Shown in pieces: positions 1 through 64,000 of a stretch of 64,000 nt of DNA; position 1 is the first letter of the stretch, and each line of letters opens with the position of its first letter. Origin of the DNA: Pedobacter cryophilus (GTDB taxonomy: Bacteria; Bacteroidota; Bacteroidia; Sphingobacteriales; Sphingobacteriaceae); NCBI RefSeq assembly GCF_005116455.1, contig NZ_SWBP01000001.1, positions 434,001-498,000 of the forward strand. Reading direction: 5' to 3'. Below the pieces are notes generated by a model. That model ran no database searches and was not told the origin of the DNA. It saw only the letters and a list, made by a program, of their open reading frames with translations. A program made the position numbers and the translations under genes.

Positions 1-221
1 TCATTAATCGCAGAACCGAATTTTTAACTACAACCGTAGAAAAAGGAGCGAGTATTGGCGCCAATAGTACCATCATTTGTGGAAATACAATTGGAGAATA
101 TGCGTTAATAGGCGCTGGCAGTGTATTAACAAAGTCAGTTTGTGATTTTGAGCTTTGGTATGGCAATCCAGCTCAAAAAAAAGGAATGGTGAACAAGCTT
201 GGAGAAAAGATAAAGGGATAA
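1..221 (+). CDS. Hexapeptide-repeat acyltransferase, C-terminal end only
   Basis: The window opens inside this gene. The readable frame starts at base 3 and ends at TAA 219-221. About 72 residues remain, with left-handed beta-helix hexapeptide character (VEKGASIGANSTI, then IGEYALIGAGSVLTK) followed by the GNPAQ motif common at the end of sugar-nucleotide acetyltransferases. The family moves an acetyl or other acyl group from CoA to an amino sugar nucleotide, so it probably modifies a precursor for the polysaccharide made downstream. The substrate cannot be told from the tail. It closes 10 bases before the DUF3109 gene on the same strand. Confidence 0.85.
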   Translation, partial: INRRTEFLTTTVEKGASIGANSTIICGNTIGEYALIGAGSVLTKSVCDFELWYGNPAQKKGMVNKLGEKIKG

Positions 222-231
222 AGAATTAAAT

Positions 232-819
232 ATGAAAGAGAAAATAATGATTGAGGTAGGCGGGCATTTAGTTTCTGAAGAATTGATTAAAGAAAACTTC
301 ATTTGTCACTTAGAAAAATGTAAAGGAGCTTGTTGTATTGAAGGAGATGCCGGAGCACCATTATCAGCAAGTGAAGTGGCTATTTTAGAAGAAATATACC
401 CAGCAGTGAAACCTTACATGACCGCTAAAGGTATTCAAACCATTGAGGCAGTTGGCACTTCTGTAAAAGACTTTGATGGAGATTTAACCACTCCTTGTGT
501 AGACACCAATAAAGAATGTGCGTATGTGATTTGGGAGAATGGCATTACAAAATGCGCCATTGAAAAAGCTTATGAGGATGGAAAAATAAATTGGAAAAAA
601 CCAATCTCTTGTCACCTCTACCCTATTCGCTTAACAGAATATCCAGAATTTGACATGTTGCATTATGATAGGTGGAGCATTTGTAGTACGGCTTGCAGTT
701 TTGGTGATGAGCATCAAGTTAAGGTTTATCAATTTTTGAAAGATCCGTTGATCAGAAAATATGGTGAAGCTTGGTATCAAGAACTAGAAGAAAATATTAT
801 TGCTTTAAATCAGGCATAA
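232..819 (+). CDS. DUF3109 family cysteine-rich protein
   Basis: This 195-residue protein matches the conserved DUF3109 family of Bacteroidota. It is rich in cysteine: Cys25, Cys30, Cys34 and Cys35 form a CxxxxCxxxCC cluster near the N terminus, with further cysteines near 89, 96, 108, 127, 151 and 155. The pattern recalls YkgJ-type proteins thought to bind zinc or an iron-sulfur cluster. No signal peptide or membrane segment is seen, so it is probably cytoplasmic. Its function is unknown. It lies between two sugar-nucleotide genes but need not be part of the polysaccharide pathway. Confidence 0.85.
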   Translation: MKEKIMIEVGGHLVSEELIKENFICHLEKCKGACCIEGDAGAPLSASEVAILEEIYPAVKPYMTAKGIQTIEAVGTSVKDFDGDLTTPCVDTNKECAYVIWENGITKCAIEKAYEDGKINWKKPISCHLYPIRLTEYPEFDMLHYDRWSICSTACSFGDEHQVKVYQFLKDPLIRKYGEAWYQELEENIIALNQA

Positions 820-832
820 TTTTTTAGCTTTG
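800..832 (+). promoter_or_regulatory. Putative Bacteroidota promoter for rmlA
   Basis: TAGCTTTG at 825-832 fits the -7 consensus TAnnTTTG, with TTG at 800-802 and a 22-base spacer. It overlaps the 3' end of the DUF3109 gene and lies about 50 bases before the rmlA start. The same -7 sequence and spacing occur upstream of gldJ. Confidence 0.5.
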
Positions 833-881
833 TCGCACTTATGTTAAAATATTTAAATTTTAATCCTTAAAATCAATAAAA

Positions 882-1754
882 TTGAAAGGAATTATACTTG
901 CAGGTGGCTCAGGCACCAGATTACACCCATTAACACTAGCAGTAAGTAAGCAAATGATGCCTATTTACGATAAACCGATGATTTATTATCCTTTATCAAC
1001 ATTAATGTTAGCTGGAATTAATGAAATCTTAATTATTTCTACCCCTCATGATTTGCCGGGTTTTCAAAAGCTATTAGGTAACGGAGAAAATTTAGGATGT
1101 ACATTCTCTTATGCCGAACAGCCTTCACCTGATGGATTAGCACAAGCTTTTATCATTGGTGCAGATTTTATTGGCGATGACGCTGTAGCCTTAGTTTTAG
1201 GAGATAACATTTTCTTTGGAGACGGAATGGCTAAATTAATGCAAACCAATAATGATCCAAAAGGTGGCGTAGTATTTGCCTATCCGGTAAACGATCCAGA
1301 GCGTTACGGAGTAGTAGAGTTTGATGAAAATAAAAATGCCATTTCAATAGAAGAAAAACCAACACATCCAAAATCTAATTATGCAGTCCCAGGACTTTAT
1401 TTTTATGATAATGAAGTGGTAGAAATAGCAAGCAATATTAAGCCCTCCCCAAGAGGTGAATTAGAAATTACGGATATCAATAGAGTATATTTAGAAAGAG
1501 GTTTATTAAAAGTTGGTTTATTAAGCAGAGGAACTGCTTGGTTAGATACCGGAACCTTTGAATCTTTAATGCAGGCAGGGCAATTTGTTCAAGTAATTGA
1601 AGATCGCCAGGGATTAAAAATTGGCTGCATTGAAGAAATTGCTTTTCGCATGAATTTTATAGACGCCAACCAACTGCGTAAATTGGGCCAGCCATTAATT
1701 AAAAGTGGTTATGGTAAATATTTGATAGACATTGCCAACGGGAAAATCCTGTAA
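882..1754 (+). CDS. rmlA: Glucose-1-phosphate thymidylyltransferase
   Basis: It joins dTTP and glucose 1-phosphate to make dTDP-glucose, the entry point for dTDP-deoxysugars. At 290 residues it has the usual RmlA length. The nucleotide-binding motif [11 protein letters not shown] is at residues 8-18, followed by the [16 protein letters not shown] segment, the metal-binding GDNIFFG loop near residue 107, and EEKP further on. The start is a TTG at 882, chosen because it gives the family N terminus MKGIILAGG and no in-frame ATG lies close by. No rmlB is present in the window. dTDP-glucose may feed the deoxysugar cassette at 8.4-11.8 kb. Confidence 0.95.
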
Positions 1755-1758
1755 CGGT

Positions 1759-1830
1759 TTTCACCCTGAGCGGAGTCGAAGGGATTTTAATAGGTTTAAT
1801 AGAGTGCTTCAACTCCGCTCAGCATGACAA
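1759..1830 (+). repeat. Intergenic inverted repeat, CCCTGAGCGGAGT type
   Basis: The left arm (1761-1781) carries TCACCCTGAGCGGAGTCGAA and the right arm (1807-1829) is its imperfect reverse complement, separated by about 25 bases. It would fold as a long hairpin. The same arm recurs at 3153-3178, 3205-3229 and 3252-3275, so this is a dispersed element. It fills most of the 182-base gap between rmlA and gmd; the remainder (1831-1936) shows nothing recognisable. Confidence 0.8.
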
Positions 1831-1936
1831 AAGATTTAGAACAGCGTTAAAAGAAACAACAAACATAACAGGAAGAAGAATTTAAATTGAAGACACATTC
1901 AAACAATCCAAAATTCCAATCCTCCAAACAAAAAAA

Positions 1937-3076
1937 ATGAGTAAAGTTGCCCTTATCACAGGAATCACCGGACAAGACGGTGCGTATTTAGCTGAATTTT
2001 TATTAAAAAAAGGCTATCATGTACATGGTTTAAAAAGAAGATCTTCACTATTTAATACCGATAGGATAGATCATTTGTATCAAGATCAACATGAAGAAGG
2101 GGTGAAATTGACCCTGCATTACGGAGATTTAACGGATTCTACCAATTTGATTCGTTTAGTTCAAGAAATACAGCCAGATGAAATTTACAATTTGGCAGCT
2201 ATGAGCCATGTAAAAGTAAGTTTTGATACGCCAGAATATACCGCTAATGCGGATGGTATTGGAACATTAAGAATTTTAGAAGCGGTAAGGTTATTAGGTT
2301 TGACTCAAAAAACCAGAATTTACCAGGCATCTACTTCAGAATTATATGGTTTAGTACAAGCTGTACCACAATCAGAAACTACTCCTTTTTACCCAAGATC
2401 GCCTTATGCTGTAGCTAAAATGTATGCTTACTGGATTACGGTAAATTACAGGGAAGCCTATAATATGTATGCTTGTAATGGGATTTTATTCAATCATGAA
2501 AGTCCTATCAGAGGGGAAACTTTTGTGACACGTAAAATAACCAGAGCAGCCGCTAAAATAGCCATGGGCCTACAAAACTGTTTGTATTTAGGGAATTTAT
2601 CTTCTCAAAGAGACTGGGGACATGCTAAAGATTATATAGAAGCCATGTGGTTAATTTTACAACAAGAAAAACCAGAAGATTTCGTTATTGCAACTGGCGT
2701 AACCACTACAGTAAGAGAATTCATCAGAATGAGTTTTGAAGAGTTAGGGATTACCTTAGAGTTTTCAGGAAAAGATGAAAACGAAAAAGGAGTGATTATT
2801 GATGTAGATCAAGAAAAAGCTAAGGAATTAGGTTTAAATATAGATTCATTAAAATTAGGGCAAACCGTAGTAAAAGTAGATCCTAAATATTTCAGACCAA
2901 CTGAAGTAGAATTACTTTTAGGTGATCCTACCAAATCAAAAGAAAAACTAGGTTGGAAATTGAAGTATGATTTACCTGCTTTAGTAAAAGATATGGTTCA
3001 TTCTGATTTGCATTTGACTAAAAAAGATCAATATTTGAAAGATGGTGGTTATCAAACCATGAATTATTTTGAGTAA
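1937..3076 (+). CDS. gmd: GDP-mannose 4,6-dehydratase
   Basis: It converts GDP-D-mannose to GDP-4-keto-6-deoxy-D-mannose, precursor of GDP-fucose, GDP-rhamnose, GDP-perosamine and GDP-colitose. The Rossmann motif TGITGQDG is at residues 8-15, the NADP-contacting KRRSSLFNT segment near 33-41, and the extended-SDR catalytic set T133, E135, Y157 and K161. [16 protein letters not shown] is typical of Gmd. The length, 379 residues, is normal. No GMER/fcl partner is obvious next to it. A shorter paralogue lies at 16332-17297. It is flanked on both sides by dispersed inverted repeats. Confidence 0.95.
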
Positions 3077-3079
3077 AAA

Positions 3080-3112
3080 ATTGTCATGCTGAATTTATTT
3101 CAGCATCTCACT
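3080..3112 (+). repeat. Short inverted repeat, ATGCTGAA type
   Basis: ATGCTGAA is followed after a few bases by TTCAGCAT, about 10 bases after the gmd stop codon. It forms a perfect 8-bp stem with a small AT loop and has no T run after it, so it looks more like a dispersed intergenic palindrome than an intrinsic terminator, although it could slow or stop transcription. Confidence 0.6.
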
Positions 3113-3150
3113 TGCAAATCATTGATTTACAGAGCGTTGATTTTGAAAGG

Positions 3151-3280
3151 GCTGTCACCCTGAGCGGAGTCGAAGGGTAATTAACGGGTCAAATGAGCAT
3201 AAGGGGATTCAACTCCGCTCACCCTGACAAAAAAATTGAGGTTAAACAAAATGTCACCCTGAGCGGAGAAGGGTAAGTTA
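3151..3280 (+). repeat. Second and third copies of the CCCTGAGCGGAGT element
   Basis: GTCACCCTGAGCGGAGTCGA at about 3154-3173 is paired with an inverted arm at 3205-3229. A further direct half-copy lies at 3252-3275 and lacks the three bases TCG found in the others. The block fills most of the 233-base gap before the export gene. The half-copy suggests loss of its partner arm. Confidence 0.8.
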
Positions 3281-3309
3281 GAACATTATAAGTATTACAT
3301 AATCGATAA

Positions 3310-5814
3310 ATGAACATCAAAAGAATATTTTTCTGTCTAGTTATCCTTATAGGTTTAACCTATTCCAATATAGGTCATGCCCAAAGCGTTAATCAACAAA
3401 ACTTCAGTAATGTAAGAGTTGATGATTTAACCGATGACCAAATCAGACAGATTGTAAAGAACATCGTTTCTTCTGGGATGTCTGAATCTCAATTAGAACA
3501 AATTGCAGCAGCAAGAGGAATGCAACCCTCCGAAATTCAAAAACTAAGAACAAGAGCTAATGCGCTAAATGCTAAAAGTTCTTCCACTGGTGCAGCAGAT
3601 GCTACTGTTAAAGGAAAAGATGGGAGTAGCAGCAGAAGCTTTGAAGGGGAAGTTTCTACCATAGCCAGTTCTGATCAAAAAAAGACAGAAACCGAAGCAG
3701 ATGCAGCCTTACAATCTTTAAAATCTAAGATTTTTGGGAAAGAGCTTTTTTCTAATGCCTCCACCACATTTGAGCCAAATTTGCGTTTAGCAACCCCTTT
3801 AAATTACATTATAGGGACTAATGATCAATTGTTAATTGATATTTATGGCTATTCTGAAGTAAGCTATCAACTAACCGTAAGCCCAGAGGGAACAATTAAC
3901 ATTCCTTACGCTGGAGTAACACAAGTAGGTGGTTTAACTATAGAAGCAGCTACTTCCCGTATCAAAAACAAACTATCCACCATTTATAGTGGGTTAAATA
4001 CAGGAAACACTAAACTAAGCGTAACCTTAGGAAATATTAGAAGTATCAAAGTGATTTTAACGGGCGAAGTGATGAAACCAGGCACCTATACCTTACCGTC
4101 CTTAGCTACTTTATTTAATGCTTTGTATTCCTCTGGTGGTCCTACAGAAAATGGTTCTTTTAGAAATATTGAAGTCATTAGAAATGGAAGAAAAATAGCA
4201 ACGCTTGATGTGTATGATTTCTTATTAAAAGGCGAATTAAAAAATAACATTCGCTTACAAGATCAAGATATTATTAGAATTCCTGTTTATCAAAAAAGAG
4301 TAGAAATAGTAGGAGAAATTAAAAGACCCGCTATTTTTGAAATGAAAGATGATGAGGATTTAAATACTCTTTTAAGTTTTGCAGGAGGATTTACCGAAAG
4401 AGCTTATCAAGCTAGAATTAAAGTATTAAAAAACACCCCCACTGAGAGAAAAATTAACGACATTACTAAAGAACAATTTTCTACCTATAGCCCAGAAAGT
4501 GGTGATAAATATTTTGTAAATGAAATATTAGACCGTTTTGAGAACCGAGTGACTTTAAATGGTGCTGTATTTAGACCTGGTGAATATGAGTTAGAACCCG
4601 GTTTAACTCTTAAAAAATTAATTGAAAGAGCAGAAGGTTTAAAAGAAGATGCTTTTAGAAACAGAGCTTTTATTACCCGTTTACTACCTGATAACCAAAC
4701 GGAACTGGTTTCTTTTGATCTTCAAAAAGTGATGGATGGAACAGCAGAAGATATTATTTTGAAACGTGAAGATCAAATTTCCATATCCTCCATATTTGAT
4801 TTAAAAGAAGAATTTCAAGTCACCATTAATGGAGAAATTAGAAGACCAGGGCAATTCAAATATTATGAAAACATGAGTTTAGAAGAGCTCATCATATTGG
4901 CCGGTGGTTTAAATGTTTCAGGTTCTAACCAAAGAATAGAAATTGCCAGAAGGGTCATCAATGATAATCAAACCGCTATTTCAGCAGCCGCAAAAACTGC
5001 TCAAATCTTTCAAATTGATGTCAATAAAGTATTAACCGTAACTGATGCTAAATTTGTTTTACAGCCTTTTGATATCATTACCATTAGAACAATACCTGGA
5101 TATGAAGTCCAAAAGCAAATAAGAATAGATGGCGAAGTTTTATATCCAGGAAATTACACTATAGTAAGAAAAAATGAAAGAATCTCTGATTTAATTAAGA
5201 GAGCAGGAGGCTTAACAGAGCTCGCCTATACTGATGGTGCTTCTTTAAAAAGAGCTGGCGCTTTTGAATCTCAATTGGAAAAAGAAAAAGAAGATCAAAA
5301 ATTGCAACAATTCAAAAAAATCCAAAAAGATGCTAAAGATTCTACGGCATTGTCATTAGATAATGTAGCCTCCAGAAACAGCTTTGTTGGCATTAACTTA
5401 ACAGAAATCATCAATAAACCAGGAAATAAAAAGGACTTGTTTTTAGAAGACGGAGATATTTTGAGCGTCCCAAAAGAATTACAAACGGTAAAAGTAAGCG
5501 GAGAGGTTTTGTCTGCAAATACAGTAATATACACTAAAACGAAAAGCTTTAAGCAATACATCACTAATGCAGGTGGTTTTGGACAAAATGCTTTAAAAGG
5601 CAGGTCTTATATTATTTATGCAAATGGTTCTGTAAGAAGCACAAAAAAATTCCTGTTGTTCAACAATTACCCAATAGTTAAAACTGGTTCAGAAATTTTT
5701 GTACCAAAAGCTCAAGATAAAAGAAAATTAACTGCCACAGAAATTGTCGGCATAACTTCCGGATTGGCTTCATTTGGCGCTATTGTATTGGGAGTAATGA
5801 ATCTATTGAATTAA
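3310..5814 (+). CDS. Outer-membrane polysaccharide export protein with six SLBB domains (Wza-like)
   Basis: It forms the outer-membrane or periplasmic channel that exports finished polysaccharide. A signal peptide covers residues 1-25, ending HAQS. After a low-complexity linker, the Poly_export domain lies near residues 160-235 (PLNYIIGTNDQLLIDIYGYS). Six SLBB-type repeats follow, each opening with a G-E/A-V/I-x-x-P-G-like turn and ending in AGG or a variant. The protein ends in a hydrophobic helix (ITSGLASFGAIVLGVMNLL). At 834 residues it is more than twice the length of E. coli Wza, a form common in Bacteroidota. It starts the tightly packed export and assembly operon; the Wzz gene begins 4 bases later. 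Confidence 0.92.
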   Translation: MNIKRIFFCLVILIGLTYSNIGHAQSVNQQNFSNVRVDDLTDDQIRQIVKNIVSSGMSESQLEQIAAARGMQPSEIQKLRTRANALNAKSSSTGAADATVKGKDGSSSRSFEGEVSTIASSDQKKTETEADAALQSLKSKIFGKELFSNASTTFEPNLRLATPLNYIIGTNDQLLIDIYGYSEVSYQLTVSPEGTINIPYAGVTQVGGLTIEAATSRIKNKLSTIYSGLNTGNTKLSVTLGNIRSIKVILTGEVMKPGTYTLPSLATLFNALYSSGGPTENGSFRNIEVIRNGRKIATLDVYDFLLKGELKNNIRLQDQDIIRIPVYQKRVEIVGEIKRPAIFEMKDDEDLNTLLSFAGGFTERAYQARIKVLKNTPTERKINDITKEQFSTYSPESGDKYFVNEILDRFENRVTLNGAVFRPGEYELEPGLTLKKLIERAEGLKEDAFRNRAFITRLLPDNQTELVSFDLQKVMDGTAEDIILKREDQISISSIFDLKEEFQVTINGEIRRPGQFKYYENMSLEELIILAGGLNVSGSNQRIEIARRVINDNQTAISAAAKTAQIFQIDVNKVLTVTDAKFVLQPFDIITIRTIPGYEVQKQIRIDGEVLYPGNYTIVRKNERISDLIKRAGGLTELAYTDGASLKRAGAFESQLEKEKEDQKLQQFKKIQKDAKDSTALSLDNVASRNSFVGINLTEIINKPGNKKDLFLEDGDILSVPKELQTVKVSGEVLSANTVIYTKTKSFKQYITNAGGFGQNALKGRSYIIYANGSVRSTKKFLLFNNYPIVKTGSEIFVPKAQDKRKLTATEIVGITSGLASFGAIVLGVMNLLN

Positions 5815-5818
5815 AAAG

Positions 5819-6886
5819 ATGACTCAAGAAAATACAAATTTTCCTTCAGACGAAAATATTTCCCTCAGAGAACTAATAATTATTTTTAAGAAATGGTATT
5901 TATTATTGTTAAATAAATGGAAAACGATTCTTTTAGTTAGTTTTCTTGGAGGGTTGCTAGGTTTAATATTAGCGATTATTATTAAGCCAACTTATACAGC
6001 AGAAACAACTTTTGTACTAGAAGAAGGTGACAAAACTAGTTTGGGACAATATTCCGGTTTGGCTTCTATGGTCGGTTTAGATTTAGGAGGAGGAAGTGGT
6101 GGAGTATTTCAGGGAGATAATATTCTTGAATTATATAAATCAAGAACTATGATTAAACAAACTTTATTGACTAAAGATACTTTCAATAATAAGTTGCAAT
6201 TTTTAATTGATAGGTATATTCAGTTTAATAATTTACGAGAAAAGTGGAGAAATCAAAAGGAATTGAGTGAAATTACTTTTGATACGAATTTTTCTAATTA
6301 CACACGATTACAAGACTCTGTTATTGGGAAAATAACAGAAACCATTAATAAAAGTAGTTTAATGGTAAGTAAACCAGATAAAAAACTCTCTATTATTAAT
6401 GTGAAATTTAAGTCTAAAGATGAACTATTTGCAAAATCATTTACAATGAAAATTGTTTCAAATGTTAATAAATTTTATGTCCAAACCAAAACAAAAAAAT
6501 CATCAGAAAATTTAGCCATATTACAACATCAGGCTGACAGTATTAAATCGGCATTAAACTTTAGCATATCGGGTGTTGCTTTAGCCACTGATGCAAATCC
6601 AAATACTAATCCTGCCTTTCAAACTTTAAGGGTGCCATCTCAAAGGAAACAAGTGGAAGTACAAGCTAATCTAGCAGCGTATCAAGAGATATTAAAAAAT
6701 TTAGAAATTGCCAAGATAACATTTAGAAAAGAAACCCCACTAATTCAAGTAATTGATGACCCAACTTTACCACTAGACAAGGAGAAATTTGGAAAAATAA
6801 TTATGTCTGCTATATTTTCATTATTTTTTGTAATTACATATTCAGTAATTTTACTATCAAGACATATAATTAGGAATACATTATGA
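5819..6886 (+). CDS. Wzz/GumC-like polysaccharide chain-length or co-polymerase protein
   Basis: This inner-membrane protein should control chain length and link polymerase to the export channel. At 355 residues it has a first transmembrane helix near residues 34-54, followed by the KPTYTAETTFVLEE segment typical of the Wzz domain, a long periplasmic helical part, and a second helix near 325-348. No Walker motifs or tyrosine-rich tail are present, so it lacks the Wzc kinase domain, and no separate kinase or phosphatase is seen in the window. Its stop overlaps the flippase start by 4 bases. Confidence 0.87.
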   Translation: MTQENTNFPSDENISLRELIIIFKKWYLLLLNKWKTILLVSFLGGLLGLILAIIIKPTYTAETTFVLEEGDKTSLGQYSGLASMVGLDLGGGSGGVFQGDNILELYKSRTMIKQTLLTKDTFNNKLQFLIDRYIQFNNLREKWRNQKELSEITFDTNFSNYTRLQDSVIGKITETINKSSLMVSKPDKKLSIINVKFKSKDELFAKSFTMKIVSNVNKFYVQTKTKKSSENLAILQHQADSIKSALNFSISGVALATDANPNTNPAFQTLRVPSQRKQVEVQANLAAYQEILKNLEIAKITFRKETPLIQVIDDPTLPLDKEKFGKIIMSAIFSLFFVITYSVILLSRHIIRNTL

Positions 6887-8391
6887 ATATTAGATATAAA
6901 TTATTGAACAAAAACAACAGATTATTCATTAATGGATTTTTATCTATACTTCAAGTAGTTTTCCTTTCACTATCCTATTTTATAATATACACTTTATTAT
7001 TAAGAAAATTAGGCCCAACAAAATTAGGGATATGGTCAATTGTATTAGCAACATCATCCGTTGGTGGAGTTGCAAGTGCAGGTTTAACATCAAGTTTAGT
7101 AAAATATATTGCAAATTATTCAAGAGAGAGGGATTATCAGAAAATAAATAGCTTAATTAAAACTGGATTAATCTCCTTAACAGTGTTAAACTTATTTATA
7201 ATTATTATTTTATTTTATTTAGGAAATTTTTTTTTGCCAAAAGTTGTACCCATAACTGAGCTAGCTGAAGTGACATCATTACTACCTCTATCTTTACTTA
7301 GCTTGTTGTTAAACACTACAGGAGGAATATTTTTATCTGCAATTGATGGGTTACATTTTTCCTTTCTAAGAAGTGTAATTTATATATTTTCTTCATTACT
7401 ATTCTTATTGTTAGCCTACTTTTTTATTGATATTTACGGATTAAAAGGAATTGCATTTGCTCAAATTGCACAAGGATTTTTTGTAATAATATCAAGTCTA
7501 GGTATAATTAAATCAATATTTATTAAGTTTAGTCTTTATCCTTTAATTTGGGAAAAAAAAGTGTTTAGAAAAATATTTAACTACAGTTTAAATTTTCAAA
7601 TAATTAGTTTCTGTTCCATTTTCACAGAACCATTAACAAAGTTTTTACTCTCCAAATATTCTGGACTTGATTTTGTTGGTATATATGAGATGGCTAGTAG
7701 ACTTATAAGTCAGCTTAGATCTTTGATGGTTTCTGCTAATCAAATATTAGTTCCATTTATTTCAAACAAATTTTCAATTGGTAAAAATGCCAAAGACGAA
7801 AGCTATCCAATTGTATTAAAATTTTCATATTACATTGCTTGTATATCAATGCTCTTTTTAATTATTTTTTCCCCAATAATTTCATTTTATTGGATTGGTG
7901 TTTACAGTGACGTTTTTGTTTACTCAACAATTTTAGTTGGTTTAGCAATGATAGTGAATATAGTAAGTACACCTTCTTATTTTTCAAGCATGGGAATGGG
8001 GAAATTAAATGGTATTAAATATTCACATATTGCTATTTTAATAGTTAATGGAATACTAGGATTAATCTTAGGTCCAATTTTTAAAGGTTGGGGAATCTTG
8101 GTTAGCTATTCTGTTGCATTAATAGTTGGATCCTTAATCACATTAATTTATTATCATAAAATGTATGATTTCTCAATTAGAGAGATTTTTAAAAAATCAG
8201 GAATATTAAGCACTTTATATATCTTTTTATGCTTAATTATAACAACAGTTAGTTATAATTTCAACCTTACTGCGAATCGCTTGATATACTCTATTGTTGC
8301 TTTCATAATTTTATCAATCTATATCATATGGATTTATTTTAATGAAGATTATTTAAAATTTAAGATAGATAAATTTATTAAAAACATATAA
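6883..8391 (+). CDS. Polysaccharide flippase (Wzx-like, MATE/MOP superfamily)
   Basis: It should flip lipid-linked repeat units across the inner membrane. The 502-residue protein is almost wholly hydrophobic, with about twelve to fourteen predicted membrane helices and the small charged N-terminal part usual in Wzx proteins. Sequence identity within this family is low, so the call rests on topology and on its place between the Wzz-like gene and the sugar genes. A 45-base gap follows, the largest inside the packed operon. Confidence 0.87.
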   Translation: MNIRYKLLNKNNRLFINGFLSILQVVFLSLSYFIIYTLLLRKLGPTKLGIWSIVLATSSVGGVASAGLTSSLVKYIANYSRERDYQKINSLIKTGLISLTVLNLFIIIILFYLGNFFLPKVVPITELAEVTSLLPLSLLSLLLNTTGGIFLSAIDGLHFSFLRSVIYIFSSLLFLLLAYFFIDIYGLKGIAFAQIAQGFFVIISSLGIIKSIFIKFSLYPLIWEKKVFRKIFNYSLNFQIISFCSIFTEPLTKFLLSKYSGLDFVGIYEMASRLISQLRSLMVSANQILVPFISNKFSIGKNAKDESYPIVLKFSYYIACISMLFLIIFSPIISFYWIGVYSDVFVYSTILVGLAMIVNIVSTPSYFSSMGMGKLNGIKYSHIAILIVNGILGLILGPIFKGWGILVSYSVALIVGSLITLIYYHKMYDFSIREIFKKSGILSTLYIFLCLIITTVSYNFNLTANRLIYSIVAFIILSIYIIWIYFNEDYLKFKIDKFIKNI

Positions 8392-8436
8392 CGCATTTAT
8401 ATATAGATTTTTAATGGATTTTAAACTCACATTTTT

Positions 8437-9183
8437 ATGAACAAAATAAAAGATTTGCAAAAGAACTTAAAATTATCTTTCCCAACACTTTCGATAAATT
8501 CTATTGATTTTATTATCTCTTCACTAATTAAAGATGATAGCATTTTTAGTGACGATAATTTTTTTGAGTGGCTTAAAAAATTGAATCAAAAGGTTACATT
8601 TAAAACTGAATTTATCTCAATAAAACAGATAGCAAATTGGGAATTAGATCGGAACAATAATTTACACCACATTAGCAAAAAATTTTTTAGTATAATAGGA
8701 TTAAGCATTAAGGCTCAGTTTAAAGATAAAATTTATGAATGGAAACAACCTATAATTAATCAAGCAGAAATAGGATTTTTAGGTTTCTTATGTCAAAAGA
8801 AAAATGGAGTTTTATTTTTTTTAATGCAAGGAAAAATTGAACCCGGTAATGTCAATAAAATACAATTATCTCCAACTCTACAGGCCACTAAAAGTAATTT
8901 TACCCAAGTCCATGGGGGTACACCACCCCCATTTCTTGATTATTTTAAAAATCAAATGGAAGGAAAAACAGTATTAGTAGATCAACTTCAATCTGAACAA
9001 GGAGCTAGATTCTTGAGGAAAAGGAACAGAAATATGATTGTTAAAATTGAAGAGCAAATTGAAATCGATACTCCAGAAAATTTTTGCTGGCTTACAATTA
9101 AACAAATTAAGATGCTTTTAAAATATCCTAATTTAGTTAACATGGATACAAGGACCGTTTTATCGACTATACAAATTATTTAG
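8437..9183 (+). CDS. NDP-hexose 2,3-dehydratase, N-terminal-half protein
   Basis: The family (EvaA, TylX3, KijB and others) removes the C2 hydroxyl from dTDP-4-keto-6-deoxyglucose, giving a 3,4-diketo-2,6-dideoxy sugar. Family motifs are EWKQPII (101-107), LMQGKIEPGN (129-138), QLSPTLQAT (143-151), QSEQGARF (185-192) and MDTRT (236-240). Known members are single chains of roughly 460-490 residues built from two similar halves. This one has 248 residues and only one half, and the other half is the next gene. The stop TAG is at 9181-9183 and the next ATG starts at 9185. It keeps the better-conserved EPGN and LSPT motifs. Confidence 0.88.
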   Translation: MNKIKDLQKNLKLSFPTLSINSIDFIISSLIKDDSIFSDDNFFEWLKKLNQKVTFKTEFISIKQIANWELDRNNNLHHISKKFFSIIGLSIKAQFKDKIYEWKQPIINQAEIGFLGFLCQKKNGVLFFLMQGKIEPGNVNKIQLSPTLQATKSNFTQVHGGTPPPFLDYFKNQMEGKTVLVDQLQSEQGARFLRKRNRNMIVKIEEQIEIDTPENFCWLTIKQIKMLLKYPNLVNMDTRTVLSTIQII

Positions 9184-9184
9184 C

Positions 9185-9874
9185 ATGGAATTATATAAGG
9201 ATCCGTTCCAAAGGGACATATTTGAGTCTTTAATAAACAGAGATAATCAAACTAATTCATTTGAAAATATAATCAGTTGGTTTACGAACCTCAAAATGTT
9301 TGCTAATCTTGAAATTAAAGAATGTAATATTGATGATTTAGATTTCTGGAGTGTTTCAGAAGATTCAATTTCACATAATTCAGGTAAATATTTTGAGGTT
9401 TTAGGTATAAAATGTACAGTTGGAAATCGAGAACTTTCAGAATGGTGCCAACCTATAATCAGACAAAGAGAAGAAGGTGTAATCGGGTTTATTGTCAAAA
9501 AGATAAATGGAGTTCTCCACATATTAATTCAGGCTAAATTAGAAGCGGGAAATTTTGATATTTTAGAGATGGCCCCTACAGTTCAATGTATCACGGGAAG
9601 TTATACAAATCCAGAACATAGTGTTGAGTATTTGGACTATTTTTTAAATAAAAAAGGTATAGTTCACTATGATGTGATTCAATCTGAAGAAGGAGGGCGA
9701 TTTTTTCACGAGCAAAATAATAATATTGTTATCGAGGTGGCTGAATCCGATTTAAATCAGATTCATCCCAATTTTATTTGGATGACCTTTAATCAAGCTA
9801 AAGAATTTATAAAATTCAACAACTATTTTAATATTGAAGCCAGAAGTTTGTTGGCTTGCATAACACCTGTTTAA
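9185..9874 (+). CDS. NDP-hexose 2,3-dehydratase, C-terminal-half protein
   Basis: This 229-residue protein is a paralogue of the gene before it and shares its motif order: EWCQPII (86-92), LIQAKLEAGN (114-123), MAPTVQC (129-135), QSEEGGRF (166-173) and IEARS (217-221). Together the two proteins total 477 residues, the length of one fused 2,3-dehydratase. The two genes are in different frames with one base between them, and each has its own ATG, so coupled translation into a heteromer is likely. The motifs here have drifted (EAGN for EPGN, APT for SPT), as expected if this half has a structural or partner-binding role. The stop TAA overlaps the next ATG by one base. Confidence 0.86.
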   Translation: MELYKDPFQRDIFESLINRDNQTNSFENIISWFTNLKMFANLEIKECNIDDLDFWSVSEDSISHNSGKYFEVLGIKCTVGNRELSEWCQPIIRQREEGVIGFIVKKINGVLHILIQAKLEAGNFDILEMAPTVQCITGSYTNPEHSVEYLDYFLNKKGIVHYDVIQSEEGGRFFHEQNNNIVIEVAESDLNQIHPNFIWMTFNQAKEFIKFNNYFNIEARSLLACITPV

Positions 9875-10842
9875 TGGAAAAGATTAAAATTGGAATAATT
9901 GGATGTTCGGCAATAGCAAATAAGACGGTAATTCCTACTATTCAAAAAAACAATTTATATGAATTAACCTACTTAGGATCAAGATCTTATGAAAAAGGAA
10001 AGTTGTTCTCTGAAAAATTTAATTGTCCATTTGGAAGCTATGATGATGTACTAAATTCTAACAATGTTGACGCTATCTACGTATCTGTTCCTACTGGTTT
10101 ACATTTTAAATGGGGCAAAAAAGTTTTGCTTTCAAATAAGCATTTATTGTTAGAAAAACCTTTCACATCAACCCTTGAACAATCTAAAGAATTAGTTAAA
10201 ATAGCTAATATTAATAATAAAATCGCAATGGAAGGCTTAGCATATGTTTATCATCCATGGTTTATAGAATTACAAAAACAACTAAACAATAGAGTGATTG
10301 GTGAAATCAAGCAAATTAGTTCGTCTTTTGGCTTTCCTTATTTACTTAAAACTGATATTAGGAATAATCCAGATATTGGAGGAGGTGCAATTTTAGACAA
10401 TTTAATTTATCCTTTAAGTCTAAGTTTAAACTTACTTGGAGAACCAACCTTGGGAATTTCATATCATATTATTAAAGATAAAATATTAGGGATAGATGAA
10501 AGTGGTTTTTTACGCTTAAACTATTTAAATGCCGCTGCAACTTTGACTTATGGTTTTGGCTTTAGTTATAAAAATGAAATTGAGATATGGGGAACTTTAG
10601 GTTCAATATTCATTGAAAGGGCATTTACGAAACCACCTGATTTAGAAGCTAAACTTTATGTAAAAATTAATGACTCCATTAAGGAAATATCAATTGGTTA
10701 CCATGACCAATTTTATTTAATGTTTAATGCTTTCTATCAAAAAATAATTAAACAAGATACCTCAAACAAGAATGAGTCAAAAGACATCATAACAAGAATG
10801 AAAATTATATCAGAAATATATAAAAGTACTAAAAATGAATAA
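9874..10842 (+). CDS. Gfo/Idh/MocA-family sugar 3-ketoreductase
   Basis: The N terminus KIKIGIIGCSAIANK is a Rossmann motif and EKP at 94-96 is the Gfo/Idh/MocA signature. The protein has 322 residues from the ATG at 9874. An upstream TTG at 9856 would add six residues inside the previous gene and is less likely. In 2,6-dideoxysugar pathways a Gfo/Idh/MocA enzyme (KijD10 type) reduces the unstable 3-keto product of the 2,3-dehydratase at C3. The position directly after the two dehydratase halves supports that role. The stereochemistry of the product cannot be read from the sequence. Confidence 0.83.
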   Translation: MEKIKIGIIGCSAIANKTVIPTIQKNNLYELTYLGSRSYEKGKLFSEKFNCPFGSYDDVLNSNNVDAIYVSVPTGLHFKWGKKVLLSNKHLLLEKPFTSTLEQSKELVKIANINNKIAMEGLAYVYHPWFIELQKQLNNRVIGEIKQISSSFGFPYLLKTDIRNNPDIGGGAILDNLIYPLSLSLNLLGEPTLGISYHIIKDKILGIDESGFLRLNYLNAAATLTYGFGFSYKNEIEIWGTLGSIFIERAFTKPPDLEAKLYVKINDSIKEISIGYHDQFYLMFNAFYQKIIKQDTSNKNESKDIITRMKIISEIYKSTKNE

Positions 10843-11752
10843 AATTGTTTTACTAGGTGCAAATGGTTACATAGGACAACACTTAGCTTCTAAGTTAATA
10901 AATGAAAATTGTTTAGAATTATATTTATTTGATATTCAGGAAAAATCAGTGAATAACTTTCCAAATTATTACCAATTAAATTTATTGGAGGATATCCCTG
11001 AAGAATATAAAGAAATCATTATATCTGCAAATTATATTTTTCATTTTTCAGGAATAACAGGAACCTTAAAAAGTATCGAATATAACCGGACATACATTAA
11101 TGTAAACGAAATTGGATTATTAAATATTCTTGATATAATCAGAAAAATTGATGGTATTAAACCTAAAATAATATTTCCATCTACCCGATTAATATATAAA
11201 GGCGCTAAGAATACTTTACTTAGAGAGGATGCTGAAAAAGAGTTTAAAACAATATACTCAGTAAATAAATTTGCTTGTGAGCAATATTTAGAAATTTATA
11301 AATCTCTGTATAATATTACCTATTGTATACTGAGAATATGTGTTCCATATGGCAATATGTTAGAAAGCAATTTATCTTTTGGGACAATTAGTCATTTTAT
11401 TAATAAAGCTAAATCCAAAGAAAATATTATAATTTATGGAGATGGGAGCTTAAAAAGAACTTTTACTCATATTGATGATTTAACAAATTTAATAATAAAA
11501 GGAGGCTTAAGTAAAAAAACAGATAATCAAACTTTTAATATTGCTAGTAATAATCATCTAACTCTTTTAGAAGTAGCGCAACCTATTGCAACTAAATATA
11601 ACGTCAAAATAGAATTAAAAGAATTTCCAGAACAAGATTTAATAATAGAATCCGGAGATACAATTTTTGATGGGAGAAAATTAAAAGACATTTTGTTTTA
11701 TGAATATAAGCATAATTTTAATGATTGGATTAAAAACTTAAAGACGGTGTAA
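10835..11752 (+). CDS. NAD-dependent epimerase/dehydratase-family (extended SDR) sugar-nucleotide reductase
   Basis: The protein has 305 residues with a glycine-rich GANGYIG at 8-14, SGITG near 72-76, and the SDR pair Y141/K145 in YSVNK. It starts inside the last 8 bases of the previous gene, so the two are probably translated together. In the dideoxysugar cassette the missing step is C4 reduction of the NDP-4-keto sugar, and this enzyme fits that job by inference. Alternatives are a 4-epimerase, or a reductase acting on the Gmd product (GDP-rhamnose or GDP-fucose formation). Confidence 0.8.
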   Translation: MNKIVLLGANGYIGQHLASKLINENCLELYLFDIQEKSVNNFPNYYQLNLLEDIPEEYKEIIISANYIFHFSGITGTLKSIEYNRTYINVNEIGLLNILDIIRKIDGIKPKIIFPSTRLIYKGAKNTLLREDAEKEFKTIYSVNKFACEQYLEIYKSLYNITYCILRICVPYGNMLESNLSFGTISHFINKAKSKENIIIYGDGSLKRTFTHIDDLTNLIIKGGLSKKTDNQTFNIASNNHLTLLEVAQPIATKYNVKIELKEFPEQDLIIESGDTIFDGRKLKDILFYEYKHNFNDWIKNLKTV

Positions 11753-11764
11753 TTCCTTAACAAA

Positions 11765-13006
11765 ATGCAAAAACTAAAAGCTATTTTATCACAAGGACAT
11801 GGCCGCATACAATTAGGTGAAACTAGCGTCTTTTTAAAGCAATCTGGTATTAATGTAAGATTAATAACTGGATGGGTTCCGAGAAAAATCAGCCCTAAAT
11901 TGGTTAATTTTTTAGGAAAAGTTGTAGGTAGGCCTAATTTATACAAAAGAATAATTATTAGGCAACCTAAAGAATTATCTAATGAAGAAGTAATCAGTTC
12001 TTCTTTACCTGAATTTACCTTTTGGTTTTTGATATTACTAAGTAGATTTAAATTTATTAGTGAAGACAACGCCCTGACATTTGGCTGGTTATTTTTAGGA
12101 TGGCGTTCGAAAAAATACATTAAAGACGCGGAAATATTTCATGTTAGAAGTGGAGCAGGCCAAGGCGGAGCAATTCAAATAGCAAAAAAATTAAAAATGA
12201 AAATCATAGTTGATCATAGTATAGCTCATCCTGTTTCTATGAAGAATTATTTATTGAAAGAATATGATAAATTTAACAAAAAATATGACTTGGATCCGAG
12301 TACAAAATTCTGGACTCTTGTTCAAAAAGATTGTGAAGAAGCTGACTACATAGTAGTTAATTCTGACTTTGTGAAACAGACTTTTCTAGAAAATGGCTTT
12401 GAAAATGAAAAAATAAAGGTAATTTATTTTGGAGTAAGAAAAGATTTTATTGGAATCAAAAAAGATTGGAGAATAAAACTAGGCGAACCTACTAAGTTAT
12501 TATTTATAGGGAATTTTGGGTTCAGAAAAGGGGCTAGAGTATTAATTGATGCAATTAAAATTTTAAACTCAAGAAACCTAAATGTCCAACTAGATATATT
12601 GGGAATTGTTGATGAAATGGGAAGAATTGATATCCCTTCAAACATTAATTTTAGAGGTATCTTTCTTTATGATGAGTTAAAAAACTTTCTAAAAACCCGA
12701 GATATTTATGTTTTCCCCACCTTTGCTGAAGGCTCTTCTAGAGCAGCTATGGAAGCAATGGCTTCAGGAATACCAGTAGTTACAACTTATAATTGTGGAG
12801 TTCCTATTACACATAATTTAAATGGCATAATAGTTCCGATAGATGATTCAACAACATTGGCAAATGAAATTGAAAGATTAATGTTAAATGAATCTCTAAG
12901 ACAAACGATAGGTTTAAATGCTTCCAATCTAATTAGGGATTCATACACTTGGGAAATTTATAGAAAAAATATTGTCGAATTTTACAGAGAAATTATTGCT
13001 AACTAA
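11765..13006 (+). CDS. Glycosyltransferase, GT4-like (GT-B fold)
   Basis: The C-terminal half (about residues 235-395) is a Glycos_transf_1 domain: KLLFIGNFGFRKGARVLI, then EGSSRAAMEAMASGIPVV near residue 322 with the E-x7-E retaining-enzyme motif. The N-terminal half is the acceptor-binding domain. No membrane helix is seen, so it probably works at the inner face of the membrane, adding one sugar to the lipid-linked repeat unit. Donor and acceptor are unknown. The previous gene ends 12 bases upstream. Confidence 0.88.
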   Translation: MQKLKAILSQGHGRIQLGETSVFLKQSGINVRLITGWVPRKISPKLVNFLGKVVGRPNLYKRIIIRQPKELSNEEVISSSLPEFTFWFLILLSRFKFISEDNALTFGWLFLGWRSKKYIKDAEIFHVRSGAGQGGAIQIAKKLKMKIIVDHSIAHPVSMKNYLLKEYDKFNKKYDLDPSTKFWTLVQKDCEEADYIVVNSDFVKQTFLENGFENEKIKVIYFGVRKDFIGIKKDWRIKLGEPTKLLFIGNFGFRKGARVLIDAIKILNSRNLNVQLDILGIVDEMGRIDIPSNINFRGIFLYDELKNFLKTRDIYVFPTFAEGSSRAAMEAMASGIPVVTTYNCGVPITHNLNGIIVPIDDSTTLANEIERLMLNESLRQTIGLNASNLIRDSYTWEIYRKNIVEFYREIIAN

Positions 13007-13008
13007 TT

Positions 13009-13779
13009 ATGCCATACACCCCTTTTATTACTATTATTATAGCTACTTATAATTCGAAATTAAAATTAGAGTCATGCTTGCAAAGTATTTGGAACCAAGA
13101 CTTTGCAAATTATGAGCTTATTTTAATAGATGGTTTATCAAGTGATGGTACTTTAGAAATAATCTTAAATAATCAAGATAAAATTAATTACTGGATCAGT
13201 GAAAAAGATGAAGGTATTTACGATGCTTGGAATAAAGGAATAAGCAAAGCAAAAGGTGATTGGATAACATTTATTGGATCAGATGATTTATTTTACCCTA
13301 ATGCTTTAAGTGATTATGTAAATTTTATTACTAATTTAGAAGATTTTCAAAAGGTTGAATTTATTTCCTCGAAAATGGACTTAGTAAATTCTAAAGACAA
13401 ATTAGTTAAGACATTTGGCTTACCTTGGGACTGGAGGATATCAAAATATATAAACACAATTTCTCATCCTGGTTCATTACATAAAAGAAGTCTTTTTGAA
13501 AAGTACGGTTTATATAAAACAAATTATAAAATCTGTGGCGATTATGAATTTTTATTGCGTCCAAAGGAAAATCTAAATTCAAAATTTATGAATAAAGTAA
13601 CTGTTAGAATGGCACAAGGTGGAGCTAGTTTTAATGGGAGAAAATTATTTAATGAGCATTATCATGCTACAAAAAATACTGCTAATATTAACAGTATATA
13701 TGCATTATATTTTTATATACTTCAAATGAGTAAATACTACATTAAAAATTTATTGCGATTTTTAAGCTTTAATATTTAA
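13009..13779 (+). CDS. Glycosyltransferase family 2 (GT-A fold)
   Basis: The 256-residue protein starts with TIIIATYNSKLKLESCLQSI, the GT2 nucleotide-binding start, followed by a SEKDEGIYDAWNKGI segment and the acidic metal-binding GSDD near residue 92. It resembles short GT2 enzymes of colanic-acid-like clusters. It is an inverting transferase adding one sugar of the repeat unit; donor unknown. Only 2 bases separate it from the previous stop codon. Confidence 0.9.
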   Translation: MPYTPFITIIIATYNSKLKLESCLQSIWNQDFANYELILIDGLSSDGTLEIILNNQDKINYWISEKDEGIYDAWNKGISKAKGDWITFIGSDDLFYPNALSDYVNFITNLEDFQKVEFISSKMDLVNSKDKLVKTFGLPWDWRISKYINTISHPGSLHKRSLFEKYGLYKTNYKICGDYEFLLRPKENLNSKFMNKVTVRMAQGGASFNGRKLFNEHYHATKNTANINSIYALYFYILQMSKYYIKNLLRFLSFNI

Positions 13780-13795
13780 TCTTCGAAATTTACTT

Positions 13796-15073
13796 ATGTT
13801 AAATACAAATGAACTTAATCTTCATAAAACTAATAATTTTACAATTCATCAGTTTTTGATGAAAGCTTTTTTATTTTTTTTACCTTTTTCACAAGCTCTA
13901 ACTATCAATATCTCATTCCCTTTAAAATTATCAGAAATCTTTCTAATATTAATTGTATTAGTTGAATTATTAAACAGAAAGTTCAATAAAAACACCTTAG
14001 ACAAAAAAATACTTTGTTTGCTTATACTTTTTATATTTTTCATATCAATTTCAATTGTAGTGAATACATTTTATACATATAACTATCCTTTAGCGGAAGA
14101 TGCCGTTAGAATAAGTGGTTTAGTTGATAGTCTATTGAAATTTTTTTACGTATTAATGGTAATTATATCACTAATAATTACTTTCAATGCCTTTAAAGAA
14201 ACCCGTAACCTTATAAATTATTTTTTATTTGGAGCATTTATAGCCTCCTTATACTCATGGTATCTTTTTTTTTCTGGTTTTCTTTCACTCCCAACGTTCA
14301 TTCTTCCTGGAATTGATAATCCTCAATATATAAACTTAAAGCTTGGTGGAGATTTTATTCGGTCTGGCACATTCACTGAGGGAAATTTCATGGGGTTTTA
14401 TTTATTTATATCTGCCGTTCTAGCTAAATATTTTACCAAAAATAAGTTGTCTCTTTTTTTTTTCATAACAATTATCACGACTTTTTCTACAGCTTCATTT
14501 TTGTGCTCAATTATTTTTTGGTTAATTATTTTTTATAATAAATACAAAAAACATAAAATAAAGATGATTGCTGGACTATTTTGTATTTTCACAATGTTTT
14601 CTGTTTTAACAGAATTGAGTCCTACATTTAAAAGTTTATTTTATAATAAGTTATTTGCAACTGAAGAGTCCTTGGAAAACCCCAATGATATCTATTCCAG
14701 AGTGGATAGATTAAATACTAGCTATTCAGCGCTTATTATCTTTTATCATAATCCTGTATTAGGAGTTGGACTTGCAAATTTTGGACGACATTTCCGTCAT
14801 TATAATCCCTTGCCAGAGCTTGATTTGGGCGGTAAAGCTATACCTAATGACATTTATGTAGAAATACTTTCAGAATGCGGAATTTTCGCTTTTTTTATAT
14901 TTCTCTTATTTTTGAATCAAATATTTAAGAAATCCAAAATAAGTTTAGTGTTATCGTCTGGTTGTTTTGTTTCTTTACTTTATTTTTTTGCATTTCCGAC
15001 ATTCTCAATGTTATTCATTTGGGTTTTCTTTGGGATAATATTATCGACTAATCAACTAAAAATTTCAAATTGA
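13796..15073 (+). CDS. O-antigen/exopolysaccharide polymerase (Wzy-like)
   Basis: This 425-residue inner-membrane protein has about ten to twelve predicted helices. A hydrophilic loop in the second half contains NPVLGVGLANFGRHF and later IPNDIYVEILSECG, the pattern of the Wzy_C/O-antigen ligase family. In this cluster it should join repeat units in the periplasm. Because the locus also encodes a flippase, a Wzz-like protein and an initiating transferase, polymerase is a better call than ligase. Its stop TGA overlaps the next start. Confidence 0.83.
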   Translation: MLNTNELNLHKTNNFTIHQFLMKAFLFFLPFSQALTINISFPLKLSEIFLILIVLVELLNRKFNKNTLDKKILCLLILFIFFISISIVVNTFYTYNYPLAEDAVRISGLVDSLLKFFYVLMVIISLIITFNAFKETRNLINYFLFGAFIASLYSWYLFFSGFLSLPTFILPGIDNPQYINLKLGGDFIRSGTFTEGNFMGFYLFISAVLAKYFTKNKLSLFFFITIITTFSTASFLCSIIFWLIIFYNKYKKHKIKMIAGLFCIFTMFSVLTELSPTFKSLFYNKLFATEESLENPNDIYSRVDRLNTSYSALIIFYHNPVLGVGLANFGRHFRHYNPLPELDLGGKAIPNDIYVEILSECGIFAFFIFLLFLNQIFKKSKISLVLSSGCFVSLLYFFAFPTFSMLFIWVFFGIILSTNQLKISN

Positions 15074-16317
15074 ACTTAAAGATCTCAGAAATTAATGTAA
15101 TTGTGATTAATGATTTCTCCAATATTAATGGTGGAGCTGCTAAGATTGCTATAGAAACTGCAATTGGATTAAGTAAATTTGAATGTGTAAAAGTATATTT
15201 TTTTTGCGCAACAGGATCGATAGATCCAGAACTTTTAAATTCCGGAATTGAGGATATATATCACTTGGAGCAAAATGAAGCAATAAAGAACCCTAATAAA
15301 TATCATGGTATTTTAAATGGCATATTTAATATCAAGTCTTACCAGAAAATAAGCAATATATTAGATAACTTTAATCCCAATAATACAATCATCCATGTGC
15401 ATGGCTGGACTAAATCACTTTCATTCAGTCCAATTTATGCTTGTTTAAAAAAAAAATTCCATTTAATTATTACGCTTCATGACTTTTTTATTGCGTGTCC
15501 AAATGGAGGCTTTTATAATTATCATAAGGCTGAAATATGTACTAAAATTCCATTATCTCTTGATTGCTTGACTACAAATTGTGATTCCCGTAACTACAAA
15601 ATAAAGCTCTATAGATTCACTAGAACATTTTTACAAAATTTCATATTTAACATTTATAGAAAACAAATAAATCTGATATCACTTAGTAAACTATCCTATA
15701 ATATTTTAGAACCTTATATTGAAAAATTTAATAACATATCTTTTATTGAAAATCCAATAGATTTAGAAAGAAATGGTAAAGCTGACGCAATAAAAAATAC
15801 AAATTGTATCTTCATAGGAAGATTGTCTGGGGAAAAAGGAGTGGAGTATTTTTGTGAGGCATTAAAATCTCTAAATCTTCATAATGGAATTGTTGTTGGA
15901 GAAGGAGACAAACTAAACGAACTTAAAATTAAATATCCAATGGTGAAATTCTTGGGTTGGAAAACTAAAGAAGAAATATATACCCTCTTAATAAAATCTA
16001 GATTTCTAGTATTCCCTTCTGTTTGGTATGAAACCTACGGACTAGTAGTACAAGAGGCTGCATCTTATGGCATACCTAGTATCGTTTCTGACTGTAGTGC
16101 TGCAAAAGAATTAGTTACAAACAATTTTGATGGTTTACATTTCCAAGCAAAAAATATTACTCAACTATCAAAATGTATTGACTTATTAATGACAGACAAT
16201 AATTTGTTGCATAAATTAAGTTTAAATGCTTATTCCAGATTTTGGAATAAAAATAGATCTAGGAGTGATTATTCCACTAAAGTACTTTCTTTTTATAATA
16301 TGATTTTAAACTCTTAA
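15070..16317 (+). CDS. Glycosyltransferase, GT4-like
   Basis: The Glycos_transf_1 domain in the second half carries CIFIGRLSGEKGVEYFCEAL and later ETYGLVVQEAASYGIPSI with the E-x7-E motif. An N-terminal Glyco_transf_4-type segment has HVHGWTK and TLHDFFIACPNGG. The start is a TTG at 15070 overlapping the previous stop by 4 bases; no in-frame ATG is close by, and the overlap matches others in this operon. It has 415 residues and no membrane segment. The donor sugar is unknown. Confidence 0.88.
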   Translation: MNLKISEINVIVINDFSNINGGAAKIAIETAIGLSKFECVKVYFFCATGSIDPELLNSGIEDIYHLEQNEAIKNPNKYHGILNGIFNIKSYQKISNILDNFNPNNTIIHVHGWTKSLSFSPIYACLKKKFHLIITLHDFFIACPNGGFYNYHKAEICTKIPLSLDCLTTNCDSRNYKIKLYRFTRTFLQNFIFNIYRKQINLISLSKLSYNILEPYIEKFNNISFIENPIDLERNGKADAIKNTNCIFIGRLSGEKGVEYFCEALKSLNLHNGIVVGEGDKLNELKIKYPMVKFLGWKTKEEIYTLLIKSRFLVFPSVWYETYGLVVQEAASYGIPSIVSDCSAAKELVTNNFDGLHFQAKNITQLSKCIDLLMTDNNLLHKLSLNAYSRFWNKNRSRSDYSTKVLSFYNMILNS

Positions 16318-16331
16318 TAAGAGAATATTTA

Positions 16332-17297
16332 ATGAAAAAAACCGCAATAATTACCGGAATAACGGGCCAAGATGGAGCATACTTAGCTAAATTTTTATTA
16401 AAAAAAAATTATAGAGTAATAGGTCTTACAAGAGGTTATTCAAATTATAATAATAAAAACCTTTCTTATCTAGAAATAAGTGAATTAATAGAGATTGAAG
16501 AATGTGATTTATTAGATTTCTCCAGCTTATTTAAATTAATGCTAAAGTATCAGCCAGATGAGTTTTATAATTTAGCTGCTCAAAGTTCTGTTAGTCTTTC
16601 ATTTGAACAACCAATTGGTACAATTAATTATAATACTCATTCTGTGCTGTCAATTTTAGAATGTATTAGAATTTTAGGTTATTCAACTAAATTTTATCAG
16701 GCTTCCAGTAGTGAAATGTATGGGAAAGTTAAAAATTTACCCGTTAATGAAGATATGCCATTACATCCTTTAAGTCCATATGCCATTTCAAAAGCTTCAG
16801 CTTATTGGATTTTGACCAATTATAGAGAGTCTTATGGGATTTATGGAGTAAATGGAGTTCTATTTAATCATGAATCTTATTTAAGAAGCCCCAATTTCTT
16901 CATTAAAAAAGTTTTAAAAACATCTTTAGACATCATTCATAAAAAAACTGACAAACTCATTGTAGGTAATATTGATATTAAGCGTGATTTTGGCTACGCA
17001 AAAGATTACGTTAAAGCTATGTATTTATCATTACAACAAAACAATCCTGATGATTATTTAATATGCTCCGGCCAATCTCTATTTTTACGAGATATCATCT
17101 ATTATGTATTTGAAAAGTTGAACATCTCAAAAAGCAAATTATTTGAGGATTCAAAACTTTTTAGACCAACAGAAATAGAGGATATTTATGGAGACAATAC
17201 AAAGGCAAAAAAACAGCTTGGGTGGGAATACAATAAAACATTTTATGATGTTTTAGATATTTTAATTGACGAAGAAATAAAAAATTATATTATATGA
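16332..17297 (+). CDS. Short GDP-mannose 4,6-dehydratase-like protein
   Basis: At 321 residues it is about 60 shorter than the gmd at 1937. It keeps TGITGQDG (8-15), E128 in SSSEMYG, Y150/K154 in YAISK, the Gmd signature LFNHES, and RPTEIEDIYGD near the end. It lacks the longer KRRSSLFNT-type cofactor loop (TRGYSNYN instead) and part of the C-terminal substrate region. It may be a true GDP-mannose dehydratase, an Rmd-like GDP-4-keto-6-deoxymannose reductase, or an enzyme for another GDP-sugar. It is as AT-rich as its neighbours, unlike the upstream gmd. Confidence 0.78.
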   Translation: MKKTAIITGITGQDGAYLAKFLLKKNYRVIGLTRGYSNYNNKNLSYLEISELIEIEECDLLDFSSLFKLMLKYQPDEFYNLAAQSSVSLSFEQPIGTINYNTHSVLSILECIRILGYSTKFYQASSSEMYGKVKNLPVNEDMPLHPLSPYAISKASAYWILTNYRESYGIYGVNGVLFNHESYLRSPNFFIKKVLKTSLDIIHKKTDKLIVGNIDIKRDFGYAKDYVKAMYLSLQQNNPDDYLICSGQSLFLRDIIYYVFEKLNISKSKLFEDSKLFRPTEIEDIYGDNTKAKKQLGWEYNKTFYDVLDILIDEEIKNYII

Positions 17298-18421
17298 AAA
17301 TTGCAATTGTACACGATGAGTTATTAAGAAAGGGAGGAGCAGAACAAGTTGTTCGTTGCATGCACATGGCATTTCCTATGTCAAAAATATATACCATGGC
17401 ATATAATAAGGAACTAACTTATCCTTATTATAAAAGCACAGAAATAGTAACATCTAACATGCAAAAAATTGCAAATAATGAGATCTCTATGAAAAGACTT
17501 TTTTTTCCATTTGGTATAATCGCAATGAGAAACCTCAAAATCCCAAATGAAATTGACATTCTTTTAATTTCAACTACCCATGCAGGAAAATATATAAATG
17601 TTTCTGACAGGACCATTGTAATAACCTATTGTTACACCCCCTTTAGATTAGTTTGGAGTCCAAATTCATATTCAGAGTATGTTGATAGCAAAGGGGTTAA
17701 AAAGTGGATTTTTAATCTAGTAATTAAATTAATAAAAAAAATTGATTTTAAAGCTGCGCAAAGAACTGACTATTTTATTGCAATGACTGAAGAGACAAAG
17801 CAAAGAATCAAAGATTCTTATCATCCAAGAAATGAAATAATAATAATAAAACCTCCAGTTAACATAGGTAATTTTTATATTTCACCAAAACAAGGTAATT
17901 ATTATTTATTAGTATCGCGTCTAGAATTCTATAAAAAAGTTGATCTGGTTATAAAAGCTTTTAACGTTTTAGGATTCAAACTAATAGTAGTTGGGAAAGG
18001 GTCAAAAGAAAATGAACTGAAAGAATTAGCTAATGAAAACATTGAATTTAAGCATGGACTAAGTAGTGAAGATCTTGCAAGTATTTATTCTGAAGCAAAA
18101 GCATTTATATTTCCTCAACATGAAGATTACGGCATAACCCCTTTAGAGGCTAATGCTTCTGGAAGGCCTGTTATAGCTTATGGTAAAGGAGGTGTTTTAG
18201 ATACTATGATACCATATACTGATGATGCAAAGAAGGCTACTGCCTTATTTTTTATGGATCAAGAAGTTGAATCCTTAATCAATGCAGTAAGAAAATTTGA
18301 GTCCTTAAAGTTTGATAGCAATTTCATAAGAAGACATGCTGAAAATTTTGATGAACCTATATTTATATCAAAAATTCGTAACTTCATCGATGCGAAATAC
18401 AAAGCTAGTTTAGACAAATAA
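17294..18421 (+). CDS. Glycosyltransferase, GT4-like (WbaZ/mannosyltransferase-like)
   Basis: The N terminus KIAIVHDELLRKGGAEQVV is typical of GT4 enzymes, and CYTPFRLVW is typical of WbaZ-like mannosyltransferases. The C-terminal domain has LLVSRLEFYKKVDLVIKAF and HEDYGITPLEANASGRPVIA with the E-x7-E motif. It has 375 residues and no membrane helices. It overlaps the gmd-like gene by 4 bases. A GDP-linked donor is plausible from similarity and neighbourhood but not proven. Confidence 0.87.
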   Translation: MKIAIVHDELLRKGGAEQVVRCMHMAFPMSKIYTMAYNKELTYPYYKSTEIVTSNMQKIANNEISMKRLFFPFGIIAMRNLKIPNEIDILLISTTHAGKYINVSDRTIVITYCYTPFRLVWSPNSYSEYVDSKGVKKWIFNLVIKLIKKIDFKAAQRTDYFIAMTEETKQRIKDSYHPRNEIIIIKPPVNIGNFYISPKQGNYYLLVSRLEFYKKVDLVIKAFNVLGFKLIVVGKGSKENELKELANENIEFKHGLSSEDLASIYSEAKAFIFPQHEDYGITPLEANASGRPVIAYGKGGVLDTMIPYTDDAKKATALFFMDQEVESLINAVRKFESLKFDSNFIRRHAENFDEPIFISKIRNFIDAKYKASLDK

Positions 18422-18435
18422 ACTAATTCAAGTCT

Positions 18436-19830
18436 ATGTCATTAATTAAACATAAAGTATACACAATTAGGTTTATTGCTGACATTATATGTCTCATTCT
18501 ATCTTATTTAATAACTTTTACCTTGATAAGAGTAAAGTTAAATTCATTTTATTTCACCCTTTTAGACTTAGGATTTCTATTATACTTAATTTCAACTTGG
18601 TATTTTACCTCAAAATCAAATCAATTATATGATGAATCTAGAAACAGAAAAGCATTTGCAATTGAATTGTTAAAAAGTTTTAATTCTATTTTCTTTCAGG
18701 CAATAGCTTCTGGTTTATTTTTATTCACTATAAATTATGAATTATATGGTAGAACTTTCGTAATTATATATATAAGTAGTTTACTTTTTATTATTCCCTC
18801 AACCAAAATACTTTTAAAAAGAGGTACACTTTATCTTAGAAAAAGAGGTCAAAATTTAAGGTCAATTATTATAATAGGTGCAGGGAAAACAGGCTTAGAT
18901 TTTTATAAAACGATTAAACTAAATCCTAATTTTGGTTATGAAGTTATAGGTTTTTTAGATGATCAATCAAAGAAATATATAAGCGCAGAATATCTTGGCA
19001 ATATAAATCAATTAGAAAATGTCATAAAAACATATCCTAATTTGAATGAAATCGTAATAGCATTACCTAATTATGCCCATGAAAAAGTATTTGAAATTGT
19101 AAAAAAAGCCAACAATGGTGGTGTAAGGGTAAAGCTTATACCTGACTATAATTATATACTTTCTAATAGATACACCATTGATATATTTGGTGGTCAACCA
19201 GTAATTACCTTAAGACATGAGCCATTAGAAGCTCCACATTTAAGATTTGTTAAAAGATCATTTGATATAGTTTTTAGCGTTTTACTTATTTTACTTGTAT
19301 TTCCGTGGCTATTTTTAATAATTGCAACATTAATAAAAATTGATTCAAAAGGACCTGTCTTTTTCTTACAGAAGAGATTAGGTAAAGATAAAATACCTTT
19401 TTTTTGCTTCAAATTTAGAACTATGAAAACAAATAATACTTCAGATACCTTTCAGGCAGTGAAGAAAGATAACAGAGTTACAAAAGTTGGAGAATTCTTA
19501 AGAAAAACAAGTTTAGATGAGCTCCCTCAATTCTTAAATGTTCTTTTAGGTGAAATGTCGGTTGTTGGTCCAAGACCTCACATGATATTGCATAATGAAG
19601 AATATTCTAAATTAATATCATCATATATGGTTAGACAACTAATTAAGCCAGGTATAACTGGGTGGGCTCAGGTCAACGGGTATAGAGGAGAAACGAAGCA
19701 CATAAACGATATGAAAAAAAGAGTGGAATATGATGTTTTTTATTTAGAAAACTGGTCACTTTCACTTGATTTAAAAATTATTTTTTTAACTGTTTGGAAT
19801 GTATTAAAAGGCGAAGAAAATGCCTATTAA
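18436..19830 (+). CDS. Undecaprenyl-phosphate sugar-1-phosphate transferase (WcaJ-type)
   Basis: It starts each repeat unit by moving a sugar 1-phosphate from a UDP-sugar to undecaprenyl phosphate. Of its 464 residues, about the first 120 hold four predicted membrane helices. A CoA-binding-like domain follows (SIIIIGAGKTGLDFYKTIK), then a re-entrant hydrophobic helix near residues 275-300, and the catalytic bacterial sugar transferase domain: FKFRTMK, KTSLDELPQFLNVL, SVVGPRPH and KPGITGWAQVNGYRGET. All family motifs are intact. The first sugar is commonly glucose or galactose, but this is unproven here. Confidence 0.93.
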   Translation: MSLIKHKVYTIRFIADIICLILSYLITFTLIRVKLNSFYFTLLDLGFLLYLISTWYFTSKSNQLYDESRNRKAFAIELLKSFNSIFFQAIASGLFLFTINYELYGRTFVIIYISSLLFIIPSTKILLKRGTLYLRKRGQNLRSIIIIGAGKTGLDFYKTIKLNPNFGYEVIGFLDDQSKKYISAEYLGNINQLENVIKTYPNLNEIVIALPNYAHEKVFEIVKKANNGGVRVKLIPDYNYILSNRYTIDIFGGQPVITLRHEPLEAPHLRFVKRSFDIVFSVLLILLVFPWLFLIIATLIKIDSKGPVFFLQKRLGKDKIPFFCFKFRTMKTNNTSDTFQAVKKDNRVTKVGEFLRKTSLDELPQFLNVLLGEMSVVGPRPHMILHNEEYSKLISSYMVRQLIKPGITGWAQVNGYRGETKHINDMKKRVEYDVFYLENWSLSLDLKIIFLTVWNVLKGEENAY

Positions 19831-19840
19831 GTATAATAAC

Positions 19841-21433
19841 ATGAAAAAAATTATTTTTTTTACCTCATTCTTAATCTTTATAATTCTAAATCAGGCAATT
19901 TCTCAAACAAATAATCAATATATACCTTACACTTTTGAATCCTACCATAAGCTAGATAGCTTTTATTATAATAAATATACATGGATTCATACTGCTTTAA
20001 AGCCATACTTTAAAAGTGATACAACTGATTTTTTCTCAAAAAAAAATGATACACTAATTGTTTCAAATAAAAGTTGGATTTACAGAAAATTATTTGAAGA
20101 ACATTTAATTGATTTAAAACGTAAAGATTATACGTTTTACATTGATTTTTTACCCGATTTTCAGTTAGGCAGTTCAAATAAAGAAACAACTTGGCAGAAT
20201 ACCAGAGGATACCAAGTTGGTGGAACTATAGGAAAGAAATTTTCATTTTATACAAGTGGTTACGAAAATCAAGCTCTATTTCCTGAGTATCTAAACCAAT
20301 ATATCTTTAAAACTAATATAGTCCCTGGACAAAGCTATGATAGGACGCCTCAAGATCTTGCCAGAGATTGGTCTTACTCTACTGCGATTTTATCATACAC
20401 ACCGGTCAAATATTTAAATATTACCCTTGCTCAAGATAAATTATTCCTTGGGGATGGTTATAGATCTATGCTTTTATCAGATTATGGATCAAATTATCCG
20501 TTTCTGAAAGCTACTGCTAAACTAGGAAATGTACAATACACATCTATTTGGGCTGGATTTCAGGAGCCAAAAGCTAATAAGTTCTCATATGATGCAGGGA
20601 ACAGAAAAAAAGGAGGAATTTTTCATTATTTAGACTGGAATGTTAATAATCGTTTATCATTGGGATTTTTTGATGCTATAATTTGGGCGGCTTATGATGA
20701 TTCAGGAAATAGAAGAGGTTTTGATTTTACCTATATTAATCCATTTATTTTTTTAAGGCCTATAGAAGCAATGAATGGATCTCCAGATAATGCATTGATT
20801 GGCTTTACATCTAAATACGAATTATCTAAAGGAATTACACTATATAGTCAATTTGCTTTAGACGAGTTTGAAGCAAAGAATTTTTTTAAGAAATCTGGTA
20901 GTAGTAGAAATAAATGGGGTATTCAATTAGGAATGAGAGGGGCCAATTTAATTGGAATAGAAAATCTAAATTATTTATTAGAATACAATACTGCTAGACC
21001 TTATACCTACTCATCCAGAAATTTAATTGGTAGTTATACTCATTATAGTGAGCCATTAGCTCATCCATTTGGTGCAAATTTTAAAGAGATAGTAGGTTTT
21101 TTGAGTTATAATATCAATCGATTTAATTTCATCACAAAACTTAACATAGGTGATTATGGCTATGATATAGGCACAAGTAATTATGGCAAAGATCCCTTTA
21201 AACCATACCTTACTGCGGTTAAGCCGTTAGATAATACTATCGCTCAAGGATTAGAAACAAATCTTTTTTTCTTAGATGCAAAAGCTTCTTACCTTATAAA
21301 TCCTAAAACAAATCTAAGATTAGAAATTGGATCTGTGATTAGAAGAGAATCAAATTCATTAATAAATCATAAAACCAGCTGGATTTCTATAGGACTAAGG
21401 AGTAGTTTTAGAAATATTTATAATGATTTTTAG
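19841..21433 (+). CDS. Capsule assembly Wzi-family outer-membrane protein
   Basis: Starting at the ATG at 19841 the protein has 530 residues and opens with a clean signal peptide (MKKIIFFTSFLIFIILNQAIS). An upstream ATG at 19820 overlaps the wcaJ-like gene and would put seven extra residues before the signal, so 19841 is preferred. The rest is rich in aromatic and alternating residues, as in an outer-membrane beta-barrel. Wzi proteins help attach or arrange capsule polymer at the surface. Its presence suggests at least part of the polymer stays cell-bound. Confidence 0.82.
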   Translation: MKKIIFFTSFLIFIILNQAISQTNNQYIPYTFESYHKLDSFYYNKYTWIHTALKPYFKSDTTDFFSKKNDTLIVSNKSWIYRKLFEEHLIDLKRKDYTFYIDFLPDFQLGSSNKETTWQNTRGYQVGGTIGKKFSFYTSGYENQALFPEYLNQYIFKTNIVPGQSYDRTPQDLARDWSYSTAILSYTPVKYLNITLAQDKLFLGDGYRSMLLSDYGSNYPFLKATAKLGNVQYTSIWAGFQEPKANKFSYDAGNRKKGGIFHYLDWNVNNRLSLGFFDAIIWAAYDDSGNRRGFDFTYINPFIFLRPIEAMNGSPDNALIGFTSKYELSKGITLYSQFALDEFEAKNFFKKSGSSRNKWGIQLGMRGANLIGIENLNYLLEYNTARPYTYSSRNLIGSYTHYSEPLAHPFGANFKEIVGFLSYNINRFNFITKLNIGDYGYDIGTSNYGKDPFKPYLTAVKPLDNTIAQGLETNLFFLDAKASYLINPKTNLRLEIGSVIRRESNSLINHKTSWISIGLRSSFRNIYNDF

Positions 21434-21450
21434 TTTTATGTCTTTTTAAT

Positions 21451-22731
21451 ATGGATAATAACGATATTAAGCAAGTCATTTTAATATATCCTTACCTAAG
21501 AGAAGAAACTACATCAAAAGCTAGATTTCTTAGCATATTAAATTCTTTAATAGAAGAAAAATTTGATGTAAAAATTCTTGAGTTTAAATATCCATTAAAA
21601 AAGAGAATTGGTCTTGGTCATGATGAAGAAAAGAAACCTCTTGATGAATTTGTCGAGGATAGAATTTTGAAGATTAATCCAAGGCTTAATTTTATTCAGA
21701 AAATTGTTTTCCTACTAATTAACAAAGGGTATAATCGAACATGGAAATTATTTAATTTTATAAATCAAATTTTAACTGGCAAGGATGTATTTAGTCCCTC
21801 TAACTCGAACATTGAGGAGTTAATTATTGCGTTAGCGCCTATCAAAAATGGATATGTAATAGTATTTGGTGGCCCTTTTGGGATATTTACTTATGCTGAC
21901 AAGCTTTCAAAAACAATAAATTACAGACTTATATTAGATTATAGGGATCCTTGGACTTTTGGTTATTGTGCTTTAGATGCGAATCCCGTAATCCAATTTC
22001 TTAAAAAAAAATTACACATTAGTAGAGAGAAAAACCTTTTAGATAGGGCTTCATTGATAATTACAGTTTCCGAAACACTTAGGAATTATTTTCCAAAAAA
22101 GTACCAAAAAAAAATTAAGGTCATAATAAATGGAAGCAATTTTGAATATAAACAACCATTAAAGTTTATAGAAGCTGGTACATTTAATATAGTATACCTT
22201 GGTACAATTTATAATGAACAATTAAAGGATGGAACTTTTTTTGAGGCAATTAATATTTTTTTAAAAAATAAAAATAGAGCAAAGGTGAAGGTGCAATTTC
22301 TTGGAGCGCACTTAAATAAACTATTATTCTCCAAAATTAATGACTACAAATTAAATGATGTTTGTGAGGTAACAAATAGGTTGAAAGCTGAAGAGTTAAT
22401 CCCCTACTTAAATGATGCATCTTTATTTCTACACCTTAAATACGGTAATAGGTCTGGTATAATTACTTCAAAACAAATGGACTATATTTCATTTAGAAAG
22501 CCTATTTTATTACCTAAAACAGATAATGGCGATTTAGAAAAAAGTATTACTGAACATGATGCTGGTTTTGTTTGTAACTCAATTGAGGAAACATTAAACA
22601 TCTTGGAAAAAATGTGGGTTAAGTTCGAAAAAAATGAAAATTTTAATATCACTCCAAATAATTACTCCAACGAGAACAAAAGACAAAGTCAATCGAAAAG
22701 ATTTGTTGAGTATATTTTACAAAATGAGTAA
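21451..22731 (+). CDS. Glycosyltransferase, GT-B fold
   Basis: The 426-residue protein has a GT4/GT5-like layout: an N-terminal domain with a hydrophobic start (VILIYPYLREETTSKARF), LILDYRDPW in the middle, and LIITVSETLRNYFPKKY followed by VIINGSNFE, the usual linker into the donor-binding domain. The C-terminal acidic motif of classical GT4 is weak (LHLKYGNRSGIITSKQMDYI), so the exact family is uncertain. It is the last large gene of the locus and the fifth glycosyltransferase. A hairpin follows its stop by about 12 bases. Confidence 0.78.
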   Translation: MDNNDIKQVILIYPYLREETTSKARFLSILNSLIEEKFDVKILEFKYPLKKRIGLGHDEEKKPLDEFVEDRILKINPRLNFIQKIVFLLINKGYNRTWKLFNFINQILTGKDVFSPSNSNIEELIIALAPIKNGYVIVFGGPFGIFTYADKLSKTINYRLILDYRDPWTFGYCALDANPVIQFLKKKLHISREKNLLDRASLIITVSETLRNYFPKKYQKKIKVIINGSNFEYKQPLKFIEAGTFNIVYLGTIYNEQLKDGTFFEAINIFLKNKNRAKVKVQFLGAHLNKLLFSKINDYKLNDVCEVTNRLKAEELIPYLNDASLFLHLKYGNRSGIITSKQMDYISFRKPILLPKTDNGDLEKSITEHDAGFVCNSIEETLNILEKMWVKFEKNENFNITPNNYSNENKRQSQSKRFVEYILQNE

Positions 22732-22742
22732 CCTATTTTATA

Positions 22743-22764
22743 CAATACCAATATACTGGTATTG
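22743..22764 (+). terminator. Hairpin after the last glycosyltransferase
   Basis: CAATACCA at 22743-22750 pairs perfectly with TGGTATTG at 22757-22764 across a 6-base loop. There is no T run directly after it, so it may be a weak or processed terminator. It lies 12 bases after the last large gene of the polysaccharide operon. Confidence 0.45.
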
Positions 22765-22992
22765 AAAATTCAATATTAAACCATAATTTTGAATTTAATT
22801 ACAATTATTTAGAACTATTTAAATAATTGCTATATATAATTGTTTATATTTTAATTGAACGCTCTATTAATTTTTAAATTCACCTATTCTATTCCTAAGA
22901 ATCGGTATAATTGAATATATGAATTTTAAAAATTTCTGCTAATTAAAATTAAACCTTTTGGATTAAAATACATCTATTATAAAAATACTCTC
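22765..22992. other. AT-rich spacer without a recognisable gene
   Basis: This stretch is extremely A+T-rich, with many short TAAT/ATTA runs. No open frame of note, no tRNA-like fold and no clear -7 promoter element was found, apart from a possible leader for the small frame that follows. Confidence 0.6.
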
Positions 22993-23112
22993 ATGAAAAA
23001 TTTTACAATAACTACTCAAAACAATATCAGTCACTTTTGGAGCGAACTATCAAAAACCGTTATTTTGCTTATTATTTGTATAACAATTTGGTTCATAACT
23101 GATTTAATTTAG
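22993..23112 (+). CDS. Possible 39-residue single-helix membrane protein
   Basis: ATG at 22993 opens a frame of 39 codons ending at TAG 23110-23112. The first 20 residues are polar, followed by a strongly hydrophobic stretch (VILLIICITIWFITDLI) that would make one membrane helix. A good hairpin with T runs follows it directly. No ribosome-binding site is evident, which is usual here. It could be a real small protein or chance in AT-rich DNA, where hydrophobic frames are common. Confidence 0.35.
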   Translation: MKNFTITTQNNISHFWSELSKTVILLIICITIWFITDLI

Positions 23113-23116
23113 GATC

Positions 23117-23150
23117 AAAAAAACCAATACTTGAAACATACTGGTTTTTT
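23117..23150. terminator. Bidirectional terminator between small frame and dxs
   Basis: AAAAAACCAATA pairs with TACTGGTTTTTT with one mismatch, giving a stem that ends in a T run on both strands. It sits 10 bases beyond the dxs stop on the - strand and 4 bases after the small + strand frame, so it can end transcription from both sides. Confidence 0.72.
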
Positions 23151-23160
23151 GTTTATTTTA

Positions 23161-25092
23161 TTACCCTACCAAACTCTTCGTTGGTCTGGCCATTACCATT
23201 TGCTTCACTTCATAAATAATCGCATGGGCATCATAGCCACATTCGTCCCATAATTCGGCTTGTTCACCATGTTCAATCACAGCATCGGGCATACCTAATC
23301 TTTTGATCTCCGCTTTGTATTTATGATCGGCTGCAAATTCTAGTACGGCACTTCCAAATCCACCTTGAATACAACCGTCTTCTATGGTAATGACTTTACT
23401 AAATTTAGAAAAAACTTCATGCAGCATTCTTTCATCTAAAGGCTTAGCAAATCGCAAATCATAATGTGCAGGATGATAGCCTTCAGCATTTAATTCTAAA
23501 CAAGCTTTTACCGCTTCGTTACCAATATGACCTAGAGTTAAAATAGCTATATCTTCTCCATCGCAAATTTTTCTTCCTTTTCCTACTTCAATTTCTTTAA
23601 AAGGACGTTTCCAATCTGGCATTACGCCATTCCCTCTGGGATAACGAATAGAAAATGGTCCGCCATGATGTTTGAGTTGAGCCGTATACATCAAATTTCT
23701 TAACTCCTCTTCATTCATCGGAGCAGAAACAATCATATTAGGAATACACCTAAAGAATGCAATGTCATAAGCGCCATGATGTGTTGGTCCATCAGCTCCA
23801 GCTATTCCTGCCCTATCTAAACAGAAAACAACAGGTAATTTTTGTAACGCCACATCATGCACCACCTGATCAAAGGCTCTTTGCATAAAGCTAGAGTAAA
23901 TATTGCAATAAGGAATTAAGCCTTGTGTAGCTAATCCAGCAGAAAAAGTGACTGCATGTTGTTCGGCAATACCCACATCAAATGCCCTGTTTGGCATGGC
24001 TCTCATCATAATATTTAGAGAACAACCAGAAGGCATGGCTGGGGTAATCCCCATAATTTTATCATTTTGCTCGGCCAACTCTACCATAGTATGTCCAAAA
24101 ACATCTTGATACTTTGGAGGTTGTGGTTTATCTACCACAGTTTTTTTAATCTCTCCGGTAATTTTATCAAAAAGACCTGGGGCATGCCATTTGGTTTGAT
24201 CTTTTTCTGCTAATGCAAATCCTTTCCCTTTAATTGTTACACAATGCAAAATTTTAGGGCCTGGAATATCTTTTAAATCATTTAACACTTTTACCAGATG
24301 CTCTATATCATGCCCATCAATAGGGCCAAAATATCTGAATTTTAACGACTCGAATAAATTACTCTTTTTTAATAAAGTTCCCTTGATGCTCTTTTCTATT
24401 TTTTTAACAATCTCATGAGCGTTCGGACCTAATTCAGATATCTTGCTGAGTACCGCAGATACATCATCTCTGAAACGATTGTAAGATTTACTGGTAGTAA
24501 TATCTGTAAGATATTCTTTTAAAGCTCCCACATTGGGGTCAATAGACATGCAGTTGTCATTCAAAATCACTAAAAGATTAGAGTTTTCTATTCCTCCATG
24601 ATTTAAGGCCTCAAAAGCAATTCCTGCTGTCATAGCTCCATCGCCAATTACGGCTACATGTTGACGGTCTGTTTCTCCTTTGTAATGAGAAGCTACAGCC
24701 ATACCTAAAGCAGCGGAAATAGAAGTAGAAGAGTGACCTACACCAAAAGTATCGTATTCACTTTCTGATCTTTTTGGGAATCCACTAATCCCATTATAAA
24801 TTCTGTTGGTATGAAAAACGTTTCTTCTACCAGTTAATATTTTATGTCCGTAAGCCTGATGTCCTACATCCCAAACCAATTGATCGTATGGTGTATTTAA
24901 CACATAATGAAGCGCCACAGTAAGCTCAACAACACCTAAACTAGCTGCAAAATGCCCACCATTAACCGAAACAACATCAATAATATATTGCCTTAATTCT
25001 TTACAAATTTCTTCTAACTGATCTTCATTAAATTTCTTTAAATCGGATGGATAATTAATTTGTGATAAGAGAGGCCCCGCCTGAACTTCCAT
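23161..25092 (-). CDS. dxs: 1-Deoxy-D-xylulose-5-phosphate synthase
   Basis: This thiamine-diphosphate enzyme condenses pyruvate and glyceraldehyde 3-phosphate, the first step of the MEP isoprenoid pathway. At 643 residues it is full length. The ThDP motif runs from GDGAMTAG to [13 protein letters not shown] in the first third, and the transketolase pyrimidine-binding part holds [12 protein letters not shown] and [15 protein letters not shown]. The C-terminal domain is complete. A later enzyme of the same pathway, ispF, is at 42648-43127. It is transcribed toward the polysaccharide locus and ends at a shared terminator. Confidence 0.97.
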
Positions 25093-25231
25093 TTTATGCT
25101 TAGGATGAATTATAATCTACAAAGTAATAAATTCTTTACTAATTATCATGACAAAGCAAGCCAAATAATGTTTTGCTAAGATGATATTTTTAAAGAATTT
25201 TTATGTTTTATAAAAATACGCTGACTACTAA

Positions 25232-25420
25232 TTAAAGAACTTTAGATTTTCCAAAGAAAAAATAAATAATAGCCCCAACTAAAGGAATTAAAATAACTAC
25301 AATTATCCAAAGTAATTTTTGGTTATTGTTGAGTAATTTGTTGTTAAAAATATCTTTTATAGCGAATAAACTCACTAATAATGGGAATAAAAACAAGCCT
25401 ACAAGCACTATTTTTTCCAT
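25232..25420 (-). CDS. Small PLDc_N-domain membrane protein
   Basis: The 62-residue protein has two hydrophobic helices (VLVGLFLFPLLVSLFAI and LLWIIVVILIPLVGAIIYFF) and the PLDc_N-type ending IPLVGAIIYFFFGKS. In cardiolipin synthases this segment precedes the catalytic domain; here it stands alone, as often in Bacteroidota. Its role is unknown. Its ATG directly abuts the stop codon of the ABC transporter, so the two are one transcription unit. The 139 bases before dxs hold no gene. Confidence 0.78.
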   Translation of the reverse strand: MEKIVLVGLFLFPLLVSLFAIKDIFNNKLLNNNQKLLWIIVVILIPLVGAIIYFFFGKSKVL

Positions 25421-27187
25421 TTATTTTAATTCTAGTGTTTCAGCTTGAAAACGTTCTCCAATCTGTTGCCTCCACATGGCAAAATAAAGTCCTTTTTCTT
25501 CTAATAATTGAGCATGCTTACCTTCTTCAACAATATTACCTTTTTCTAAAACAAAGATTTTATCAGCATGCATAATGGTAGATAAACGGTGTGCTATTAA
25601 AATAGTAATACGATCTGATTCATCAGAAACATCTCTAATAGTTTTAGTGATTTCCTCTTCGGTGATAGAATCTAAAGCAGAAGTGGCTTCATCAAAAACC
25701 AAAATATTAGGCTTTCTCAATAAAGAACGAGCTATTGACAAGCGTTGCTTTTCTCCTCCAGAAACTTTCACGCCTCCTTCACCAATGATAGTATCTAAAC
25801 CGTGTGCTGCTCTTGCCAATAAAGATTCGCATGCTGCTTGTTTTAAAACCGCCATACATTCTTCATCTGTTGCATTTGGCCTAACAAATAATAAATTTTC
25901 TCTAATAGTACCCGAAAAAAGCTGAGTATCTTGTGTTACAAAACCTATTTTTTCTCTTAAATCATCTAAATCAATTTCTAGGCTATCAACCTCATTATAT
26001 TTTATTTTTCCAAATATTGGAGGATATAAACCCACCAGCAACTTCACCAAAGTAGTTTTACCCGAGCCTGATGGACCTACAAAAGCTATGGTTTCGCCGT
26101 TCTTCACTTTAAAACTGATGCTATTTAAGGCGTTTCTGGTTGCTGTTAAATGTTTAAAGCTTACTTCTTCAAAAACTAATTCCTTAATTATTCCAGTTGC
26201 AACCGGATTTGAAGGTTTCACTTCAACAGGCGTACTTAAAATACGCTGAAAGTTATTTAACGATGCTTCTGCCTCCCTATAGGTTAAAATAATATTTCCA
26301 AACTCTTGTAATGGACCAAATAAAAAGAAAGAGTAAAACAAGAAAGTGAAATACTGCCCTGCCGAAATATCATTTTTAAATATCAGCAACAGTAAAATAA
26401 TCACCATCGCACTTCTTACCAAATTCACGGTGGTTCCTTGTAAAAAGCTCATGCTTCGTACGTATTTAACCTTCTTTAGCTCCAAGTCTAAAATTTTGTA
26501 CGTGGTATTGTTTAATCTATTGATTTCTTGATTGGCCAAACCTAAACTTTTCACCAATTCTATGTTCCTTAAAGATTCTGTAGTAGAGCCGGCTAATGAA
26601 GTGGTTTCCCCAACAATTTTCTTTTGGATCACTTTAATTTTTTTACTGAGCACCCAACTCACTAAAAAAATGAGTGGAATAGCGGCAAAATAAACCAGCG
26701 TAACTTTATAACTGATGGTTAAAGAATAAATGATCACAAAAATCATCCCTACCAAGCTTGTAAACAAAATATTAATAAAGGATATGATAAATTTCTCTGA
26801 ATCTGTTCTTACCTTTTGTAAAATACCCAAAGTTTCGCCACTTCGTTGATCTTCAAAGGTTTGATATGGAAGTTTTAGAGAATGTGCTAAACCATCAGCA
26901 TACATGCTGGCTCCTAATTTTTGTGTAATGATGTTGGCAAAATAATCTTGAAAGTTTTTAGCAATTCTTGACACCATTGCTGCACCAACCGCCAAGCCAA
27001 TAAGCTTTAATACCCCGTAAGTAAATTCTTGCTCAGAAAGCTGATCTTTCTTTTCGATAAACTCATCTACTATTCTTCCAGTAATATGTGGATCAATTAA
27101 AGAAAAGCATTGATTAATGGCTGCAAATAATAATGCTAATCCAATTAAGCCTTTATATTTTTGAAGGTAAACCTTTAATATTTTCAT
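25421..27187 (-). CDS. ABC exporter, fused permease and ATPase (MsbA-like half transporter)
   Basis: At 588 residues, the first about 320 form a six-helix exporter membrane domain and the remainder the ATPase. Walker A is GPSGSGKTT, the signature is VSGGEKQRLSIARSLL, Walker B is ILVFDEATSALD, and the H-loop is IAHRLST. It should work as a homodimer in the inner membrane. The substrate (lipid, drug or peptide) cannot be inferred. The frr gene lies 81 bases upstream on the same strand, with a hairpin between them. Confidence 0.92.
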   Translation of the reverse strand: MKILKVYLQKYKGLIGLALLFAAINQCFSLIDPHITGRIVDEFIEKKDQLSEQEFTYGVLKLIGLAVGAAMVSRIAKNFQDYFANIITQKLGASMYADGLAHSLKLPYQTFEDQRSGETLGILQKVRTDSEKFIISFINILFTSLVGMIFVIIYSLTISYKVTLVYFAAIPLIFLVSWVLSKKIKVIQKKIVGETTSLAGSTTESLRNIELVKSLGLANQEINRLNNTTYKILDLELKKVKYVRSMSFLQGTTVNLVRSAMVIILLLLIFKNDISAGQYFTFLFYSFFLFGPLQEFGNIILTYREAEASLNNFQRILSTPVEVKPSNPVATGIIKELVFEEVSFKHLTATRNALNSISFKVKNGETIAFVGPSGSGKTTLVKLLVGLYPPIFGKIKYNEVDSLEIDLDDLREKIGFVTQDTQLFSGTIRENLLFVRPNATDEECMAVLKQAACESLLARAAHGLDTIIGEGGVKVSGGEKQRLSIARSLLRKPNILVFDEATSALDSITEEEITKTIRDVSDESDRITILIAHRLSTIMHADKIFVLEKGNIVEEGKHAQLLEEKGLYFAMWRQQIGERFQAETLELK

Positions 27188-27214
27188 CTATTTTCAATAA
27201 TCCGCAAAAATACG

Positions 27215-27245
27215 AAAGGGAATAAGTATTTATCCTATTCCCTTT
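27215..27245 (-). terminator. Hairpin after frr
   Basis: AAAGGGAATA at 27215-27224 and TATTCCCTTT at 27236-27245 form a perfect 10-bp stem with an 11-base loop. On the - strand it is followed by CGTATTTTTG, a partial T run. It lies between frr and the ABC exporter gene. Confidence 0.65.
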
Positions 27246-27268
27246 AGATGTGATGATGAAATGACTTA

Positions 27269-27832
27269 TTAAACAGTCATTACGTCTTTTTCTTTGAGTT
27301 CAGCTAACTGATCTACTTTTATAATATAACTATCCGTTAATTTTTGAACTTCAGCTTCACCAACTTTAATATCATCTTCAGAAGCACCATCATTTTTCAA
27401 TTTCTTGATGCTTTCGTTAGTTGCTTTTCTGATATTTCTAACGGTAATTCTTCCTCGCTCTGCCTCTTCTTTTACCTTTTTCACTAAATCTCTTCGGCGT
27501 TCTTCTGTTAATGGCGGCACATTTAAACGAATAATTATCCCATCGTTTTGTGGGTTTAACCCGATGTTTGCCTCCATTATAGCTTTCTCTATAGGGTTAA
27601 TCATGCTTTTCTCCCAAGGCTGCACTACAATTGTTCTTGCATCTGGCGTATTAACGTTTGCAACCTGACTTAAAGCAGTAGCAGCGCCATAATAATCAAC
27701 CATAATTCCGTCTAACATTCCTACGGTGGCTTTACCTGCTCTAATTTTTGAAAATTCTAAATCTGTATGAGTTAAGGCCTTATCCATGCTAGACTTTGCC
27801 TCATCTAGTTCCATTTTAATGAATTCGTTCAT
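27269..27832 (-). CDS. frr: Ribosome recycling factor
   Basis: It splits the post-termination ribosome together with EF-G. The 187-residue protein is full length, with the three-helix-bundle pattern, ARTIVVQPWEKSMI near the middle, and IRLNVPPLTEERRRDLVK. It follows pyrH by 19 bases, the standard order across bacteria. Confidence 0.97.
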   Translation of the reverse strand: MNEFIKMELDEAKSSMDKALTHTDLEFSKIRAGKATVGMLDGIMVDYYGAATALSQVANVNTPDARTIVVQPWEKSMINPIEKAIMEANIGLNPQNDGIIIRLNVPPLTEERRRDLVKKVKEEAERGRITVRNIRKATNESIKKLKNDGASEDDIKVGEAEVQKLTDSYIIKVDQLAELKEKDVMTV

Positions 27833-27851
27833 GTTTTTAATCTTAAAATTT

Positions 27852-28556
27852 TTACTTCACTAAAGTTCCTATAGTATCTCCTTTAATTAGCTTCATCAGG
27901 TTTCCGTCTTTATTCATGTCAAAAACAATAATAGGTAAATTGTTTTCATCACATAAAGTAAAAGCAGTCATATCCATTACATTTAGGTTTCTTTTGTAAA
28001 CTTCGTCAAAAGTTAAATGTTCAAATTTGGTAGCTGTTGGATCCTTTTCTGGGTCGGCTGTATAAATGCCATCTACTCTTGTTCCTTTTAACACCACATC
28101 AGCTTTAATTTCAATAGCTCTTAAGGCTGCGGCAGAGTCTGTAGTAAAATATGGATTTCCTGTACCAGCACCAAAAATTACTACTCTCCCTTTTTCTAAA
28201 TGCCTGATGGCTCTTCTGCGAACGTAAGGCTCGCAAATTTGCTCCATTTTAATAGCAGATAACAATCGGGTGTAAACCCCTAAAGTTTCTAAAGCATTTT
28301 GTAATGCCATAGAGTTAATTACTGTGGCTAGCATTCCCATGTAATCTGCTTGGGCTCTATCCATTCCAGATTTTTCAGCACTTAAGCCTCTGAAAATATT
28401 ACCACCACCAACCACAATAGCTACTTCTACACCTTCTTCTTGAATTGCTTTAATCTCATGGGCATATTGCAGCACCATTGCATTATCAATACCGTATTGT
28501 TGAGAACCCATTAATGATTCGCCACTTAATTTTAGTAGAATTCGTTTATATGCCAT
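27852..28556 (-). CDS. pyrH: UMP kinase
   Basis: It phosphorylates UMP to UDP. The 234-residue protein of the amino-acid kinase fold has [13 protein letters not shown] at the N terminus, [10 protein letters not shown] for phosphate binding, and the [17 protein letters not shown] segment. It heads the pyrH-frr pair and is separated from tsf by 232 bases with a terminator, so it likely has its own promoter. Confidence 0.97.
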
Positions 28557-28703
28557 CAGCTATTTAATTGATTTGATAAAATGCCGTTGCTCTTGTTATT
28601 TTTTTAAAAACATAAAGACGGTCACATTTCATTTTGGGGAATTTTGTCAAAAATATGAAAATTATCGTTTTTATACGATTTGGATTTAGAAAATATCAAA
28701 CAC

Positions 28704-28740
28704 AAAAAATCCCCATCTAATTAAAGACGAGGATTTTTTA
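28704..28740. terminator. Terminator after tsf
   Basis: AAAAAATCC at 28704-28712 pairs with GGATTTTTT at 28731-28739. The T run on the - strand ends the rplM-rpsI-rpsB-tsf operon about 50 bases after the tsf stop. The hairpin is symmetric and could also act on the + strand. The rest of the gap up to pyrH (28557-28703) shows no gene. Confidence 0.75.
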
Positions 28741-28788
28741 TATCATTTTGCAAAATATTGGTACTTGATACTTCTATCTCGATACTTA

Positions 28789-29628
28789 TTAAGCACCTAA
28801 AGCAACTCTTTTAAAAGCAGTTACTGTTAAACCTTTAGAAACTTCGTCTAAGAATTTACGAACATCTTTAGTAGAATCTTTTACAAATTCTTGGTTTAAT
28901 AAGGTTTGTTCTTTGTAGAACTTGTTTAATTTACCAGCAGCAATTTTTTCAACCATTTCTTCTGGCTTTCCTTCTGCTCTGATTTGCTCTTTAGCAATTT
29001 CAGTTTCTCTTTCGATGATACGAGTATCAACATCAGCTTTATCAACTCCAACTGGGCTCATGGCTGCAATTTGCATCGCAACGTCTTTTCCTGCTTCGTC
29101 TAAACCACCAACCGATTGATTAAAACCAACCAAAACAGCTAAACGGTAGTTACCGTGAATGTAAGGAACAACTTTATCAGCTGAGATGGTTTCAAATTTA
29201 GAAACACCAATTTTCTCACCAATTTTACCAGTTTGATCAATAATCAAATCAGCAATTTTAGTTCCGTTTAAATCTAAAGAAGTTAATTCTTCAATACTAT
29301 TCACATTGTTTTCTACTGCTTTATCAGCAATAGCCTGTGCAAAAGCAACAAAATCAGCATTTTTAGCCACGAAATCTGTTTCGCAATTTACTTCAACAAT
29401 GATTCCTTTTTTACCATCAGCAGTAGTTTTAGCAATTACCACTCCTTCGTTAGAATCTCTATCCTGACGAGAAGCAGCTACTTTAGCTCCTTTTTTACGT
29501 AAAAAATCAATTGCCGCTTCAAAATCACCATTAGATTCTGTTAAAGCTTTTTTGCAATCCATCATGCCTGCGCCAGTTTGTTGACGAAGTTTATTTACAT
29601 CTGCTGCAGAAATTTGTACTGTAGACAT
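28789..29628 (-). CDS. tsf: Translation elongation factor Ts
   Basis: It exchanges GDP on EF-Tu. The 279 residues start with an N-terminal UBA-like domain containing the invariant TGAGMMDCKKAL, followed by KGAKVAASRQDR and the core domain with NCETDFVAKN. It lies downstream of rpsB as usual, but the 118-base gap between them is largely filled by a palindromic repeat. Confidence 0.97.
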   Translation of the reverse strand: MSTVQISAADVNKLRQQTGAGMMDCKKALTESNGDFEAAIDFLRKKGAKVAASRQDRDSNEGVVIAKTTADGKKGIIVEVNCETDFVAKNADFVAFAQAIADKAVENNVNSIEELTSLDLNGTKIADLIIDQTGKIGEKIGVSKFETISADKVVPYIHGNYRLAVLVGFNQSVGGLDEAGKDVAMQIAAMSPVGVDKADVDTRIIERETEIAKEQIRAEGKPEEMVEKIAAGKLNKFYKEQTLLNQEFVKDSTKDVRKFLDEVSKGLTVTAFKRVALGA

Positions 29629-29641
29629 CTTATAAAAATTT

Positions 29642-29746
29642 GGCCCCCTCGTTCCCCCTTAAGGGGGATGAACCGGGTGTGAATATTTTGTTTATTACTT
29701 ATAATGCAAATCCATTTCGACATCCCCTTTAGGGGACCCGAGGGGC
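29642..29746. repeat. Palindromic GC-rich repeat inserted between rpsB and tsf
   Basis: Two GC-rich arms (29642-29670 and 29720-29746) are near reverse complements, each holding its own palindrome: CCCCCTTAAGGGGG at 29654-29667 and CCCCTTTAGGGG at 29724-29735. The right arm ends one base before the rpsB stop codon. GC content is far above the surrounding DNA. It looks like a mobile intergenic palindrome that landed inside a ribosomal operon, and it would fold strongly in the rpsB-tsf mRNA. Confidence 0.8.
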
Positions 29747-30613
29747 TTATTCTCCTTTTGCTTCTTCAGCTACGGGAGCTTCAGCAACTGGAGTTCCAGC
29801 GTCAGCACCTTTTCTTACTCTTTTACCAGCTTCAGCAGGTGTTTTTTCTGCTGCTACTGCTGCAGGAGCATCTAATTTTGCTTTCTCTGCTGCTGCTTCT
29901 TTATCAGTTTCAGCATCTTTTTCTTGCTTGCGTTCTTCTAAGCCTTCAATAATTGCATTTACAATAATGCCAGTAATTAAAGAGATAGATTTTGTAGCAT
30001 CATCATTTGCTGGAATAGGGAAATCGATGTTAGAAGGATCAGAGTTAGTATCAACCATTGCAAAAGTTGGAATATTTAACTTTAAGGCCTCAGTAACTGC
30101 GATATGTTCTTTCTTCACATCCACTAAAAATAATGCCGCTGGTAAACGATTTAAATCAGCAATACCTCCTAAAAGGCTTTCTAACTTAATACGCTCACGT
30201 TGTATCATTAACTTTTCTTTCTTAGATAATACATCATAAGTACCGTCTTTAGTCATCTTGTCAATGTTGGTCATTTTCTTGATAGACTTTCTAACAGTTG
30301 CAAAGTTGGTTAACATACCACCTAACCATCTTTCGGTTACGAAAGGCATGTTTACAGATTTTGCGTATTCTGCAACGATGTCTTTTGCTTGTTTCTTGGT
30401 AGAAACAAATAATACTTTACGACCAGACTTTACAATTTGTTTGATAGCAGAAGCTGCTTCTTCAACCTTTGTAAGAGTTTTGTTTAAGTCGATAATGTGA
30501 ATTCCGTTACGCTCCATAAAAATGAATTGCGCCATTTTCGGATTCCACTTGCGGGTAAGGTGACCAAAATGTACACCTGCATCCAATAAGTCCTGATAAG
30601 TTGTTCTTGCCAT
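29747..30613 (-). CDS. rpsB: Small-subunit ribosomal protein S2
   Basis: The 288-residue S2 begins [20 protein letters not shown] and holds the [12 protein letters not shown] signature and [19 protein letters not shown]. About 50 residues of alanine- and glutamate-rich low-complexity tail follow the conserved core, an extension seen in other Bacteroidota. A strong Shine-Dalgarno (GGAGGA, complement at 30621-30626) sits 7 bases before the ATG, unusual for this phylum. Confidence 0.97.
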
Positions 30614-30631
30614 TGTCTTGTCCTCCGAATT

Positions 30632-31018
30632 TTAACGTTTACTGAATTGGAATTTCTTACGAGCTTTAGCTCTACCTGGTTTCTTACGTTCAACCATACG
30701 GTTATCACGTGTCATTAAACCTTTAGCTCTAAGAGCTGGTTTCCTAAGTGCGTCTAATTCTACAATAGCTTTAGCAATTGCTAAACGAACAGCCCCAGCT
30801 TGTCCTTTAACACCACCACCTGCAACATTTACAGTTACATCAAATTGGCCTGTTACCTCAGCAACAATAAAAGCCTGATTTACAATGTACTGTAAAGGAA
30901 GTGTTGGGAAATATTCTTTGTAGTCTTTACCGTTAACGATAATGGTACCGTTACCCTCTTTCAAATAGATACGGGCAACTGCAGTTTTTCTTCTTCCAGA
31001 AGTGTTTGTAACTGACAT
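30632..31018 (-). CDS. rpsI: Small-subunit ribosomal protein S9
   Basis: The 128-residue protein has SGRRKTAVARIYLKEGNGTI at the N terminus and the conserved C-terminal GRAKARKKFQFSKR, which reaches the P site. It lies directly after rplM, the universal order. A clear Shine-Dalgarno (AGGAGA, complement at 31025-31030) precedes the ATG. Confidence 0.97.
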   Translation of the reverse strand: MSVTNTSGRRKTAVARIYLKEGNGTIIVNGKDYKEYFPTLPLQYIVNQAFIVAEVTGQFDVTVNVAGGGVKGQAGAVRLAIAKAIVELDALRKPALRAKGLMTRDNRMVERKKPGRAKARKKFQFSKR

Positions 31019-31036
31019 TTCTTTTCTCCTTTAAAT

Positions 31037-31480
31037 TTAAAATTTAATTGTTGTAGGGTTTTGCGCAACATGCGGATGCTCGTTTCCTGCATAGATATAC
31101 AGGTTTTTGAAGATTGCTCTTCCCAAACGATTTTTAGGTAACATTCCGCGAACAGCCTTCTCAATCACACGAGTTGGATGCTTTGCCATTAACTCCTTAG
31201 GAGAAATGAAACGCTGACCACCTGGGTATCCGGTGTAAGAGATATAGGTCTTATCAGACATTTTATCTCCGGTCAGTTTTACCTTGTCTGCATTGATAAC
31301 AATCACGTTATCTCCGCAGTCTACGTGTGGGGTAAAATAAGGCTTGTTTTTTCCTCTGATAATCTTAGCGATATTAGAAGACAAGCGCCCCAAAATCTCG
31401 CCCTGAGCGTCAACAACAACCCATTGTTTGTCAACGGTCTTTCTATTGGCAGAGACAGTTTTGTAACTTAACGTATTCAC
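31037..31480 (-). CDS. rplM: Large-subunit ribosomal protein L13
   Basis: The 147-residue protein has the L13 pattern: WVVVDAQGEILGRLSSNIAK, then KMSDKTYISYTGYPGG and VRGMLPKNRLGR. It is the first gene of the operon rplM-rpsI-rpsB-tsf and is preceded by a near-perfect promoter about 54 bases upstream. Confidence 0.97.
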   Translation of the reverse strand: MNTLSYKTVSANRKTVDKQWVVVDAQGEILGRLSSNIAKIIRGKNKPYFTPHVDCGDNVIVINADKVKLTGDKMSDKTYISYTGYPGGQRFISPKELMAKHPTRVIEKAVRGMLPKNRLGRAIFKNLYIYAGNEHPHVAQNPTTIKF

Positions 31481-31533
31481 TTGCTTTATATTTAAATAAT
31501 TAATAAATTGATTTCCCCTAATTTTAGGGACTG

Positions 31534-31564
31534 CAAAGATAGAACTATAACTTTAAAAGTCAAA
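31534..31564 (-). promoter_or_regulatory. Canonical Bacteroidota promoter for the rplM operon
   Basis: On the - strand, TTTG (complement at 31561-31564) is followed after exactly 19 bases by TATCTTTG (complement at 31534-31541). This matches the TTTG-N19-TAnnTTTG consensus of the Bacteroidota primary sigma factor in every defined position. The 272 bases beyond it (31565-31836) show no gene. Confidence 0.82.
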
Positions 31565-31836
31565 CAGTTGAGAAGAGTTTTTTTGTTGGAAGTTATAGGT
31601 GGTAATTTTTAGGCAAGATAATTGTAGAAATTTATAAGTGACTTCGCGTCTTAATACTTTATTCATTTTGGCAAGTCAACGATTTATTTTTCACAAATCA
31701 TCTGCTTTGGATTCAATTTTTTTCTTTTAACAGGATTTATTTTATGCTGAATTAATTCATCTATACACTTAAAAACTGTGGCTATGCATTTTTCATGGCT
31801 TTGTTAATCCTTCTATAACCTCACTAATTTCTAAAT

Positions 31837-32221
31837 CTATTCAGATTTTTCACTCAATAAATTTCGCAACCTCGAAAAAATTCTAATAATTTGAATATTT
31901 ACTTGAATAGCTTGGTGGCTGTTTAAAACACTAGACAACATCAAAACTCCATATTCAGTAAAAACGTTGGGTAATTTCCTTCTACCTCCCCAACTTGATA
32001 TCACAAATTGTGACTTCAAGTTTAACCACTCTTCATCATTCAACTGAAACATAAAATCTTCAGGAAATCTATCTAAATTTCTTTTAATCGCCTGATTTAA
32101 AAAACACCATAAAGTTCTGCCAAGTCACTGTCAAGCATTACCTTAAAATTTCTAATCTCTTAATTTTATTGATTAGAAAGTCGTCAGAGATGGTATTCAA
32201 AATAGTGGATGTCTTAATCAT
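31837..32221 (-). pseudogene. Decayed ORF6N-domain gene
   Basis: Three fragments in different frames add up to an ORF6N (phage KilA-N-type) DNA-binding domain. From ATG 32221 a frame reads ISDDFLINKIKRLEILR then stops. A second frame gives [13 protein letters not shown], and a third gives [20 protein letters not shown], continuing through [10 protein letters not shown] and [13 protein letters not shown] to the stop at 31837. The junctions near 32135 and 32105 need frameshifts, and about four residues (usually ETK plus one) are missing at the second. Only the last part (31837-32052) remains open. ORF6N genes are often prophage-borne or laterally spread. The next 193 bases (32222-32414) hold no gene. 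Confidence 0.78.
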
Positions 32222-32414
32222 GAGTAAATGTTAAAATCCAATATAAACTTTTCTCATCAAACTATTTTCAAGCTTCAATCTTACTTTTTAAGATCATCAC
32301 CTTCCATAAATTCTCTTAAAAAACAGAGGCTTAATGTATTTATAACACTTTTGCCTGAATAATTCTTTTTGTGAATTAAATTCCTAAATTCACAGTACCA
32401 AATAAACTTAATTC

Positions 32415-34094
32415 ATGTCAAATCAAATCTATGATGCCATAGTTATAGGCTCTGGTATATCTGGAGGCTGGGCTGCTAAAGAACTCACCGAAAAAGGCTT
32501 AAAAACTTTATTGCTAGAAAGAGGCGAGAATATAGAACACGTTAAAGATTATAAAAACGCCACAAAAGCACCATGGGAATTGCCTCACAGAGGTGGAAGA
32601 ACCCAGGAAATGATTAATAACTACCCGGTTTTAAAAAGAGACTATGCTTTATCAGAGAAAAACCTAAATTATTGGGTGAATGAAAAAGAGTCGCCTTATG
32701 TAGAAACTAAGCGTTTTGATTGGTTTAGAGGCTACCATGTTGGTGGACGATCTTTAATGTGGGGAAGGCAATCTTACCGCTGGAGTAATATGGATTTTGA
32801 AGCCAATGCTAAAGATGGTATTGCGGTTGATTGGCCTGTAAGGTATGATGAAATTGCCCCTTGGTATAGCCATGTAGAAAAATTTGCAGGCATAAGCGGG
32901 TCAAAAGAAGGTATAACGCATTTGCCTGATGGTGAGTTTTTACCTCCTATGGATTTAAACTGCGTAGAAAAAGACGTGGCCGCCCGTATAAAAAGCGAAT
33001 ACAAGGATCAGCGACAAATGATTATTGGTAGAGTTGCTCATGTAACTGGCCCTTTACCCGGCAGAAGCAATTGTCAATACAGAAATAAATGTGATTTGGG
33101 TTGTCCTTTTGGAGGATATTTTAGCACACAATCTTCTACCCTTCCTGCTGCTGTGGCTACGGGTAACCTTACTTTAAGACCTTATTCTATTGTTACTAAA
33201 ATATTGTATGATAAGGATTCACAGAAAGCTACCGGCGTAGAAGTACTAGATGCACAAACTAATCAAACCATAGAATATAAAGCAAAAGTGATTTTTTTGT
33301 GTGCTTCCACTTTAAACTCTGCTTGGGTATTAATGAATTCTGCAACTGATGTTTGGGCTGGTGGTTTAGGCAGTAGTAGCGGAGAATTAGGACACAATTT
33401 AATGGATCATCATTTTAGAACTGGTGCATCTGGAGATGCCGAGGGTTATGAAGATAAATATTACTTTGGGCGAAGACCTAATGGTATTTACATTCCTCGT
33501 TTTAGAAACATGAACGGAGAAAAAAGAGATTATATCCGTGGTTTTGGCTATCAAGGTGGTGCAAGCCGACAAGGTTGGAACAGGGAAATTGCAGAGTTAA
33601 GCATCGGCGTAGACCTAAAAGAAGCTTTATCTGAACCTGGAAAATGGACCATCGGTATGACCGGTTTTGGAGAGATTTTACCCTATCATGAAAATAAAGC
33701 GGTATTAGATAAAAACGTAAAAGACAAATGGGGATTGCCTGTTTTAGCTTTAGATGCCGAGATTAAAGAGAATGAAATTAACATGAGAAGAGACATGATG
33801 GAGGATGCAAAGGAAATGTTAGAAAGAGCTGGAATTAAAAATGTGAAAGGAAGAGATTCTGGTTATGGCTTTGGGCAAGGTATTCATGAAATGGGAACTG
33901 CCAGAATGGGGCGTGATCCTAAAACTTCTGTTTTAAACAAGCATAACCAAGTTTGGGATGCTAAAAACGTTTATGTAACTGATGGCTCATTTATGACATC
34001 AGGGAATTGTGTGAATCCATCATTAACTTATATGGCTTTTACGGCAAGAGCGGTTGACCATGCAGTTTCAGAATTAAAGAAAATGAATTTATAA
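32415..34094 (+). CDS. GMC-family FAD dehydrogenase, sugar/glycoside-oxidising catalytic subunit
   Basis: At 559 residues it starts with the FAD motif IVIGSGISGGWAAKEL and ends with the GMC C-terminal region HEMGTARMG...GNCVNPSLTYMAFT. A cysteine-rich stretch (NCQYRNKCDLGCPFGG) near residue 215 recalls cluster-binding FAD-glucose dehydrogenases and glucoside 3-dehydrogenases. It has no signal peptide; the next gene supplies a Tat signal, so the two may be exported together. In this operon, oxidation of a sugar at C3 or C1 with electrons passed to cytochrome c is likely. It opens a nine-gene run. Confidence 0.9.
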   Translation: MSNQIYDAIVIGSGISGGWAAKELTEKGLKTLLLERGENIEHVKDYKNATKAPWELPHRGGRTQEMINNYPVLKRDYALSEKNLNYWVNEKESPYVETKRFDWFRGYHVGGRSLMWGRQSYRWSNMDFEANAKDGIAVDWPVRYDEIAPWYSHVEKFAGISGSKEGITHLPDGEFLPPMDLNCVEKDVAARIKSEYKDQRQMIIGRVAHVTGPLPGRSNCQYRNKCDLGCPFGGYFSTQSSTLPAAVATGNLTLRPYSIVTKILYDKDSQKATGVEVLDAQTNQTIEYKAKVIFLCASTLNSAWVLMNSATDVWAGGLGSSSGELGHNLMDHHFRTGASGDAEGYEDKYYFGRRPNGIYIPRFRNMNGEKRDYIRGFGYQGGASRQGWNREIAELSIGVDLKEALSEPGKWTIGMTGFGEILPYHENKAVLDKNVKDKWGLPVLALDAEIKENEINMRRDMMEDAKEMLERAGIKNVKGRDSGYGFGQGIHEMGTARMGRDPKTSVLNKHNQVWDAKNVYVTDGSFMTSGNCVNPSLTYMAFTARAVDHAVSELKKMNL

Positions 34095-34102
34095 TTAAAC
34101 CT

Positions 34103-34669
34103 ATGAATAGAAGAGAAGCCCTTTCCTCTGTTGCGGTGTTGCTTGGAGGTACAATTATAGGAGGTCAGCTATTTAGTTTAGCTGGCTGCAAATCTACACC
34201 AGAAATGGTGAATAATCTTTTTAATAGCGATGATGTAGGCTTGATGGATGAAATTGCAGAAACCATTATTCCAGAAACTAACACTCCTGGCGCAAAAGCT
34301 GCTAAAACCGGTGCTTTTATGGCGCTTATGGTAAAAGATTGTTATAAGCCAGAGCATCAACAGATATTTACTGCAGGTTTAAAAACCATCAATGATTTAG
34401 CCCAAAAACAATATCAATCGTCTTTTATGGATTTAGATGCCGAGAAGAGGAAAACCATGCTTACAGCTTTAGATGTTGAGCAAAAAGAATATTCTGAAGT
34501 TGAAGCAAATAAAGAAACGCCTCATTATTTTAGAATGTTAAAGGAGTTAACCTTATTAGGATTTTTTACTTCAGAAGTTGGAGGCACACAAGTTTTAAAA
34601 TATGTAGAAGTACCTGGCAGGTATGATGCTTGCATCCCGTATAAAAAAGGAGATCCCGTTTATCTATAA
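34103..34669 (+). CDS. Gluconate 2-dehydrogenase subunit 3-like small subunit with Tat signal
   Basis: The 188-residue protein begins MNRREALSSVAVLLGG, with a twin-arginine motif, a hydrophobic stretch and a lipobox-like LAGC at about residues 26-29. The remainder matches the gluconate 2-dehydrogenase subunit 3 family, including a conserved DEIAETIIPETNTPGAKAA. In related GMC enzymes this subunit is needed for folding and Tat-dependent export of the signal-less catalytic subunit. It begins 8 bases after the GMC gene. Confidence 0.88.
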   Translation: MNRREALSSVAVLLGGTIIGGQLFSLAGCKSTPEMVNNLFNSDDVGLMDEIAETIIPETNTPGAKAAKTGAFMALMVKDCYKPEHQQIFTAGLKTINDLAQKQYQSSFMDLDAEKRKTMLTALDVEQKEYSEVEANKETPHYFRMLKELTLLGFFTSEVGGTQVLKYVEVPGRYDACIPYKKGDPVYL

Positions 34670-34685
34670 ATCAATACCATAATTA

Positions 34686-35834
34686 ATGAAAAAATTAAGA
34701 TTAGGCATGATTGGAGGCGGTCCAGGCTCATTTATTGGCGCTATCCACCGTATTGCCGCCCGAATGGATAATCATTACGATTTAGTTTGTGGAGCTTTTA
34801 GCAGTTCGGCAGAAAAATCTATCCAAACAGGGAATGAATTAGGCTTAAATACAGATAGAATTTATCCTTCATACGAGAAGCTAATTACTGCAGAAAAGTC
34901 TTTACCAGAGGAGAAACGCGTACAAGTCATTAGCATTGTTACCCCAAATCACCTTCATTTTGAGCCTGCTAAAATGGCGCTAGAAAACGGTTTCCATGTT
35001 ATTTTGGATAAACCCATTACCCTTTCTTTGGCTGAAGCTTTATTATTAAAAGATATTCAAGAAAGAACAGGTAAATTTTTATGCTTAACCCATACTTATA
35101 CTGGTTATCCAATGGTTAAAGAAGCTCGTCAGCAAATTTTAGACGGTAAATTGGGTGAAATAAGAAAGGTTTATGTGGAATATCCACAAGGATGGTTAAG
35201 TACTGCTGTAGAAAACAAGCAAGCCGACTGGCGTACAGACCCATCAAAAAGCGGTATTGCTGGTGCAATGGGAGATATTGGTACTCATGCTTTTAATTTA
35301 GCGGAGTATGTAAGCGGTTTATCTGTTCAAAAGCTTTGCGCTGATATAAATACCGTGGTGGCTAACCGACGATTGGATGACGATGGTGCGGTATTATTAA
35401 AATTTGAAAACGAAGTAAGTGGTGTTTTAATGGCGACTCAGATTGCTGCCGGAGAAGAAAATAACGTTAAAATAAGAGTTTATGGTGAAAAAGGCGGTTT
35501 AGAGTGGCAACAGGCTGACGCCAACACCTTAACACTTAAATGGTTGGATGAACCTGCTCAAACTTACAGAACTGGTGGCTCTTATTTAAGCTCTTTTGCG
35601 CAACATAATACCCGCACTCCATCTGGTCATCCGGAAGGATATTTAGAAGCTTTTGCAAATATTTATAAAAATTTTGCAGAGCATATTTTAGCCATTCAAA
35701 ATCAGTCGGAGCCTAAAAAAGAGTCTTTAGATTATCCGGGTATCACCGAAGGAATAAGGGGAATGGCTTTTATAGAAACGGTAATTGCATCCGGGAAATC
35801 AACACAAAAATGGTTAGATCTTAAAAAATCATGA
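34686..35834 (+). CDS. Gfo/Idh/MocA-family oxidoreductase
   Basis: The 382-residue protein has a Rossmann start (LRLGMIGGGPGSFIGAIHR) and the signature DKP (ILDKPITLS) in place of EKP. HTYTGYP and the IGTHAFNLAEY segment near residue 200 are conserved in the family. No signal peptide is present, so it acts in the cytoplasm. With the GMC enzyme and DUF1080 protein it probably reduces or oxidises a 3-keto sugar. Its stop directly abuts the next ATG. Confidence 0.88.
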   Translation: MKKLRLGMIGGGPGSFIGAIHRIAARMDNHYDLVCGAFSSSAEKSIQTGNELGLNTDRIYPSYEKLITAEKSLPEEKRVQVISIVTPNHLHFEPAKMALENGFHVILDKPITLSLAEALLLKDIQERTGKFLCLTHTYTGYPMVKEARQQILDGKLGEIRKVYVEYPQGWLSTAVENKQADWRTDPSKSGIAGAMGDIGTHAFNLAEYVSGLSVQKLCADINTVVANRRLDDDGAVLLKFENEVSGVLMATQIAAGEENNVKIRVYGEKGGLEWQQADANTLTLKWLDEPAQTYRTGGSYLSSFAQHNTRTPSGHPEGYLEAFANIYKNFAEHILAIQNQSEPKKESLDYPGITEGIRGMAFIETVIASGKSTQKWLDLKKS

Positions 35835-36887
35835 ATGAAAACAATTAAAGGTCCGGCATTATTTATTGCCCAATTTATTGGGGATGAAAAACCTTTTAAC
35901 AATTTAGAAAACATTTGCGAGTGGGCAAGCAGTTTAGGTTTTAAGGGATTACAAATTCCAACTTCAGACAGTCGGTTTTTAGATCTTAAACTAGCCGCAG
36001 AAAGCAAAACTTATGCTGATGAAATTAAAGGAAAAGTAAATGCTGCGGGCTTAGAAATCACAGAATTATCTACCCATTTACAAGGGCAATTGGTAGCCGT
36101 TCATCCGGCTTATGATGATTTGTTTGATGCTTTTGCGCCTACCGAATTACATAAAAACCCTAAAGAAAGACAAAAATGGGCAGTACAGCAGTTAAAATAT
36201 GCCGCTAAAGCTTCAAAAAATTTAGGCTTAAATGCCCATGTTACTTTTAGTGGCGCCTTATTGTGGCCTTACGTTTATCCATGGCCACAAAGACCAAGTG
36301 GTTTAGTAGAAACAGGTTTTACTGAATTAGGTAAACGTTGGACACCCATTCTTGATGTTTTTGAGGAAAACGGAATAGATCTTTGTTATGAGTTACACCC
36401 CGGTGAAGACTTGCATGACGGCATAAGTTTTGAGCTATTTTTAGAAAGTGTAAATCAACATCCAAGAGCCAATATTTTATACGATCCTTCACATTTTGTT
36501 TTGCAATGCCTTGATTATTTGGCCTTCATAGATATTTATCATGAAAGAATTAAAATGATGCATGTAAAAGATGCTGAGTTTAACCCAAGCGGCAAACAAG
36601 GTGTTTACGGTGGCTTTCAAAATTGGATAGACAGGGCTGGGCGTTTTAGGTCATTAGGGGACGGACAAGTTGATTTCAAAGGCATTTTTAGCAAACTGGC
36701 TCAATATGATTATGAAGGATGGGCTGTTTTAGAATGGGAATGCGCCTTAAAACATCCAGAAGATGGGGCAAAAGAAGGTGCTCAATTTATTAAAGACCAT
36801 ATTATTAGGGTAACCGAAAGGGCCTTTGATGATTTTGCTGCGGCTGGCGGAAATCAAGATTTTAACAATAAACTTTTAGGCTTATAA
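35835..36887 (+). CDS. Sugar phosphate isomerase/epimerase-family TIM-barrel protein
   Basis: The 350-residue protein is of the xylose-isomerase-like TIM-barrel family. Probable metal ligands are the Glu in CYELHPGED, the Asp in YDPSHF, the His in MMHVKDAE, and the Glu in VLEWEC. It has no signal peptide. Families with this fold epimerise or isomerise free keto sugars, and Gfo/Idh/MocA plus this type is a recurrent pair. The exact substrate is unknown. It sits without a gap after the Gfo/Idh/MocA gene. Confidence 0.87.
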   Translation: MKTIKGPALFIAQFIGDEKPFNNLENICEWASSLGFKGLQIPTSDSRFLDLKLAAESKTYADEIKGKVNAAGLEITELSTHLQGQLVAVHPAYDDLFDAFAPTELHKNPKERQKWAVQQLKYAAKASKNLGLNAHVTFSGALLWPYVYPWPQRPSGLVETGFTELGKRWTPILDVFEENGIDLCYELHPGEDLHDGISFELFLESVNQHPRANILYDPSHFVLQCLDYLAFIDIYHERIKMMHVKDAEFNPSGKQGVYGGFQNWIDRAGRFRSLGDGQVDFKGIFSKLAQYDYEGWAVLEWECALKHPEDGAKEGAQFIKDHIIRVTERAFDDFAAAGGNQDFNNKLLGL

Positions 36888-36904
36888 TTTTAAAATATCA
36901 CACC

Positions 36905-37279
36905 ATGAAAAAGTATTTAGGACTATGCCTGATAGGCGCATTTTTAGTAGCCTGCGGAGGTCAACAAAGTTCAGAAAACAATGAATCACCCATTCCAGAA
37001 CTTGAAAACTTTGCCCCAATTGAATTAAAAGGGAAGCAATTAATTGCTGAATCAGGCTGTTTAAGCTGCCATAAAGAAAGAGAAAAATTAATTGGACCAG
37101 CTTACGCCGATGTAGCCAAAAAGTATGAAAACACGCCAGAAAACATCAGCCTTTTAGGCGGAAAAATAATTACTGGCGGAAAAGGTGTTTGGGGAGAAAT
37201 ACCTATGACACCCCATCCTCAAATAAGTCAGGAAAATGCCGAAGAAATGGTAAAATATATATTTACGTTAACTCCATAA
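36905..37279 (+). CDS. Lipoprotein cytochrome c (single haem)
   Basis: The 124-residue protein has a lipoprotein signal with LVAC at residues 14-17, the haem motif CLSCH at 52-56, and a probable axial Met in IPMTPHP near residue 100. It should be anchored to the outside of a membrane and accept electrons from the GMC dehydrogenase. It is a class I cytochrome of short type. The gene lies 17 bases after the isomerase and 2 bases before the DUF1080 gene. Confidence 0.92.
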   Translation: MKKYLGLCLIGAFLVACGGQQSSENNESPIPELENFAPIELKGKQLIAESGCLSCHKEREKLIGPAYADVAKKYENTPENISLLGGKIITGGKGVWGEIPMTPHPQISQENAEEMVKYIFTLTP

Positions 37280-37281
37280 AT

Positions 37282-37974
37282 ATGAAGGCTTTATTAAGCA
37301 TTACTACCTTGTTTTTTATAATTACATCATGTAGTTCTCAAAAAAAGCTGAATATGGAAAATTGGCAAAGTTTAGTAAGTAACAACACCAATGGTTGGCA
37401 TACTTATGGAAAAACCTATGCGGGTAAAGCTTGGTCTGTTAATAATAATGTCCTTTATTTTAATCCATCTGTAGAAGATCAGACCCAAAGAGGTGATTTG
37501 GTGACAAATGAAATTTATGAAAACTTTCATTTAAAATATGAATGGAAGATTTCTAAAAATGGGAATAGCGGGGTAATTTTTAATGTAAATGATGACGCTA
37601 CAAAATATCAATATCCTTATTTAACAGGTCCAGAAATGCAGGTCTTAGATAATAGTGGTCATCCTGACGCTAAAATTTTTAAACACCGGGCTGGCGATTT
37701 ATATGATTTAATTGCAAGCAAACCAGAAACTGTTAAACCTTCCGTAGAGTGGAATGCTGCCGAAATCATCTTAAATAATGGGAAATTAGCCTTTTTCTTA
37801 AATGGAAAAAAAGTTGTTTCAACCATCATGTGGGATAATAATTGGAAAAAAATGGTAGCAGGGAGTAAGTTTAAAGATATGCCAGATTTTGGAAAATCAC
37901 GTTCAGGCAAAATTGTATTACAAGACCACGGCGACGAGGTTTGGTATAAAAACATCGTCATCAAAAAATTATAA
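37282..37974 (+). CDS. DUF1080 (3-keto-disaccharide hydrolase-like) lipoprotein
   Basis: From the ATG at 37282 it has 230 residues and a lipoprotein signal ending ITSC (Cys17). A longer frame from 37189 overlaps the cytochrome gene and has no signal, so it was rejected. The rest is the concanavalin-like DUF1080 fold with WQSLVSNNTNGWHTYGK, EWKISKNGNSGVIF and the closing QDHGDEVWYKNI. Members of this family cleave 3-keto-glycosides. Surface location fits cleavage of oligosaccharides already oxidised by the dehydrogenase. Confidence 0.9.
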   Translation: MKALLSITTLFFIITSCSSQKKLNMENWQSLVSNNTNGWHTYGKTYAGKAWSVNNNVLYFNPSVEDQTQRGDLVTNEIYENFHLKYEWKISKNGNSGVIFNVNDDATKYQYPYLTGPEMQVLDNSGHPDAKIFKHRAGDLYDLIASKPETVKPSVEWNAAEIILNNGKLAFFLNGKKVVSTIMWDNNWKKMVAGSKFKDMPDFGKSRSGKIVLQDHGDEVWYKNIVIKKL

Positions 37975-38002
37975 CTAACCCACTAAACTAAAATAATAAA
38001 CA

Positions 38003-39274
38003 ATGAATAACATTAACAAGAATCAACTTTTTTGGGCAAGTTGCTTGGCTTTATTAGTAACCTCTCTATCATTTGGAATTAGAGCTGGGATTTTAGGAAA
38101 GTTAGGAACTGATTTCCAACTTACTACTGCAGAATTGGGAACTATAACAGCCACTGCTTTTTGGGGATTCCCCTTAGCGGTAGTTATTGGTGGGTTTATT
38201 GTGGACGTTATTGGAATGAAAAAGCTCTTAGTGATGGCCTTTCTTTTCCATTTGCTAGGTATCGTTTTAACCATATTTGCACAAGGATATTGGACACTTT
38301 TCATCTCTACTTTACTTATTGGTATAGCTAATGGAACTGTGGAAGCGGCTTGTAATCCATTGGTGGCAACCATATATTCTGATAATAAAACCACCAAACT
38401 AAATCACTTTCATTTATGGTTTCCTGGAGGAATATTCTTAGGAACTTTAATTGTTATTTTGTTTAACTCATTAGGTTTAAGTTGGCAAATACAAGTTGCA
38501 GTGATGATCATCCCTACATTGGTATATGGTTACTTATTCTCCAAATTAGAATTTCCAGTAACAGAGAGAGTAGCTTCCGGTGTATCTACATCAACAATGT
38601 ATAAATCTGTAACCTCACCTTTATTTATTTTTATGTTTATATGCATGTTTGGCACTGCTATAACAGAATTATTTACTGGGCAATGGATAGACGTTTTATT
38701 GAAAAATGTAACTGATAATGCCATTCTTATTTTAACACTCACCACAGGAGTGATGGTAATTGGTAGAGGATTAGCAAAACCTGTTGTGCATCGTTTTTCA
38801 CCTCAAGGAGTATTATTGATCTCAGCAATTTTATCAGCTTTAGGCTTATACTTATTAAGCACTTTGACAGGAAATTCTATCTTTTTTGCAGCATTCATAT
38901 TCGGTTTAGGCGTATGTTACTTTTGGCCAACTATGTTGGGATTTGTAGCAGAAAACATTCCTAAATCGGGTGCTTTAGGTTTAAATCTAATGGGCGGAGC
39001 CGGAATGTTTGCAGTATCTGTTTATACTATTTTTATGGGAGGATTTTACGATAAATTAATTTTACAAAAACTACCCGAAGGAGCAAATGAAGTCGATTAT
39101 CTAAATGCAACACCGGGCTCAGAGATGGCTGATGCACTAAATTTAGCAAAAAATGCTGCTGGACCAGAAATACTACAAGCTACATTAATTGTCCCTATTA
39201 TTTTAACAATTGGTTTTTTGGGATTAGTGATTTACATGAGAAGTAAGAAAACCAACTTAATAATTTCTAAATAG
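38003..39274 (+). CDS. MFS transporter, sugar-type
   Basis: The 423-residue membrane protein has about twelve helices with the MFS pattern, including GGFIVDVIGMKKLL after the second helix. It probably imports the sugar or keto-sugar released by the enzymes before it. The substrate is not determined by sequence. It lies 28 bases after the DUF1080 gene, the widest gap in the operon. Confidence 0.85.
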   Translation: MNNINKNQLFWASCLALLVTSLSFGIRAGILGKLGTDFQLTTAELGTITATAFWGFPLAVVIGGFIVDVIGMKKLLVMAFLFHLLGIVLTIFAQGYWTLFISTLLIGIANGTVEAACNPLVATIYSDNKTTKLNHFHLWFPGGIFLGTLIVILFNSLGLSWQIQVAVMIIPTLVYGYLFSKLEFPVTERVASGVSTSTMYKSVTSPLFIFMFICMFGTAITELFTGQWIDVLLKNVTDNAILILTLTTGVMVIGRGLAKPVVHRFSPQGVLLISAILSALGLYLLSTLTGNSIFFAAFIFGLGVCYFWPTMLGFVAENIPKSGALGLNLMGGAGMFAVSVYTIFMGGFYDKLILQKLPEGANEVDYLNATPGSEMADALNLAKNAAGPEILQATLIVPIILTIGFLGLVIYMRSKKTNLIISK

Positions 39275-39295
39275 ACCACCATTTAAATACAAATT

Positions 39296-40171
39296 ATGCA
39301 AAGTAGAAGACAAGTGATTAAAAATATCATCGCCGGTTCTGCGGCAATTTCATCAGCAGGAATACTTTCTTCATTTTCAAATTCTAATCCTAAAGAAAAA
39401 TATATGTTGAAAGGAAATATCAATCATGCTGTTTGCAGATGGACTTATGGCTTTTTAAGCCTAGAAGAACTTTGTAAAGTAGCTAATGATATAGGCATTA
39501 AAGCCCTTGATTTAGTTGGACCAAAAGATTGGCCAATTTTAAAAGCACATAACTTAGATTCTAGCATGTGTAACGGTGCCGAAATTAATTTAGTAGATGG
39601 CTTTGCCGAACCAAATTTTCATGAAAAACTACTTCAAAATTATACAGAAATGATTCCTATTGTGGCCAAAGCAGGTTATAAAAACTTGATTTGCTTTAGC
39701 GGTAACAGAAGAGGAATGGATGATGAAACCGGTTTAAATAATTGCACCAAAGGTTTACAAAAACTAATGACATTGGCCGAAAAGAATGGGGTAACTTTAG
39801 TTATGGAGCTCCTAAATAGTAAGATAAACCATAAAGATTATTTTGCTGATAAAACTGCATGGGGAGTTGAACTCTGTAAAAGAGTGGGCTCACAAAATTT
39901 TAAATTGCTTTATGATATTTACCACATGCAAATTGATGAGGGAGATGTAATTAGAACCATCCAAACTTCGCATCCATACATTGCGCATTACCATACCGCT
40001 GGCGTACCCGGCAGAAACGAGATAGAAGAAAACCAAGAATTGTATTATCCAGCTATTATGAATGCTATTTTACAAACAGGCTTTAAAGGCTACGTAGCTC
40101 AAGAATTTATTCCTAAAAAAGAAGATAAAATTGCCTCTTTAGCTAGAGCAGTAAAAATATGTGATGTTTAA
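39296..40171 (+). CDS. Hydroxypyruvate isomerase-like TIM-barrel protein with Tat-like signal
   Basis: The 291-residue protein begins MQSRRQVIKNIIAGSAAI, a twin-arginine-like signal. The barrel carries VMELLNSK, LYDIYHMQIDEGD and HYHTAGVPGRNEI, features of the Hyi family with probable metal ligands Glu, Asp, His and Glu (QEFIPK). Tat signals on periplasmic or lipid-exposed isomerases are frequent in Bacteroidota. It may isomerise a 3-keto sugar or an open-chain product. It is 21 bases after the transporter. Confidence 0.85.
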   Translation: MQSRRQVIKNIIAGSAAISSAGILSSFSNSNPKEKYMLKGNINHAVCRWTYGFLSLEELCKVANDIGIKALDLVGPKDWPILKAHNLDSSMCNGAEINLVDGFAEPNFHEKLLQNYTEMIPIVAKAGYKNLICFSGNRRGMDDETGLNNCTKGLQKLMTLAEKNGVTLVMELLNSKINHKDYFADKTAWGVELCKRVGSQNFKLLYDIYHMQIDEGDVIRTIQTSHPYIAHYHTAGVPGRNEIEENQELYYPAIMNAILQTGFKGYVAQEFIPKKEDKIASLARAVKICDV

Positions 40172-40184
40172 TTTTTAAAATAAG

Positions 40185-41063
40185 ATGAATAACAGCAGAA
40201 GAAATTTTATTAAACAAACAGGCTTAGCCGCTGCAAGTATTACCCTATTGCCTTATTTGGGTTGTGCCGAAACAGCAAAAATAAAGAAATTTGGCATTCA
40301 GCTTTATTCCTTAAGAAATGAGATTACAAGCGGAATAGAAAAAGTAATTGGTGAAGTTGCTAAAGCCGGATATAATTACGTAGAAGGTTATGGTTATTCT
40401 GAAAAAACAGGCTTTTTTGGACTTAAACCTCAAGCATATAAGGACTTATTAGACAAAAACAACTTAACCACTCCAAGTGCTCATTATGATTTTGGAGATT
40501 GGGAAAAATCGCAGGATGATAGTATCCTAAAATCTTACATAGATGCAGCAAAAATATTAGACCAAAAATATATTGTTGTTCCTTATACCAATCCTGATAT
40601 TTTTAAGGATGAAACTGCCTGTAGAGCCTACATTGCAAAATTAAACAGAGCCAGTAAAATTGTGAAAGATGCGGGTTTAAAATTAGCCTACCATAACCAT
40701 GATCTAGAATTTTTTGATTTGAAGGGTAAAACTGGTTTTTCTATTTTATTAGAAGAATCAGACCCTGAGCTTTTAGATTTAGAGCTTGATTTATATTGGG
40801 TAATGAGGGCAAAACAAGATCCTATTCAGTTATTTAAAGATCACCCCGGGAGGTTTACCATGTGGCATGTAAAAGACATGAGTAAAACCAATAATTTAAA
40901 AAATACAGAAGTTGGAAATGGAACTATTGATTTCACCACTATCTTTAAAAACGCTAAACTATCTGGCTTAAAATACCCTTTTGTAGAACAAGAAAATTTT
41001 GAAATTGATCCTTATCAAAGCATCACAAAAAGTGCTAGCTATTTAAGTAAATTGATAAAATAA
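40185..41063 (+). CDS. Sugar phosphate isomerase/epimerase with Tat signal
   Basis: The 292-residue protein begins MNNSRRNFIKQTGLAAASI, a clear twin-arginine signal followed by a lipobox-like LGC. The TIM barrel has GIQLYSLRNEI, AYHNHDLEF (metal His) and DLELDLYWV and MWHVKDMSK. It is the third TIM-barrel isomerase in the operon and the last gene. A 40-base convergent gap separates it from the coiled-coil gene; no clear terminator is visible there. Confidence 0.88.
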   Translation: MNNSRRNFIKQTGLAAASITLLPYLGCAETAKIKKFGIQLYSLRNEITSGIEKVIGEVAKAGYNYVEGYGYSEKTGFFGLKPQAYKDLLDKNNLTTPSAHYDFGDWEKSQDDSILKSYIDAAKILDQKYIVVPYTNPDIFKDETACRAYIAKLNRASKIVKDAGLKLAYHNHDLEFFDLKGKTGFSILLEESDPELLDLELDLYWVMRAKQDPIQLFKDHPGRFTMWHVKDMSKTNNLKNTEVGNGTIDFTTIFKNAKLSGLKYPFVEQENFEIDPYQSITKSASYLSKLIK

Positions 41064-41103
41064 TGAGGTAAAAGATAGATGTAAGGGCAAGCTAAAGCAA
41101 AGT

Positions 41104-42348
41104 TTATTTGTCTTTGTTGCTGCTCAATACCTCCATAAAAACAGTAAGTTCTTTTGTAAAAGCATCTAAAGAAACAGCAGATTTTTTAATGTTATCTATT
41201 AATATTTTTAAATCCTCGTACTCAATCGAATAATCTAACAAACCAGACAAGCCTATGATGTTTGCAACAGGTTGTCTTACTTTATGAGAGGTCATAAACA
41301 TCATTTCTTCTAAACCTAAAATGTATTCCTTTAAATATTCTTCGGTTTTTTTTAATTCGCTATAAGCACTAACTAATTCACTAGCTCGCTTCTCTTTTTC
41401 TATGTTTTGATATGCAAGTTCCTTATTGGCAATTATTAATTCGGCAGCTCTATTTTCCTTTTCCAAATTCTGATACGCCAATTCTTTATTAGCAATAATC
41501 AACTCATTTGCTCTATTTTCTTTTTCTAAATTCTGATAAGCTAATTCTTTAATGGCGATAACCAACTCATTTGCTCTACTTTCCTTCTCTTCATTTTGAT
41601 ACGCTAATTCTTTAATAGCTATAACCAACTCATTTGCTCTACTTTCCTTCTCTTCATTTTGATAAGCCAATTCTTTGTTTGCAATGATCAACTCATTTGC
41701 TCTATTTTCTTTCTCTAAATTCTGATAAGCTAATTCTTTATTAGCAATTACTAATTCGGCAGCTCTATTTTCCTTCTCTTCATTTTGATACGTAAGCTCT
41801 TTATTGGCAATTACTAATTCAGCAGCTCTATTTTCCTTCTCTTCATTTTGATAGGCCAATTCTTTATTGGCTATAACTAATTCACTTGCCCTATTTTTCT
41901 TCTCTTTTTTTTGATACGCTAATTCTTTATTGGCTATTTCAAGCTCGGCAGCTCTATTTTCCTTCTCTTCATTTTGATACGTAAGCTCCTTATTAGCAAT
42001 TTCCAATTCACTCGCTCTATTTTTCTTCTCTTTTTTTTGATACGCTAATTCTTTATTGGCTATTTCAAGCTCGGCAGCTCTATTTTCCTTCTCTTCATTT
42101 TGATACGTAAGCTCCTTATTAGCAATTTCCAATTCACTCGCTCTATTTTTCTTCTCTTTTTTTTGATACGCTAATTCTTTATTGGCTATTTCAAGCTCGG
42201 CAGCTCTATTTTCCTTCTCTTCATTTTGATAAGCAAGCTCCTGATTTGCAATTACCAATTCAGCGGCTCTCTTCTCCTTTTCTTCATTTTGAAAAGCAAG
42301 TTCTTGATTAGCTAAATTTAGTTCTTCGGATTCGTGTTTTTTTTGCAT
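41104..42348 (-). CDS. Repeat coiled-coil protein with lone HisKA-like domain
   Basis: The 414-residue protein has three parts: a short start, fourteen complete 21-residue repeats (residues 21-314, pattern like NEEKENRAAELVIANKELAY) plus a partial one, and a C-terminal segment of about 80 residues. The repeat is three heptads long, so a continuous coiled coil is expected. The C-terminal segment has MTSHKVRQPVANIIGLSGLL with His355 where a histidine kinase H-box would be, then helices, and stops at NKDK. No HATPase domain, sensor domain or signal peptide is present, so it cannot phosphorylate itself. It may be phosphorylated by another kinase, be a phosphotransfer or scaffold protein, or be a truncated kinase. 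Confidence 0.8.
   Translation of the reverse strand: MQKKHESEELNLANQELAFQNEEKEKRAAELVIANQELAYQNEEKENRAAELEIANKELAYQKKEKKNRASELEIANKELTYQNEEKENRAAELEIANKELAYQKKEKKNRASELEIANKELTYQNEEKENRAAELEIANKELAYQKKEKKNRASELVIANKELAYQNEEKENRAAELVIANKELTYQNEEKENRAAELVIANKELAYQNLEKENRANELIIANKELAYQNEEKESRANELVIAIKELAYQNEEKESRANELVIAIKELAYQNLEKENRANELIIANKELAYQNLEKENRAAELIIANKELAYQNIEKEKRASELVSAYSELKKTEEYLKEYILGLEEMMFMTSHKVRQPVANIIGLSGLLDYSIEYEDLKILIDNIKKSAVSLDAFTKELTVFMEVLSSNKDK
41407..42288 (-). repeat. 63-bp tandem repeat array, fourteen units, in frame
   Basis: The coding repeats are 63 bp each. Units alternate between NEEKENRAAEL and KKEKKNRASEL types in the N-terminal half, giving nearly identical 126-bp pairs between about 41,900 and 42,230. 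The last units (10 to 14) are a separate set with NLEKENRA and NEEKESRA. This shows two rounds of local duplication. Because each unit is a whole number of codons, copy number can change without losing the frame. Confidence 0.9.
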
Positions 42349-42615
42349 AGGGTACTTAAAAAGAATTTAATAAAAATAATTTTTTCTTCTTTAAATCACA
42401 ATTAATTTTGACTTTAAAAATTTAAGTACAAAATTATGCCAATTTTATCTTTATCTACAAGAAGTGGTTTTTACGAAAAATTTAGTCGATTTTTTTCTTG
42501 CTCATGATTTCTTATTTTAAATCAAGATTTAATTAAATAGGCTTAAGCATACATTTAGGCAGATGTTAAACATTGATATAGCTTCCATTTTTTGGTTTGG
42601 ATAGCCTATTTTGAC
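42349..42615. other. Intergenic spacer between coiled-coil gene and ispF
   Basis: About 270 AT-rich bases hold no open frame of note. They should contain the promoter of the coiled-coil gene on the - strand; no TAnnTTTG match with a good -33 partner was picked out with confidence. Confidence 0.5.
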
Positions 42616-42637
42616 AGAAAAAAGGCCCTTTGCCTTG
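42616..42637 (-). terminator. Terminator after ispF
   Basis: On the - strand AAGGC and GCCTT pair across a short loop and are followed by a T run. It lies about 11 bases beyond the ispF stop and ends the porU-porV-ispF unit. Confidence 0.65.
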
Positions 42638-42647
42638 TGTTTAAAAA

Positions 42648-43127
42648 TTAATCTTTTTGTACTAAACAAACGGCATAAGCTACTACGCCTTCTTCTCTAC
42701 CAATAAAACCCATGGTCTCATTAGTGGTAGCTTTAATAGAAATATCTTCTACATCTAAACCCATTGCCTTGGCAATATTAACTTTCATTACAGGCACATG
42801 TGGGTTAATTTTTGGGGCTTCTAAACAAAGCATGGCATCTACATTATTAATACTATAGCCTTTTTGGGTAAGCATTTTCACACACTCTGTCAATAAAATT
42901 AAGCTACTAATTCCTCGCCAGCGTTCATCAGTATTTTTAAAATGATGCCCTATGTCTCGAAGATTTGCCGCCCCTAATAAGGCATCGCAAATGGCATGCA
43001 CCAAAACATCGGCATCTGAATGCCCAAAAGCACCTTTATGATGGTCTAAAGTTAAACCTCCTAAAACAAATGGATGTCCGTCTTTTAATTGATGAACATC
43101 AAAACCAAAACCAACTTTAATTTTCAT
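42648..43127 (-). CDS. ispF: 2-C-methyl-D-erythritol 2,4-cyclodiphosphate synthase
   Basis: It is the fifth enzyme of the MEP isoprenoid pathway and forms a trimer with zinc. The 159-residue protein has GFGFDVHQL at the N terminus (metal ligands Asp and His), the GHSDADVLVHAICDALLGA signature, and ATTNETMGFIGREEG near the end. Its start overlaps the porV stop by one base, so it is carried in the secretion operon without functional need. Confidence 0.97.
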   Translation of the reverse strand: MKIKVGFGFDVHQLKDGHPFVLGGLTLDHHKGAFGHSDADVLVHAICDALLGAANLRDIGHHFKNTDERWRGISSLILLTECVKMLTQKGYSINNVDAMLCLEAPKINPHVPVMKVNIAKAMGLDVEDISIKATTNETMGFIGREEGVVAYAVCLVQKD

Positions 43128-44311
43128 TAGTTTGCGTTAGCGCCTGTATCACCAAAGTTAAATATGAGCGAAAATCTTAAGGTATTTGCCAAAGGCGATT
43201 TTTGTTGATTTGCAATCAGGTATGAAAAATCTATATCTACAATATTATATTTCAAACCTAAACCCAGTGTTAAATACTGGCGGTTTCCTTTGTTCGGGTT
43301 TTCGTAAAAATAACCTGCTCTTACTGCAAACTGACGGTTGTACCAATATTCTAATCCAGTAGAAATACTTACTTCTTGTACTTCTTCTGAAGCACCACCC
43401 GGAGCATCAGAAAAAGAACCAAAAATACCTGCGGGTACAGAGCGATTTGGATCTTTACCGCTTACAATTCTTCCGTTTGCATCATAAATTGGAGGCGTTG
43501 GCACTAGTAATTTATTCAAATCAAGGGCAAAAGTAAAATCGTTAAAATCATCTAAATGAAAAGTAGATGCGCCACCTAATCTCATGTTGGTTGGTAAGAA
43601 ATATTTTTGACCACCATCTGCATAGCTCATTTTTGTACCAATGTTAGAAATATCTAAACCAAAAGCCAAAGTGGTATTTGTATTAAAAATTTGTTTGTCG
43701 TCTTTGTAATAAGCAGAAACATCTGCCGCTACCGCGGTACCTGGCTTTGTTTGCTGTCCGTCAAAAAACTGACCAGATGAAAGGTTAGAATAAATAAATC
43801 TTAATGCGGTACCTAGTGAAAAATTCTCGCCAAAGCTTCTGGCAAAAGTACCATCAACGGCTAACTCGTTTGGGCTGTAATTTCCTAGTTGAGTTTGGTT
43901 GGCATCCACCAGTTGAATTTCTCCTAAAGAGAAATACCTTAATGAGCCTCCAATTACATTTCTATCGTCAATACGATAATAACCATTTATGTAAGCTAAG
44001 TTAATATCGGGCACAAGCTTTTGTAACCACGGACTGTATGATAAACCAAAGCCATACTGATCTTTCATAAAAGCTAATTTTGCCGGATTCCAGTGAGTAG
44101 CATTTACATCAGGCGTTGTGGCTACACCAACATCTCCAAGGGCGCCAGATCTGGCATCTGGTGTAATCAATAAAAACGGAACTGCGGTTGTAATGGCATT
44201 TCCTTGCCTTCCATCTGTTGTCGGATTTTCTGTCCCTCCAACTTGTGCAAAAGCCGTTGTTAACCCAAAAACTACAAATATTAAAAGAAAAGTAAAAGGT
44301 TTAAAATTCAT
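43127..44311 (-). CDS. porV: Type IX secretion outer-membrane protein PorV (LptO)
   Basis: PorV is a beta-barrel that shuttles type IX cargo from the Sov pore to the PorU sortase. The 394-residue protein has a signal peptide ending TTAFAQ, the typical PFLLITPDARSGALGDVGVA start, and a FadL-like barrel with the closing YNIVDIDFSYLI. It lies 36 bases after porU. The gldJ-porU-porV neighbourhood matches that known from flavobacteria. Confidence 0.94.
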   Translation of the reverse strand: MNFKPFTFLLIFVVFGLTTAFAQVGGTENPTTDGRQGNAITTAVPFLLITPDARSGALGDVGVATTPDVNATHWNPAKLAFMKDQYGFGLSYSPWLQKLVPDINLAYINGYYRIDDRNVIGGSLRYFSLGEIQLVDANQTQLGNYSPNELAVDGTFARSFGENFSLGTALRFIYSNLSSGQFFDGQQTKPGTAVAADVSAYYKDDKQIFNTNTTLAFGLDISNIGTKMSYADGGQKYFLPTNMRLGGASTFHLDDFNDFTFALDLNKLLVPTPPIYDANGRIVSGKDPNRSVPAGIFGSFSDAPGGASEEVQEVSISTGLEYWYNRQFAVRAGYFYENPNKGNRQYLTLGLGLKYNIVDIDFSYLIANQQKSPLANTLRFSLIFNFGDTGANAN

Positions 44312-44347
44312 ATGGTAAAACTAAAATATTAAATGTAAAATTTTGAT

Positions 44348-47300
44348 TTAAAGTAAAACAAGTTTTTCTATTTTCTGAATCGATTTTCCCGATAGGAAAG
44401 AACGTACTTTTAATTCATAAATGTATACTCCTCTGCCAATTTTTTCGCCATAATCATCTTTACCATCCCAAAAAATATCATTCACTCTAGTTCCTGTAGA
44501 ATTCACTAATTGATTAATTGTTTTAATTAACCTGCCAGAAACTGTTTTAATGTTTATTTGAACTTCTAAATCTTCATTTGGATGGTTATGCTCAAATTGA
44601 AAACTGGTGCGTGTGGTAAATGGATTTGGGTAATTAAGTACATGAGCAAGGGTAAGCTCTTCGGCGTTTTTTACTTCAAAGGTGAGGGTCTCTTCTGAAG
44701 AATTATTGAAAACATCCCAAGCTTTAATTTTTAAAGAATATAAGCCCGGGGCCAACTCTGAAATTGGGTATTTTACTGTTCCTTTTTGATAAGAATCTAA
44801 AGTAGCTTCATAAAAAGTATTTAAAATAATGGTTTTGTCTTGTGCCGTTTGCGAACTTAGGGTAGCTACAATATCATGTCCAATCCCTATTCCTGTGGTG
44901 TTTATCCCGCTTTCATCTTCCAATTTAACCAATAACATGGGTTTAGGATTGGTAATGCCGCCAGATACAAACTGCTCATCATTTAAAAATAATTTAATTG
45001 CTGGTCCAATTTTATCGCTGCTATTGGCATTTACAATTCCTCCTATATTAATATTGTTAAAACCACCATTAGCATCTAACAAAGAATTATTGGCATAATA
45101 GCTTATTTTTCCTTTCCCAACCTGTAAGTTAATGTCTTTGGGTACAATAAAATCAAAACTAAAATCGCCGTTTGTGACGGTAGATTTTCCTTTATAAATA
45201 ATGTTTTTTTGTTGATTAAAAGCTTGTTCATAGCTTCCATTTATCTTTTTATCTTGCCCTAAAGTGGTAATTACCGATGGCTTATCATAAATTAAAGGAT
45301 AAACAAAACCGTTAAAATTGGTGAGTTTAATGCCGTTTTCATTAGTCACTATTCCTTTAATATTAACTTTTTGACCCGCTTTTAATGTATCTAATGCTGT
45401 AATTGGTTTATTGTTTATACTACTTGTAATTATATTGTTGGTAGGAATTGGAAACAAGGTAGAAGGATCTCCCAATAAGGTAAAGTTTCTTGAATTGATA
45501 TTTAATCCACCAATATTATTGTTCTTAGCGGCTTTAAAAACCTCTCCAAAACTTATTTTCTTATTAAAAAAAACAGGGTCAAATAGGGCTTTTAAAAAAC
45601 TTTGGTTTAAATCAAAATTGTAGGAAGCAAATACAATACGTGTTGTGGTAAATAAAGCTGGAACGCCTGCATTTTCTTTGAGTAAAGTTAACTCGCCTGC
45701 TGAGGTCACTTCGGGATCATCCCATCGTCCAAAAGAACAAGTTGCGGTAAAAATAATAGGTAATTTCTTAGGATTATTCCATGAATTGATAATAGGAATG
45801 GTTAATACTCTTTCTTCTGCCCAGCCACTTTCGCCACCGTGGCCGGTATAATTAATTAATAAGGAACCCGAATTTACTTTCTGGCTTAACGCAGCTTCGG
45901 CTTCGGGATACCGGTTTCCTCCGGCAGCACTTTCTTGCTGATAGGCATCAAAATATATTTTATCGATATTAGGTTTGTTTGTTCTTTGAGCAATAATTGC
46001 GGCGTTGGCTTCTGCCTGATTTAAATGAAGGTTATTATCTTCATCATCTGCAATAATAGTAAATTGATTGCGCCAATCTCCAAAACTTGATTCATCAGCA
46101 TAATCAATTAACTTATCTACTACATTTTTTGCTTCAGTTAATGATTTAACTGGAATACGACCAATAGCAATGTCTAATAATCCCGGGTTGGTGTTAAAAT
46201 CTTCAGAAAAATCTCCTTCATTATCATCTAATAAACCAAAATAATCATCTGAGGTATAGCTTTGGGTTGGCGACAAAGAGTTTTCTGATTGGTAAGTCGG
46301 CACAAAGTTATTGTCATTAAACTTGATCATCTTATTATCAAAAGATCCTTTACCAAAAAGCAGCAAATATTTGGGTGCTGATACAGAATTGAATCCTGCT
46401 CGGTCATAAAACATTTTCACAAAATCTCTAATGGCAGTAGCTTCTCTCCCTCCTGAAGAAAATTCATTAAACACTTGCTGAGGCGTAACTATCTGATAGC
46501 TTATATTTTGCTCTAACTTTCTAAAATCTCCTAATCTTTTTGCTTCAGGAAACCATTCTTGTGGTGATATAATAATCATATCAGCCTGAGCTAAAGCATG
46601 TAAATTTTGATTTTGTATTTTTCCTATTGCTACGGGCTCTTTAAAAGTGATTGGATTAAAAATTACAAACTCTTTGAGTTCATCAGTATTGATGATAAAG
46701 CTTGCATTGCTGCCTAAAAGAGTTAAGTTTTGTTGAATAGGTTGAAGAGGATTAGTCACATCCCAAACTTGGGAGCCGGCTGCCACATTTTTGACATCAA
46801 ACCTAGAAATATTTCCAAGCCCAACATTATTTTTATCCCTAAATCTTAAGAAATTTTGAGCGGCATCTAAATCTCTTCTAAAATTAATTTCCAAATAATC
46901 TAACCAAGCATTAGCAGATGAATTAGGTTTAATATAGTTAATATTTACCCTTAAATTAGTTCCGGTTAAGCCGTTAAAGGAATTTACACCATTAGCTTCT
47001 CTGGCAAAATCAGTCTCAAAATTTAAAGGTAAGGAGTTAGCCTGTAAACTATAAGCGGGTTGATTATTTACGCTAATTGATGCACTTGAACTTACATTAG
47101 CCCTAATTAACATATTAGTTTTAAGAAATAAGGGCGTATTAGGCTGTATGCCACTTATATTAAAGTCAAAATTTCTGGATGCGTTAAATTCAAAATCTTC
47201 ACCATACCAGTTTCTTCCAGATTTTATGCTTGAAGTAACCAGCGTGTATAAATCTTTTTCATAAAGTTGGTGGTCATCATATTCATTACTGGTGTAATTT

Positions 47301-48208
47301 GGCGTTTGAACTACAGATGAATTGAGGCTAATTCTTTTTCCTAAGCCTTTATCAACATTAATAAAGTAGTAAGAACTATCTGTATATACGTTATTCTGGT
47401 GCTGAAAATATTCGTTAGTATTATTTATACTCCACTTTGTGTTTCCTTGAGCATAAAATAGAATGTAATCTGTATTATCTAATTTTCCATCGTTTTCTCC
47501 AAAAACCTGAATGGCATTTTCTTGTAAATCATCAATCCTATTTTGAGCATTATTTTGAGGTAGCATAGCGCCTCCGTTTCCATAAACTCTAATGTTTTTA
47601 GGATTAATGGAGTTAACATCTATCCCTAAATTTCTTAAAAAATCATAGCTAATTCTATAAATGCCTTCATTTTTTACAGCAATTTTATACCAATTACCAG
47701 TAGCTAATACAGAATTGGGCAAATAGGTTCTTAAATTTTTTGCTGGCGTACCAAATTCTTTAACTGCATTAATTTGTAAACTATACTCTTCTACTTTTTT
47801 TAACCCTTGATTATCTTCAAAAAGAGGCAAAAAGCTAATCAATAAAAAAGGCTTTTTATTCTCGTAAACGGTATGATAAGTAAGCTGAATATCTGATTTT
47901 ATTATGTTCTCATCCTCCTTATTTGTTGCTAAAAAGGCAACAGAAGTTTTGTTTAAATTGATGCTTACAGTATGATTAGGACTATTAACCGGTATTTTTA
48001 AATAAACTGAAGGAAGGTTTCCAAATTTTTCAGATGAAAACCTAGGGAACTCTTTACCGGTAATTAAACCTGTATACTGGTTTAATTTTACAGAGTCAGA
48101 AATCCATTTAATACTCCTGTTTTCAGATAAATCTTGTGCAGAAAGATCTGCTAAAGGATTTAAGAGAAAAATAAAAATGATAATAAGCTTATTTACAATG
48201 TCTTTCAA
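44348..48208 (-). CDS. porU: Type IX secretion C-terminal sortase PorU
   Basis: PorU removes the C-terminal signal from type IX cargo and attaches the cargo to surface lipid or polysaccharide. The 1286-residue protein has a signal peptide ending ADLSAQD, an N-terminal Ig-like and beta-rich part, and a gingipain-like C25 peptidase domain. The probable catalytic His is in YTGHGGESGW near residue 790 and the Cys in FTATCSFGRWDD near 823. The C-terminal FlgD-like Ig segment ends KDDYGEKIGRGVYIYELKV. The catalytic pair looks intact. It diverges from gldJ across 156 bases. Confidence 0.93.
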   Translation of the reverse strand: MKDIVNKLIIIFIFLLNPLADLSAQDLSENRSIKWISDSVKLNQYTGLITGKEFPRFSSEKFGNLPSVYLKIPVNSPNHTVSINLNKTSVAFLATNKEDENIIKSDIQLTYHTVYENKKPFLLISFLPLFEDNQGLKKVEEYSLQINAVKEFGTPAKNLRTYLPNSVLATGNWYKIAVKNEGIYRISYDFLRNLGIDVNSINPKNIRVYGNGGAMLPQNNAQNRIDDLQENAIQVFGENDGKLDNTDYILFYAQGNTKWSINNTNEYFQHQNNVYTDSSYYFINVDKGLGKRISLNSSVVQTPNYTSNEYDDHQLYEKDLYTLVTSSIKSGRNWYGEDFEFNASRNFDFNISGIQPNTPLFLKTNMLIRANVSSSASISVNNQPAYSLQANSLPLNFETDFAREANGVNSFNGLTGTNLRVNINYIKPNSSANAWLDYLEINFRRDLDAAQNFLRFRDKNNVGLGNISRFDVKNVAAGSQVWDVTNPLQPIQQNLTLLGSNASFIINTDELKEFVIFNPITFKEPVAIGKIQNQNLHALAQADMIIISPQEWFPEAKRLGDFRKLEQNISYQIVTPQQVFNEFSSGGREATAIRDFVKMFYDRAGFNSVSAPKYLLLFGKGSFDNKMIKFNDNNFVPTYQSENSLSPTQSYTSDDYFGLLDDNEGDFSEDFNTNPGLLDIAIGRIPVKSLTEAKNVVDKLIDYADESSFGDWRNQFTIIADDEDNNLHLNQAEANAAIIAQRTNKPNIDKIYFDAYQQESAAGGNRYPEAEAALSQKVNSGSLLINYTGHGGESGWAEERVLTIPIINSWNNPKKLPIIFTATCSFGRWDDPEVTSAGELTLLKENAGVPALFTTTRIVFASYNFDLNQSFLKALFDPVFFNKKISFGEVFKAAKNNNIGGLNINSRNFTLLGDPSTLFPIPTNNIITSSINNKPITALDTLKAGQKVNIKGIVTNENGIKLTNFNGFVYPLIYDKPSVITTLGQDKKINGSYEQAFNQQKNIIYKGKSTVTNGDFSFDFIVPKDINLQVGKGKISYYANNSLLDANGGFNNINIGGIVNANSSDKIGPAIKLFLNDEQFVSGGITNPKPMLLVKLEDESGINTTGIGIGHDIVATLSSQTAQDKTIILNTFYEATLDSYQKGTVKYPISELAPGLYSLKIKAWDVFNNSSEETLTFEVKNAEELTLAHVLNYPNPFTTRTSFQFEHNHPNEDLEVQINIKTVSGRLIKTINQLVNSTGTRVNDIFWDGKDDYGEKIGRGVYIYELKVRSFLSGKSIQKIEKLVLL

Positions 48209-48313
48209 AGTGAAATAATTATTTATCTTTATTGTAACTATTATCTTAACTGTTCGTTTTAATAGTTAAAATTATTGAAATGCTTTTAATAACGTACAAT
48301 TTAAATTAATCAG

Positions 48314-48347
48314 TTTGATTAATCATAATTTATTATTTTTAGCTTTG
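48314..48347 (+). promoter_or_regulatory. Putative Bacteroidota promoter for gldJ
   Basis: TTTG at 48314-48317 is followed after 22 bases by TAGCTTTG at 48340-48347, matching TAnnTTTG. The gldJ ATG is 17 bases further on, giving a very short leader. No clear matching element was picked out for porU on the other strand in the shared 156-base region. Confidence 0.6.
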
Positions 48348-48364
48348 AAAACACAATAAAGCAC

Positions 48365-50053
48365 ATGAGAAAACTTATTTTACCTGTTCTTGCAGTATGT
48401 ATTGGCTTCACGGCTATATTATCATCTTGCTCTTCTCCCGGTAAATCGGCAAAAATATCATCTAAAACAGGGGCGCAATATAACGCTAAAAGACCTGGTT
48501 CACTTCAAGTATCCGGAAAAACTAAACCTACACCGGGTCCTGGTTTGGTACATATAGAGGGTGGAACTTTTGTTATGGGAGGATCTAATATAGATGATAT
48601 TGGTTTTGATTACGCCGCACCAAAAAGAAGAGTAACCGTTGCTACCTTTTACATGGATGAGACCGAAGTTTCAAACGTTGACTGGTTAGAATATTTAAAT
48701 TGGATAAAAGAAGTTCCCGCAGATCCAAGATGGTATTATGAAGCGCTACCAGATACTTTAGTTTGGAGAAGCCCTTTAGCCTATAATGAACCTTACGTAA
48801 ATAATTATTTAAGACACCCCGCTTATCAGGAATATCCTGTAGTAGGTGTAACTTGGGAACAAGCAATGGCTTATTGCGATTGGAGAACCAATATAGTAAA
48901 TGAAAATATTTTACGTAATAAAGGAGTATTAAATGATTGGAAAACTTATGCTACTGCAAAAAGCGGTGTAACAGGAAAAGGCGGAGCTGCTGCAACTGGA
49001 AAAGGTGGAACACCTGCTAAAGTAAGTACAGATCCTTTTGATCTTGATTTATATTTAAATGGTCAATATGATGATAAAGGAAAAGGAGCTCCAAAAGATT
49101 TAAATCCAAAACCTGGAGCCGCTGGTGCTGTTGGAGCAAGTGGGAAACCTTCAGCTTCTGAAAAAAATCAAAGATTTGCCAGAATTGAGGACGGTGTTTT
49201 CACCCCAGGCAGATATAGATTACCTACCGAAGCAGAATGGGAATATGCAGCATTATCTTTAATTGGTACTGCTAATAATAATATTGTAAATAATAGCAAA
49301 ACATATCCTTGGTATGGCCTAGGAATTAGATCTCCTGGCAAAAGTACAAGAGGTTTAATATATGCCAACTTTAAAAGAGGAGAAGGAGATAATATGGGTG
49401 TAGCTGGCTATTTAAATGATGGTGCAGATATTACCGCCCCTGTTAAAAAGTATCTGCCAAATGATTTTGGTTTATATAACATGGCGGGTAACGTGAGCGA
49501 GTGGGTATTAGACACTTACAGACAATTAACTTTTGATAAAGTTGAAGATTTTAGTCCGTTTAGAGGAAATGATTTTGAAAACAATGAGTATGACACCAAC
49601 GGTAAAATACAAACTATTGGCAAAACTAACGTTCCAAAGAAAACTAAGGCTACTTCTGGCAAAAAAGATCCGTATGACAAGCAAGCAAATAAATATGGTA
49701 ACATTACAGAAGCAAGCCCATCTACACCAGATGCAATAGATACTACTAAAATGCCTGCTTTAAAACCATCATTTGATGCAGATGAAAGAGGCGCCTTAGA
49801 CCCACAAAATTTAGACCTTTACGGAAAAATCACTTTAGTGAATGACCGTTCTAAAGTTTTTAAAGGTGGTTCTTGGAATGATAGAGCTTATTGGTTAAAC
49901 CCAGGAACAAGAAGATACCTTGATCAGGGAGAAGCCAGTTCAGAAATTGGTTTTAGATGCGCAATGAGTAGTGTTGGCGATCCTCAAATTAACAAGAAAA
50001 GTACGCCTCAGTTTAAACAACCTAAATCAAGAGTCGGCTTTAAAGGCAAATAA
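48365..50053 (+). CDS. gldJ: Gliding motility/type IX secretion lipoprotein GldJ
   Basis: GldJ is an outer-membrane lipoprotein needed for gliding and type IX secretion, related to sulfatase-modifying factors but not catalytic. The 562-residue protein has a lipoprotein signal with LSSC (Cys22). The FGE-like domain starts near residue 62 (HIEGGTFVMGGSN) and ends in FKGGSWNDRAYWLNPGTRRYL and IGFRCAM. A Gly/Ala/Lys-rich insert interrupts the domain at about residues 199-265 and a second polar insert lies near 400-460. Length matches flavobacterial GldJ. It sits divergent from porU, as expected for this trio. Confidence 0.92.
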   Translation: MRKLILPVLAVCIGFTAILSSCSSPGKSAKISSKTGAQYNAKRPGSLQVSGKTKPTPGPGLVHIEGGTFVMGGSNIDDIGFDYAAPKRRVTVATFYMDETEVSNVDWLEYLNWIKEVPADPRWYYEALPDTLVWRSPLAYNEPYVNNYLRHPAYQEYPVVGVTWEQAMAYCDWRTNIVNENILRNKGVLNDWKTYATAKSGVTGKGGAAATGKGGTPAKVSTDPFDLDLYLNGQYDDKGKGAPKDLNPKPGAAGAVGASGKPSASEKNQRFARIEDGVFTPGRYRLPTEAEWEYAALSLIGTANNNIVNNSKTYPWYGLGIRSPGKSTRGLIYANFKRGEGDNMGVAGYLNDGADITAPVKKYLPNDFGLYNMAGNVSEWVLDTYRQLTFDKVEDFSPFRGNDFENNEYDTNGKIQTIGKTNVPKKTKATSGKKDPYDKQANKYGNITEASPSTPDAIDTTKMPALKPSFDADERGALDPQNLDLYGKITLVNDRSKVFKGGSWNDRAYWLNPGTRRYLDQGEASSEIGFRCAMSSVGDPQINKKSTPQFKQPKSRVGFKGK

Positions 50054-50078
50054 ATAAGAGCGTCCATAATATTTAAAC

Positions 50079-50112
50079 AAAGCCCTTCTAAATTTTAGAG
50101 GGGCTTTTGTTT
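50079..50112 (+). terminator. Terminator after gldJ
   Basis: AAGCCCTTCTAA and TTAGAGGGGCTT form a stem of about 13 pairs, with one G-T pair, over a 3-base loop and are followed by TTGTTTT. It lies 26 bases after the gldJ stop. Confidence 0.8.
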
Positions 50113-50260
50113 TAAAGAAAAATAATATGTGTTATAAAAAAGCACTTATTTATTTGTTAAATACCTATTTAAGACATCTTTAGCCTAGAATTTAATTGAT
50201 AAATATAAATGAGCGATGTAAATCACAATAGATTATTATAAAGTGTTTAGAAGGGTTATA

Positions 50261-50512
50261 ATGGATGCTTTAAAAGACTACGGATTAGTGGCTGATGTCA
50301 ATTTAATTGTTTATTGTGATAATAATGATGAAAGCAATTATCAAATTATTCATCATTTAAGAGACCCACAAATACCAGATAGCTTATTATCTTCGGTACA
50401 AAAATTAGCCTTATTATCTTATCAAAGTTGTATTGATTTAAAAATTAATATTCCTCGTGATTTAAAATCAATAGTTTTTCTAGCCTTAAAATGCCTTTCT
50501 ATCTTACTTTAA
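50261..50512 (+). CDS. Small hypothetical protein, doubtful
   Basis: The frame from ATG 50261 encodes 83 residues (six more from a GTG at 50243). It begins DALKDYGLVADVNLIVYC and is mostly helical, with no motif or signal. I do not recognise it. It may be a real small gene or the remnant of a longer one: another open frame with a coherent acidic-helical composition follows at 50523-50660 in a different frame. Confidence 0.35.
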   Translation: MDALKDYGLVADVNLIVYCDNNDESNYQIIHHLRDPQIPDSLLSSVQKLALLSYQSCIDLKINIPRDLKSIVFLALKCLSILL

Positions 50513-50522
50513 GCCCCATTAA

Positions 50523-50660
50523 ACAGCTCCGCATTTGAAATGGCGTTCGCTGCAAATATTCTTTTTAAAGCAATTAGAAGAGAGCAAAGACAATCTTATA
50601 GAAATGGAATCAGAGATTGTAATAGAGAATTTTCTCAATAACCAAATCTATAAATTATAA
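50523..50660 (+). pseudogene. Possible gene remnant without a start codon
   Basis: A frame with no ATG at its head reads through HLKWRSLQIFFLKQLEESK to SEIVIENFLNNQIYKL and a TAA at 50658-50660. It sits in another frame from the small frame upstream and could be the 3' end of the same decayed gene. No family is recognised. The rest of the gap between gldJ and the transporter holds only hairpins. Confidence 0.3.
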
Positions 50661-50675
50661 GATTTCTTAATATAC

Positions 50676-50709
50676 AAAATAGGCTATACCGAAAATCGAT
50701 ATAGCCTCT
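50676..50709 (-). terminator. Terminator after the hexuronate transporter gene
   Basis: AGGCTATA at 50681-50688 pairs with TATAGCCT at 50700-50707. On the - strand it is followed by ATTTTG. It lies about 34 bases beyond the stop codon of the transporter and ends the kdgA-exuT pair. Confidence 0.7.
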
Positions 50710-50742
50710 TTTATGTTTGAACTAATTTAATGTAGCCGCCAA

Positions 50743-52107
50743 TTAAATTTCAACTGCTTTCATTTTAGGCACCAATGCTTTCATCACAGACCAAGCAACA
50801 ATGTAAGCCAAAGCGCAAATGGTAAACATAATGGTATAACCTGTTTCTATATGCCCTAAAGCTTTATAATGATCAAATAAATAACCACCTAATTTAGACA
50901 TAAATACACCACCTAAACCACCTGCCATTCCGCCAATTCCAATAACAGAAGCTACTGTTTTCTTTGGAAACATATCTGATACTGTAGTGAAAATATTAGC
51001 AGACCATGCTTGGTGAGCTGATGCTCCAATACCAATAAGGATAACCGGAAACCAAACACTATAAACACCTAAAACTGGCGCTAATAACACAACTAAAGGA
51101 ATTAATGCAATAATCAACATTGCTTTCATTCTACCATCATAAGGCTTGTACCCTTTGTTGATAAAGTAAGTAGGGAAATAACCACCACCAATACTTCCAA
51201 ACATAGTCATGGTATAAAGAACCGCAATAGGCAACATAATATCAGTACCTGTTAACCCATATTGTGCCTTTAAATACGCCGGTAGCCAGAATAAGAAAAA
51301 CCACCATACGCCATCTGTCATAAATTTACCAAATACAAATGACCATGTTTGCTTGTACCCTAAAAGTTTAAACCACGCTACTTTTTCAGTAGCAGGTAAT
51401 GTATCTTCTTTTGTTATTTCATCTACATCACTTTCAATATATGCTCTTTCAGCTACAGATAAGCGCTTTTGTTTAGAAGGCAATTCGTAAAATAAAAACC
51501 AAAAAATAAGCCATACAAAACCAAAAGCCCCAATTGCCCAAAAAGCAAATTGCCAACCATATTGATAGGCAATCCAAGGCACCGTTAAAGGAGCCAAAAT
51601 AGCGCCAACGTTAGAACCAGAGTTAAATATACCAGTTGCAAAAGAGCGTTCTTTCTTAGGGAAATATTCTGCAGTTGCTTTTATGGCAGCCGGAAAATTT
51701 CCTGACTCTCCAAAACCTAATAAAGCCCTAGAAACCATAAATCCTAATACAGAAACAGATACCGTTGTAATGCCTAACCATGTTGTTAAAGGAAGCATTA
51801 AAGCGCCAATACCTTCGGCGTAAGCATGTAATATAGCCGCTATAGACCATATAATTAATGCTAAAGCAAAACCTGTTTTAGTTCCTAATTTATCTATTAA
51901 CCTACCGGCAAATAACATAGAAATTGCATAAGAAAACTGGAAAACAGCGGTGATATTAGCATAATCTGTGTTAGTCCAACCAAATTCATCAGCTAATAAT
52001 GGTTGAAGAAGACTTAATACCTGACGATCTAAATAATTAATGGTGGTAGCAAAAAATAACAGCGCACATATTGTCCACCTGTATTTTCCTATTTTTTCTT
52101 GTATCAT
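50743..52107 (-). CDS. exuT: Hexuronate MFS transporter (ExuT-like, ACS family)
   Basis: The 454-residue protein has twelve predicted helices and the anion:cation symporter pattern NYLDRQVLSLLQPLLADEFGW in the first helix region, GFGESGNFPAAIKATAEYFP and FNSGSNVGAILAPL in the middle. It is close to ExuT/GudP-type transporters, so it should bring galacturonate or glucuronate into the cell. It is 10 bases after kdgA in the same unit. Confidence 0.9.
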   Translation of the reverse strand: MIQEKIGKYRWTICALLFFATTINYLDRQVLSLLQPLLADEFGWTNTDYANITAVFQFSYAISMLFAGRLIDKLGTKTGFALALIIWSIAAILHAYAEGIGALMLPLTTWLGITTVSVSVLGFMVSRALLGFGESGNFPAAIKATAEYFPKKERSFATGIFNSGSNVGAILAPLTVPWIAYQYGWQFAFWAIGAFGFVWLIFWFLFYELPSKQKRLSVAERAYIESDVDEITKEDTLPATEKVAWFKLLGYKQTWSFVFGKFMTDGVWWFFLFWLPAYLKAQYGLTGTDIMLPIAVLYTMTMFGSIGGGYFPTYFINKGYKPYDGRMKAMLIIALIPLVVLLAPVLGVYSVWFPVILIGIGASAHQAWSANIFTTVSDMFPKKTVASVIGIGGMAGGLGGVFMSKLGGYLFDHYKALGHIETGYTIMFTICALAYIVAWSVMKALVPKMKAVEI

Positions 52108-52117
52108 GTTTTAAAGA

Positions 52118-52780
52118 TTAACCTTTAATAGATTTTATAACTGCTAATACGTCTTTCGTATTTTGCGCTAAAAGAGCGTAGTTGCCATCAGTCATTATTT
52201 CTTTACTGATTAATTTACTTCCCATTCCAACTGCACAAACACCTGCTTTAAACCAGCTACCAATGTTTTCTTTACTTAAATCCACCCCACCTGTTGGCAT
52301 AAATAGCTGCCCAGCAAAAAGTTCTTTTATAGAAGAGATAAACTCTTGGCCTAAAATATTAGCAGGAAAAATTTTAATTAATCCAGCACCATTTTTTTGT
52401 GCAATAGAAATTTCTGTAGGCGTCATACAACCAGGTATCCAAAGCAGATCGGCTTTTTGACAAACCTCGGCAACCTCAGGAGTTACAATTGGGCAAACAA
52501 TAAAATCAGCACCTGCATCAATAAAATCTTGTGCTTCTTTAGGGTTCTTAATAGTTCCAATACCTAACATTAACTCGGGCATTGTTTCTAAAGCAACTTG
52601 TTTCAATTTTCTAAAATTGGCCAAAGCCTCTTTTCCTCTGTTGGTATATTCTATTACTCTTACACCTGCATCATAAACAGTTTGAGTAATGTCTATACTT
52701 TTTTGCTCATCGGGATGAAAAAATAAAGGAAGCATTCCTTGGTCAGTAATCGCTTTTAGAAGTGAAGATTTCTTATCCAT
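52118..52780 (-). CDS. kdgA: KHG/KDPG aldolase
   Basis: It cleaves 2-keto-3-deoxy-6-phosphogluconate to pyruvate and glyceraldehyde 3-phosphate, the last step of galacturonate catabolism here. The 220-residue class I aldolase has VIEYTNRGKEAL in the active-site region, IGTIKNPKEAQDFIDAGADF, and the Schiff-base Lys in GLIKIFPANILG. It lies divergently from kdgK, with 218 bases between the starts. Confidence 0.93.
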   Translation of the reverse strand: MDKKSSLLKAITDQGMLPLFFHPDEQKSIDITQTVYDAGVRVIEYTNRGKEALANFRKLKQVALETMPELMLGIGTIKNPKEAQDFIDAGADFIVCPIVTPEVAEVCQKADLLWIPGCMTPTEISIAQKNGAGLIKIFPANILGQEFISSIKELFAGQLFMPTGGVDLSKENIGSWFKAGVCAVGMGSKLISKEIMTDGNYALLAQNTKDVLAVIKSIKG

Positions 52781-52998
52781 TTAAGTTTAATTTGGTTATT
52801 TTATAATAGCTAACTAAAGTAGAAAATTTATGGCTTTAAAGAAGAAAATGAGGGTGATTTAAAAAAACAATCTACGCAATCGATACCGATGATTTTTTTT
52901 AAAATCTTCTTCGATATATGCCATTAAGTGTATTTTTGGATTCTGTTCGATATAAAATTGAATATAACCACTTTATTTACTTAATACAACACAAAACG

Positions 52999-54024
52999 AT
53001 GTCTAAAAAAGTCGTAACACTGGGAGAAATCATGATGAGATTATCTACACCAGACTTCAAAAGATTTGTACAAAGCGATACATTTGATGTAACCTATGGC
53101 GGTGGAGAAGCTAACGTGGCTGCTGCTCTTTGCAATTACGGATTAAACGGAACATTTGTTTCTAAAGTGCCTGATACTGCTATTGGCCAAGCGGCAATTA
53201 ACCATTTACGCAGATATGGTGTAGACACTAAATTTGTTGCCAGAGGTGGTAACAGATTAGGAATTTATTTCTTAGAAACTGGTGCTTCTATGAGAGCTTC
53301 TCAAGTAGTTTATGACAGAGCAGACGCTTCTATTTCTGATGTTGATGCTGCTGAATTTGACTGGGATGCAATTTTTGAAGGTGCAGATTGGTTTCACACT
53401 ACCGGTATTACACCTGCATTAAGTGATAAAGCTGCGGCTTTAACTTTAGCAGCTTTAAAAGCTGCAAAAGAAAGGGGCATTACTACAAGTATCGATTTAA
53501 ACTATCGTAAAAAACTTTGGAGTAAAGAAAAAGCTAGAAAAACAATGACAGAACTTTGCCAATACGTTGATGTTTGTATTGGAAACGAAGAAGATGCCGA
53601 TACTAGCTTAGGTTTTACCAGCAAAGGCACTGATGTAACCAAAGGCGAATTAAACTTAGACGGTTTTAAAGATGTTTGTAAGCAAATGAAAGAGAAATTT
53701 AATTTCAAATACATCGCATCTACTTTAAGAGAAAGCCATAGCGCATCTGATAACGGATGGAGCGCATTGGTTTATGATGGCACAAGTTTTCACCATACCA
53801 AGCAATATGAAGTTCGTATTGTAGACCGTGTTGGAAGTGGAGATTCATTTGCAAGTGGATTCATTTACGGCTTAGTAACCGGAAAATCAATGGCTGATGC
53901 TGCTGAATTTGGTGTTGCTGCTTCTGCATTAAAACACACTATCCCTGGCGATTTAAACCATGCAACACTTTCTGATGTAGAAGGTTTAGTAGGTGGCGAT
54001 GGTTCTGGTAGAGTTCAAAGATAA
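52999..54024 (+). CDS. kdgK: 2-Keto-3-deoxygluconate kinase
   Basis: It phosphorylates ketodeoxygluconate to KDPG. From the ATG at 52999 it has 341 residues with VVTLGEIMMRLSTPDFKRF, GGGEANVAAALCNYGL, and the PfkB signature DRVGSGDSFASGF with the catalytic Asp. A longer frame from 52918 adds 27 residues unlike the family and was rejected. It is a paralogue of the kinase at 54780-55799. The aldolase that follows it in the pathway is the divergent neighbour. Confidence 0.92.
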   Translation: MSKKVVTLGEIMMRLSTPDFKRFVQSDTFDVTYGGGEANVAAALCNYGLNGTFVSKVPDTAIGQAAINHLRRYGVDTKFVARGGNRLGIYFLETGASMRASQVVYDRADASISDVDAAEFDWDAIFEGADWFHTTGITPALSDKAAALTLAALKAAKERGITTSIDLNYRKKLWSKEKARKTMTELCQYVDVCIGNEEDADTSLGFTSKGTDVTKGELNLDGFKDVCKQMKEKFNFKYIASTLRESHSASDNGWSALVYDGTSFHHTKQYEVRIVDRVGSGDSFASGFIYGLVTGKSMADAAEFGVAASALKHTIPGDLNHATLSDVEGLVGGDGSGRVQR

Positions 54025-54030
54025 TTTAAG

Positions 54031-54085
54031 AAAGTCGGCAGTCCGCAGTAAACTTATATAAGCGGTACGCGGACTGCTGACTTTT
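54031..54085 (+). repeat. Long hairpin between kdgK and the YhcH gene
   Basis: AAAGTCGGCAGTCCGC at 54031-54046 pairs along all 16 bases (one G-T) with 54069-54084, followed by TTTT. It could be a terminator for kdgK, but the GC-rich arms and the 22-base loop also fit a dispersed repeat. The YhcH gene starts about 20 bases later. Confidence 0.75.
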
Positions 54086-54105
54086 AACCCTAATCTTTAA
54101 AAATC

Positions 54106-54555
54106 ATGATTATAGATACTTTGGCTAACGCCGATAAATACCTAAGTGTTCACCCATTATTTGCACCTGCATTTGAATACCTTAAATCGGTGGATTTAGA
54201 GGCTATTGAAGATGGAAAATATGAAGTTTCTGAAGGCTTAAAATCTATTGTTGCTACTAAAATAGGAATGACGGCGCAAGAGTCTGAAGCTAAATTTGAA
54301 TGCCATAACAACAACATTGATATTCAGGTTTGCATCAAAGGAAACGAAACTTTTGGTTGGAAATCTAGAAACGATTGTAAAAGTCAAAAAGGAGAATACA
54401 ATCCAGAAAAAGATGTATTGTTTTTTAATGATGAACCAAGCATGCACTTTACCCTAAACGGTGGAGAATTTGTGATCTTTTTCCCTGAAGACGTTCACGC
54501 CCCAATGATTGGCGAAGATGAAATCAAGAAAATGGTGATTAAAGTGAAGAAATAA
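54106..54555 (+). CDS. YhcH/YjgK/YiaL family protein
   Basis: The 149-residue protein is of the DUF386/YhcH family (cupin-like). It keeps KFECHNNNIDIQVCIKGNE, a stretch with Glu and His metal ligands, and VIFFPEDVHAPMIG near the end. Members act on sugars as anomerases or isomerases. Here it may speed ring opening or anomer exchange of a uronate or ketodeoxy sugar, which is an inference from its neighbours. A terminator follows. Confidence 0.87.
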   Translation: MIIDTLANADKYLSVHPLFAPAFEYLKSVDLEAIEDGKYEVSEGLKSIVATKIGMTAQESEAKFECHNNNIDIQVCIKGNETFGWKSRNDCKSQKGEYNPEKDVLFFNDEPSMHFTLNGGEFVIFFPEDVHAPMIGEDEIKKMVIKVKK

Positions 54556-54584
54556 TTTTCGCTTTTTAAAGCTGATAAAATTTG

Positions 54585-54614
54585 AGGTCTGTGGTTTTCT
54601 GCGGACCTTTTTTT
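54585..54614 (+). terminator. Terminator after the YhcH gene
   Basis: AGGTCTG at 54585-54591 pairs with CGGACCT at 54602-54608 (one G-T pair) over a 10-base loop, then a seven-base T run. This is a clean intrinsic terminator. Confidence 0.8.
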
Positions 54615-54719
54615 GTGTTTTGTGTTTTGGGCGTTCGAGCGGGCTTTACGTTACAATCTTTTTGTGAAAAACAAAAAGGATTTTCACTGCAATCCCTAAC
54701 GCATTATTATCTCACTGAT

Positions 54720-54783
54720 AAACCGTTGAAACGGTTTCAACTAAATTCAATTTACATAGCCCACGGTTTAAACCGTGGGCTAT
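54720..54783. repeat. Dispersed palindromic element, copy 1
   Basis: A first hairpin (AAACCGT/ACGGTTT, 54720-54737, 4-base loop) is followed by a perfect 28-bp palindrome at 54756-54783 centred on arm GCCCACGGTTT. The stop codon of the kinase gene on the - strand (54780-54782) lies inside this palindrome. The same palindrome recurs at 55875-55904. The pairing of two small palindromes resembles REP/REPIN elements. Confidence 0.85.
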
Positions 54784-55799
54784 TTATGGTCAATATTTCC
54801 CTTTTTAACAGTTAAAACATCCTGAGTAGTTGCATCGCCTTGTTCTTGCAGTTTGCCAAAAGCAGCTGCTGTAGCGTAATCTACAATTTCTTGAGCTTGA
54901 TGTTGGTTGTAAAAGCCATAAATTAACCCGCCCATAAAACAGTCGCCGCTACCTGAACGGTCAACTACGCCTTCGCAACTCAACTCTGGCGAGTGGTAAG
55001 ATTTTCCTTGAGTAAATAAAGCGGTATAATAGTTTAACAAATTGCTATCGCTATCAAACCTAAAAGTGTTAGCTACAGTTTTGCATTTTGGGAATTTTTG
55101 AATCAACTCCTTTGCGGTGGCTTCGGCATGAGCCAAATAATCTTTTCTATTGCCTTTAGCATGAATGTTTTCATCAATTGAGGTACCCAACAAACTATTT
55201 GCCGACCAGATATTTCCCATCAGTACATCACAATATGCTGCTAATTTGGGCATAATTTCTATTGGTTCTTTACCGTATTTCCATAACCGGGCTCTGTAGT
55301 TTAAATCGCAAGAAATGGTAATCCCTTTTTGTGCGGCAGCCTCGCAAGCTTCTAGGCAAACATCGGCTACGTTTTCATTTAATGCCGGACTAATGGCTGT
55401 AAAATTAAACCACGAAACATCTCTTAACACTTTATCCCAATCTATCATTCCTCTTTTTAATTCAGAAAAAGAAGAATGCTCACGATCATATACCATACTG
55501 CCTTTTAAATCGGCACCACGTTCTAAATAATAAACGCCTATTCTTTTACCAGCAAAAAGTATGGCCGAAGTAAAAATTCCTTTGTACTCTAAATAGTCTA
55601 ACACATGGCGTGACATAAAATTATCTGGCAAAACTGTGCAGTATTTCACTGGAACATTCCAACCTGCTAAAGCTGTTGCCGCATTAGCTTCGGCGCCACC
55701 CATGTATAGTGTGAAAGGATTATTTTCACTTAATAAATCATCTGCTGGTGAAGGAGAAATACGCAGTAACAATTCGCCAAAACAAAGGACTTTTTTCAT
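54780..55799 (-). CDS. PfkB-family sugar kinase, second ketodeoxygluconate kinase-like
   Basis: The 339-residue protein is a clear paralogue of kdgK, sharing GELLLRISP, YMGGAEANAATALAGW, KGITISCDLNYRARLW, and the PfkB motif DRSGSGDCFMGG. The catalytic Asp is kept. Likely substrate is 2-keto-3-deoxygluconate or a related keto sugar acid. It is transcribed with uxaC upstream on the - strand, but a repeat lies between them, and its own stop codon is part of another repeat copy. Confidence 0.86.
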   Translation of the reverse strand: MKKVLCFGELLLRISPSPADDLLSENNPFTLYMGGAEANAATALAGWNVPVKYCTVLPDNFMSRHVLDYLEYKGIFTSAILFAGKRIGVYYLERGADLKGSMVYDREHSSFSELKRGMIDWDKVLRDVSWFNFTAISPALNENVADVCLEACEAAAQKGITISCDLNYRARLWKYGKEPIEIMPKLAAYCDVLMGNIWSANSLLGTSIDENIHAKGNRKDYLAHAEATAKELIQKFPKCKTVANTFRFDSDSNLLNYYTALFTQGKSYHSPELSCEGVVDRSGSGDCFMGGLIYGFYNQHQAQEIVDYATAAAFGKLQEQGDATTQDVLTVKKGNIDHK

Positions 55800-55833
55800 G
55801 AAAATGCTTTAAAAATAACAAATCTATTTTATC

Positions 55834-55904
55834 GCAGAGTCCTCTGCAAGAGAACCTGCTTGGCCGTGAATTTAAATAGCCCACGGTTTAAACCGTGGGC
55901 TATT
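55834..55904. repeat. Dispersed palindromic element, copy 2
   Basis: GCAGAG/CTCTGC (55834-55847) forms a tight hairpin, followed by a 30-bp perfect palindrome at 55875-55904 whose 28-bp core is identical to copy 1 at 54756-54783. It fills most of the 110 bases between uxaC and the second kinase gene. The two copies thus bracket that gene. Confidence 0.85.
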
Positions 55905-55909
55905 AATAA

Positions 55910-57352
55910 TTACAAGCTAAAATATTCTTTTGCGTTGTTGTAAGATATGTCCTGTACAATTTTACCAATCCACTTTTCATCATCAGGGATTTGACCATTT
56001 TCCATTTCGCTTCCCAATAAATTACATAGTACTCTACGGAAATACTCATGACGAGAGTAAGAAAGAAAGCTTCTAGAATCTGTTAACATCCCAACAAAAG
56101 TGCTTAAAACGCCCATGTTAGATAAAGAATTCAATTGCTTTTCCATTCCGTCTTTCTGATCTAAAAACCACCAGCCAGAGCCAAATTGCACTTTTCCTTT
56201 AGTTTTTCCATCGGCAAAGTTTCCAATCATGGTTGCAAAAACATCGTTATCTGCAGGGTTTAAATTGTAGATAATGGTTTTAGCCAACTGATCATCTAAA
56301 CTTAAATTTCCTAAGAAATTAGATAAACTTTGTGCTTGTTTAAAATCGCCAATAGAATCATAACCTGTATCTGGACCAAGCTGACGCATCATCCCATGGT
56401 TATTATTTCTAATGGCACCTAAGTGAAATTGTTGCACCCAACCTTTTTCGTGGTAGATTTTGCTTACTGCTGTTAAAACATATCCAGCGAAAGCATCCGT
56501 ATCAGAAAAAGTATCTACGGCGCCGCTTAAAAATTTAGCAAACTCTGATTTTTGCGCATCAGTTAAAGTTAGTTTTGCAGGAACGGTAGTTAAACCATGA
56601 TCTGAAATAGAGCATCCATGAGCTGCAAAAAAATCAATCCTGTTTCTTAGAGCTGCAATTAAAGACTCTACATCTTTAATTTCTACGCCCGAAGCAGCAG
56701 ATAGTTTGGCTATGTAAGCTCTGTAAGTTGCTGCATCACCAATTATCAAAGATTTATCAGGACGGAAGGATGGTTTTACTTTGATCTCAAAATTTTGATC
56801 AATTAAAGCTTTGTGGTATGCTAAACTATCTGTAGGATCATCAGTTGTGCCCACCATTTTCACGTTAAATTGCTTTAACAAACCTTGGGTTGAGAAATTA
56901 TCCTGAGCTAAAAGTTGATTACTATGTTGATAAATTTCCTTCGCCGAACCTTCATTTAAAAATGAATTTACCCCAAATGGATTTTTTAGTTCCATGTGTG
57001 TCCAATGAAATAATGGGTTTCTGATTGTTGCAGGAACTACTTTTGCCCAAGCATTAAATTTCTCTTCATCAGATGCATCACCAGTAATAAAACGTTCGTT
57101 TACTGCCAAAGTACGCATGGCTCTCCATTTGTAATGATCGCCTTTTAACCAAATTTCAGTGATATTTTTAAACTTTTTATTCTCGGCAATTTCTTGCGGA
57201 GGCAAGTGATTATGGTAATCTATAATCGGCATATCTTTAGCATAATCATGATAAAGAATTTTTGCCTTTTCAGAATAAAGTAAAAAATCTTCTGGGATTA
57301 CCGCTCCGTCTTTCATCGTACTTAGTGTACGAATGGTATCTAAAATATCCAT
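55910..57352 (-). CDS. uxaC: Glucuronate isomerase (uronate isomerase)
   Basis: It converts galacturonate to tagaturonate and glucuronate to fructuronate. The 480-residue protein of the amidohydrolase fold has the metal-binding DYHNHLPPQ and later HLGAIRNNN near residue 310. Starting instead at Met13 (ATG ending 57316) would give 468 residues, closer to the family's usual length; either start is possible. It follows uxaA by 20 bases. Confidence 0.95.
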   Translation of the reverse strand: MDILDTIRTLSTMKDGAVIPEDFLLYSEKAKILYHDYAKDMPIIDYHNHLPPQEIAENKKFKNITEIWLKGDHYKWRAMRTLAVNERFITGDASDEEKFNAWAKVVPATIRNPLFHWTHMELKNPFGVNSFLNEGSAKEIYQHSNQLLAQDNFSTQGLLKQFNVKMVGTTDDPTDSLAYHKALIDQNFEIKVKPSFRPDKSLIIGDAATYRAYIAKLSAASGVEIKDVESLIAALRNRIDFFAAHGCSISDHGLTTVPAKLTLTDAQKSEFAKFLSGAVDTFSDTDAFAGYVLTAVSKIYHEKGWVQQFHLGAIRNNNHGMMRQLGPDTGYDSIGDFKQAQSLSNFLGNLSLDDQLAKTIIYNLNPADNDVFATMIGNFADGKTKGKVQFGSGWWFLDQKDGMEKQLNSLSNMGVLSTFVGMLTDSRSFLSYSRHEYFRRVLCNLLGSEMENGQIPDDEKWIGKIVQDISYNNAKEYFSL

Positions 57353-57372
57353 TTTAAAACTTATTTAAATAT

Positions 57373-59022
57373 TTATAATGAAACCCCTCTTTTCCAAGGG
57401 ATAAAATCGTCTTGTACGTGTTTTACTGCTGCTACCTCAATTTCTCCACTAGCTACTTTTATGAGGTAATCTAAAATTCTTTCTCCAGCTTGGTAAATTG
57501 TTTCCTCACCATCAATAATGCTTCCGGTATTTACATCCATAATATCACTCATTTTATTAAAGAGCGTAGTATTGCTAGAGATTTTTACCACTGGTGTAAT
57601 TGGATTGCCTGTTGGCGTACCTAAACCCGTAGTAAACAACACTAAATTTGCTCCGGAGCCTACTTCTGCTGTGGTAGATTCTACATCATTACCTGGCGTA
57701 CATAATAAGTTTAAACCTGGTTTGGTTACTTTTTCTGGATAATCTAAAATGGCTACAACGGGAGAAGTTCCTCCTTTTTTTGCTGCACCGGCTGATTTAA
57801 TGGCATCGGTAATTAAACCGTCTTTAATGTTCCCTGGTGAAGGATTCATGTCAAAACCAGAACCTGCTTCAACCGCTCTTTGGTTATAGGTTTTCATTAA
57901 TGATGAAAAACGAGTGGCTTCTTCTGCGGTCACACATCTATCGCTTAAGTTTTGTTCTACACCACAAAGCTCAGGGAATTCGGCAAGGATTACTTTACCA
58001 CCTAAAGCCACTAATAAATCTGAAGTATAACCAATAGCCGGATTTGCCGAAATGCCTGAGAAACCATCAGAACCACCACATTCTAAACCAATAGTGATTT
58101 CACTTAATGGAGCGGGTTTTCTGGTGTTTTGATTGGCTTGCATTAAGCCAGCAAAAGTTTGTTTAATGGCTGCGGCTAGTAAATCTGCTTCGGTACCTAC
58201 TTTTTGTTGATCTAAAATATAAAGTGGTTTACTAAAATTTGGATCTCTTTTTTTAATCTCAGCTTCTAAAATAGGCACTTGAGCATTTTGACAGCCTAAA
58301 CTTAATACCGTTGCGCCCGCCACATTTGGATGGGTAATGTAACCAGCTAATAAGCCGCAAAGTGTTTCGGCATCTTGTCTTATTCCGCCACAACCGCCAT
58401 CGTGATTTAAAAACTTAATTCCATCTACGTTAGGGAAAAGCCTTTTACTTTTCTCTGCTTGTTCTTCAATAAAAATATCAGCGTTTATGATGGTTTCTAC
58501 ATCGGCACCAGCCTGATACAAATCAATTAATTTAAGCGCTTGATTTTGGTATGCTTTTTTGCGACCATAACCTAAAGGCGTAACTAATGCTTCTTGTAAA
58601 ACCTCTAAATTTCTGTTTTCGCAAAAAACCATTGGTATCACTAACCAATAATTTGCAGTTCCAACGCTTCCATCCGGCCTATGAAAACCATTGAAAGTAG
58701 CATTTTGCCATTTGCTTACATCGGGTTTATCCCAAGCCAAATTTCTTTCGCCAACTTCAAAAGAATTGGCGGCATGCTTAATATTTGCGGTGGTAATTAG
58801 GTTTCCGGCTTTTAAATCAATTTGTGCTTTACCCACTAAAACACCATACATGATGATTTCTTGACCTTGCTTTAAATCTACGGTTACAAATTTATGCTTG
58901 GCTTTTACATCATCTAAAAGGGTGATTTTTTCATCATGAAAAATGATGATTTCGCCTTTAAAAAGATTTGTTAATGCAACCAGCAAATTATCTTTTGGAT
59001 GAACTTTTAATACTCTTTCCAT
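57373..59022 (-). CDS. uxaA: Altronate dehydratase
   Basis: It dehydrates altronate to 2-keto-3-deoxygluconate. The 549-residue protein has an N-terminal SAF domain (about residues 1-95) and the UxaA catalytic part with FHRPDGSVGTANYW, HDGGCGGIRQDAETLC and LECGGSDGFSGISANPA. Cysteines in these segments probably hold iron. It follows uxaB by 4 bases. Confidence 0.95.
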   Translation of the reverse strand: MERVLKVHPKDNLLVALTNLFKGEIIIFHDEKITLLDDVKAKHKFVTVDLKQGQEIIMYGVLVGKAQIDLKAGNLITTANIKHAANSFEVGERNLAWDKPDVSKWQNATFNGFHRPDGSVGTANYWLVIPMVFCENRNLEVLQEALVTPLGYGRKKAYQNQALKLIDLYQAGADVETIINADIFIEEQAEKSKRLFPNVDGIKFLNHDGGCGGIRQDAETLCGLLAGYITHPNVAGATVLSLGCQNAQVPILEAEIKKRDPNFSKPLYILDQQKVGTEADLLAAAIKQTFAGLMQANQNTRKPAPLSEITIGLECGGSDGFSGISANPAIGYTSDLLVALGGKVILAEFPELCGVEQNLSDRCVTAEEATRFSSLMKTYNQRAVEAGSGFDMNPSPGNIKDGLITDAIKSAGAAKKGGTSPVVAILDYPEKVTKPGLNLLCTPGNDVESTTAEVGSGANLVLFTTGLGTPTGNPITPVVKISSNTTLFNKMSDIMDVNTGSIIDGEETIYQAGERILDYLIKVASGEIEVAAVKHVQDDFIPWKRGVSL

Positions 59023-59026
59023 GATA

Positions 59027-60544
59027 CTAAGATTGAATTTTTGCTATTTCACTTTTCACCATTTCTTTAAGCGCAGCTTGGCTATCCATTTTACTTAAGT
59101 ACTGATTTACTGCTTTACTAAAGCCCGGAATAATGGTTAATTTATCTCCCCAAAGAAGGGTGTCATTTAAGACGGCATCAACAATTTTATCTTGCGAATT
59201 TTTATTCCACAAATCAGCTAAATGGGCTGCCTTGGTATCATTAATCAGGTATTTTTTACCTTCAAAAGAGCCAAAAACCTCTGTTCCTTTTTGGATTTCG
59301 GGCTTCATAAACCTGATATAAGCCGCAAAACCTAAAGCCATTAAATTTGGCGCCGATTTAAACACTTCTTGGTATTGAAGCAAGATGGGCACTACTCTCA
59401 TTTTAAGTTTTGATGTAAAATTTGCCGTAATACTTAACCATTGGTGGTTGATATGTGGATTACGAAACCGATCTAAAACCTTGTAAGAGAAATCGTCTGT
59501 TTGTTCTTTTGTAACCTTGTAAGGAATTGCCGGAGCAATTTCATTCCTCATTAAATTTGAAATAAAATCTGCTGTTGATGCATCGTCCATTGCAGATTTT
59601 ACGTTATCAAAACCTGATAAATAGGCTAATCCACAACTTAAAGTATGTGTGCCGTTTAGTAAACGAAGCTTTAACTCGCGGTGTAAATTAATATCAGGAG
59701 TAATGACTACGCCTTTATCTGCTTTGGCAAAAGTGAGTTTTTCGCTTATTTTTCTATCGCCTTGTATGGCCCAAAGTCTGTAAACTTCAGAAGAGATTAA
59801 TAAATTATCTTCATAGCCTAATTCGGTTTGCAGATTGCTAATTTGCTCGGCATCTGGTTTGCCTGGTACAATACAATCAACCAAAGAATTACAAAAAGAA
59901 TTGTGATTTTTTATCCAGGCTATAAATCCGTTTGGTAGGTTGTTTCTTTTAGCCAACATGATCACAATTTCTTCTAGCTTGGTTCCATTATCAACAATTA
60001 ATTCTGTTGGAACAATTACTAAACCCTTGTCTTTTGCACCATTAAATTTTTTGTATCTATGAAGCAATAAAGCCAACAATTTACCCGGAAAAGAAAGCGG
60101 TGGTTTTGCATAAACATCATCTTCTACCAGTTGAATTCCAACTTCTGTGGTATTGCTGATGACGATTTCTAAAGATTCACTAGCGGCTAATTCTAAAATT
60201 TGATCCCATTGTTTGCCAGCAGTTAACACTCTGCTAATGGCTGATGAAATAATATTTTGCTCAATAGTTTCGCCGTTTTCAATCCCTTTTATACATAAAG
60301 TATAGAGCGAATCTTGCTCATCAAAATCACTGGTAGAACCTTGGTCGGTTGATTTTACGACTACAATTCTGCCATTAAAAACACCTTGTCTGTTTGCTTT
60401 ATCAATAAAATAATCAGGCAAGCCTCTTAATAAAACGCCTGTTCCAAATTGTAAAACTTTTTCTGGCAAATTAAAGATAGCATACTCCGGAACGGTTACT
60501 TTATCTTTATTTACAGCGTGGATATTTAATTTATTTAAAATCAT
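59027..60544 (-). CDS. uxaB: Tagaturonate reductase (altronate oxidoreductase)
   Basis: It reduces tagaturonate to altronate with NADH. From the ATG ending at 60544 it has 505 residues with VLQFGTGVLLRGLPDYFID near the start and the mannitol-dehydrogenase-type signature LRLLNGTHTLSCGLAYLSG. A longer frame starting at 60583 overlaps the GH105 gene by 31 bases and was rejected. The gap to that gene's stop is 8 bases. Confidence 0.94.
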   Translation of the reverse strand: MILNKLNIHAVNKDKVTVPEYAIFNLPEKVLQFGTGVLLRGLPDYFIDKANRQGVFNGRIVVVKSTDQGSTSDFDEQDSLYTLCIKGIENGETIEQNIISSAISRVLTAGKQWDQILELAASESLEIVISNTTEVGIQLVEDDVYAKPPLSFPGKLLALLLHRYKKFNGAKDKGLVIVPTELIVDNGTKLEEIVIMLAKRNNLPNGFIAWIKNHNSFCNSLVDCIVPGKPDAEQISNLQTELGYEDNLLISSEVYRLWAIQGDRKISEKLTFAKADKGVVITPDINLHRELKLRLLNGTHTLSCGLAYLSGFDNVKSAMDDASTADFISNLMRNEIAPAIPYKVTKEQTDDFSYKVLDRFRNPHINHQWLSITANFTSKLKMRVVPILLQYQEVFKSAPNLMALGFAAYIRFMKPEIQKGTEVFGSFEGKKYLINDTKAAHLADLWNKNSQDKIVDAVLNDTLLWGDKLTIIPGFSKAVNQYLSKMDSQAALKEMVKSEIAKIQS

Positions 60545-60552
60545 TTTCTTAA

Positions 60553-62493
60553 TTATTTCTTTGGGACTTGCTTTAAAAGCCATTCCATTAATTCTTTAGT
60601 AGCCGTTAAATTTTGGAAGCTATCAGAAAGTCTTCTGCCATCTATATACTCATTATATAACCAAGGATCGCCAACGGCAAACACAGTTCCTTTACCTAAT
60701 TTAGAAATTGCCATTACCACATCTCCTTTATGGGTTACTACTGGTGTTGCTGGCGCTGTTAAATTTAAAGTGCTAATTTCTTTTAAATAAGCATTAGGAC
60801 CCGATGGGAAAACCATATTTCCTTTTGGGATGCTAATCATTCCCATTTCATATTGGGTACCAATTACTGGGTTTTTCATTTCCTTTTTAAACTCTATTCC
60901 AAAAGCTTTTGATAATCCGTTAAAACGATCTAATTCTGCATTGGTAGAATCATTAGCCAACAATAATAAAACACCTCCATTTTTTACCCAATTGGTAATA
61001 TTTGTAATGGAAGTAGCATCCATAAAGTTTGGTTTTTCTGTTTCCTTTTTGGTATCAGGATCTACAATGATGTACACATCGGCTTTGCCTAAATTTGAAA
61101 GTGTAGGTGCATCTTTTAAGGTTTCTGTTTTTGCGCCCATGTTTCTGATGCTTTCTCCTAAAAGCCCAAAACCGTTATTATCCCACTCGTCCCAAACGTA
61201 ATGAAAGCTTTCTTTTTTACCTGTAATATCTATTCTAAACTCGTTATTAAAATAATTATCAAGCATTACAGTTTTACCATTACCCACAGCAGGAATATTT
61301 CTTAGCTCCATTTCATTGCTAGCCAAAATAAATGCACCCATTCCTTTGGCATCATCCTGAATTACTTTTTCGCTCAAGTAATACTCATAACTACCATCTC
61401 TGTATGGTTTTCCGCCTAAACCAGCAACGCTTACGGTGCCGTTAAGGTGTAATAATCCTTTATCATCAACTTCTAAAAATTCTTTTTGGATGCCTTTATA
61501 TGCTTTTGCCGCCACCGACTCGAATTTTGAAGGTAAATAACCCAACCTTACCCCTTTAGCTAACGCATATACAAACATGTTAGCTGCAGAAGCTTCCAAA
61601 TAATTTCCTTTTCCGGTTGGTTTATCCATTACTTGGTACCACAAACCAGATTTAGCATCCTGACTTTTTTCTATAGCAGTAGAAAAACGTTCTAAAATTG
61701 CAATCAGGTCTTTTCTTTTTGGGTGATTTGCTGGAAAGTTATCTAAAACATCCACTAAAGCCATCCCGTACCATCCCATCGCTCGGCCCCAAAAATGAGG
61801 GGAGTTTCCGGTGGTTTTATTAGCCCAAGCTTGTTCTTTAGATTCGTCCCAGCCGTGATAAATCAATCCAGAATTTGCGTCTCTGGCTACACTTTCTATA
61901 TGTATAAACTGGTTGGCAATATCATCAAAAGCTTCAGGCTCATGAAATTCTGCTGCCCACTCTGCTAAAAATGGCATTCCCATATATAATCCATCTAACC
62001 AAACCTGGTGTGGATAAATCTTTTTATGCCAAAAGCTACCTCCTTTTGTACGTGGATGATCTTTTAATTGCTTCCTAAGCTCGGCAGCAGCGGTATAATA
62101 TTTCTTTTTTCCGGTAACCTGATACATCAATAACAGAGATCTGCCGGTGCGTACGTTATCAATATTATAATCTTCTAACTTGTAGGTTTTGATTTTGCCA
62201 TCTTCTCCTACAAAATTATCCATACTTCTTTGTACGTAATTATAGTAATCTCCATTTCCGGTACGTTTCCAAACATTGGATACGCCTTCTAAGTAAACTC
62301 CTGTTTCATAAGTCCATTTTAAAGGGCGACTTTCATTTTCTATTGGAAAAGGCCATTTCACTAAAACGGTTTTAGCCATTTCTTCTGAAAGGCTTTTCTG
62401 ATCTTTTACATTAGCCGTTTTATAAGAAGCACAAGAACTAACTACAGTTAGTAGGATTAATAATGCGACACTATATTTTTGAAAATGATTCAT
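60553..62493 (-). CDS. Unsaturated rhamnogalacturonyl hydrolase, GH88/GH105, with C-terminal DUF4350 domain
   Basis: The 646-residue lipoprotein (signal VSSCAS) has a GH105 (alpha/alpha)6 domain at about residues 30-400: YQVTGKKKYYTAAAELRKQL, WLDGLYMGMPFLAEWA, and HFWGRAMGWYGMALVD with the probable catalytic Asp. The C-terminal 230 residues form a DUF4350-like region (KADVYIIVDPDTKKETEKPN and LLLLANDSTNAELDRF). The enzyme removes unsaturated galacturonate from oligosaccharides cut by lyases. It starts one base before the GH28 gene ends. Confidence 0.92.
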   Translation of the reverse strand: MNHFQKYSVALLILLTVVSSCASYKTANVKDQKSLSEEMAKTVLVKWPFPIENESRPLKWTYETGVYLEGVSNVWKRTGNGDYYNYVQRSMDNFVGEDGKIKTYKLEDYNIDNVRTGRSLLLMYQVTGKKKYYTAAAELRKQLKDHPRTKGGSFWHKKIYPHQVWLDGLYMGMPFLAEWAAEFHEPEAFDDIANQFIHIESVARDANSGLIYHGWDESKEQAWANKTTGNSPHFWGRAMGWYGMALVDVLDNFPANHPKRKDLIAILERFSTAIEKSQDAKSGLWYQVMDKPTGKGNYLEASAANMFVYALAKGVRLGYLPSKFESVAAKAYKGIQKEFLEVDDKGLLHLNGTVSVAGLGGKPYRDGSYEYYLSEKVIQDDAKGMGAFILASNEMELRNIPAVGNGKTVMLDNYFNNEFRIDITGKKESFHYVWDEWDNNGFGLLGESIRNMGAKTETLKDAPTLSNLGKADVYIIVDPDTKKETEKPNFMDATSITNITNWVKNGGVLLLLANDSTNAELDRFNGLSKAFGIEFKKEMKNPVIGTQYEMGMISIPKGNMVFPSGPNAYLKEISTLNLTAPATPVVTHKGDVVMAISKLGKGTVFAVGDPWLYNEYIDGRRLSDSFQNLTATKELMEWLLKQVPKK

Positions 62494-62494
62494 A

Positions 62495-64000
62495 TTATTT
62501 GATGGTTAATGAAGAAGAATTTGCTCCGAGACTGTAGGTTACTTTTTCTTTTGCTGCAGGAATCGTTGAATTTGAAATGCTCACTCCTGATGTTTTTTCG
62601 CCTGATAGATTTAAAAGAGTTTTAAAATCAGCTAATGGTTTTAAGGCATTAAAGCTAATTTGCTTACTGTTTCCAACAGCAATTAAATGATCAGTTTTAG
62701 TGCTTAGTAAACTCAAATTTTTGAAGGTTACATTACTAGCTTCTGAAATTTCTACTCCTTTATCAGACTGAATAACTATGTTTTCAAAGTGAATATCTTG
62801 AATGTTTATCTCAGGCAAACCTCTAATAAATATTGCTTTAGCGGCACCGTTACAAACTACATTTCTGATATGAAAATCTTTAAATTGAGGAGTTTCTTCT
62901 GTTACTGGAAGTAAAACTACTTTTGGAGCATCGGCTTTTTCGCCAGCTAAAGGAACCGGATCTTTTGCCATGTAATACATATCAAATAAAATAGCCTCGC
63001 CAGCAATATCACTCATGTTGATATCAGAGATGTAAATTTTTTCTACCACGCCTCCTCGGCCTCTGGTGGTTTTAAAACGTAAACCTATATCGGTACCAAT
63101 AAAAGAATTTTTATAAACGAAAAGATTTTTAGCTCCGCCAGACATCTCGCTACCTATTACAAAGCCGCCATGTGCATGGTAAACCACATTGTTTCTTACA
63201 ATTACATTTTCTGTTGGCATTCCTCTTTTCCTACCATCCTCATCTCTGCCAGATTTGATACAAATTCCATCATCGCCAACATCAAAAGTAGAGCCTTCTA
63301 TCATCACATTTTTACATGATTCTATATCAACGCCATCGCCATTTTGTGCGTACCAAGGGTTTTTAACGGTTAGGTTTTTTAGGGTAAGATCTTCACACAT
63401 TAATGGGTGTAAACCCCAAGCTGGTGAATTTTGAAAGGTTACGTCTTCTAATAAAACCTTTTTACAATTGGTAAGAACCATTAAGTTAGGACGAAAGAAA
63501 TCTTTCATATCCTGATAATCTGCTAAAGATTTACCGGGTTGAATGACGCCGGCATCTTTAGTTTGATCTCCTTTTAAATAGCTGTCAGATGGAAACCAAA
63601 TTCTTTTATCGGCATTTAACAATCCGCCAGATGCTACCAGCTTTTTCCACTGAGATTCTGTTAATTTATCTTTTTTAACCGCTCTCCAAACATCTCCGTT
63701 ACCATCTATAATTCCAGAACCTGTAATGGCAATATTTTCTAAGTTAGTGCCTGAAATTGGTGATTGATTTCTAACTGCTTTTTTACCTTCCCAATTACCT
63801 TCTATTAATTTATATTGAGATTTATCTGGTGTGAAAAGCAAAATTGCGCCCCTCTTTAAATGCAAATTTACATTGCTTTTTAACTCTACCGGACCAGTTA
63901 GCCATAACCCACTAGAAATTAAAACTACGCCGCCACCTTTTTTGTTACAAGCAATAATTGCATCATTAATACTTTTAGTATTGAGTGTAATTCCATCGGC
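62495..64000 (-). CDS. GH28 polygalacturonase-family protein, N terminus beyond the window
   Basis: It hydrolyses galacturonan backbone. The frame is open to the window edge at 64000; an internal TTG at 63865 is not the start, because TKSINDAIIACNKKGGGVV, typical of the GH28 start, lies upstream of it. Motifs are NGDGVDIESC, VGDDGICIKSG, HGGFVIGSEMSGG and RFKTTRGRGG, which carry the catalytic Asp residues and the substrate-binding Arg and Lys. The beta-helix repeats are visible. It is the first gene of the uronate operon in the window. Confidence 0.93.
   Translation of the reverse strand, partial: ADGITLNTKSINDAIIACNKKGGGVVLISSGLWLTGPVELKSNVNLHLKRGAILLFTPDKSQYKLIEGNWEGKKAVRNQSPISGTNLENIAITGSGIIDGNGDVWRAVKKDKLTESQWKKLVASGGLLNADKRIWFPSDSYLKGDQTKDAGVIQPGKSLADYQDMKDFFRPNLMVLTNCKKVLLEDVTFQNSPAWGLHPLMCEDLTLKNLTVKNPWYAQNGDGVDIESCKNVMIEGSTFDVGDDGICIKSGRDEDGRKRGMPTENVIVRNNVVYHAHGGFVIGSEMSGGAKNLFVYKNSFIGTDIGLRFKTTRGRGGVVEKIYISDINMSDIAGEAILFDMYYMAKDPVPLAGEKADAPKVVLLPVTEETPQFKDFHIRNVVCNGAAKAIFIRGLPEINIQDIHFENIVIQSDKGVEISEASNVTFKNLSLLSTKTDHLIAVGNSKQISFNALKPLADFKTLLNLSGEKTSGVSISNSTIPAAKEKVTYSLGANSSSLTIK

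Follow-up and report, generated by a model that had tools for sequence, protein, structure and literature searches.

The closest described relatives of the gene pair reported here are NDP-4-keto-6-deoxyhexose 2,3-dehydratases in which two similar halves lie on one chain, as in EvaA (PDB 4j7g and 4j7h), whose crystallised chain has 471 residues. According to a review, the glutamates E139 and E190 of pocket A are essential in EvaA, and pocket B is reported to be inactive, its residues being named as 'E352 and D353' (PMC8987622); in the numbering of the PDB chain residue 353 is an aspartate and residue 352 is not a glutamate, which is discrepant with that wording. From EvaA, the second pocket of the 2,3-dehydratases has been described as a dead remnant of gene duplication. 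The enzymes TylX3, OleV, UrdS and SpnO, which are named in the same review (PMC8987622), would be expected to catalyse the same reaction and are set apart from our pair by their description: they belong to actinomycete antibiotic clusters, whereas the locus considered here lies in a cluster for exopolysaccharide or O-antigen. The fused homologues collected in this work (L009–L088 and G1130) are likewise single chains, with 42–50% identity over both halves in 33 of the 38 that were aligned. (Note that we found no paper on a split 2,3-dehydratase in the open literature, where most subscription papers are missing.)

In the 64,000-nucleotide stretch of the Pedobacter cryophilus genome that we analysed (hereafter the window), the single-chain architecture of EvaA is replaced by two adjacent genes on the forward strand. 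The first, A (8437–9183, ATG start, TAG stop), encodes a protein of 248 residues of the N-half type, and the second, B (9185–9874, ATG start), one of 229 residues of the C-half type. Each contains a single PF03559 domain, matched at 242.1 bits in A and 238.0 bits in B against a curated cut-off of 25 bits, and a profile search found no further PF03559 match anywhere in the window's whole genome. The preliminary description had claimed two open reading frames, each with an ATG of its own, in different frames and separated by a single base, and this is borne out: the junction at 9181–9187 of the forward strand reads TAG-C-ATG, with the stop codon of A one base ahead of the start codon of B, and the reading frame of B is +1 relative to that of A. 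The lengths also add up to that of the fused enzyme as claimed, 477 residues for A plus B against 471 for EvaA. We consider it likely that A and B are translated together as the two subunits of a single NDP-4-keto-6-deoxyhexose 2,3-dehydratase that arose by fission within an operon and that makes a 2,6-dideoxy sugar for exopolysaccharide or O-antigen; judging from their spacing, the two genes would be translationally coupled. A potential hairpin of eight pairs (five of them G-C) with a five-base loop lies inside ORF A at 8912–8932 and is absent, by eye, at the matching place in the related genome G728.

Among solved structures, EvaA alone was matched by A and B at E-values up to 0.001, the N-half of EvaA being best for A (i-Evalue 1e-45) and its C-half best for B (2.1e-39). 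The best PDB match to an AlphaFold2 model of A (mean pLDDT 89.4) was EvaA 4j7h with a VIA-align Z of 20.7, and the same entry came first for the model of B (mean pLDDT 88.8; Z 20.3, 29% identity). Among the matches listed, Nudix hydrolases followed EvaA at Z 7.5–8.4 for A and 8.8–10.5 for B, each half having a Nudix-like predicted fold. The predicted folds of A and B thus match EvaA. Both models were placed on residues 13–249 of EvaA, that is on its N-half, so that fold matching fails to separate the two halves and the separation comes from sequence. A heterodimer is plausible by homology, and the analysis as a whole suggests that A and B probably form a heteromer, in which they would pair as the halves of EvaA do, giving an A–B unit and possibly, by analogy with the EvaA dimer, an A2B2 assembly. 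A would supply the active pocket, and B would be required as a structural partner and may bind the nucleotide sugar.

To locate the catalytic residues, we used an alignment that combined EvaA with the split pair from each of three genomes and with 89 fused proteins; among the latter are near-duplicates, a protein truncated by the end of its contig (L068) and another whose halves were taken from two contigs (G467). E135 and E187 of A stand at the columns of EvaA E139 and E190, so the check on which half carries the catalytic residues, proposed in the preliminary description, finds both glutamates kept in A and at the same places as in EvaA. B also has glutamates at these two columns (E120 and E168), whereas the C-half of EvaA has an aspartate (D353) at the first. 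Indeed, the C-halves of the fused proteins keep a glutamate at the two columns in 83 and 86 of the 89 cases, which argues against the simple-remnant view; the picture of the C-half as an inactive leftover, drawn from EvaA, may fail for most of the family. With the natural split, each half is a protein of its own and can be expressed, mutated or swapped without the other, which makes the role of the second half directly testable. The preliminary description had further taken drift in the EPGN and LSPT motifs of the second half to suggest division of labour. The drift itself is real, B having EAGN for EPGN and MAPT for LSPT, but its reading as a division of labour does not stand: at the P column the 89 fused C-halves have A in 28, P in 25, C in 24 and S in 10, and at the S column of LSPT A in 69 and G in 15, so that such changes are ordinary in fused C-halves and give no sign of a division of labour in B. 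The same C-halves share SEEGGRF as a near-invariant motif of their own, frequently with EQNR after it; B keeps SEEGGRF, within the region of residues 165–178.

The cassette of A, B, ketoreductase and short-chain dehydrogenase/reductase (SDR) recurs with the same split in a second genus of the family, in the genomes G728 (on one contig) and G843; the search for split pairs in other genomes of the phylum, which the preliminary description had suggested, was therefore positive. The split position is common to all three genomes, the last residues of A (IQII-stop) and the first residues of B aligning throughout. The junction differs from that of the window in that in G728 and G843 it reads TAA-GAT-ATG, with stop and start three bases apart and in one frame. 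Between the window and G728, 150 of 248 residues are identical in A (60%) and 168 of 229 in B (73%), with synonymous sites saturated (NG86 dS); between G728 and G843, dN is 0.002 and dS 0.07–0.08. A and B are under purifying selection and their split is conserved in two genera, and the reading that fits is that they are two separately maintained genes. A known enzyme thus exists in a real two-gene form that two genera share, which carries a warning for annotation: a PF03559 gene of half length is not necessarily a fragment. Upstream of the split cassette of G728 (L091 765–5347, partly L108) there are CDP-glucose/CDP-dideoxyhexose-like pathway genes, by eye a nucleotidyltransferase, a 4,6-dehydratase and an aminotransferase-like 3-dehydratase, none of which was seen among the open reading frames of the window.

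Carriers of PF03559 were few in every set of genomes that we sampled. They numbered 1 among 100 relatives of the window, 3 among 395 genomes of the phylum sample, 9 among 395 of the class sample, 1 among 161 of the order sample, 2 among 399 of the family sample (the second being G728) and 2 among 145 genomes of the genus of G728; the window's own genome is one carrier in every sample but the last, and the samples overlap each other. In the phylum of the window, 12 carriers were found across the genome samples, of which 9 are fused and 3 are split (the window, G728 and G843), so that the refutation envisaged in the preliminary description, that most Bacteroidota members are already split, does not hold. 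Eight of the nine carriers in the class sample are fused, the ninth being the window, and the phylum sample includes a divergent fused protein of 423 residues (G203). A contig scan that took one genome per species confirmed at least 537 relatives, and in each of the best 80 of these the two domains share a single open frame, although in one of them (L068) the second domain is cut by the contig end. (Note that the scan used two peptide patterns, neither of which G728 matches, and that it may miss records close to the window; together with the restriction to the best 80 of 537, this biases it against relatives like G728.) In a sample of the actinomycete phylum, which includes the genome of L058, the family is carried by 7 of 246 genomes with eight genes between them, each fused and in a frame of 460–890 residues that has both matches. 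Of 85 plasmid records matching A, 75 are from Streptomyces, and the one plasmid gene examined is fused; in phages there was no match, and among viral contigs none was confirmed. The two-gene 2,3-dehydratase is genuine and, on these counts, rare among its relatives. G467, a carrier from the phylum sample with its two domains on different contigs (L003/C88 and L005/C7), was considered as a second unfused case and rejected, because both frames end at contig ends in the same Gly/Ser/Asn-rich repeat, and we take it for a single fused gene that was interrupted in assembly. Such a break in a repeat linker, spread over two contigs, might be mistaken for a gene split.

How the split arose bears on whether a duplicated and fused enzyme can be pulled apart again, for which this pair offers a test case. 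We think that it probably goes back to a single fission inside an operon; in particular, the pair would have arisen in an operon ordered dehydratase–ketoreductase–SDR, an order seen around some fused genes. Seven loci with fused genes have this order (L009, L022, L028, L033, L035, L040 and G1130); most fused loci have no SDR match beside the gene, and the three-gene order is not general. Among the fused loci, that of G1130 has by far the closest ketoreductase found to those of the split cassettes (276 bits, against at most 176 in other fused loci), and in a ketoreductase tree, for which only a very distant outgroup was available, it is sister to the split ones (100%). This favours fission, provided that the cassette travelled as a unit. 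The dehydratase of G1130 is fused (461 residues), and it may or may not be the sister of the split pair (AU p 0.32), its branch being too long for a firm placement. In the order of G1130 a match is carried by 1 of 42 genomes, G1130 itself, and those 42 genomes hold no nearer fused relative of the split pair. The G1130 locus (L119 7280–10599) thus combines a very divergent fused dehydratase with the same downstream ketoreductase and SDR.

The alternative is that the pair is an unfused relic dating from after the duplication and before the fusion that gave the EvaA-type enzymes, which we regard as unlikely. N-halves and C-halves separate at 100% in trees, A falling with the former and B with the latter, and when the halves are concatenated the split pairs group as a single clade (100%), placed among the fused proteins at the end of a long stem, which would fit such a relic. 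In a duplication-rooted tree, letting the split lineage branch before all fused proteins by holding the latter together costs only 1.3–1.4 log units and is not rejected (AU p 0.427 and 0.368), and in an SDR tree the split cassettes lie outside 12 fused ones, without G1130 grouping with them. All three carriers found in the window's family, moreover, are split. These points are offset by the distribution of the two forms, the split being known from only three genomes in two genera of one family, whereas fused homologues come from records titled Bacteroidota, Actinomycetota, Pseudomonadota, Cyanobacteriota and others, many of them metagenome bins. B also has N-half-like residues that are uncommon in fused C-halves (S66, I91, Q94, E96, G101, Y149 and F153), and at 30 columns that mark N-halves it keeps the N-type residue in 7 (window) or 8 (G728 and G843), against a median of 2 in fused C-halves; however, the maximum among the latter is also 8, in the fused L052, which is thus as N-like as B. 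Similarly, A and B do without the long linker of most fused homologues, but short linkers are also found in several fused actinomycete proteins. The identity between A and B (31% in the window and 29% in G728) is not above the median of 32% between the halves of fused proteins, which speaks against a relic, as does the sister position of the ketoreductase of fused G1130. The evidence, which is circumstantial, leans towards fission as likelier than an ancestral unfused state. A and B also show no excess similarity of the kind that gene conversion or a recent duplication would leave.

A fission may have been followed by a change of roles, a reading that is compatible with our preferred account of two subunits of one enzyme and that we regard as rather unlikely. 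Here B would be the more constrained subunit with a working pocket of its own, either a second active site or a regulatory site for the nucleotide sugar, and A would be relaxed. In fused dehydratases the N-half is usually more conserved than the C-half, whereas in the split pair the reverse is seen. Specifically, in a careful joint tree the ratio of C-half to N-half distance between the window and G728 is 0.50, below all 561 pairs among 34 fused proteins (median 1.46, minimum 0.77). Aligned identities between the same two genomes are 165 of 218 in B and 139 of 219 in A, a difference of +0.122 (site-bootstrap 95% interval 0.035–0.209), against a median of -0.081 and a maximum of +0.057 for C-half minus N-half in 1368 fused pairs with N-half identities of 0.57–0.69. 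Of ten cassette genes set against their G728 or G843 counterparts, B shows the highest conservation, and it has both glutamates and several N-like residues. The reversal is, however, a single evolutionary contrast, and the fused pairs with which it is compared are not independent. Furthermore, identity at fourfold sites is higher in B (21 of 42) than in A (13 of 40), which leaves room for partial recombination, and A has kept both catalytic glutamates; the reported inactivity of pocket B in EvaA (PMC8987622) points the same way. The stronger proposal, that the C-half is by now the indispensable and more constrained subunit with its own nucleotide-sugar pocket, possibly in a state older than the fused enzymes, seems to us doubtful.

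Two further readings would deny that A and B are separate subunits at all. Recoding, by which a fused protein would still be made through programmed frameshifting or stop read-through, is suggested by the very short junctions and is highly improbable: it would take a +1 shift at TAG in the window and an in-frame read-through of TAA in G728 and G843, no recoding site is shared, and a start codon for B stands at the junction in all three genomes. A broken gene (a frameshift or pseudogene) or a sequencing error in the window, which the preliminary description had named as a refutation and which the window alone would allow, since the open frame of B reaches upstream to 9137 and the overlap with A at 9137–9183 could be joined by an indel, is rejected as scarcely credible, because in G728 and G843 the genes divide at the matching position, through a different junction, and show no signs of decay.

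On our preferred reading of A and B as subunits of one dehydratase, the product would be an NDP-3,4-diketo-2,6-dideoxyhexose, which the next enzyme would reduce at C3. That enzyme, a Gfo/Idh/MocA oxidoreductase and likely NDP-hexose 3-ketoreductase, is encoded on the forward strand at 9874–10842, its start overlapping the stop of B by one base, and its best PDB match is the 'Sugar 3-ketoreductase' 3rbv (164.7 bits), which we take to be KijD10. An SDR of the NAD-dependent epimerase/dehydratase family (10835–11752, forward strand, an eight-base overlap with the preceding gene), a candidate 4-ketoreductase or epimerase, would then modify the product to the 2,6-dideoxy sugar for the cluster's exopolysaccharide or O-antigen. 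A scan of 8300–10900 gave 8 promoter-like sites against 16.3 expected from shuffles. The left end of the cluster is marked by an RmlA/RfbA glucose-1-phosphate thymidylyltransferase (882–1754, forward strand; 472.6 bits, cut-off 360.65), and an RmlB is found elsewhere in the genome (475.1 bits, cut-off 365.1); together with the putative 3-ketoreductase, these genes suit a predicted 2,3-dehydratase activity. Other surrounding genes are export-protein-like, flippase-like and O-antigen ligase/polymerase-like, together with an undecaprenyl-phosphate glucose phosphotransferase, and it is from these sugar and polysaccharide genes that a 2,6-dideoxy sugar for exopolysaccharide or O-antigen is expected.

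Judged from the genes present, the nucleotide carrier could be dTDP, GDP or another. The choice is wide because the cluster has GDP-mannose-dehydratase-like genes, namely a canonical gmd (1937–3076) and a short GDP-mannose-4,6-dehydratase-like SDR (16332–17297, forward strand; 322 bits, under the gmd equivalog cut-off of 415), the latter also being present in the cassettes of G728 (216 of 320 residues identical) and G843, and because CDP-glucose-type genes lie beside those cassettes. Elsewhere in the window, an open reading frame on the minus strand (41104–42348) encodes a protein in which many degenerate repeats of about 22 residues (EEKENRAAELEIANKELAYQN-like) stand in tandem ahead of a C-terminal segment that resembles, by eye, a histidine-kinase dimerisation region.
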